Positions 1 through 30,799 of a stretch of DNA of 30,799 bases are shown here, one piece after another. The notes beneath the pieces are model-generated. The model saw only the letters and a program-made list of their open reading frames with translations. It searched no databases and was not told the DNA's origin. Numbering within the stretch: the stretch's first letter is position 1; every line of letters begins with the position of its first letter. A program made the position numbers and the translations under genes. This DNA is from Deltaproteobacteria bacterium. Its GTDB lineage: Bacteria > Desulfobacterota > Syntrophia > Syntrophales > UBA5619. The stretch is from contig JAPLJY010000077.1 of the NCBI GenBank assembly GCA_026388345.1, forward strand, positions 1 through 30,799, given 5' to 3'.

Positions 1-1455
1 ATCAATAGAAAAATTACCCTTCTCATCTATATCAGCATGTTGGCCATTGATCAGGACATCGGCTATGCCAATTTTGCTTTCGGCTATACCTATAATGGTT
101 ATATTGGGTTTCTTGGCAACCACGGAAACAGCTCGGGTCACATCCGGAGAGATAATCACAATTTTGGGGACACTTGCATCAGTTTGAGATACTTTAGCAA
201 ATAGAACTCTTTCCCGGTTAACGACAAATTGCTTTATCACTTGATTCTTGCGTATATCGATCGCCATGATCGTGATATCGTTCTTGCCGATCTTCAGAAA
301 AATATTCTCAGAAAAATTGCCTTTCTCATCCACATTAACCGGTTGCCCATTGATCAGAACGTCGACCAGACCGATCTTACTTTCCACTGTGCCAGCAACA
401 GTCATACTGGATCCCTCTGAGATCACGGGCCTGTTGTGGATCACATTCGGAGAAACAATCAGGATCTTGGGTGGGGTCTTTTCTTCTTCCTGAATGGTCG
501 GTGCTTGCACGGGTTTTTTGTCTGCTACAGCAGTAGGGGCCTCTTTCTTCGCTAAGTCCGGCTTTATATCTTCACGATGGACTATAAGCTGCTGTGATGT
601 TTTGTTTCTTTGTGAATCAAATGCCGTAATAACGATATCATTCGGACCAGTTTTGAGGGGCACATCAGCGGAAAAATTACCCTTATCCTGCAACTTTGCC
701 AAAAGCCCATTAACGGTAATTTCGGAGATACCGATTTTACTTTCTACAACACCGGCAACAGTAATCCTTGATTCCTTGGCCGCAACTTTAAGGGAACCGG
801 TTACGTCCGGTGACGTAATGGTAATCTTTGGTGGGGTTTTTTCCACCAAAACAATGGGAGGAGATTGAGTTGATGCACTTTCAGATGGCAAGGGGGACGC
901 CGGCTTGCCTTTATCTGAATCCGGAGCAGTGCTCTTACGTTGTTGGGTAATCTTTGTTGGTTCGGGTGCTTCACGAGGAACATCTTTTTGTGAAGAAGGC
1001 GTTGGGGATATAGCCATTTCCTTTTTCACAGGGTATTTCCGTAATGTTGCCGGTCGGAGTGCATAAGCCGCATCAACGAATGACCTCGCATCTCCTTCCG
1101 ATTTCCAATAGAGTGTTTGCATTACTCTGGAGCTTAAACCTTTAAAGTATACTTGAACAGCAAAACTCTTTCCATACTTTCCTACCTCTTGCGATATATC
1201 ATTATAGTCTGCCTTCATATGGAAGTTGGGAACCAACATGAACGTTGACATTACCAATTCATCGCCTTGCAATTTAAGACTATCTTTATTGGGAGGTATC
1301 TGTGCAAGGGACAGGCTGAGCTCGATAGCCTCCTTCGCTTCTTGTATCCCCATTTTTGGAGGTGAATCTGGCTTAACGCGATAAACAACCTGACCACATC
1401 CCGCCGTCAGAATTACTATGAGAAAACCCATCAGAATCGATAAAATTTTCTTCAC
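1..1455 (-). CDS. Lipoprotein with repeated Ig-like domains (3' end outside window)
   Basis: The minus-strand frame is open from about 1470 to the window edge, so the C-terminus is missing. I chose the GTG at 1455 because a GGAGA motif lies 7-8 nt upstream; an in-frame ATG at 1470 is the alternative. The N-terminus is a lipoprotein signal: KK, a hydrophobic stretch, then lipobox L-T-A-G-C with the lipidated Cys at residue 20. Residues of about 25-140 form an unrecognised domain, followed by a Pro/Ser/Lys linker. Then come at least three copies of a roughly 80-residue repeat with the pattern P-K-I-x-I-x-SP-x-V ... TVAG-x-V-ESKIG ... V-x-VNG ... D-x-KGNFS. This resembles bacterial Ig-like or glucodextranase-B-type domains, which often accompany caspase-like domains. 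A caspase-type gene lies just upstream, but it is broken. The role is probably cell-envelope binding; no enzymatic function can be assigned. The GC content is visibly lower than in most neighbours. Confidence 0.75.
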   Translation of the reverse strand, partial: MKKILSILMGFLIVILTAGCGQVVYRVKPDSPPKMGIQEAKEAIELSLSLAQIPPNKDSLKLQGDELVMSTFMLVPNFHMKADYNDISQEVGKYGKSFAVQVYFKGLSSRVMQTLYWKSEGDARSFVDAAYALRPATLRKYPVKKEMAISPTPSSQKDVPREAPEPTKITQQRKSTAPDSDKGKPASPLPSESASTQSPPIVLVEKTPPKITITSPDVTGSLKVAAKESRITVAGVVESKIGISEITVNGLLAKLQDKGNFSADVPLKTGPNDIVITAFDSQRNKTSQQLIVHREDIKPDLAKKEAPTAVADKKPVQAPTIQEEEKTPPKILIVSPNVIHNRPVISEGSSMTVAGTVESKIGLVDVLINGQPVNVDEKGNFSENIFLKIGKNDITIMAIDIRKNQVIKQFVVNRERVLFAKVSQTDASVPKIVIISPDVTRAVSVVAKKPNITIIGIAESKIGIADVLINGQHADIDEKGNFSID

Positions 1456-1485
1456 CCTGACGATCTCCATGTTAGTCTTGATAAC

Positions 1486-1512
1486 ATTATACTTTCCCCG
1501 CACTTATGACAA
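1486..1512 (-). promoter_or_regulatory. Possible sigma70 promoter for the Ig-repeat lipoprotein
   Basis: On the minus strand, TTGTCA (1507-1512) and a perfect TATAAT (1486-1491) are separated by 15 nt, which is shorter than the optimum. A better -35, TTGACA, lies at 1526-1531 but has no good -10 at normal spacing. The gene starts 15-30 nt downstream of the -10. Confidence 0.35.
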
Positions 1513-1591
1513 CATAGGCGGTTTATGTCAAGAAAATATCTTGATCGAAATGATTATTAACATCAGGAATCATGACAATTTTAGGATTTCA

Positions 1592-2661
1592 TCAGTCAGA
1601 CTTATAAATTTTAAACTTATCATACAGCCCCGCCAGTTCCTCCTGAGTCGGCATCCGCCAGTCTGTATACCCACCTCCCCGATAATTCTCGCAATAGCTC
1701 TTGGCGCCTTGCTAGTCTATATCCGACCCGTTGTCCCTCGCCGCCCACATCAGGTTCTCCCGCGTATCCGGGACTGTCCCGTTGTCATAGGCAATGAAAC
1801 GCCCGTCCCTGCCGATCTCTCTGGGACCAGTAACGGTGGGACGCGGCCCCATTGCCATCTGTTGCCTCTCCGCTTCAAACTTGCGGCGTTCCGCGGCCAA
1901 CTGTTCCCGCTCGGCATCGAGTGCCTTCTGACGCTCAAGCGCCTGTTTCTCGCGCACCAGTCCCTGCCTCTCCCGCTCCAAGGCTTCCTTCTGACGCAGC
2001 ATCGCCTCGGTATCAGAATCTGATTCCGCTTTCGTTGCGTAGGAAGGAGCATCAGTCAGATTATTCTGGTTAGTGCCCTGTGGTGTGAAATAAAACCTGC
2101 CTTCCAGAGAGGACAACTCCCAGGGTATCTGTTTCCCCCCCGTCTATCGGCCGAGGTCCTGCCGCACATTCTTGAAGACCTCTTCAATGGGCAGTCCGGG
2201 AGTCATCATATGCTTCATCAAAGATCCGGTATATGGGCTATTGCGACCTCCGCCATCCGCTGCTACGTTACCGGGACTTGTGGAATAAGACACTAAAGTC
2301 CCGCGGGGCGCAGAGGAAATGATCGCCAAGCCGCGGGAGGCGGTCCGGAAACTCTTGCCGAAAGGATTGTCGCGACAGGCGTCAAGAATAACGATGTTCA
2401 TGGGATTGCCGGCATTGCCCATCTCATCCAGCACCATGTACGCATCCATGGCCCGATACTTTACATCCGTTTCCCTGTCAATCCGGGCAAGGCTTCTGCC
2501 GACTCCCTCTGGCCGGCATCGGTCTTGAGAATTTCGGGCGGCGTGGGCGACTCCCTCTTGATCTCAGGCGGCGATTGTATTCGTGCGGCAATCAATGAAG
2601 ATGGGTAGATTAAAGCAAGCATAAACAGGACAAGGAAGATTCTTATAGGCATGGCTTGCAT
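1592..2661 (-). pseudogene. Broken caspase-family (peptidase C14) protein with DUF1566-like C-terminus
   Basis: The segments read, in order, as a signal peptide (start near 2652-2661), a Pro-rich linker, the end of a caspase p20-like domain, a charged coiled coil and the start of a DUF1566 (Lcl) domain. The catalytic-Cys motif ILDACRDNPF is present near 2385. The reading frame is broken at about 2480: the linker frame ends in TAA at 2461, while the caspase frame resumes at ARIDRETDVKYRAMDA. Compared with family architecture, roughly 80 residues are gone, including the usual YYAGHG catalytic-His region. Two in-frame TAG codons follow: at 2144-2146, between VRQDLGR and TGGKQIPWELSS, and at 1712, where the family usually has Trp before QGAKSYCENYRGGGYTDW. 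The frame ends at TGA 1592-1594, before the rest of DUF1566. The coiled coil (about 1860-2010) is rich in ERE/RQK. The disruptions are seen directly; family comparisons are from memory. Confidence 0.85.
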
Positions 2662-2814
2662 AGAAACATCCCCAATTAACAACCCGATATTTCTTATACT
2701 TCATCCGCCATCAAATGACAATTCTATGTTGCGGCTTTCCGATTGAACAATTCTATTGGCAGAAAGAAGTTAGCACGCAACCATCAGAAGGCGGCCGGCA
2801 ATCGATTTCCGTCT

Positions 2815-3324
2815 TCAGTCTTGTTCCCCGATCACCTTGTAACCGATCCGATGGGGGACGGTCGTCCGGCCCATCCGGAACGGTTCCTCCCTCACGAACC
2901 GGAAGCCGCGCTTTTCGTACCAGCGTCCGGCCGGTTCGTTTTGGACCATCACGCCAACCCAGAGCTCTTCGAGGCCGTAGTCCCGGGCCCTCTGTTCCGC
3001 GGTCCGGAGGAGCCCCCCGCCGATTCCCCTGGCCTGAAAGGCCGGCAGCAGGTAAAGTGAGGCCAGGTAGAGGCGGTTTTCGTTCAAGTGAAACTGCGTC
3101 CGGGCGAAACCCGCTGCCGCCCCGTCCGCTTCGCCGATGAAGCCATGGACAAACGTGGATTTGTACAGGTTTCCCAGGGAGTCGATCCGGTAGGTTGCCT
3201 CGTGATAGCTCCGGAGGTCCTCCTCCGGAATGAAGGAGCTGTAGGCGGCCATCCAGGACTCCCAGAGGATCCACCGAACCGCCGGCAGATCCTCCATCCG
3301 CCACGGCCGGATCAGTATCTCCAT
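2815..3324 (-). CDS. GNAT-family N-acetyltransferase
   Basis: A 169-residue protein beginning MEILIRPWRMEDLPAVR, a typical GNAT N-terminus. The acetyl-CoA-binding motif A is LYLLPAFQARGIGGGLL, matching the Q/R-x-x-G-x-G/A pyrophosphate loop. It is followed by LWVGVMVQNEPAGRWYEKRGF, the usual motif B with Asn and the aromatic YxxxGF. It should transfer an acetyl group from acetyl-CoA to an amine; the substrate cannot be told. The start at 3324 has GGTGAGGGG directly upstream. It overlaps the 3' end of the glycosyltransferase gene by 13 nt, so the two are probably translationally coupled. Confidence 0.88.
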   Translation of the reverse strand: MEILIRPWRMEDLPAVRWILWESWMAAYSSFIPEEDLRSYHEATYRIDSLGNLYKSTFVHGFIGEADGAAAGFARTQFHLNENRLYLASLYLLPAFQARGIGGGLLRTAEQRARDYGLEELWVGVMVQNEPAGRWYEKRGFRFVREEPFRMGRTTVPHRIGYKVIGEQD

Positions 3325-4802
3325 CCCCTCACCCCGTTTTGTCTCCGGCGCGCCCGGATCTCGATTGTCCGGAGCCGGTCCTTGTAGGCGTCGTGGCGGT
3401 TCGCCTGCTCGACGGTAAGGGCCGCGTCCGTGTTCCCCTCCAAGCGGCGGCAGAGGTAGAGGCTCTCGTAAATCCGGCCGATCCGGTACTCCCGGGACAG
3501 GCGGAGGGCGACCGCGTAATCCTCGCCGTAGCCGACGTTGGGAAACCCGGTCCCGCGCAGGATCGTTGTATCGAAGGCCCGGGGCGCCCCCAGGCCGTTG
3601 ATCCGGAGGGCGTTGTTCCGCCCGTTTTCTTCCGTCCACTCCCGGTGATCGATCAGACCCGGCGGAATCTCGCTGAGGTCTCCGTCGACGATGGTGTAGG
3701 AGCCGACGACCAGCGCGCAGTTTCCCCGCCGCAGCGCGTCAACGAGGCGCCGAAGGACATCGTCCCCCTGGTAGAGGTCGTCCGAATCGAGCTGGATGGC
3801 GTACCGGCCGCAGGCTTCGGAAAAGACGGCCTCGTTCCAGCAGCCGCCGATGGAGAGGTCGCGCCGCTCCGGGATGATGTGCGTAAGGTAGGAATGCCGA
3901 CAGGCGAGGTCCGCGAGGATTCCCGTCGTGCCGTCGGTGGAATGGTTGTCCACGGCGATCACGTTAAAGGGGAAATCGGTCCGCTGCGCGAGGGCGCTTC
4001 CCACCGCGTCCGCCACGGTCCGGACCCGGTTCCGGACGGGGATGACGATGCTCGCCTCGACGGGAAAGGGGTGATTCGAAGGCGGAATGTCCCGGAACGC
4101 CGGGGCGAGCCAGGCCCCGATCCGTTTGAGATGCGCCGTCGCGGTCCCCTCCATCTCTTGCTGGTATATCCGGTTCCGGGGGTCGACATAGGCGAATTGG
4201 CCCCCTCCGGCCGTACCGGTCCCGCCCGCTCCCGCCCGTGCGGCTTCCGCCAGCACCGAGAGGCGCTCCGGGAGATGGAAGAGCTCCCGATCGGTCGAGA
4301 GCTTCAGGCGGAGATCATACCAGCCCGCCCACCGGCAGGGAGGAATCTCCCCGTATTTCCGCAGCGCCCCGCGGGCGGCGGCCGTCGAAATCAGGATCAG
4401 GGGACCGAAATCGAAGCCGTCGCGGAGACTTCCCTGCTGATAGTCGTTCACGGGATGCTCCCGCAGGGTTTCGCCGTGGATCTCGGCATAGTCCGCATAG
4501 ACCATCCCCGCCCCGGTCGCCTCGGCCACGGCGAGCAGACGGGCCGTTGCGCGGGGATCGGGCCGGACATCCGTGCGGGGAAAATAGAGAAGATACCGTG
4601 TGGCCACACTGGCGAGGAGGGCGTTCCAGGTCCGGCCGCCCTCGGGGTCATCGCAGGCGAGCGTCTCGCAACGGACCGGCAGCGGCGATCCGCCGCCGGC
4701 ATCGAGGACAACAATCTTCCGGATCAGGGGGTTCCGGAGGAACGCGTTCGGAAACCCCTCGTCCCTGGAACCGGCGCTCCGGGGAAGTACAACGGTGATC
4801 AT
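3312..4802 (-). CDS. Family 2 glycosyltransferase with two GT-A-like halves
   Basis: A 496-residue protein. Residues from about 250 to 430 are a clear GT2 domain: SIVIPVRNRV, then IAVDNHSTDGT, and the metal/nucleotide-sugar motif QLDSDD at 337-342, followed by the family-like GYGEDYAVALRLS. Residues 1-215 look like a degenerate second GT-A fold (MITVVLPRS, LLYFPRTDVRPDP, MVYADYAEI) without a clear DxD. A Gly/Ala-rich linker near 188-202 separates the halves. It probably transfers a sugar from an NDP-sugar to a surface polysaccharide or protein; donor and acceptor are unknown. The start at 4802 is chosen for GGGAG 9 nt upstream; the frame stays open to 4859. A GNAT gene follows with a 13-nt overlap. 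Confidence 0.85.
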   Translation of the reverse strand: MITVVLPRSAGSRDEGFPNAFLRNPLIRKIVVLDAGGGSPLPVRCETLACDDPEGGRTWNALLASVATRYLLYFPRTDVRPDPRATARLLAVAEATGAGMVYADYAEIHGETLREHPVNDYQQGSLRDGFDFGPLILISTAAARGALRKYGEIPPCRWAGWYDLRLKLSTDRELFHLPERLSVLAEAARAGAGGTGTAGGGQFAYVDPRNRIYQQEMEGTATAHLKRIGAWLAPAFRDIPPSNHPFPVEASIVIPVRNRVRTVADAVGSALAQRTDFPFNVIAVDNHSTDGTTGILADLACRHSYLTHIIPERRDLSIGGCWNEAVFSEACGRYAIQLDSDDLYQGDDVLRRLVDALRRGNCALVVGSYTIVDGDLSEIPPGLIDHREWTEENGRNNALRINGLGAPRAFDTTILRGTGFPNVGYGEDYAVALRLSREYRIGRIYESLYLCRRLEGNTDAALTVEQANRHDAYKDRLRTIEIRARRRQNGVRGWRY

Positions 4803-4931
4803 CGGCTGTCGCTCCCAATGGAAAAGCCCGCGTCCGGACATGGGGTGTCCCGTTCCCAATCTCCCGGCAAATCAGCGAAAAAGGGAAAAGGGTCTCATCA
4901 TCACAGGACCCCGATCGCGGTCAACGGCCCT

Positions 4932-5135
4932 TCAATCAAACATCGGTTTGCGCTTAAAGGAATATGGCGACTCCTTGCGGTTCGGATTCGCCACGGTGAC
5001 GTTCGGAACGCCCAGCAGTTTCGTCAACTCCTTGCTCCCGCATTTCTTGCATTTGAGACCCTTGGTCTGAACCATTTTCACAATGTATTCGTCGATCTGA
5101 CCGCATTTCTTGCACTGATAATCAAACAGGGGCAT
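4932..5135 (-). CDS. FmdB-type zinc-ribbon protein
   Basis: A 67-residue protein with the FmdB/CxxC-CxxC layout: MPLFDYQCKKCG with CxxC at 8-11, then LKCKKCGS with a second CxxC. This makes one zinc ribbon, followed by a basic tail. Members occur widely in bacteria as putative regulatory or nucleic-acid-binding proteins; the exact function is not known. The start at 5135 has GGAGGAG 6-7 nt upstream. A strong promoter lies just upstream, so it appears to be its own transcription unit. Confidence 0.85.
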   Translation of the reverse strand: MPLFDYQCKKCGQIDEYIVKMVQTKGLKCKKCGSKELTKLLGVPNVTVANPNRKESPYSFKRKPMFD

Positions 5136-5169
5136 GGTTTTTTCTCCTCCGGTATGGGGAATAGGCGTC

Positions 5170-5197
5170 ATTATATCCGCCACCCGCCGTTTGTCAA
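5170..5197 (-). promoter_or_regulatory. Sigma70 promoter of the zinc-ribbon gene
   Basis: On the minus strand, perfect TTGACA (5192-5197) and perfect TATAAT (5170-5175) are separated by 16 nt. Transcription would start about 27 nt before the FmdB-like start codon. Confidence 0.75.
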
Positions 5198-5229
5198 CGG
5201 TTCAGATGGTTCATATTTCCCCTTTCATC

Positions 5230-5259
5230 TTGACAAAGCCGCAGACTTTCTCCTATACT
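5230..5259 (+). promoter_or_regulatory. Sigma70 promoter of the pilT operon
   Basis: TTGACA (5230-5235) and TATACT (5254-5259) lie 18 nt apart. This gives an untranslated leader of about 140 nt before the first pilT gene, with AAAGGAGG just before its ATG. It is divergent from the zinc-ribbon promoter, with the two -35 boxes 32 nt apart. Confidence 0.7.
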
Positions 5260-5408
5260 TCGCGCCGTTGCGAAACCCGCCCCGGGACTTCATCGGGGGC
5301 GCGGGTTGCGGCGCGTCCCGATTGCACTGCATTTCTTAAGACCGGGAGAAGAACAGAGCCTTTATAAAAAATAGAAACCCTGCTGATTGATTCCAAAGGA
5401 GGAACTCC

Positions 5409-6491
5409 ATGGCAAAAATCGACGCCTTTTTCCAGTTGATGCATGACCAGGGTGCATCGGACCTGCATCTCGTCACCGGCCAGCAGCCGGCCCTTCGGAT
5501 TCGGGGAGAGGTGGAACGGATCAAGTTCGACGTCCTGACCAACGACGGGCTCAAGGCAATGCTCTACGAGATCACCCCCGAGCACAAGGTCAAGCATTTC
5601 GAGGAGACGGGAGACGTCGATTTTGCCTACGAGATTCCCGGGCTCGCCCGCTACCGCGCGAACTTCTTCCAGCAGCAGTTCGGCTGCGCGGCGGTCTTCC
5701 GCGAGATCCCGAGTAAGATCGTCTCCGCCCAGGAACTGGGGCTGCCCGCGGTCGTCTCCAAGCTGGCCTCCCTCCCGCGCGGGCTGGTCCTGGTCACCGG
5801 ACCGACGGGAAGCGGCAAATCGACGACGCTCGCGGCGATCATCAACGAGGCCAACATCACCCGGAAGGACCACATCATCACGATCGAGGATCCGGTCGAA
5901 TTCGTCCACACAAGCCAGAGTTGCATCGTGAACCACCGGGAGGTCGGGCGGCATACGAAATCCTTCACGGCGGCCCTGCGCGGCGCGCTGCGCGAAGACC
6001 CGGACATCATCCTCGTCGGCGAGCTTCGCGACCTGGAGACGATCTCGCTCGCCGTCGAGGCGGCCTCCACCGGCCATCTCGTCTTCGGTACCCTCCACAC
6101 GACGAGCGCCGCCAAGACCGTCGACCGGATCATCGAGGTCTTCCCCGCGAGTGAGCAGATGCAGATCCGCTCCACGCTGGCGGACGGTATCCGGGCGGTC
6201 ATCGCCCAGGTCCTCTTCAAGCGGGTGGACAAAAAGGGGCGTTGCGCCGCCCTGGAGATCCTCATCGCGAGCTCCGCGGTACGGAACCTGATCCGCGAAT
6301 CCAAGACCTTCCAGATCCCCTCCATGATCCAGACGGGGAAGAAATACGGGATGCAGCTTCTCGACGATGCGATCCAGGAACTCCTGAACAAGGGGTGGAT
6401 CAGCGGCGACGAGGCGTACTTGAAGGCGAACGACAAGCAGCGGTTCCGGCCGTTCCTGAAGAATCCGCCGACGGACTTCACTGAGGCGTAA
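5409..6491 (+). CDS. pilT: PilT-family twitching/retraction ATPase
   Basis: A 360-residue type IV pilus secretion ATPase. The N-terminal PAS-like part carries GASDLHLVTGQQPALRI, typical of PilT. Walker A is GPTGSGKST (131-139), the Asp box is ITIEDPVEF, Walker B is DIILVGELRD (199-208) with catalytic Glu205, and the His box is STGHLVFGTLHTTSA (220-234). PilT hexamers depolymerise pili at the inner-membrane face and power twitching and DNA uptake. It starts at 5409 with a consensus Shine-Dalgarno site and is the first gene of a three-gene operon with a second PilT-like ATPase (36-nt gap) and a receiver-like protein. No pilus structural gene is in the window, so this is a satellite motor locus. 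Confidence 0.95.
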   Translation: MAKIDAFFQLMHDQGASDLHLVTGQQPALRIRGEVERIKFDVLTNDGLKAMLYEITPEHKVKHFEETGDVDFAYEIPGLARYRANFFQQQFGCAAVFREIPSKIVSAQELGLPAVVSKLASLPRGLVLVTGPTGSGKSTTLAAIINEANITRKDHIITIEDPVEFVHTSQSCIVNHREVGRHTKSFTAALRGALREDPDIILVGELRDLETISLAVEAASTGHLVFGTLHTTSAAKTVDRIIEVFPASEQMQIRSTLADGIRAVIAQVLFKRVDKKGRCAALEILIASSAVRNLIRESKTFQIPSMIQTGKKYGMQLLDDAIQELLNKGWISGDEAYLKANDKQRFRPFLKNPPTDFTEA

Positions 6492-6527
6492 GCGACCGGC
6501 GAAAGGCCTATTTTAAGGAGGCAATCC

Positions 6528-7703
6528 ATGAGAAAACCGGAAATCGATTTTATCCTGGGCAAGATGCTCGATGCTTACAAGAACGTGTCGGATCTGAACA
6601 TCACGGTGGGGAAATCCTTTCAGGTGGAGAGCTCGGGCCAGCTCACCGGCGTGGAGCTGGACCCGCCCTTCCGGAAACTGACCCCCTTCCAGACGGAGAT
6701 CTTCGCGCTGAACCTGATCAACCAGGACCGGCGGCTGACGGAGCTCCTCCTTTCCCAGGGATCGTGCGACTCCTCGTACGAGCTGCCGGGCAAGGCCCGT
6801 TTCCGCGTGAACATTTTCTCCCAGCGGGGGAACTACTCCATCATCCTGCGAAAGTTGGAGACCCGGATCCCGACCTTCCAGGAGATGAACCTTCCCGAGG
6901 CCTTCCACAAGATGGCCGAGGAGAAGAACGGGATCATCTTCGTGACCGGTGCGACGGGGAGCGGCAAGACAACCTCGCTCGCGGCGCTCCTCAATGATAT
7001 CAATGAAAGAAAGTCGGTCCACATCGTCACCCTCGAGGACCCGGTCGAGTACTCCCATCCCCACAAGATGGCCACCTTCAACCAGCGGGAGATGGGGAAC
7101 GATTTCGATACCTTTGCGAGCGGGTTGCGGGCCGCGCTCCGCCAGGCGCCGAAGGTGATCCTCGTCGGCGAAATGCGGGATCGGGAGACGGTCGAGATCG
7201 GCCTGTCCGCCGCCGAAACGGGGCATCTCGTCTTGAGCACCCTCCATACGGTCGACGCCGGGCAGACGATCAACCGCGTCCTCGGCATGTTTTCCACCGA
7301 AGAGGAGAACCAGGTCCGGATCCGGCTTGCCGATACGGTCCGCTGGATCGTCTGCCAGCGCCTCCTTCCCAAGGAAGGGGGCGGACGCGTCGCGGCCTTC
7401 GAAGTCATGGGGACCAACCTCCGGGTGAAGGACACGATCCTCCACGGCGAATCGGAGGGAAAAACCTACTACGAGATCATCCAGGCGGGGAAGGCCTTCG
7501 GGATGGTCACCTTCGACGACTACATCGTCGATCTCTTTGGCAAGGGACAGATCAGCGAAGAGACCGGGAAGGCCTACGCCTCCAACAAAGGAATCGTCGG
7601 CCGCGGCATCGACTCGGTGAAGAGCTCGCGCGGGCAGACCACGACGGACATCGGCAAGCTCGAGGTGGACAAGGGTTACGGAAAACCGGTGAGAAAATTC
7701 TAA
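6528..7703 (+). CDS. Second PilT/PilU-like type IV pilus ATPase
   Basis: A 391-residue paralogue of the preceding protein. Walker A is GATGSGKTT (141-149), the Asp box VTLEDPVEY, Walker B KVILVGEMRD with Glu215, and the His box ETGHLVLSTLHTVDAGQT. The N-terminal motif is diverged (VSDLNITVGKSFQVESSGQL), and the C-terminus runs on beyond the core as a Ser/Thr/Lys-rich tail from about residue 350. It probably acts with the first ATPase, as PilU does with PilT, but sequence alone cannot tell a PilU role from a second PilT. AAGGAGG lies upstream of the ATG at 6528. The next gene starts 16 nt downstream. Confidence 0.92.
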   Translation: MRKPEIDFILGKMLDAYKNVSDLNITVGKSFQVESSGQLTGVELDPPFRKLTPFQTEIFALNLINQDRRLTELLLSQGSCDSSYELPGKARFRVNIFSQRGNYSIILRKLETRIPTFQEMNLPEAFHKMAEEKNGIIFVTGATGSGKTTSLAALLNDINERKSVHIVTLEDPVEYSHPHKMATFNQREMGNDFDTFASGLRAALRQAPKVILVGEMRDRETVEIGLSAAETGHLVLSTLHTVDAGQTINRVLGMFSTEEENQVRIRLADTVRWIVCQRLLPKEGGGRVAAFEVMGTNLRVKDTILHGESEGKTYYEIIQAGKAFGMVTFDDYIVDLFGKGQISEETGKAYASNKGIVGRGIDSVKSSRGQTTTDIGKLEVDKGYGKPVRKF

Positions 7704-7719
7704 GGAGAGGGGACAGGTC

Positions 7720-8235
7720 ATGGAAGAGCAGAAGGCCCTTTTGAATGAGGTAGCGGCGGAAGGTTACGACGCCGCGGACAGGCCGTTCGACTTCGTGGAA
7801 GAAGGGGGCGCGACCGCCCTGGTCTGCGAAACCGATCCGGCCGTCCGGGAGAAGATCAGCGGCGGCCTCAAGGAGCTGGGCTACCAGATTACGGTTCCGG
7901 TTTCGGCGAAGGACGCCCTCAAGGCGATGCGGTTTCACGTCTTCGATGTCGTCGTTCTGAACGAACTATTCGATACGGCGAATCCGGAGACGAACGATCT
8001 CCTCCAGTATCTGGAAAACCTGAACATGACGATGCGGCGGCGGATCTTCGTCGCCCTGGTCAGTGAAAAATACCGGACGATGGATAATATGGCCGCCTTC
8101 AACCGGAGCGTCAACATTGTCATCAACCTCAAGAGCATCGGGGACGCGGGAAAGATCGTCAAACAGGGGGTCGCCGACAACAGGGCCTTCTACCACGTCT
8201 TTCAGGAGACGCTGCAGAAGATGGGGAAGGGCTGA
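7720..8235 (+). CDS. Receiver-like (CheY-fold) protein lacking the phospho-acceptor Asp
   Basis: A 171-residue protein, third gene of the pilT operon. Residues of about 32-150 read as a receiver fold. Beta-1 is ALVCETDPAVREKI, where the usual acidic pair is E-T. The following helix and GYQITVPVSAKDALKAM are typical. At the acceptor position the sequence is DVVVLNELFD, with Asn81 where Asp is expected. The Ser of ALVSEK and the Lys of INLKSIGD fit the conserved Thr/Ser and Lys sites. No output domain is present. It probably cannot be phosphorylated in the usual way and may be a constitutive or partner-binding regulator of the two ATPases. This role is inferred from operon position. Its last 77 nt overlap the opposing TPR gene. 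Confidence 0.75.
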   Translation: MEEQKALLNEVAAEGYDAADRPFDFVEEGGATALVCETDPAVREKISGGLKELGYQITVPVSAKDALKAMRFHVFDVVVLNELFDTANPETNDLLQYLENLNMTMRRRIFVALVSEKYRTMDNMAAFNRSVNIVINLKSIGDAGKIVKQGVADNRAFYHVFQETLQKMGKG

Positions 8236-9223
8236 GATTTTTTAGTGGATGTGTCGGGGAGGGTTTCAGCGCCTCCGCCCGGCGGAGGGTGGCCGCGGCG
8301 AGGTCATTCCGACCCTGGGCGGCGAAGGCGGCAGTTAGGCGCAGGTGATAGAGAGGGTTTTCCGGTTCGGAGGCGATGGCTTTGGTGAACGCCGCCGCCG
8401 CGTGGGAATGGAGGCCTTCCTTTGCGAGGTGATTTCCCAGACGGTGCCAGCAGCCCCCCGCGGGCGCCGGCTGAAGATCGGCGGCCCGGCCGTAGGCCTC
8501 CGCAGCGGCGTCCGGTTTCCCCAGGCGGATCTGGCAATCGCCGATGCCCATCCAGCAGAAAGGGTCGGCGGGACGCGCCGCCAGGGATTTTTCCCAGGCT
8601 GCCTTTGCCCTTTCCGGATATCCGGCGCGGAGAAGGCTGTCCGCCAGGCGGCTGAAAAAGGCGGCTTCGGCCGCGGGGTCGATCTCCGCGGCCTTGTTGT
8701 ATGCCGCTTCGGCCCGCTCGCGATCGCCGGCGGTGAGCCATGCCTCGCCGAGCGAACACCAGTGTTCCGGCGCATCCGGTTCGATTCCGGTCAGCCTTTC
8801 AAACACCCGCGCCGCCTCAGCGGCCTTTCCCGCTGCAAGATAAGCCTCTCCCAGCGTTCGAATCAGGCCGGTATCCTCCGGCTGCGCCGCCGCGGCCCGC
8901 TCGCAGACCGAAACCAGGGCCTCCCCGTTTTTCCCCTCCCGGTAGATCCGGACGAGTTCGTCGTAGGCAAACCCGGTGAAGAGCTTGCGCGAAAGTTCCT
9001 TCCGAAAAAGTTGTTCGAAACAGGCGACTGCCTCTTCCGTTTTCCCGCTGTCGTGAAGCGCCCAGGCGAGGGCGAGGAGGTGCGAATCCTCATCCGGATG
9101 TGCTTCGACCCATTTGCGATAGATGGGGACCGCCTCGGCGGGACGTCCCGATTTCATCAGGTCGTCGGCACGGTTCCGGTCGGTGGGGATGGGATCGTCG
9201 ACGGTCATGGAATTGAGCAACAT
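8159..9223 (-). CDS. Tetratricopeptide-repeat protein
   Basis: A protein of about 354 residues made largely of TPR units of 34 residues, with repeated W-x-x-LG-x-x-x, A-x-x-Y/F and P motifs such as EHWCSLGEAWLTAGDRERAE and YNKAAEIDP. There are roughly eight repeats from residue 15 to 310. No signal peptide or catalytic domain is visible, so a cytoplasmic scaffold role is likely; the partner is unknown. Starts at 9223 and 9208 are both possible and neither has a strong Shine-Dalgarno site. The C-terminal 40 residues are low-complexity (Ser/Pro then Arg/Cys/Pro) and lie over the end of the convergent receiver gene, so the true stop may differ, for example after a frameshift near the A-run around 8240-8250. 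Confidence 0.8.
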   Translation of the reverse strand: MLLNSMTVDDPIPTDRNRADDLMKSGRPAEAVPIYRKWVEAHPDEDSHLLALAWALHDSGKTEEAVACFEQLFRKELSRKLFTGFAYDELVRIYREGKNGEALVSVCERAAAAQPEDTGLIRTLGEAYLAAGKAAEAARVFERLTGIEPDAPEHWCSLGEAWLTAGDRERAEAAYNKAAEIDPAAEAAFFSRLADSLLRAGYPERAKAAWEKSLAARPADPFCWMGIGDCQIRLGKPDAAAEAYGRAADLQPAPAGGCWHRLGNHLAKEGLHSHAAAAFTKAIASEPENPLYHLRLTAAFAAQGRNDLAAATLRRAEALKPSPTHPLKNLSPSPSSAASPERRGRRPCCRRPPV

Positions 9224-9249
9224 GCTTTCTTGAAAGGGGGTTACGCTCA

Positions 9250-9289
9250 AAGAAAAAGCCCCGGGGACACTTTTTCTGGCCCCCGGGGC
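9250..9289 (-). terminator. Rho-independent terminator after the HesB-like selenoprotein gene
   Basis: A 9-bp GC-rich stem with arms at 9258-9266 (GCCCCGGGG on the plus strand) and 9281-9289 (CCCCGGGGC) and a 14-nt loop. On the minus strand a TTTTTCT tract (9250-9257) follows the stem. It lies 9 nt beyond the selenoprotein stop and ends before the TPR start. Confidence 0.85.
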
Positions 9290-9297
9290 ATGATTCT

Positions 9298-9615
9298 TTA
9301 GCAACTGGTGCAGGAGCCGCAGGCGCCTTCCTGCTGACTCAGGCTGGAGGTCAGCTTGAACCCGCCCCCCCGCGGTGTAGTGATGAATTCCACCCCGATC
9401 GGCTTGACCTTTTCAAAAAGGTCCTTTTCAACCAGGTAGGTGACCCCTCGATCCTCGAATACTTCATCGTTCTGTTTTGACTCATCCAGAGCCATGCCCA
9501 GAGAGGGCCCCGATCAGCCGCCCTCCTGCATGAGGACCCGGATGGATGGGGCCTCCGTTCGATTCTTAAGGAATTCCTTAATCATTTCACTCGCTTTTTC
9601 AGATACGGAAAACAT
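9298..9615 (-). CDS. HesB/IscA-like selenoprotein (UGA at codon 34 read as Sec)
   Basis: The frame from ATG 9615 (AAAGGAG upstream) runs MFSVSEKASEMIKEFLKN ... VLMQEGG, then TGA at 9514-9516, then SGPSLGMALDESKQND on to the stop at 9298. The total is 105 residues with Sec34. Reading through gives a full-length HesB/IscA-type (A-type carrier) protein. The UGA sits at the first conserved metal-ligand Cys, and the C-terminal ligands are C-G-S-C-T-S-C. The motif GG-U/C-SGPSLGMALDE belongs to the known HesB-like selenoprotein family of deltaproteobacteria and other anaerobes. A-type carriers bind or deliver Fe-S clusters; the role of the Sec form is not established. Without Sec, callers would report only the part from Met-Ala-Leu-Asp-Glu (start 9495). 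The sel genes and tRNA-Sec would lie elsewhere. It has its own promoter and terminator. Confidence 0.87.
9496..9516 (-). other. Sec UGA codon and candidate bacterial SECIS hairpin
   Basis: The UGA (9516-9514) is followed after five bases by a short hairpin, GCCC (9508-9505), loop TCTCT, GGGC (9499-9496). Bacterial SECIS elements sit immediately 3' of the UGA inside the coding region. The hairpin is only 4 bp and I cannot fold the wider context, so the exact SECIS shape is uncertain. Confidence 0.45.
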
Positions 9616-9665
9616 GGTGGTCTCCTTTGTTTCGGACCTTCTTGCGGTCCGTCAGAATTTTTGCT

Positions 9666-9693
9666 AAAATAACGATTATTTCCCTTTTGTCAA
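9666..9693 (-). promoter_or_regulatory. Likely promoter of the HesB-like selenoprotein gene
   Basis: On the minus strand, TTGACA (9688-9693) and TATTTT (9666-9671) are 16 nt apart in an AT-rich stretch about 50 nt upstream of the start at 9615. Confidence 0.6.
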
Positions 9694-9782
9694 ACGGTAT
9701 TTTTTCATCTATTTTCCCGACCGGCGCCGGCAGTGAATAATCGTTGACACGAATCCCGTCGTTCTTTATCATAATTTGAAGC

Positions 9783-9870
9783 TCTCCGCAGCTTGCTGCG
9801 GAGAATCTTCGATCCTTAAGAGGAATAAAACATTCGTCTATGCTCGCTTACCCCGCAGCAAGCTGCGGGG
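9783..9870. repeat. Pair of REP-like palindromes in opposite orientation (BIME-like)
   Basis: The first palindrome (9783-9804) has 10-bp arms TCTCCGCAGC / GCTGCGGAGA around TT. The second (9851-9870) has 9-bp arms CCCCGCAGC / GCTGCGGGG around AA. The shared core is GCAGC-TT/AA-GCTGC, and the centres are complementary, so the two copies face opposite ways, as in REP pairs spread by RAYT transposases. The pair sits between the selenoprotein promoter and the start of the pyruvate-kinase-domain gene and would be transcribed in that gene's leader. No RAYT gene is in the window. Confidence 0.7.
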
Positions 9871-9922
9871 AAGGGCTCGCTGGCGGATTCAAAACCAGTC
9901 CGCTTTTTTAAAGGCCGAAAAA

Positions 9923-10513
9923 ATGACAGAATCCCCATCGTTTTCAGAGATTCCCTGCCGGTATTTTCCGAAGCCCGGTCCCGCCAATACGGGGGCCGTC
10001 CTCGATGCCGTCGGACGGCGGGCGAAGGAACTTTCCATCGACCGGATCGTCATGGCGACGAACAGCGGCCGGACGGCCTTTGAGGCGCTCAAGCGTTTCG
10101 ATCCGGCCCTGAAGATCGTAGCCGTCACGCATGTGACGGGATACAATAAGCCCAATGTCCAGGACATGAGCGAGGAGGACCGCCGGGCGCTCCAGACGCA
10201 GGGCGTGGAGGTCCTTACCTGCGCGCATGCCTTTGGCGGCGTCGGACGCGGCGTGCGGAACAAGGTCGGCGCGTATCAGGTCGACGAGATCATGGCCTAC
10301 ACCCTCCGGATCTTCGGCCAGGGGACGAAGGTAGCCGTCGAGATCGCCCTGATGGCCGCGGACGCCGGTCTCGTTCGGACCGGCGAGGATGTGATCTCCG
10401 TCGGCGGCACGGGGAAAGGGGCGGATACGGCCCTCGTCCTCAGGCCGGCGACCAGTTCCCATCTTTTTGACCTCCGTGTCAGAGAGGTGATCTGCAGGCC
10501 GGCAAACCCGTAA
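9923..10513 (+). CDS. Stand-alone pyruvate kinase C-terminal (alpha/beta) domain protein
   Basis: A 196-residue protein matching the pyruvate kinase C-terminal (PK_C) fold without the catalytic barrel. The features are RAKELSIDRIVMATNSGRTA, then LKIVAVTHVTGYN, a central GVGRGVRNK segment, and the C-terminal GEDVISVGGTGKGADTALVL. In pyruvate kinase this domain binds the allosteric effector; the stand-alone family has no established role. I start it at ATG 9923 with AAAGG upstream. The frame stays open to 9776 through the REP-like palindromes, but that part looks non-coding. The gene is followed by a 35-nt palindrome. Confidence 0.8.
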   Translation: MTESPSFSEIPCRYFPKPGPANTGAVLDAVGRRAKELSIDRIVMATNSGRTAFEALKRFDPALKIVAVTHVTGYNKPNVQDMSEEDRRALQTQGVEVLTCAHAFGGVGRGVRNKVGAYQVDEIMAYTLRIFGQGTKVAVEIALMAADAGLVRTGEDVISVGGTGKGADTALVLRPATSSHLFDLRVREVICRPANP

Positions 10514-10537
10514 AAAGCGGCGGTATGTTCTGTTCAG

Positions 10538-10572
10538 TTATGGGGACACGATGCCGCATCGTGTCCCCATAA
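10538..10572. repeat. Perfect 35-nt palindrome between two plus-strand genes
   Basis: The arms are 17 nt, TTATGGGGACACGATGC and its exact reverse complement, around a single C. The stem is strong but has no T-tract on either side, so it looks more like a REP-type or transposase-recognition palindrome than a classic terminator. It could still stop or stabilise the upstream transcript. Confidence 0.75.
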
Positions 10573-10630
10573 TCACAAGTTCGATTTGGCGGAGCCCTTT
10601 TGCCCCGGCCCGCAAGTGAGGAGACGGAAG

Positions 10631-12325
10631 ATGAAAAAGCGACTTGGCGCGATTTTGGGTTTGATCCTGCTTTCGGTGGTTCCGGTCCGGGCGGAGAATT
10701 ACACGGTCCGGGGAGGGATGGGGGCGGAGATCCGTTACGAACTGAGGGAGACAATCACCGCGGGCGATGATGTCCGGAAGACCACGCTCAGCTTTGTGAT
10801 GCCCCGGAGCTTCGAGTCGCCCACCTTCCGCCAGGAGATCCGGGACACCGACGTCTCGTTCGTTCCCCGTCCCGATGAGCGGAAAAACAGCGAGGACAGC
10901 CGGGGAAACCACATCCTGACCGCCGTGTGGAACAGCCCCCCGGGTCTGATCGATGTCCGCCTCTTGGTCACTGCGGTCAACACAACGGGCCTCGATACCA
11001 TCGAGACAAAGGCCCCCTTCCCCCTGACGGCGGTCCCACGGGAGCTCCGGGATTATCTCGGGATGACGGAACAGGTCCAATCCAATCATGCCAAGATCCG
11101 TTCATTGGCGGGTGAGTTGACGCAGGGGGTTAGCACCGAATTCGACGCGGTCCAGCGGCTGATCTCCTGGGTGGTGGATCATGTCTCCTACGTCAATCCT
11201 CCCCTGCAATATGACGCGGTCTATGCGCTCGAGTCGGGAAAGGGGAACTGTCAGAATTTCTCTCACCTGAGCGCCGCCCTCCTCCGGGCGGCCGGCATCC
11301 CCACCCGGATCGTCAACGGCATCACCATGAACCGGCCCTTCGACGTGGCCTGGCAGCAGGGGGTGATGACCTTCAAGATGGGCCAGGGACGCCACTCCTG
11401 GATCGAGGTCTGGTTCCCCGATCTGGGCTGGGTTCCGTTCGATCCCCAGAACTCCGTGCTTTTTGTCTCCAGCCGTTTTATCCGCGTCGAGGTGGGCGTC
11501 GACAACAACGAGACGAAAAACGACGGCCTGCTCACCTGGACCCAGGCCCGGGACGCCATCCGGAAACCCAGACTCGAGGAGGCCGTGAACGCGGACTTTC
11601 GGAAGGATGAGGTACGGATCCGGGGGGAGCGGGAGACCTATGGTCCCCGGAACCTCCTGCTCAGTCCGCAGGTCCGGGCATCGTTCCAGCCACTTGCGAT
11701 CAAACCGGTTCCGCCCCCGCCCGTGTACACGGAGACCGAGAGACTTGCCTTCCGTTTTGATGCGCCCCTGGTCTACGGCAACCTCGCGTTTCCCGAGGAT
11801 GTCGATTTCGCCTTCCCGCGGGTGACCCGCTCCGCCGGCGGGGACACCTTCGAGATGCGCCGAAATTTTCTCGTCGAGACCGCCGAATACGTAACGACGA
11901 ACCTGACCCAGTACGCCCAGGTGGTGATTCTGCAGAAGCCGGTCCGTCTGGAAAAGGTTGGCCTCGCCCTGCACAACTTCGGGGGGGAAGGGTCGCTCTG
12001 GGTGGACGTTTTCGCGGACCGGGACGGGAAGCCCGGCCCCCCCATCGCGGCGAGCGCCCTCGTCAACGTCGAGGAGATCTCCCCACGGCCGGGTTACCGG
12101 TGGGTGGATTTTGATTTCAGCCGGGAGAACACCGTGCTGATGCCGGGTTCCTACTGGATCGCCCTGGGGTTTTCCGGGAGCCCCATCGTCAACTGGTTCT
12201 ACACCTACGGCAAGCCGGTCGGACCCGTTCACGGCACCCGTTACAAGGGGGTCTTCCAGGGGGACTGGAGCGGCGCCTTGAATTATGAATTCAATTATCG
12301 GATCGTCGGGCGGACGGTTAAATAG
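10631..12325 (+). CDS. Exported transglutaminase-like protein
   Basis: A 564-residue protein with a signal peptide (MKKRLGAILGLILLSVVPVRA, cleavage probably after residue 21). The transglutaminase-like core shows the Cys-His-Asp triad: GKGNCQNFSHLSAALLRAAG with Cys207, GRHSWIEVWFPDLGW with His255, and PFDPQNS with Asp271. This order and spacing match bacterial transglutaminase-like cysteine peptidases. Residues from about 395 to 560 form a beta-rich region of unknown type (VEEISPRPGYRWVDFDF, VLMPGSYWIALGFSG) that looks like a carbohydrate- or surface-binding module. It acts outside the cytoplasm; the substrate is unknown. The start at 10631 has GAGGAGA upstream. Confidence 0.85.
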   Translation: MKKRLGAILGLILLSVVPVRAENYTVRGGMGAEIRYELRETITAGDDVRKTTLSFVMPRSFESPTFRQEIRDTDVSFVPRPDERKNSEDSRGNHILTAVWNSPPGLIDVRLLVTAVNTTGLDTIETKAPFPLTAVPRELRDYLGMTEQVQSNHAKIRSLAGELTQGVSTEFDAVQRLISWVVDHVSYVNPPLQYDAVYALESGKGNCQNFSHLSAALLRAAGIPTRIVNGITMNRPFDVAWQQGVMTFKMGQGRHSWIEVWFPDLGWVPFDPQNSVLFVSSRFIRVEVGVDNNETKNDGLLTWTQARDAIRKPRLEEAVNADFRKDEVRIRGERETYGPRNLLLSPQVRASFQPLAIKPVPPPPVYTETERLAFRFDAPLVYGNLAFPEDVDFAFPRVTRSAGGDTFEMRRNFLVETAEYVTTNLTQYAQVVILQKPVRLEKVGLALHNFGGEGSLWVDVFADRDGKPGPPIAASALVNVEEISPRPGYRWVDFDFSRENTVLMPGSYWIALGFSGSPIVNWFYTYGKPVGPVHGTRYKGVFQGDWSGALNYEFNYRIVGRTVK

Positions 12326-12352
12326 AGTAAGTTTCGTAAAGGATGCAGACCG

Positions 12353-12556
12353 TTAAAAAGGTTCCGGAAACGGCAGAGAGAGTTGCCGCCAGCGGGCGAG
12401 GCAACGGCCGCAGATCTGCCTCTGTCTGGCCCTGGCCCTGCAGGCTTCGACGTCGATGAAGTAACCGTGCCTTTCGCACCAGCGGTTTTCGGCCGTCTGC
12501 GGTCTCTCCGGACGGGGCTTCTCTTCCGTTTCGATTTCCCAGGCCGCCTGCATCAT
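12353..12556 (-). CDS. Small protein with four cysteines (hypothetical)
   Basis: A 67-residue open frame: an acidic N-terminus, then WCERHGYFIDVEAC and ICGRCLARW. The four Cys and one His could make a small zinc-binding site, but the first pair is widely spaced. I do not recognise the family. The Shine-Dalgarno candidate (GGAGG) is about 17 nt from the first ATG, which is too far, so the start is uncertain. It is convergent with the transglutaminase gene and lies downstream of the histone-like gene on the same strand. Confidence 0.45.
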   Translation of the reverse strand: MMQAAWEIETEEKPRPERPQTAENRWCERHGYFIDVEACRARARQRQICGRCLARWRQLSLPFPEPF

Positions 12557-12596
12557 TTCCGTTCCGTCTTCCCCCTCCTGCCCGTGGTTTTAAGGT

Positions 12597-12632
12597 GCCG
12601 GGAACCCGATGTGCCGCGTTCGGGTTCCCGGC
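12597..12632 (-). terminator. Candidate terminator hairpin after the histone-H1-like gene
   Basis: A perfect 13-bp stem, GCCGGGAACCCGA (12597-12609) pairing with TCGGGTTCCCGGC (12620-12632), with a 10-nt loop. It starts 28 nt past the stop of the Lys/Ala-rich gene. The expected U-run is poor on both strands, so termination is likely but not certain. Confidence 0.5.
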
Positions 12633-12659
12633 GCACGTTTCTTGCGGCGGGTCAGGGAA

Positions 12660-12929
12660 TCACTTCTTCGCCCCGGCTGGTTTTTTGGCTGCCGGTTTGG
12701 CCTTGGCGACCGTCTTTGCCTTCGCTTTTGCCGGAGCCTTTGGTTTTGCCGGGGCCTTTGCCGCAGCCTTCGCGGGGGCCTTTACCGCGGCCTTCGCGGG
12801 GGCCTTTGCCGCGGCCTTCGCCGGGGCCTTTACCGCAGCCTTCGCGGGGACCTTTGCCGCGGCCTTCACCGGTTTTGCCGGCGCCTTCTTCACCGCGGCC
12901 TTTTTCACGTCCTTCTTCACATTTGCCAT
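12660..12929 (-). CDS. Lys/Ala/Pro-rich histone H1-like protein
   Basis: An 89-residue, extremely basic protein starting MANVKKDVKKAAVKKAPAK and continuing as K-A-P-A-K-A-A-A/V octapeptides, ending in a run of Lys/Ala/Pro (KPAAKKPAGAKK). There are no acidic residues after the first few. This is the composition of bacterial H1-like tails (AlgP, Hc1 and similar), which bind and compact DNA. It would be cytoplasmic and nucleoid-associated; no globular domain is present. The start at 12929 has GGGAGG 8 nt upstream; the frame upstream of it does not look coding. Confidence 0.8.
   Translation of the reverse strand: MANVKKDVKKAAVKKAPAKPVKAAAKVPAKAAVKAPAKAAAKAPAKAAVKAPAKAAAKAPAKPKAPAKAKAKTVAKAKPAAKKPAGAKK
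12751..12870. repeat. Five tandem 24-bp units inside the H1-like gene
   Basis: Five consecutive 24-nt units (12751, 12775, 12799, 12823, 12847) of the type GGGGCCTTTGCCGCGGCCTT plus four bases, each coding eight residues of the KAPAKAAA/V repeat. Units differ at only a few positions, so copy number could vary by slippage, and the protein length with it. Confidence 0.85.
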
Positions 12930-13081
12930 ACGCGTTTCCTCCCTTTCAAATATGCGGTTCCGCATCACCGGGCCCCGGCCTGACCGTGCCCTCCTGCGTG
13001 CGAAATCGTGTGACTCACCAGGATGGTCGTCCATCAATATATATTCTGTAAAGAGTTCCGCTTTTCATGACATATCTTCGC

Positions 13082-13966
13082 TCATTTTTTCCCCGGCCGC
13101 AGGGAACGGCAGAACTCCCGGATGAGGCGGGTCACCTCCCGCGGTTTTTCCATGGGGATCAGATGCCCGGCGCCTTCAACCCGGTGGTAGGTGCAATCCG
13201 GGATGAGGGACAGGATCCGGTTTTGATCAATGAACTCCCGATTATTGCTCTTTTCCCCTTCCAGGATGAGAACGGGGCAGGAGACCCGGGAAAGGAGCGG
13301 CCAGGGGTCGTACTGCATTCCCCCCATGAAGAGGGCCGCCTCGCGGCGCGGGCTGCACGTCAGACGGAGTCCCCCGTCTTCCCCGGACATGCCGTAGCGA
13401 AGGTAGAGCTCCAGCATCTCCTCATCCCAACCCTGGAACAGGGAACGGGAGTGAAGATAGGTTCTGGCCTCGTCACGGTCCTGCCAGAAGTTCGTCCGCC
13501 GGATTGCCTTGGAGGCAAACGGATGCTGTTCCACGCTGATGCGGAGCTTGTAGAATTCCGGCGGGAGGAGAATGGGCTCGATGAGGACCATGCCCGTCGC
13601 GGGGAGACCACCCGCGGCATTGGCCATCATGGACACCGTCGCCCCCATGGAATGGCCGACCAGAAAGGGCTTCTCCAGATGCAGGCTCTCGCAGAAACGG
13701 GAAAGGTCTTCGGCAAGGGTAATCCATTCGAGCCCCCCGTTTTCCGGATCGGTTTCCCGGTGGTCGCAAAAGTAGGGGGCGAAAATACGGTAGCTGCCGG
13801 CGAGCTCCCGCGCAAGGGGATGCCAGAGCCATGGCATAAAACCGGTGGCGTGGAGGAAGATCAGGGACGGTCCGTCTCCCTCGTAGAAGAGATAGGAGAT
13901 TTCCGCATCTCCGATCTTCTGCATACAGGTCTGTGGAGTACTGCTGTTTGCCGCTTTCACATTCAT
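13082..13966 (-). CDS. Alpha/beta-hydrolase fold protein
   Basis: A 294-residue protein. The oxyanion region is LIFLHATGFMPWLW, the nucleophile elbow GHSMGA, and the C-terminal strand CPVLILEGEKSN is followed by GAGHLIPMEKP with the catalytic His. The acid residue is probably in the ILEGEKSNNRE stretch. It is related to esterase/haloperoxidase-type hydrolases; the substrate is unknown. Its ATG overlaps the stop of the nitroreductase gene as ATGA (13963-13966), so the two are translationally coupled and form the end of the rubrerythrin-pdaD unit. Confidence 0.88.
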   Translation of the reverse strand: MNVKAANSSTPQTCMQKIGDAEISYLFYEGDGPSLIFLHATGFMPWLWHPLARELAGSYRIFAPYFCDHRETDPENGGLEWITLAEDLSRFCESLHLEKPFLVGHSMGATVSMMANAAGGLPATGMVLIEPILLPPEFYKLRISVEQHPFASKAIRRTNFWQDRDEARTYLHSRSLFQGWDEEMLELYLRYGMSGEDGGLRLTCSPRREAALFMGGMQYDPWPLLSRVSCPVLILEGEKSNNREFIDQNRILSLIPDCTYHRVEGAGHLIPMEKPREVTRLIREFCRSLRPGKK

Positions 13967-14628
13967 TTGCACCAGAGGGTGAATTCGTCCGGATTCGCCC
14001 TTTCCCTTGCAAACTGGTTGATCGGCGCCTCAGCGTCGGGATAGCCCAGTGCGGCGCCGGCCAGAATGGCCCGGGTTTCCGGAATCGGGACGATCTGACG
14101 GATCAGCGCCGGGTAGTTTACCGAGGCGGCCATGATGCAAGCCCCGAGCCCCCGGGCGTGGGCGAGCAGGCAGACGGACTGAACAATTGCGCCCGTATCC
14201 AGCATCGCGTATTCCCGTGCGAGGCTTTTATCCACGCAGAACAGAAGAAGGCAGGGGGCGCCGAAGAAGGCGAACATGTCTCCGTAATGGCGGAGGCGGG
14301 CCTCCTCGTCCCCGCGGGGAATCGAAAGTGCAGTCAGGACCTTTTTCCCAATCCCCTGGTATCGCTGTTTCAGCGGTTCCGGCCAGATGCCGGGCATGGG
14401 GGTGTCCGGCTCAGGAATGACGCCGTCCAGGAACCGCTGCCGGTTGGCCTTCCGGAGGCCCTCCAGGGGTTCGCCTGTGACGACCGCGATCTCCCAGGGC
14501 TGGGTATTCCCCCAGGAGGGAGACCAGCGGGCCGCGTCCAGGATCTCCCGGAGCAGCGCCTCGGGAACGGGATCCGGTTTGAACCGCCGGATGCTTCTTC
14601 TGGTCGTGACGGCTTGAAAGATCTCCAT
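13963..14628 (-). CDS. Nitroreductase-family FMN protein
   Basis: A 221-residue protein with MEIFQAVTTRRSIRRFKPDP and then ILDAARWSPSWGNTQPWEI, the nitroreductase FMN-binding start (R-R-S-x-R and S-x-x-N-x-Q-P-W). GAIVQSVCLLAHARGLGAC and the C-terminal ILAGAALGYPDAEAP are also typical. It would use NAD(P)H and FMN to reduce nitro compounds, quinones or enoates; the substrate is unknown. The start at 14628 has AAGGAG 5-6 nt upstream. It sits 59 nt after pdaD and overlaps the hydrolase gene by 4 nt. Confidence 0.9.
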   Translation of the reverse strand: MEIFQAVTTRRSIRRFKPDPVPEALLREILDAARWSPSWGNTQPWEIAVVTGEPLEGLRKANRQRFLDGVIPEPDTPMPGIWPEPLKQRYQGIGKKVLTALSIPRGDEEARLRHYGDMFAFFGAPCLLLFCVDKSLAREYAMLDTGAIVQSVCLLAHARGLGACIMAASVNYPALIRQIVPIPETRAILAGAALGYPDAEAPINQFARERANPDEFTLWCK

Positions 14629-14687
14629 CGTTCTCCTTAATCTCCCGAAATGATGCCCTCGGGGAAGATCGTTAAAGTTTAAATCCA

Positions 14688-15236
14688 TCAGGAAATGAAG
14701 ACCGCCGCCGCAAGGACCGTGGTGTATCCACTGTTCTTCACGATGGTCGACTGGGTGACATTTCGGGTCCGGACGATCTTCCCGCTGATCTTGAAAATCT
14801 CCTTCTTCTCGTCCCAGCTTTCATCGACGTTGAAATCGATTCCCAGTGTGGAGGCGAGCATGGCCGCGGCCATGTCTTCGGCGTAATCCCCCGCCTGCTT
14901 CTCCGTCTGGCCGAAGGAGTGGTACTCGCTGATGTAGCCGTAGGATCGCTGATCGGCTGGGATGGCACAGCCGACCGAAGCGGCCAGGAGGCGCTTCGGT
15001 TCGTTGCTGCAGCAGCGGCTCAGGACACAGAAGGTGATCGCCCCCGCGATCAGTTCCTTAAGCCCTTGTGTTTTGGATATCATCTTGCAGTCGGGGGGGA
15101 AGATGCTGGAGACCTGCACCAGGTTGCACCGTTCGATCCCCGCATCGCGAAGCGCCCGCTCGAAGGAGTGGAGTTCGTCCTTGTGGGTGCCGACGCCCTT
15201 GGTGAAAAAAATCTTCTTCGGAACGAGACCCTCCAT
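14688..15236 (-). CDS. pdaD: Pyruvoyl-dependent arginine decarboxylase
   Basis: A 182-residue proenzyme: VPKKIFFTKGVGTHKDEL at the N-terminus, and the self-cleavage site LVQVSSIFPPDC, where cleavage between Ser43 and Ser44 would make the pyruvoyl group on the alpha chain. IPADQRSYGYISEYHSFGQT is the conserved region after it. The length fits the PvlArgDC family. It converts arginine to agmatine and CO2, feeding polyamine synthesis or acid resistance. It lies 17 nt after the rubrerythrin-like gene, so the two are co-transcribed. Confidence 0.92.
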   Translation of the reverse strand: MEGLVPKKIFFTKGVGTHKDELHSFERALRDAGIERCNLVQVSSIFPPDCKMISKTQGLKELIAGAITFCVLSRCCSNEPKRLLAASVGCAIPADQRSYGYISEYHSFGQTEKQAGDYAEDMAAAMLASTLGIDFNVDESWDEKKEIFKISGKIVRTRNVTQSTIVKNSGYTTVLAAAVFIS

Positions 15237-15253
15237 CGGTCCTTTCTCCTTCT

Positions 15254-15706
15254 CTATCCCCCAGCCGTCTGGGTAAAGGCGGTGTTGGCGTAGAGGTATT
15301 CCATCTTCTCTTTGTGCTTGAGCTCTTCGGCGGCCATGCGCAGCAGCATCTCCCGGATGTCGCCCGCCGGGTGGAGCTCGGCCAGCCCCTTGTAGAAATT
15401 ATGGGCGTTGAGCTCGCGGTTGGCCGCAATGAGATAGACGTCCTTGCTTTGGATATCCTTCTGGAGGTCCGGCTTCACAAGGTTCTCCGCGACCTTGTAG
15501 TCGATCACCGGCCGCGACGGACCGGTAAAGCCCGCCTGACGGTATTTAAGCAGGTATTCCTTGTGCCCCTTCTCTTCCTGGGCAAGAAACAGAAGCGTAT
15601 CCTTCGCCTCCTTGTCCCCGATTCTCCGGGAGAGGTCCATGTAGAAGTCATAGGCCTCCTCCTCGTTCTTGATCGCCCTTTCGATAATGGATTCTGAATC
15701 CTTCAT
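15254..15706 (-). CDS. Rubrerythrin-like ferritin-fold diiron protein
   Basis: A 150-residue four-helix protein with two Glu/ExxH motifs: AIKNEEEAYDFYMDLSRRIG then AQEEKGHKEYL, and ANRELNAHNFYKGLAE then AAEELKHKEKMEYLY. The C-terminal rubredoxin domain of full rubrerythrins is missing. Such proteins use a diiron site in peroxide reduction or oxidative-stress defence in anaerobes. The start at 15706 has GGAGG about 10 nt upstream. It is the first gene of a four-gene unit with pdaD, nitroreductase and hydrolase. Confidence 0.88.
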   Translation of the reverse strand: MKDSESIIERAIKNEEEAYDFYMDLSRRIGDKEAKDTLLFLAQEEKGHKEYLLKYRQAGFTGPSRPVIDYKVAENLVKPDLQKDIQSKDVYLIAANRELNAHNFYKGLAELHPAGDIREMLLRMAAEELKHKEKMEYLYANTAFTQTAGG

Positions 15707-15835
15707 GTTACAAAACCTCCCAAGTCGATATTGCCCGCGCCCGTAAACCACGCGGATTCAAACCATTCGACATGCCGGCTCGCGGCCGACTTTTTACACG
15801 GCTTGAGGAACCGCCGTGACCGATGGTGACCTTGA

Positions 15836-16321
15836 CTAGTATTCGGTCAAAGTCGACAGACCCCGTTCGCCGACCAGGATGATCCGCGTGTGGGTGAGGC
15901 GGTTGGCGATGACCAGGGCGGTGGCCTTCATGATCCGGTATCCCAGAGAGGTATCCTCGTCCATGAGCCTTCTCAGCCCGGGCGCATCGAGGGCGATCAC
16001 CTTCGCCCGGTCGATGCAGAGCGCCCCCAGGGTGTAGATGTAAGGCTCCACAACGGCCGACCATCCCATCGATTCCCCCCTGGTAACGACGTCCACCGTA
16101 ACCTGCATCGAAGGCTTGTGAGGCCCCAGGTAGCCGTCCATGACCAGGATCACCTTCCCCTCCTGAATCAGGAAGAGCCCCCGCGCCGGATCCCCGTTCT
16201 TGTACATCTGGGTCCCGGCATCATAGGTTTCTTCCGTGGCCACAGCGGCCAGCTTCTCCAGTTCCTGATCGCTGAATCCTTTGAAAAACGCAAATTCCTT
16301 CAGGTGACTTGCCGTGATCAT
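15836..16321 (-). CDS. Cyclic-nucleotide-binding-domain protein without DNA-binding domain
   Basis: A 161-residue CRP-type beta-roll: GFSDQELEKLAAVATEETYDAG, then ARGLFLIQEGKVILVM, then the phosphate-binding cassette RGESMGWSAVVEPYIYTLGA. The Arg and following Ser/Thr that bind cAMP in CRP are replaced by Tyr-Thr, so cAMP binding is doubtful. There is no HTH after the helix ARALVIANRL-like segment, so it is not a CRP-type transcription factor by itself. The start at 16321 has AAGGAGGG upstream. The rubrerythrin-like gene follows 129 nt downstream, possibly in the same unit. A redox or signal sensor is one possibility. Confidence 0.82.
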   Translation of the reverse strand: MITASHLKEFAFFKGFSDQELEKLAAVATEETYDAGTQMYKNGDPARGLFLIQEGKVILVMDGYLGPHKPSMQVTVDVVTRGESMGWSAVVEPYIYTLGALCIDRAKVIALDAPGLRRLMDEDTSLGYRIMKATALVIANRLTHTRIILVGERGLSTLTEY

Positions 16322-16528
16322 GAGCCGTTCCCTCCTTCTCGTCTGTTTGGTTCATTGGGACCCGTGCCGGATCGGAGATCCGGTCGGAGAAACATCATTG
16401 AGAATATACCAAGCTTCCGTGGGGATTGCTATAAAAAAATCTCAGAACACTTGATTAAAATGTGGTACAAATATCAAGAGCAGGTCGCGTTTTTTAAAAC
16501 CCGCCGGTTTTTTTAAAGGAGCTTCAGG

Positions 16529-17494
16529 GTGAGAAGAACAGGTCATCTCTTACTTTTGATCTTGCTGCTATGCTCAATCATGGGTTGTTCAGCAAAGGCT
16601 ACGACGCAGGCTGCTAAAATTTATAAAGAGGTCGGCTTGGCGAAGCCGGGGAGTTACCATCTCCGATTTTTTCTAAATGGCCAGGATGCGCTGGCCGAAT
16701 ATCTGTTGCATGAGAAAACTCGGAATCCGGAGCTGAAGGACTTTGACATTTCGGGGCTGATGAAGCTATTTCGCAACGCCTACCCACAGCTTTACCTTCC
16801 GGTTCAACCCGGAGTACCTCTCTGCAACCTGGAAACGAACTTCAGGTACTGCAAAGGCATTGAGTTGTTGGCCGATTTTGAGACATACGGGGACGACACG
16901 GTCGTCTTGCACAGTTGGGTGTTTTATCATATCAGGCTCCGTCTGGAGGGAGACCAGCCTAACTTTTTCAGTACCGCCAAGGCACAGCGCGACCGGGGCG
17001 AATTTGCGTTGCCGCGTCATTATTATGTTGGCGCACTGGTGGAAGCGATCCAGAAGGCTCTGCCGATTTTGCAGGAAATCGCGACGGACTACCGTAAATA
17101 CATTAAAAATGACAACCAGGAAATTGAGATTGAACTTACTCTGGAAGAGTCCCGCAAAAAGGTGTCCGCCAAGGAATCCAATCAGCAGATGAAGGATGCT
17201 ACGGCGGCGGGCAGCGGCGTCATCGTTTCCGTCTTGCCGGGCATCTCTTTTTTGGCAGGTCTGACGATTTCCGCCCTGCATTCCGGGGGGAGAACGTTTT
17301 GGGAAGTTCTGAAGGATGAAAAGGAGTTCGAGATTTGCAGGAGGAAGCTGGGGCTCGATGATGTAGAGTTCTCCTATACCGAGAGCTTCTCCAATAATTT
17401 TTCACATATCTTGATCAAGCCCTCTGAATCGACTTCGGATATCATCATTCGCGAAATCGTAATCAGGTTGGTCCCGAAGGAACAGAAAGCATGA
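16529..17494 (+). CDS. Lipoprotein of unknown function
   Basis: A 321-residue protein starting at GTG 16529 (AAAGGAGC upstream). The signal peptide is MRRTGHLLLLILLLCSIMGC, with the lipobox I-M-G-C and lipidated Cys at residue 20. The mature part begins SAKATTQAAKIYKEVG. No domain is recognised. Residues from about 225 to 255 contain a hydrophobic Gly/Val/Ile-rich stretch (AAGSGVIVSVLPGISFLAGL) that could be a membrane or hydrophobic hairpin. Codon use is more AT-rich than in its neighbours, which may reflect transfer. It stands alone between the cNMP-fold gene (divergent) and a 290-nt gap. Confidence 0.72.
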   Translation: MRRTGHLLLLILLLCSIMGCSAKATTQAAKIYKEVGLAKPGSYHLRFFLNGQDALAEYLLHEKTRNPELKDFDISGLMKLFRNAYPQLYLPVQPGVPLCNLETNFRYCKGIELLADFETYGDDTVVLHSWVFYHIRLRLEGDQPNFFSTAKAQRDRGEFALPRHYYVGALVEAIQKALPILQEIATDYRKYIKNDNQEIEIELTLEESRKKVSAKESNQQMKDATAAGSGVIVSVLPGISFLAGLTISALHSGGRTFWEVLKDEKEFEICRRKLGLDDVEFSYTESFSNNFSHILIKPSESTSDIIIREIVIRLVPKEQKA

Positions 17495-17784
17495 TCTCCG
17501 CAGGGCAGATCGGTTACCCTGTCCAATAACCGGATCCGTTTTAAACGTCAGGTGAGAAGGCAACCCGGAGTTTTGAGAAAAGAGGAGGGCACCATTATAG
17601 ATATCCATCATCAGAATCTCAATGATGTGAGGGGTCTCTCAAGGCGGCGGTTGTCTTTTATGGCCGTCCAATCAACAAAATAACCCCCATGCAACCTCCT
17701 GAAGGCGGAATCGGAAGGGTTGGGGAACCCCAAACGGACGCCATTGTAATTACATCATGACGCAGAAAAGGTAAGGCAATCCGG
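17495..17784. other. 290-nt intergenic region
   Basis: No gene is supported. It contains a small hairpin, TTGGGG-AA-CCCCAA (17720-17733), about 50 nt before the HExxH gene. No consensus promoter stands out. Confidence 0.5.
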
Positions 17785-18297
17785 ATGAAAAATGTGTTCC
17801 ACATCAATCGCCTGCTTGAACCCGGACAATATCGTCTGGAGGAGGTTTTTGCGGATATCCGCACCTGTGACATTTTGTCCGCCATCTTTGCCGACGCGGA
17901 AGAAATCGATGGGGTCATGACCCGCACCAAGGTGTTTGTAGTGGATATGCCCCATGAGATGTTCGTGAACAACGACGACGCTTCCATCACCATCGGCCTG
18001 ACGCATCTGCGTCAAGCCTCGGACGAGTTCCTGTATCTGGACATCATCCACGAACTGTGCCATGTCAAACAACAGATGGAAGGACGGAATCTTTACGATC
18101 GAAGTAAGGCGTACGTAGATCGGGAGACCGAAATCGAAGCCTACCGGGTAACCGTACAGGAGGCCCGCCGGATCGGATTAAACGATGACGCGATCACCCA
18201 CTATCTCCGCGTGTCGTGGATCACGCCCGAAGAGCACAAACGGCTTGCCCGTAGACTGGATGTAACCGGAGGCGCTCCCGAAGGCAATTTGCGTTGA
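17785..18297 (+). CDS. Putative HExxH zinc metallopeptidase
   Basis: A 170-residue protein. The motif YLDIIHELCHVKQQ has the zinc ligands His89 and His93 and catalytic Glu90. A Glu-rich helix 20-30 residues later (VDRETEIEAYRVTVQEARR) supplies the likely third ligand (Glu115 or Glu118), as in gluzincin-type enzymes. The N-terminal half is a beta-rich segment (TKVFVVDMPHEMFVNNDDASITI). The family resembles small zincin proteins of unknown target; a peptidase role is inferred from the motif. The start at 17785 has AAGG 7-10 nt upstream. A 94-residue gene follows 59 nt downstream. Confidence 0.8.
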   Translation: MKNVFHINRLLEPGQYRLEEVFADIRTCDILSAIFADAEEIDGVMTRTKVFVVDMPHEMFVNNDDASITIGLTHLRQASDEFLYLDIIHELCHVKQQMEGRNLYDRSKAYVDRETEIEAYRVTVQEARRIGLNDDAITHYLRVSWITPEEHKRLARRLDVTGGAPEGNLR

Positions 18298-18356
18298 CCG
18301 TAACCATCGATGCGGTCAGCATCTCAAATCATGACGCCCATTGAGGAGAATAGCCC

Positions 18357-18641
18357 ATGAACACTCCTGATTTTCTCGCTATTTTCGGACGTTATCTCCA
18401 TACGGTCCGGGACGTTCTCTACGGATTCACCGCCTATGAACTGGACATTTCCCTGCAGAAGGAAAGGGGAACTCTCAATCAATATTTCACCCTGATCATT
18501 TTCGGTGATCTTCTCGGGCTGCCCCTGCTCCCGCCTTACTACACGCTACGGCTCCTGCCCCACGTCCTCCCGGAGTTGAAAGCGTGGAAACGGAGCATGC
18601 TGCGGGAAAGGGATCTGATGGATCGGGCAACCGATCTGTAG
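18357..18641 (+). CDS. Small protein of unknown function (94 residues)
   Basis: MNTPDFLAIFGRYLHTVR, then a helical segment with YELDISLQKERGTLNQYF and a Leu/Pro-rich hydrophobic stretch (FGDLLGLPLLPPYYTLRLLP). The C-terminus is basic and helical. Its composition suggests a real, probably membrane-associated or helical protein. I do not recognise a named domain. GAGGAG lies about 13 nt upstream of the ATG. It is in a tandem pair with the HExxH protein and convergent with aat, with a 43-nt gap. Confidence 0.7.
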   Translation: MNTPDFLAIFGRYLHTVRDVLYGFTAYELDISLQKERGTLNQYFTLIIFGDLLGLPLLPPYYTLRLLPHVLPELKAWKRSMLRERDLMDRATDL

Positions 18642-18684
18642 CAGCCTGAAACGCCCGTCTGCTCAAGTTTCCCTCATCACGAAA

Positions 18685-19375
18685 TTATCTGTCTGCCCGG
18701 TTTTCCGGGGGCGACGCGAACCATTCCCCCCAGTTCCCCCGGAGCGTCTCGTGACGGAGAGATTCTTTCAGAAGGACGCAGAACTCCCGGCGGGGGATGG
18801 GGCGGGCGCCGAGGCCGGCCAGGTGGGCGGTCTCGACCTGGCAGTCGATGAGGTCAAATCCCCACTCCTTGAGGCGGGGGACAAGGGTGATCAAGGCGGT
18901 CTTGGACGCATTCGGGATCGCGGAAAACATCGATTCGCCGAAGAAGGCGCGTCCGAGGGATACGCCGTAGAGACCGCCGACGAGCTCTCCTTCCTGCCGG
19001 ACTTCGACGGAGTGGGCGAAACCGAGGTCGTGGAGGGCGCCGTAGGCCTCCCGTATCTCCGCCGTGATCCAGGTGCCGTCTTGTCCGGAGCGGGGCCTCC
19101 GGCAGGCGGCGATGACCTCCCGGAAGGCCTGGTCGAAGGTGATCCGTAAAACCCCCTTCTTCAGGAACTGCCTCATGCTCCGCGAGATGCGCAGTTCGTT
19201 AGGGAACAGGACAAAACGGGGGTCCGGCGACCACCAGAGGATGGGTTCGCCGTCGCCGTACCAGGGGAAGATCCCCTCCCGGTAGGCGGCAAGCAGGCGC
19301 TCCGGCGAGAGGTCGCCGCCGACGGCGAGAAGACCGCTCTTTGCGGCATGCTCGACCGGGGGGAAGACAACGGCC

Positions 19376-19398
<23 letters not shown>
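18685..19398 (-). CDS. aat: Leucyl/phenylalanyl-tRNA--protein transferase
   Basis: A 237-residue protein starting [18 protein letters not shown]. Diagnostic motifs are [33 protein letters not shown] and [18 protein letters not shown]. Aat moves Leu or Phe from aminoacyl-tRNA to the N-terminus of proteins beginning with Lys or Arg, creating a primary N-degron. The start at 19398 overlaps the end of clpA by 23 nt, so it is translated from the clpS-clpA-aat mRNA. This is the full-length family form. Confidence 0.95.
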
Positions 19399-21661
<2,263 letters not shown>

Positions 21662-21688
21662 GATTCCTTCCCCCCTTCACAGGGGCCT

Positions 21689-22000
21689 TCAGGCCTCCTC
21701 CAGGGAGCATTTCAGCGGGAATTCCCGCATTTGCGCCAGTTGATGAACCCGCCCCACCCGGGTCGCCGCGATATCGTAGGTATAGACACCGCAGATTCCC
21801 TTTCCCTTTTTGTGGACGTCGAGCATGATCCGTGTCGCGTCCGACGCCGGTTTGTGGAAGATCGACATGAGGATCTCGATCACAAAATCCATTGTCGTGT
21901 AATCGTCGTTGTGCAGGATCACCCGGTACATCTTCGGCTCCCGGATCTCCTGTTCATTTTCTACATCGCCTTCCGGCAGATCCTGCGGTGCTTCCGCCAT
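21689..22000 (-). CDS. clpS: ClpS adaptor of the N-degron pathway
   Basis: A 103-residue protein: EPKMYRVILHNDDYTTMDF with the conserved N-D-D-Y pocket, VIEILMSIFHKPASDATRIM, and KKGKGICGVYTYDIAATRV. This is the full ClpS core with the hydrophobic N-degron pocket. It binds N-terminal Leu, Phe, Tyr or Trp and hands the protein to ClpA. I chose ATG 22000 because it gives the usual length, with AGGGG about 10 nt upstream. It is the first gene of the unit, behind a consensus promoter. Confidence 0.94.
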   Translation of the reverse strand: MAEAPQDLPEGDVENEQEIREPKMYRVILHNDDYTTMDFVIEILMSIFHKPASDATRIMLDVHKKGKGICGVYTYDIAATRVGRVHQLAQMREFPLKCSLEEA

Positions 22001-22048
22001 CCCTGTGCAACCCCTGTGTGCATGATCCCGTCCCTCGGGTACGCAGCT

Positions 22049-22078
22049 ATAATATATGCAAAGGCGGGGTGGTGTCAA
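22049..22078 (-). promoter_or_regulatory. Sigma70 promoter of clpS-clpA-aat
   Basis: On the minus strand, perfect TTGACA (22073-22078) and TATTAT (22049-22054) are 18 nt apart. The start codon of clpS is about 50 nt downstream. The PIN toxin gene of the same strand ends 50 nt upstream. Confidence 0.75.
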
Positions 22079-22127
22079 TGGCGAGACTTGCAGCGGCTTC
22101 CAGTCCCCTTGATAGGTCGCTCTAAGA

Positions 22128-22655
22128 TCATCTGAGAGGTTGATTGCCCTTATGGGCCCCTGTGGCATAAATATCATCGAGGGACTGTCGGGCTTCCTGA
22201 TAGATCCTGGTGGAAAGCCAGAGTGATGAGGCTTCAAGGTCGCTTAACACCTGCTCCGTTTCTGCCCGCGACAGATGCCTGTGGGCGGCATTCCATAGGT
22301 TAACGCCCAGGGATCCATGTACCTCCATGCCCAAGAGGGAGACAAAAAGTCGCGTCGCCGAATCGTCGGTGAGAAACCAGTCGGCCTTTTCTCTGCGGGC
22401 AAGCACAACGGCTTCCGCCTCGCCTGTATGAAGATCTCCGACTTCTTTCCACATCCCTGCTTCTTGTTGCTCATGGGGGGATAGACTTATAACCCGAAGC
22501 CACTCAGGCCAGGGGTCTTTCATCTGGAGGGTGGCTTGAACTTCGTTGAAAACGCGCTGAGGCAGGTAAAGACTGCCCGTTTGCCTGAGCAAGGCCAGGC
22601 AATGGGCCTCGTAAAGATGGATGATAGGGCCGGCATCGCAGACGACGGTTCTCAT
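22128..22655 (-). CDS. PIN-domain toxin (VapC-like)
   Basis: A 175-residue protein starting MRTVVCDAGPIIHLYEAH, with the acidic PIN residues Asp7, Glu38 (FNEVQ), Glu79/Glu81 (TGEAEAV) and Asp97/Asp98 (FLTDDSATR). PIN toxins cut RNA, often tRNA or rRNA, when the antitoxin is lost. It is slightly longer than a classic VapC (about 130-140) because of a C-terminal helical region. Its start overlaps the antitoxin stop by 4 nt (ATGA), the usual antitoxin-first order. Confidence 0.85.
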   Translation of the reverse strand: MRTVVCDAGPIIHLYEAHCLALLRQTGSLYLPQRVFNEVQATLQMKDPWPEWLRVISLSPHEQQEAGMWKEVGDLHTGEAEAVVLARREKADWFLTDDSATRLFVSLLGMEVHGSLGVNLWNAAHRHLSRAETEQVLSDLEASSLWLSTRIYQEARQSLDDIYATGAHKGNQPLR

Positions 22656-22855
22656 TTTGCCGCATGAGCCTCTTTGATGGCCCAGGCGATGTCTTCCCGG
22701 GCGAAACGCTCCATCAGGTCAACCCGGTTGCGACGGACAAATTCCGACATGGCCGCCAGGATGACATCCGGCTCGGACATGAAAAAACCGGACTGGACAT
22801 AATCATGGATGCGCTCGGCCAGATGGTCCGGTACGGTGATCGATAGCGTTTTCAC
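22652..22855 (-). CDS. Ribbon-helix-helix type antitoxin
   Basis: A 67-residue protein with MKTLSITVPDHLAERIHDYV, a beta strand then helices, as in RHH/ParD-type repressors. The C-terminal half (EDIAWAIKEAHAAK) would bind the PIN toxin. The start is GTG at 22855, with GGGAGG 9 nt upstream. It overlaps the toxin gene by 4 nt. RHH antitoxins usually repress their own operon through palindromes upstream, and such a site is present. Confidence 0.82.
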   Translation of the reverse strand: MKTLSITVPDHLAERIHDYVQSGFFMSEPDVILAAMSEFVRRNRVDLMERFAREDIAWAIKEAHAAK

Positions 22856-22887
22856 GTGCTGTTACCTCCCTTCTTCAAAAATATTCT

Positions 22888-22905
22888 AATGATTTCATTA
22901 TCATT
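22888..22905 (-). promoter_or_regulatory. Candidate operator of the toxin-antitoxin operon
   Basis: An inverted repeat, AATGAT (22888-22893) and ATCATT (22900-22905), with a 6-nt spacer, in an AT-rich stretch 33 nt upstream of the antitoxin start. This position fits RHH autorepression. Confidence 0.5.
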
Positions 22906-22935
22906 CTTTGTTGCCATCCGCAAGCCCCAATTAAA

Positions 22936-23904
22936 TTACGGCCTGGTCCGGCTCCGGTCCCTCAACCTTTGGGCCACGGCGAGGACTGTGTTTGCATAGA
23001 CGGTGCTGTGGTTGTAATCGAAAATGATGCGGTGCTGGCCGACCCGGTCCATCCCTGGACGCCAGCCATGCCCGCGCAGGTAGTTGGCGATGCTGTGGAG
23101 GGCGTCCGTCTTGGTGAAGGGATCGACGCGGCCGTCCTGATCGGCATCCACCCCATAGATAAAGACGTTGGAGGGCATGAACTGGCACAGGCCGATCGCC
23201 CCGTAGATCGAACCCCGGATGCCGAGCGGATCAAGACCGTCCCGTTCGGCCAGGCGGAGGAGCGCCTTGAGCTCGTTGTAGGCCCAGTCACCCTTCTCCC
23301 GGCAACGGCGGCGGGCGAACTCCTCGTTCTCCGAAGTGAGCAGGCCGCCGCCCAGATGGGGGCGGACCGTTTCGAGGTCGGCGCTGAGGGCCATGCTGGC
23401 GAGACGGTTGAATACGCAGCGGTTTCCGGTATTCCGGCCGAGATGGGTTTCAATAAGGAGGATTGAGACGACGACCTCCTTCGGGACGCCGTAGAGGGCA
23501 TCGATTTCCTCCAAGACGACCAGGTTTTCAAGCATATAGGAGCGGGCGCGGGCGATGACCCAATTGCCGAGATAATCCCTGCGGACGGCGTTCTTCAACC
23601 GGGCGACAAGAGAGTCCGGGCTTGACTGGGTCCGGACAAGGGTTTTTATTTTTTCGGCCATTGCGTCCGGCTCGAAACGGACCTCCGGGCGGATAAAGAG
23701 CGCCTCCATCACCGACCGGTTGAAACCATCCACCGCCAGGCGCTCGACGAGCGGCCTCCAGTCGGCGGCGGCCGTCCGGACGGATCCGGGGAGAAGAAAT
23801 AAAAAAATGATCGCAAAAATGCACGGAAATACAATCCGGGCAATGTCTTTCCGGATCTCCTGCGGCAGGATTCCGGAGACAGCGGCATTCAAACGGGGGG
23901 GCAT
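22936..23904 (-). CDS. MltB-type lytic murein transglycosylase
   Basis: A 322-residue protein with a hydrophobic N-terminal segment (FPCIFAIIFLFLLPG, 27-40), a signal or anchor. The catalytic region is SILLIETHLGRNTG with Glu152. IRGSIYGAIGLCQFMPSN and LHSIANYLRGHGW are typical of the SLT_2 (MltB) family. The Asp-rich loop DADQDGRVDPF resembles the EF-hand-like calcium loop of MltB. It cleaves peptidoglycan glycan strands to 1,6-anhydro ends. The start at 23904 has GGAGGA upstream; an ATG at 23909 is out of frame. The L,D-transpeptidase gene lies 95 nt upstream on the same strand. Confidence 0.88.
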   Translation of the reverse strand: MPPRLNAAVSGILPQEIRKDIARIVFPCIFAIIFLFLLPGSVRTAAADWRPLVERLAVDGFNRSVMEALFIRPEVRFEPDAMAEKIKTLVRTQSSPDSLVARLKNAVRRDYLGNWVIARARSYMLENLVVLEEIDALYGVPKEVVVSILLIETHLGRNTGNRCVFNRLASMALSADLETVRPHLGGGLLTSENEEFARRRCREKGDWAYNELKALLRLAERDGLDPLGIRGSIYGAIGLCQFMPSNVFIYGVDADQDGRVDPFTKTDALHSIANYLRGHGWRPGMDRVGQHRIIFDYNHSTVYANTVLAVAQRLRDRSRTRP

Positions 23905-23999
23905 GGCATTCCTCCGGGCGAAGGTTACCACAGCACGCACATAAAATCCAATGTCTGCGTCCGGAAAATTCTTTTTTCCCCCCGGCGCGGCCGTGCGGT

Positions 24000-24899
24000 T
24001 CAACGCGGCGATCGCGGAAGGCGCTTCGGCAGTTCGCCGACGATCTCGATGGGCGGGCCGTCCGGGAGGAGCTTCTGGGTCCCGTCATCCTCGGCGTATA
24101 AGGCCTCGCCGATCGTCCAGGCGTAGAGCTTTTTCGCGTCATCGAGGACCGGTTTGTCCGGGACTCGGTAGACCCGATGCTGCATTGCCTCGTCGAAGAC
24201 GCCGACGCAGCCGTGGGAGGCAGGCCGCCCCGGCATGTCCCGTGCGTGAATCCAGTAGGAGACCTGCTCCTTGTCCACATAGAAACGGATGGCGTAGTCC
24301 ATCGGATACTGGGCGTCTCCCTTATGCGTCTTGTACAGGGACGAGGTGTGCCTCCGGTGGTACGCCTCCGCCCGGAAGAGCCCGGTCGGGGTGAGGTGCC
24401 CCTCGATGCCGGCAGCCGCCGGCATCGAGAAAACGAGTCTGCCGAATTCGTAGGCCCCGAGCCATTGTTCCGTGACGTTTAAGAGGATATACTTGGGATG
24501 GTTCCACGCCTTTTCAAAGGTTGCGGCCATCGGGGTGTAGTCCCGGATATCCTCCATGTTTTCCGGGATCTTAATCGTCATGCCGGGGTAGGTGTGGCGG
24601 CGGTCGATCCGGTTGAAGCGGGCGACGGCGACCCAGTCCTTGCCGAAGAGACGCTCCAGGTTGTCCTGCGGTCTCACGAAATGCGACTTCCAGCGGATCC
24701 CCTCCATGCTGGGGTATTCGTACCGGCTCAGGTCTTCGTTTGCGCGGTCTTCCGGTGAGGCGGCCGGATCGGAGGTCGATTTCGGGTCGAAGACCGCGGC
24801 AGCAACGATGATGGCGACGCCCAGGATCACATAGAGGATCCGGTGCGGCACAAGCCCCGCTGACCAACAGCTCCAAACCGCCGAAAAGTCCCATTTCAT
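24000..24899 (-). CDS. YkuD-family L,D-transpeptidase with LysM-like N-terminal region
   Basis: A 299-residue protein. There is a membrane anchor at about 21-37. Residues 73-113 (FVRPQDNLERLFGKDWVAVA, PGMTIKIP) look like a diverged LysM. The catalytic segment is WIHARDMPGRPASHGCVGVF, with His218 and Cys231 in the SHGC motif. It makes L,D cross-links in peptidoglycan or attaches proteins to it. I chose ATG 24899 over the TTG at 24935. Together with the lytic transglycosylase it forms a cell-wall-remodelling pair, probably co-transcribed. Confidence 0.88.
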   Translation of the reverse strand: MKWDFSAVWSCWSAGLVPHRILYVILGVAIIVAAAVFDPKSTSDPAASPEDRANEDLSRYEYPSMEGIRWKSHFVRPQDNLERLFGKDWVAVARFNRIDRRHTYPGMTIKIPENMEDIRDYTPMAATFEKAWNHPKYILLNVTEQWLGAYEFGRLVFSMPAAAGIEGHLTPTGLFRAEAYHRRHTSSLYKTHKGDAQYPMDYAIRFYVDKEQVSYWIHARDMPGRPASHGCVGVFDEAMQHRVYRVPDKPVLDDAKKLYAWTIGEALYAEDDGTQKLLPDGPPIEIVGELPKRLPRSPR

Positions 24900-25018
24900 G
24901 GCGCTTCCAGTAACATGATCGCGCAGACGGTTCAAGGGGAATTCGCGGATGCCGTTTCCTGCCGATGCGTCGACTCACAAATCGCGTTCTCCAAGGTCGA
25001 GGCGGCGAAGATTTTTAC

Positions 25019-25047
25019 TTGACAAGGGAATCGGAGCCAGTTTATTG
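25019..25047 (+). promoter_or_regulatory. Promoter of the HMG-CoA-lyase-like gene
   Basis: TTGACA (25019-25024) and TTATTG (25042-25047) are 17 nt apart, 34 nt before the ATG at 25081. The -10 is only a fair match. Confidence 0.5.
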
Positions 25048-25080
25048 GACGCAATCGTCTTATGAAAGGGAGGGGAAGGG

Positions 25081-26253
25081 ATGACGGAATACGACTACTG
25101 GAAAATTTTCCCACGCATGCCCAAGAAGGTGACCATCGGCGACATTACCATCCGGGACGGATTCCAGCATGAGGAGAAGACCATCTCCACTGCGGCCAAG
25201 ATCTTCTACGGCGAGGAGATGATCCTCGCGGGATGCCGGGAGATCGAGCTGACGAACCTCGGCAATCCCGAGGGGATTCCACAGTTCCGCGATGCCGAGC
25301 AGGTTCTGGGGTACTTTCGGGGGGATCGTTTCAAGAAGAACTGCGAACGCCGGGGCATCAATCCGGCGGACATCACCTTTACCGCCGTGCCCCTCCGGGA
25401 AAAGGCCGTGGACACGGCCATTGAGCTCCGCAAGCGGGGCATAGGCCCGGATCGGATTCTGATGATGGTTTCTACGGACCCCGAGCATCATTATGCCAAT
25501 TCCGGTACAACCCTCTCACAGTACTGGAAAGAGGTGGAGCGGTGCATTCAAAAGGCCGGCGACGTCGGGATCAGAATGAACGGCACAGTGAGCACCATCT
25601 GGGGGAGCCCGATCACAGGCGCGACACGGCTGGAGGACGCCGTGGAGTTCACAAAGCGCTTCCTGGAACTCGGCGCCCGCGACATCGAGCATGCCGACCA
25701 CGACGGCTCCGCCTCGCCGGCCCAGGTTTACCGGTACTACTCCATGATCCTGGACGCGATTCCCTGCCCGGAGGTCCATTTGGCCCATTTCCATGAGACG
25801 AAGCGCATCGCCCCGGCATCGGTTCTGGCAGCCTTGCAGGCGGGCATCTGTCGTTTCGAGGCTACCCTGGGCGGTCTGGGCGGCCAGCCGGCCAACTTTC
25901 TCGACGACTGCCCCGTACGCGGGACGGGGGAGTATTATTACCGGGATCCCCGTTACGTGGGTCTCGTCACCATGGAGGACCTTCTCGTGATGATCGACGA
26001 GATGGGCATCGAACATGGGTACAATGTGGATCGGGTCCTCTGGTTGGGGCGCCAGATGGAGAAGACCATCGGCCGGCGCCTCCGTTCCGAGGCCATCTGC
26101 AACGGACGGACGGCCCGCGAAGGCCACCCGGAGTTCGCCCGGCCGGGGCTGATGAAACTCATTCAGAAGGCCGGAGAAGAACCGGGACGGTTGATCCCCA
26201 GGGATTGGGCGCCCGAGGCTGTACTGCCCGAACGGCTCCGGCCGAAGGCATGA
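25081..26253 (+). CDS. HMG-CoA-lyase-like (DRE-TIM) enzyme
   Basis: A 390-residue TIM-barrel enzyme. The signature is KVTIGDITIRDGFQHEE (R-D-G-x-Q, Arg25/Asp26/Gln29), and the metal-binding HxH is LAHFHETK (His236, His238). The C-terminal part FEATLGGLGGQPANF and VTMEDLLVMIDEMGIEHGYN follow the HMG-CoA lyase plan, but Gln replaces the catalytic-loop Cys of the usual GLGGCP. It is therefore a DRE-TIM lyase or acyl transferase (pyruvate carboxyltransferase domain) of uncertain substrate, not a safe HMG-CoA lyase. GGGAGGGG lies upstream. It is a single-gene unit ahead of tRNA-Ala. Confidence 0.82.
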   Translation: MTEYDYWKIFPRMPKKVTIGDITIRDGFQHEEKTISTAAKIFYGEEMILAGCREIELTNLGNPEGIPQFRDAEQVLGYFRGDRFKKNCERRGINPADITFTAVPLREKAVDTAIELRKRGIGPDRILMMVSTDPEHHYANSGTTLSQYWKEVERCIQKAGDVGIRMNGTVSTIWGSPITGATRLEDAVEFTKRFLELGARDIEHADHDGSASPAQVYRYYSMILDAIPCPEVHLAHFHETKRIAPASVLAALQAGICRFEATLGGLGGQPANFLDDCPVRGTGEYYYRDPRYVGLVTMEDLLVMIDEMGIEHGYNVDRVLWLGRQMEKTIGRRLRSEAICNGRTAREGHPEFARPGLMKLIQKAGEEPGRLIPRDWAPEAVLPERLRPKA

Positions 26254-26295
26254 CGCCGGTCAACGATGTCATTTCGGACCTTCTCCAACTATCTC

Positions 26296-26323
26296 TTGAC
26301 AGGCTTCGGACGAATCATATATA
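26296..26323 (+). promoter_or_regulatory. Promoter of tRNA-Ala
   Basis: TTGACA (26296-26301) and TATATA (26318-26323) are 16 nt apart; an alternative -10, TATACT, is at 26322. A GC-rich discriminator follows and the tRNA starts about 50 nt downstream. Confidence 0.65.
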
Positions 26324-26378
26324 TACTCCGCCCGAAGCTGCGAGGGGAACTCGTTACCACGCCACTTGCATAGAAAAT

Positions 26379-26454
26379 GGGGATGTAGCTCAGCTGGGAG
26401 AGCGCGGCGTTCGCAACGCCGAGGCCAGGGGTTCGATCCCCCTCATCTCCACCA
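26379..26454 (+). tRNA. tRNA-Ala (anticodon CGC)
   Basis: A 76-nt cloverleaf with an encoded CCA. The acceptor stem GGGGATG / CATCTCC contains the G3-U70 wobble pair that marks tRNA-Ala. The D-stem is GCTC/GAGC, the anticodon stem CGGCG/CGCCG with loop TTCGCAA (anticodon CGC), and the T-arm AGGGG-TTCGATC-CCCCT. It reads GCG codons. Confidence 0.96.
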
Positions 26455-26493
26455 GGAAACCGAAACCATTGAGGTTTTGCTGAAAGCGCCAAG

Positions 26494-26539
26494 TTCCGGC
26501 TCCGGGTTGTACACAGCCTTGTACACACCGGAGCTGGAA
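26494..26539. repeat. Imperfect inverted repeat downstream of tRNA-Ala
   Basis: Two 20-nt arms (26494-26513 and 26520-26539) match at 17 of 20 positions around CAGCCT, with TTCC-x-GCTCCGG and TGTACA in both. It could be the tRNA terminator hairpin (no T-run follows) or the end of a mobile element. Confidence 0.6.
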
Positions 26540-26552
26540 CCATGGCAAAACG

Positions 26553-26633
26553 ATCTATAGCGACCTATTCTTTTCCACCTACCACAATCACCGCACCTCT
26601 ACTTTGGGATGCGGTTGCCCAACGCACTTCAAG
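26553..26633 (+). pseudogene. Possible IS3-family transposase C-terminal remnant
   Basis: A 27-residue frame reads IYSDLFFSTYHNHRTSTLG and then CGCPTHFK. The spacing R-x-S-x-L-G-x-x-x-P-x-x-F equals the conserved end of IS3-type transposases (R-H-S-x-L-G-Y-x-S-P-x-x-F), and the hydrophobic pattern before it also fits. The catalytic DDE part is absent. This is a short match made by eye and may be chance. Confidence 0.35.
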
Positions 26634-26746
26634 CCGTCATATCCAGAAAGGAAATCAAGTATAGCCTATGGACATCCTCATCAGAATCTTCATGTACCCC
26701 TTGATCGTGTTCTCGTTCAGGCAAACGCGTCCGTCTTTTTTCAGGG

Positions 26747-26893
26747 TATTACTCCGGCAATAATATATCTCAATGTCGTCATTCCCGCCCCCGCTATCGC
26801 GAGGGTAAACTCCAGCGGAAATCCAGAATTGGACTGGATGCCGGATCAAGTCCGGCATGACAACCTTTGATATGTTTACTTGCCGGAGTAATA
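26747..26893. mobile_element. MITE-like 147-bp repeat with terminal inverted repeats
   Basis: Perfect 14-nt terminal inverted repeats TATTACTCCGGCAA (26747-26760) and TTGCCGGAGTAATA (26880-26893). The inside carries a second, shorter inverted structure: CGTCATTCCCGC near 26776 faces GTCCGGCATGAC near 26850, a motif type common in dispersed proteobacterial repeats. There is no open frame, so it is non-autonomous if mobile. Confidence 0.65.
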
Positions 26894-27051
26894 ATTAGTC
26901 CCGTTTTGGCAACCGATGACAACGGTATCCATTACAAAAGTTGATGACCTGTACCAAGGTACAATAGACTATGAAAAAAAATGATGTAGTTTACCGCCAC
27001 GGGAAAAGGAAAAAATTATAAAAAAATAACCTGATATAAGGAGGCTTCACC

Positions 27052-30000
27052 ATGGCAAAGATCGCAAAGGCAGCAGGAACCGAGAACCATGCCGTCGGAA
27101 AGGTTTTCATCCTTTACGGAACGGTGAAAGCCGTATCGCCCGATGGAACGATGCGCGTTCTGGCGCCCAACAGCCCCGTTTATGCCAATGAACACATCAT
27201 CACCGGGAGCGACGGCAGCGTCTCCATCCAGTTTGATGGGCCTCCCGTGACACAGTTGGATCTCGGCAGAATGACGGAGATTGTTATTGATCAAGATGTC
27301 TATGCCGGCGTCACACCCGAAGTGGTTTCGGAAGCTGCGGCCCAGGCTGAACAGGTTCAGGAATCCCTCTTGCAGGGGGATCAGCCGATAGACCTGGAGG
27401 CTACTGCCGCGGGCGGTACCACAGGGGCGGGCGGCGGCCATCCTGTTGTCAATTTTGCTCTGGACGGCAACGAGGGCGATATTACAAGCGGTGCGGGCAC
27501 GACAGGCATCGATTTCTCCACCGCAGGCACATCAGGCAGTGCTTTCAACAGCGCGCCGGTGGTAGCGGCCACCGATGTCACCGGCGGCGTGACCGAAATG
27601 ATCACGCCGGTGGGCGACCTGACCGACAGCGGCACGATCGCCTTCACGGATGTGGACCTGGCCGACAGCCACAGCATCACGACCATCATCCCCTCTACGG
27701 GTGCGCTGGGCTACCTGACTGCCGGCGTGACCAGCGACACCACAGGCGTCGGAACGGGCGGCGTGATCACCTGGAACTACAGTGTGGCGGCCTCTGCGGT
27801 GGAATACCTGGGTGCGGATGAGACCAAGGTTGAGACCTTCACCATCACCTTGAATGACGGCAACGGCGGCGCAGTGGATCGAACCATTGAAATCACGATC
27901 CAGGGCACCAACGACGGCGTGACGATCACCAGCGGCGAGCAGGCCGACACGGTGACCGAAGACGCGGACACCACACTGGCAACAGATGACTCGCTGGCGG
28001 CGAGCGGCACGATCACGTTCAACGACGTGGACCTGACCGACACGCACGAGGCGGCCGTGACCGCGAGCCCGGCGACGACGCTGGGGACGTTTGCGCTGAA
28101 TCCGGTGAGTGAGAGCGCGACGACCGAGCCAGGCACGGTGGGCTGGACCTACACCCTGGATAACGCTGCGGCGCAGTACCTTGGCGCCGATGAAAGCGTG
28201 ACCGAGGTCTACACCGTCACGGTGACGGACGAAGCCGGCGCGATCAACACGCAGGACGTGACGATCACGATTCAGGGCACGAACGACGGCGTGACGATCA
28301 TCGCGGCCGACACCGATAGTGTTGGCGCGGTGACGGAAGACGGCGATTCGACAGACGAAGGACACCATGAAGGGCACCATGAAGGACACCACGAAGGACA
28401 CGATTCGGATCATTCGACCATAACGGCGGCGGGCACGATCGCCTTCAACGATGTCGACCTGACCGACCTGCACACCGCCGGGTTCGTGGCAGCGGCGGGC
28501 AACACCACGACGCTGGGCACGTTTGCACTGGGCAGTGTGAGCGAGAGCGCGACGACCGAGCCGGGGTCGGTGGGCTGGACCTACACCCTGGATAACGCCG
28601 CCGCGCAGTACCTGGCTGCCGATGAGACGGTGACAGAGACATTTACCGTCACGGTGACGGACGAAGCCGGTGCGACGGCGACCCAGGACATCACGATCAC
28701 GATTACCGGTACGAACGATGCGCCGATCATTGGATCGGGGAGCTTCTCTGGCGGCGTCACGGAGATTGCCGACTTGGCCATTGGCGAGAACGCCACGACT
28801 CTGACGACGAGCGGCTCGTTTGCGGTCACCGATGTCGATCTTAGGGATGTTCAAAGCGTCAGCGCCAAGGCGGTCGGCGAGCACCACGATCACTACCTGG
28901 GCATCTTTACGCCCTCGGTTACCGATAACACGATCGGCGACGGAGCCGGCACGATTGGTTGGACATTTACGGTTGCCGACAGCGCGGTGGATTACCTGGC
29001 CAAGGGTCAGACCCTGACCCAGAGTTACGAGGTCAAGGTTAGCGACGGTCAGGGCGGGACGGATACGGAGACGGTCACGATCACGATTACCGGGACGAAT
29101 GATGCGCCGATCATTGGATCGGGGAGCTTCTCTGGCGGCGTTACGGAGATTGCCGACGGCGCCCCTGGCGAGAACCACACGAATCTGACGACAAGCGGTT
29201 CGTTTGCGGTCACCGATGTCGATCTTAGGGATGTTCAGAGCGTCAGCGCCAAGGCGGTCGGCGAGAACCACGATCACTACCTGGGCACCTTTAAGCCCAC
29301 GGTCACCGATAACACCCACGACGATGGAACCGGCACGATTGGCTGGAGCTTTAAGGTTGCCGACAGCGCGGTGGATTACTTGGTCCAAGGTCAGACCCTG
29401 ACACAGAGCTACGAAGTCAAGGTCAGCGACGGTCAGGGCGGGACGGATACGGAGACGGTAACGATCACGATTACCGGGACCAACGATGCGCCGGTGATCA
29501 GTGTGGGCCATTGTGACAGCGCCGCGGAAACGTTGGTTGAGACCAATTCGGGTCTGACCGTCAGCGACACATTGACGGTGGTCGATGCGGACCTGAGCGA
29601 TACGGTGAGTCCGACGGTGGCGTCGGTGGTGGCTTCGGGCACGACCACGGGTCTGGGTTCGGATAACGCGGCGCTGAAAGCGATGCTGACGGTGACGCCG
29701 GCCTCGATCGCCGCTGATCCGGGCGATGCGCACAACCTGCACTGGACGTTCGCCTCCGGCTCGCAGGCGTTCGACTACCTCGATGACGGCGAGAGCCTGA
29801 CGCTCACCTACAAGGTGAAAGCGACGGATGACAGTTCGACCTTCGACACGCAGGACGTGACGATCACGATTACCGGGACCAACGATGCGCCGGTGATCAG
29901 TGTGGGGGATAGCGACAGTGTGGCGGAAACGTTGGTTGAGACCAATTCGGGTCTGACCGTCAGCGACACGTTGACGGTGGTCGATGCGGACCTGAGCGAT

Positions 30001-30799
30001 TCGGTGAGTCCGACGGTGGCGTCGGTAGTGGCTTCGGGCACGACCACGGGTCTGGGTTCGGATAATGCGGCGCTGCTTGCGATGCTGGATGTGACGCCGG
30101 CCTTGATCGCGGCCAACACGGGCAGTACGCACAACCTGAACTGGGCGTTCGCCTCGGGCAGCGAGGCGTTCGACTACCTGGCCAACGGCGAGTCGCTGAC
30201 GCTCACCTACACGGTGCGCGCGACGGACGACAGTGCGGCCTTCGACGACCAGACGGTGACGATCACCATCATCGGTACCAACGATGCGCCGACGATCTCA
30301 GCAACCGATTCCTTGGGGATCACCGAAGCGGTGGATGCAAGTGCTCAGGATCTGTCCCAGGCGGGCACAGTGTCCTTCGGGGATATCGACACCACCGACG
30401 TGGTAGATATCACCTTTGCCTCCAACGGCGACATCGCCTGGAGCGGCGGTACGATTGATTCGACTCTGGCGGCACAGCTCGTTGATGGTTTCAGCACCGG
30501 CGTCATCGATGCGGATGCCCCCGGCACCACGCCTTGGGCCTACGGCGTCAACGATGCCAACCTGGATTTTCTGGCGAAGGGCGAGACGATCACCTTCTCC
30601 TACACGGTGACGGCGACCGACAGCCAGGGCGCCACGGCCACGGATGTGGTGACCTTCAACATTACCGGCACGAATGATGCGCCGACGATCTCAGCAACCG
30701 ATTCCTTGGGGATCACCGAAGCGGTGGATGCAAGTGCTCAGGATCTGTCCCAGGCGGGCACAGTGTCCTTCGGGGATATCGACACCACCGACGTGGTAG
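27052..30799 (+). CDS. LapA/BapA-like giant adhesin with retention module (3' end outside window)
   Basis: At least 1249 residues; the 3' end is missing. The start at 27052 has AAGGAGG 8 nt upstream. There is no classical signal peptide, as expected for type I (LapBCE-type) secretion. Residues 15-85 (VGKVFILYGTVKAVSPDGT, VYANEHIITGSDGSVSIQF, LDLGRMTEIVID) match the N-terminal retention module of LapA-type adhesins. T118-A-A-G121 is a di-alanine site of the LapG protease type. A Gly/Ala/Ser-rich linker follows, then at least seven beta-sandwich repeats of about 95-133 residues, each ending near TITITGTNDAP, as in VCBS/cadherin-like domains. The module would hold the protein in the outer membrane until LapG cuts it under c-di-GMP/LapD control; those genes are not in this window. 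The expected type I signal lies beyond 30799. Confidence 0.88.
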   Translation, partial: MAKIAKAAGTENHAVGKVFILYGTVKAVSPDGTMRVLAPNSPVYANEHIITGSDGSVSIQFDGPPVTQLDLGRMTEIVIDQDVYAGVTPEVVSEAAAQAEQVQESLLQGDQPIDLEATAAGGTTGAGGGHPVVNFALDGNEGDITSGAGTTGIDFSTAGTSGSAFNSAPVVAATDVTGGVTEMITPVGDLTDSGTIAFTDVDLADSHSITTIIPSTGALGYLTAGVTSDTTGVGTGGVITWNYSVAASAVEYLGADETKVETFTITLNDGNGGAVDRTIEITIQGTNDGVTITSGEQADTVTEDADTTLATDDSLAASGTITFNDVDLTDTHEAAVTASPATTLGTFALNPVSESATTEPGTVGWTYTLDNAAAQYLGADESVTEVYTVTVTDEAGAINTQDVTITIQGTNDGVTIIAADTDSVGAVTEDGDSTDEGHHEGHHEGHHEGHDSDHSTITAAGTIAFNDVDLTDLHTAGFVAAAGNTTTLGTFALGSVSESATTEPGSVGWTYTLDNAAAQYLAADETVTETFTVTVTDEAGATATQDITITITGTNDAPIIGSGSFSGGVTEIADLAIGENATTLTTSGSFAVTDVDLRDVQSVSAKAVGEHHDHYLGIFTPSVTDNTIGDGAGTIGWTFTVADSAVDYLAKGQTLTQSYEVKVSDGQGGTDTETVTITITGTNDAPIIGSGSFSGGVTEIADGAPGENHTNLTTSGSFAVTDVDLRDVQSVSAKAVGENHDHYLGTFKPTVTDNTHDDGTGTIGWSFKVADSAVDYLVQGQTLTQSYEVKVSDGQGGTDTETVTITITGTNDAPVISVGHCDSAAETLVETNSGLTVSDTLTVVDADLSDTVSPTVASVVASGTTTGLGSDNAALKAMLTVTPASIAADPGDAHNLHWTFASGSQAFDYLDDGESLTLTYKVKATDDSSTFDTQDVTITITGTNDAPVISVGDSDSVAETLVETNSGLTVSDTLTVVDADLSDSVSPTVASVVASGTTTGLGSDNAALLAMLDVTPALIAANTGSTHNLNWAFASGSEAFDYLANGESLTLTYTVRATDDSAAFDDQTVTITIIGTNDAPTISATDSLGITEAVDASAQDLSQAGTVSFGDIDTTDVVDITFASNGDIAWSGGTIDSTLAAQLVDGFSTGVIDADAPGTTPWAYGVNDANLDFLAKGETITFSYTVTATDSQGATATDVVTFNITGTNDAPTISATDSLGITEAVDASAQDLSQAGTVSFGDIDTTDVV
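28357..28404 (+). repeat. Four tandem 12-nt units coding EGHH in the adhesin
   Basis: Four 12-nt units (28357, 28369, 28381, 28393) of the type GAAGGACACCAT, coding E-G-H-H (the last E-G-H-D), set in a DEGHHEGHHEGHHEGHDSDH insert between two domains. It is a His-rich stretch suitable for binding Zn, Ni or Cu, and can change length by slippage. Confidence 0.9.
28717..29484 (+). repeat. Two near-identical 384-nt adhesin domain units
   Basis: Units at 28717-29100 and 29101-29484 (128 codons each) share long identical DNA stretches, for example from GATGCGCCGATCATTGGATC onward. Differences are scattered substitutions. This is recent duplication or ongoing gene conversion. Confidence 0.85.
29485..30282 (+). 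repeat. Two near-identical 399-nt adhesin domain units
   Basis: Units at 29485-29883 and 29884-30282 (133 codons each) start with the same GATGCGCCGGTGATCAGTGT and stay highly similar, with some divergent patches (for example 29700-29830 against 30090-30230). Confidence 0.85.
30283..30799 (+). repeat. 393-nt adhesin unit followed by an identical start of the next copy
   Basis: A 393-nt unit (131 codons) starts at 30283; the next begins at 30676 and is identical by eye for the 124 nt remaining in the window. The array continues beyond the end. Confidence 0.85.

Follow-up and report, generated by a model that had tools for sequence, protein, structure and literature searches.

HesB-like selenoproteins are listed in Syntrophus, Syntrophobacter, Desulfovibrio and Geobacter by Zhang et al. 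(2006; PMC1794560), who at that time counted 11 genes and reported a remnant SECIS-like structure for Desulfitobacterium. The motif given for these proteins is U-x-G-P (PMC13188914). In Methanococcus maripaludis a HesB-like selenoprotein was found by mutagenesis together with 75Se labelling (PMC11097638), and a disruption mutant of the archaeal relative could still fix nitrogen, an unpublished observation in the same source. A survey from 2009, which was based on the Pfam family PF01521, described A-type Fe-S carriers as absent from many Delta-Proteobacteria (PMC2682760). An earlier note on the DNA analyzed here called a selenolate ligand on an Fe-S carrier functionally unexplained, which agrees with the relevant parts of PMC13188914 and PMC11097638.

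Here we compare with these systems a gene carried on a stretch of 30,799 nucleotides (hereafter the window) from a Deltaproteobacteria bacterium (assembly GCA_026388345.1, contig JAPLJY010000077.1). Judged by the parts of the literature that describe the family, the gene is an ordinary member of a known group of selenoproteins (PMC1794560, PMC13188914, PMC9312934, PMC11097638). It matches the NCBIfam family NF038090 (IscA_HesB_Se) over its full length, with Sec/Cys at the first ligand position, and nothing found here sets the window protein apart from that family. With TIGR01911 and the Methanococcus maripaludis protein it has the fold family and the U-x-G-P motif in common, whereas archaeal decoding uses another SECIS type (PMC13188914). 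The Sec-to-Cys conversion with a remnant SECIS-like structure in PMC1794560 has counterparts here (loci L011 and L075); the 11 genes known then compare with UGA in 75 of the 80 loci fetched in this study, the best 80 of 199. E. coli IscA, SufA and ErpA have the same fold, and residue 34 falls on Cys35 of IscA, but the window protein differs from them in carrying Sec for Cys and a CGSCTSC tail.

Gene Structure and Reading Frame

The gene and its neighbor comprise the following features.

9298..9615, minus strand: Sec-containing IscA/HesB-family gene, 105 codons plus TAA stop (from translation with TGA=U, the NF038090 match and the IscA fold)
9622..9627, minus strand: Shine-Dalgarno-like AAGGAG, six bases 5' of the ATG (read from the sequence)
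9514..9516, minus strand: predicted selenocysteine codon, in-frame UGA, codon 34 (aligned with the presumed first ligand Cys of E. coli IscA, 1s98)
9301..9321, minus strand: C-terminal cysteine cluster Cys99, Cys102 and Cys105 (CGSCTSC), presumed co-ligands of Sec34
8159..9304, minus strand: downstream TPR-repeat gene, a possible operon partner (ORF limits, the true start probably being near 9208-9223; from Pfam TPR families)

Read from 9615 to 9298 on the minus strand, the sequence begins with ATG, ends with TAA and contains a single in-frame TGA at codon 34 (9516-9514). With TGA read as U the translation is MFSVSEKASEMIKEFLKNRTEAPSIRVLMQEGG-U-SGPSLGMALDES...LSQQEGACGSCTSC, and the residues just 5' of U are MQEGG. 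The earlier note had correctly placed the gene at 9298..9615 and the UGA at codon 34, without giving a strand; the gene lies on the minus strand, and the plus-strand reading of this interval was rejected as the wrong strand, its translation showing nothing IscA/HesB-like. The claim that the frame continues across the TGA, exactly at the first ligand Cys of the family, was borne out by the 105-codon ORF and by a phmmer alignment in which residue 34 lies on Cys35 of E. coli IscA. We take Cys35 (1s98) to be the first ligand. The three C-terminal cysteines, Cys99, Cys102 and Cys105, are invariant in an alignment of 23 sequences. Gene calling does truncate the protein as had been predicted: among the 120 homologues listed (214 found), 33 are C-terminal pieces of 64–70 aa that start after the UGA. 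The best reading, supported and right as far as sequence can show, is that the gene from 9615 to 9298 encodes an IscA/HesB-family selenoprotein.

Because the neighborhood lists hold many antisense shadow ORFs, only two neighbors were used. In 32 of 81 loci, among them the window, the selenoprotein gene is followed by the TPR-repeat gene in the same orientation, while in another branch a gene that, judged from its sequence, is presumably RdgB-like precedes the selenoprotein gene (24 of 81 loci). Nothing in the neighborhoods of the 81 loci points to a single target. Three frames elsewhere in the window were noted on the minus strand. At 1712-2449 lies a frame which, by eye, we take to be Peptidase-C14/caspase-like, with an in-frame TAG at 2144-2146 beyond which family-like sequence resumes. 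An Ala/Lys/Pro-rich repeat protein, histone-tail-like by eye and with no Pfam match, is found at 12660-13037, and a very long open frame with repeated segments at 27532-30132 is possibly the shadow of a repetitive gene.

Family Assignment and Fold

Comparison with the HesB-like selenoprotein family, which the earlier note had recommended, gave a score of 115.5 bits with NF038090 against a curated cut-off of 85. The match covers positions 1-101 of 101, so that the flanks of codon 34 do agree with the known selenoprotein family. The UxGP motif is present at the first ligand position as U-S-G-P (residues 34-37). Scores with other profiles were below their cut-offs: 42.4 bits with TIGR01911 (HesB_rel_seleno; cut-off 66.35), 55.8 bits with TIGR00049 (cut-off 58.8) and 21.4 bits with PF01521 (Fe-S_biosyn), under the gathering score of 26.3 although the fold agrees. 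The IscA, SufA and ErpA equivalogs were missed, with 44.5 of 150.6, 40.1 of 136.2 and 33.2 of 117 bits, respectively.

The AlphaFold model has a mean pLDDT of 83.7, with residues 95-105 below 50. The closest PDB folds are IscA (1r94, E 8.8e-7, TM 0.73/0.78; 1s98, E 4.3e-6). Aligned with E. coli IscA, the window protein does not keep the canonical C-x-C tail in register, its CGSCTSC standing against C-G-C.

Conservation of the UGA Codon

Genome contigs were scanned with an alignment of relatives, and the best 80 of 199 confirmed loci were fetched. Among the 79 loci parsed by motif, the aligned codon is TGA in 74, TGC in three and TGT in two, and neither TAA nor TAG occurs at this position in any of them. 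The locus that the parser missed (L018) also has TGA by eye, giving 75 of 80; in what follows, "75 UGA genes" means the 74 parsed loci plus the window, out of 80 genes. Of the 75 UGA genes, 33 also end in UGA, which means that one and the same gene has this codon read in two ways and that UGA has not simply been reassigned. The aligned codon is mostly UGA and not sense in the homologues, and dN is below dS on both sides of it when the window gene is compared with 12 relatives (one dS value saturated). The same comparison gave no sign of decay in the window gene; a sense codon in the homologues together with decay of this copy is what the earlier note would have counted against its own reading.

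In a tree of the 80 genes we found four Sec/Cys changes, the Cys rows being nested among Sec rows (104 columns, with 25 of 77 inner branches open). One 3,179,300-bp single-contig genome (G082) has four UGA-bearing copies.

More distant paralogues also have Trp, Ser, Ala or Arg at the Sec codon. Two Syntrophus-type paralogues (L100 and L107) have a true TGG (Trp) there and an altered cysteine tail, and L107 scores 93.2 bits with NF038090 despite the Trp codon. A UGA-bearing paralogue group with the sequence FGUIGPRLAMVLDEP and a different tail was read in three genomes (L187, L188, L189). Further Syntrophus-type paralogues, with several copies per genome (L095, L098, L101, L108 and L110, in G082, G083 and G035), have a vicinal Cys-Sec pair, e.g. 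SCUGPASLAMALDE; in six reads of this type the SECIS position retains 6, 5, 5, 5, 4 and 3 of the 6 pairs of the stem.

The SECIS-like Hairpin

Two hairpins were recognized downstream of the UGA.

9496..9508, minus strand: lower 4-bp hairpin, placed after the UGA and before the apical hairpin (RNAalifold consensus, pair counts)
9478..9494, minus strand: apical SECIS-like hairpin, +20 to +36 after the UGA (RNAalifold consensus, pair counts, silent-site conservation)

The apical hairpin has a 6-bp stem and, in the window, the loop UGGAU, whose second position is G; across the 75 UGA genes the loop is UGGAU/C. At least 5 of the 6 apical pairs are kept in every one of these genes and in 82 of 84 further UGA-bearing reads, which in part repeat the first set; in the five Cys genes the numbers are 6, 5, 5, 3 and 1. 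In L011 all six pairs are kept although the codon ahead of them is Cys, which resembles the remnant SECIS-like structure reported for Desulfitobacterium (PMC1794560).

Silent sites are constrained in codons 35-46. The 10 conserved codons of this stretch show a codon bias of 1.09 bits, as compared with 0.19 for the 46 conserved codons outside it (p 6e-6), and Ala42 is GCT in 99% of cases versus 13% for the rest of the same genes. Values of dS lie at 0–0.22 in codons 35-46 and at 0.21 or more in the flanks (12 comparisons, one value saturated). The consensus structure pairs in 94.8% of cells versus 92.8% in shuffles, slid versions of it pair in 17–50% of cells, two-sided changes occur in 4 of 10 pairs, and on each of five measures the observed value was matched by 0 of 500 shuffles; these statistics come from 76 sequences (73 distinct, L018 included) that are related to one another and from which the structure itself was derived. 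In L048 a C-G pair replaces a U-A pair, and an amino acid is changed as well.

The bacterial SECIS model as given in PMC13188914 has a loop of 3–9 nt, a stem of 4–16 bp, a distance of 16–37 nt from the UGA, a G within the first two loop positions and a minimum free energy (MFE) at or below -7.5 kcal/mol. The geometry of the window hairpin fits this model: the stem has 6 bp, the loop UGGAU carries its G at position 2, and the distance is 25 nt. Its MFE is -6.5 kcal/mol for the hairpin alone and -15.1 for the 39 nt after the UGA, and the -7.5 limit may not mean the hairpin alone. A strict hairpin-only bSECIS search proved blunt: 6.2% of background codons (254 of 4116) passed it, as did 30 of the 75 UGA genes, and the window was rejected for its energy. 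The Rfam gathering scan of the window returned only a tRNA and matched no SECIS family. Folding downstream of the UGA for a SECIS, as proposed in the earlier note, gave a mixed outcome: the consensus over the 75 UGA genes contains a hairpin, while the single-sequence fold of the 67 nt from codon 34 on was no better than shuffles (z -0.62).

Selenocysteine Machinery in the Genomes of Relatives

Forty genomes, mostly metagenome bins that may be incomplete, were chosen from the hosts of the 80 loci and compared with 14 control genomes. Matches over cut-off were found for selA in 35 and selB in 36 of the 40, and tRNA-Sec scored at least 70 bits in 31; the corresponding numbers for the 14 controls are 1, 2 and 5. 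The tRNA-Sec scan, which with the exception of one genome was confined to the 80 top candidates of each, gave some match at E 0.001 in 40/40 genomes and 14/14 controls; the weak ones are presumably other tRNAs, and so only matches of at least 70 bits were counted. With selB, too, every genome and every control had matches, some presumably to other translation factors, and so only those over cut-off were counted.

In the 36 genomes with a UGA copy, selA was present in 33, selB in 33 and tRNA-Sec in 29, with at least one of them in 35. The exception is G005 (1.8 Mb, UGA form), where selA, selB and tRNA-Sec were all not found. Four genomes have only Cys copies among the loci read (selA in 2, selB in 3, tRNA-Sec in 2), and one of these, G040, has in addition, at the end of a contig, a partial match that bears UGA and may not be Cys-only. 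The genomes of these relatives do not show the lack of selA, selB and selC that the earlier note would have taken to refute its reading. Curated family score, IscA fold, conserved UGA, SECIS-like hairpin and Sec machinery in relatives together uphold the identity first proposed, a HesB/IscA-like selenoprotein.

A-type Carriers Across the Class and Phylum

TIGR00049 matches were obtained in all 40 relatives' genomes, 31 of which have UGA-bearing matches exclusively. The TIGR00049 cut-off is exceeded in four: G019 and G020 (stop-free), G011 (the Cys-form L011) and G028 (UGA-bearing). PF01521 with stops read through matches in 11 of 35 genomes, 8 of them over cut-off; Pfam thus sees few of these proteins. 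Scaffold families are widespread among the 40 genomes (NifU_N in 38, SufBD in 24).

The analysis was extended to 109 genomes from the class of G002 and to a phylum sample of 118, drawn with a completeness filter of 90 that may not have acted. In the class sample 96 of 109 genomes match TIGR00049 and 13 do not. The UGA form is present in 90 of 109, made up of 70 of 75 re-read genomes, G019 via L019, and 19 of 21 genomes read earlier (the other 2 being Cys). Three of the re-read genomes have Cys only, and a weak match in G060 (21.8 bits) has Ser. The TIGR00049 cut-off is exceeded in 5 of 109 class genomes, by a UGA-bearing gene in G089 and by four stop-free Cys members; the latter are NF038090 members (104–121 bits), and none of the four reaches the IscA, SufA or ErpA equivalog cut-offs. 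Canonical carriers would probably have been seen, since TIGR00049 passes its cut-off in 8 of the 14 control genomes. On these sequence counts the selenoprotein looks like the A-type carrier of the relatives' class.

The phylum sample was divided evenly, with 59 of 118 genomes matching TIGR00049 and 59 without a match. At least one UGA-bearing match occurs in 51 genomes, a UGA anywhere in the match being counted, and six genomes exceed the cut-off with stop-free sequences (93–132 bits). A-type carriers may be dispensable, since 13/109 class and 59/118 phylum genomes are without a TIGR00049 match. The protein is easily overlooked because the UGA truncates the gene and Pfam scores it below threshold, and the gap reported for Delta-Proteobacteria in the survey part of PMC2682760 could come in part from this truncation and the profile threshold.

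Presumed Ligands and the Cysteine Tail

At least two tail cysteines are kept in 147 of 153 sequences with Sec34, 13 of 15 with Cys and 2 of 8 with another residue, counted over 176 distinct sequences with full frames that are related and hence not independent. Ligand position and cysteine tail thus appear to be mostly kept together, which fits a shared ligand set.

Nine sequences have a TGA in the tail. In some of them an S-to-C change stands beside a C-to-TGA change, which suggests a plain stop. TGA replaces the final conserved Cys codon in L127 (G103) and L138 (G047), with TAA or TAG directly behind it; this TGA is probably a stop rather than a second, C-terminal Sec. A related A-type protein that lacks the first Cys is encoded in one Acidobacteria bin (L195).

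Proposed Mechanism and Alternatives

In the proposed mechanism, the hairpin downstream of the UGA at codon 34 would recruit SelB and Sec-tRNA(Sec), so that selenocysteine is inserted; a UGA without a SECIS hairpin would end translation. The product would fold as an A-type carrier with Sec34 replacing the first ligand Cys. Sec34 and the mobile C-terminal cysteines 99, 102 and 105 might then hold an Fe-S cluster or iron, and the cluster might be passed from IscU/NifU- or SufB-type scaffolds to target proteins. Genome surveys suggest that the protein could stand in for IscA/SufA/ErpA in this class of anaerobes. From the sequence data we regard SECIS/SelB decoding of Sec34 and the A-type carrier fold as nearly certain, and Fe-S carriage by Sec34 and the cysteines, together with replacement of IscA/SufA/ErpA in the class, as somewhat favored. 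The explanation as a whole, a selenolate-ligated A-type Fe-S carrier that would be the main one of its group, is in our judgment likely.

Two alternatives deny that selenocysteine is inserted at all, and both seem very improbable. The UGA could be a real stop in a pseudogene, with the gene decaying or expressed as a fragment started at Met41, as the 64–70-aa pieces reported by gene callers for 33 of the 120 listed homologues (214 found) would have it; against this, UGA is kept in 75 of the best 80 of 199 loci with dN below dS on either side, AAGGAG precedes the full-length ATG with none visible before Met41, and a Met41 fragment would be without the first ligand. Equally hard to credit is a UGA read as tryptophan, by a reassigned code or read-through. 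Among the 120 listed homologues (214 found), 33 do show Trp at this place (GGWSGP-type, P0014-P0110), but for 33/33 the nearest of the 80 DNA-read genes has TGA, the best at 98% identity, and these database entries probably represent UGA read as Trp by table-4 gene calling. Use of UGA as terminator in 33 of 75 of these genes, Cys as the alternative in the 79 parsed loci, and the presence of a SECIS-like hairpin and, in relatives, of Sec machinery also speak against Trp, for which real TGG was read only in the two Syntrophus-type paralogues L100 and L107.

A third alternative accepts the selenoprotein and questions its task: a known selenoprotein on a borrowed IscA fold might perform a job other than Fe-S delivery, such as thiol/selenol redox chemistry or the binding of another metal or metalloid. 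A 2026 review, in the part concerned, deems redox functions likely for most uncharacterised selenoproteins (PMC13188914), and the altered C-x-C tail of the window protein, the paralogues with a vicinal Cys-Sec pair and the A-type protein without first Cys in L195 point the same way. We nevertheless consider this rather unlikely, given that ligand position and cysteine tail are mostly kept together, that a canonical A-type carrier was not found in the class sample and that scaffolds are present in most of the 40 genomes. The repeated replacement of Sec by Cys suits a ligand and a redox residue alike and does not decide between them.

Significance

To the selenolate-ligated carrier favored above we attach a broader proposal, which is tentative and which we hold with distinctly less confidence: that across the class and much of the phylum the A-type Fe-S carrier may be a selenoprotein, usually the sole one of its kind, so that general Fe-S delivery would be selenolate-ligated and the reported Delta-Proteobacteria absence partly an artefact. 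Searches of open-licence papers turned up no earlier statement that this selenoprotein is the sole A-type carrier in the group. HesB-like selenoproteins are without a settled function in the relevant parts of PMC13188914 and PMC11097638, and the genome survey suggests a testable one. If cluster delivery is true, the published A-type carrier gap, as described in the survey part of PMC2682760, would be partly an annotation artefact, and Fe-S assembly in syntrophic anaerobes would depend on selenium.
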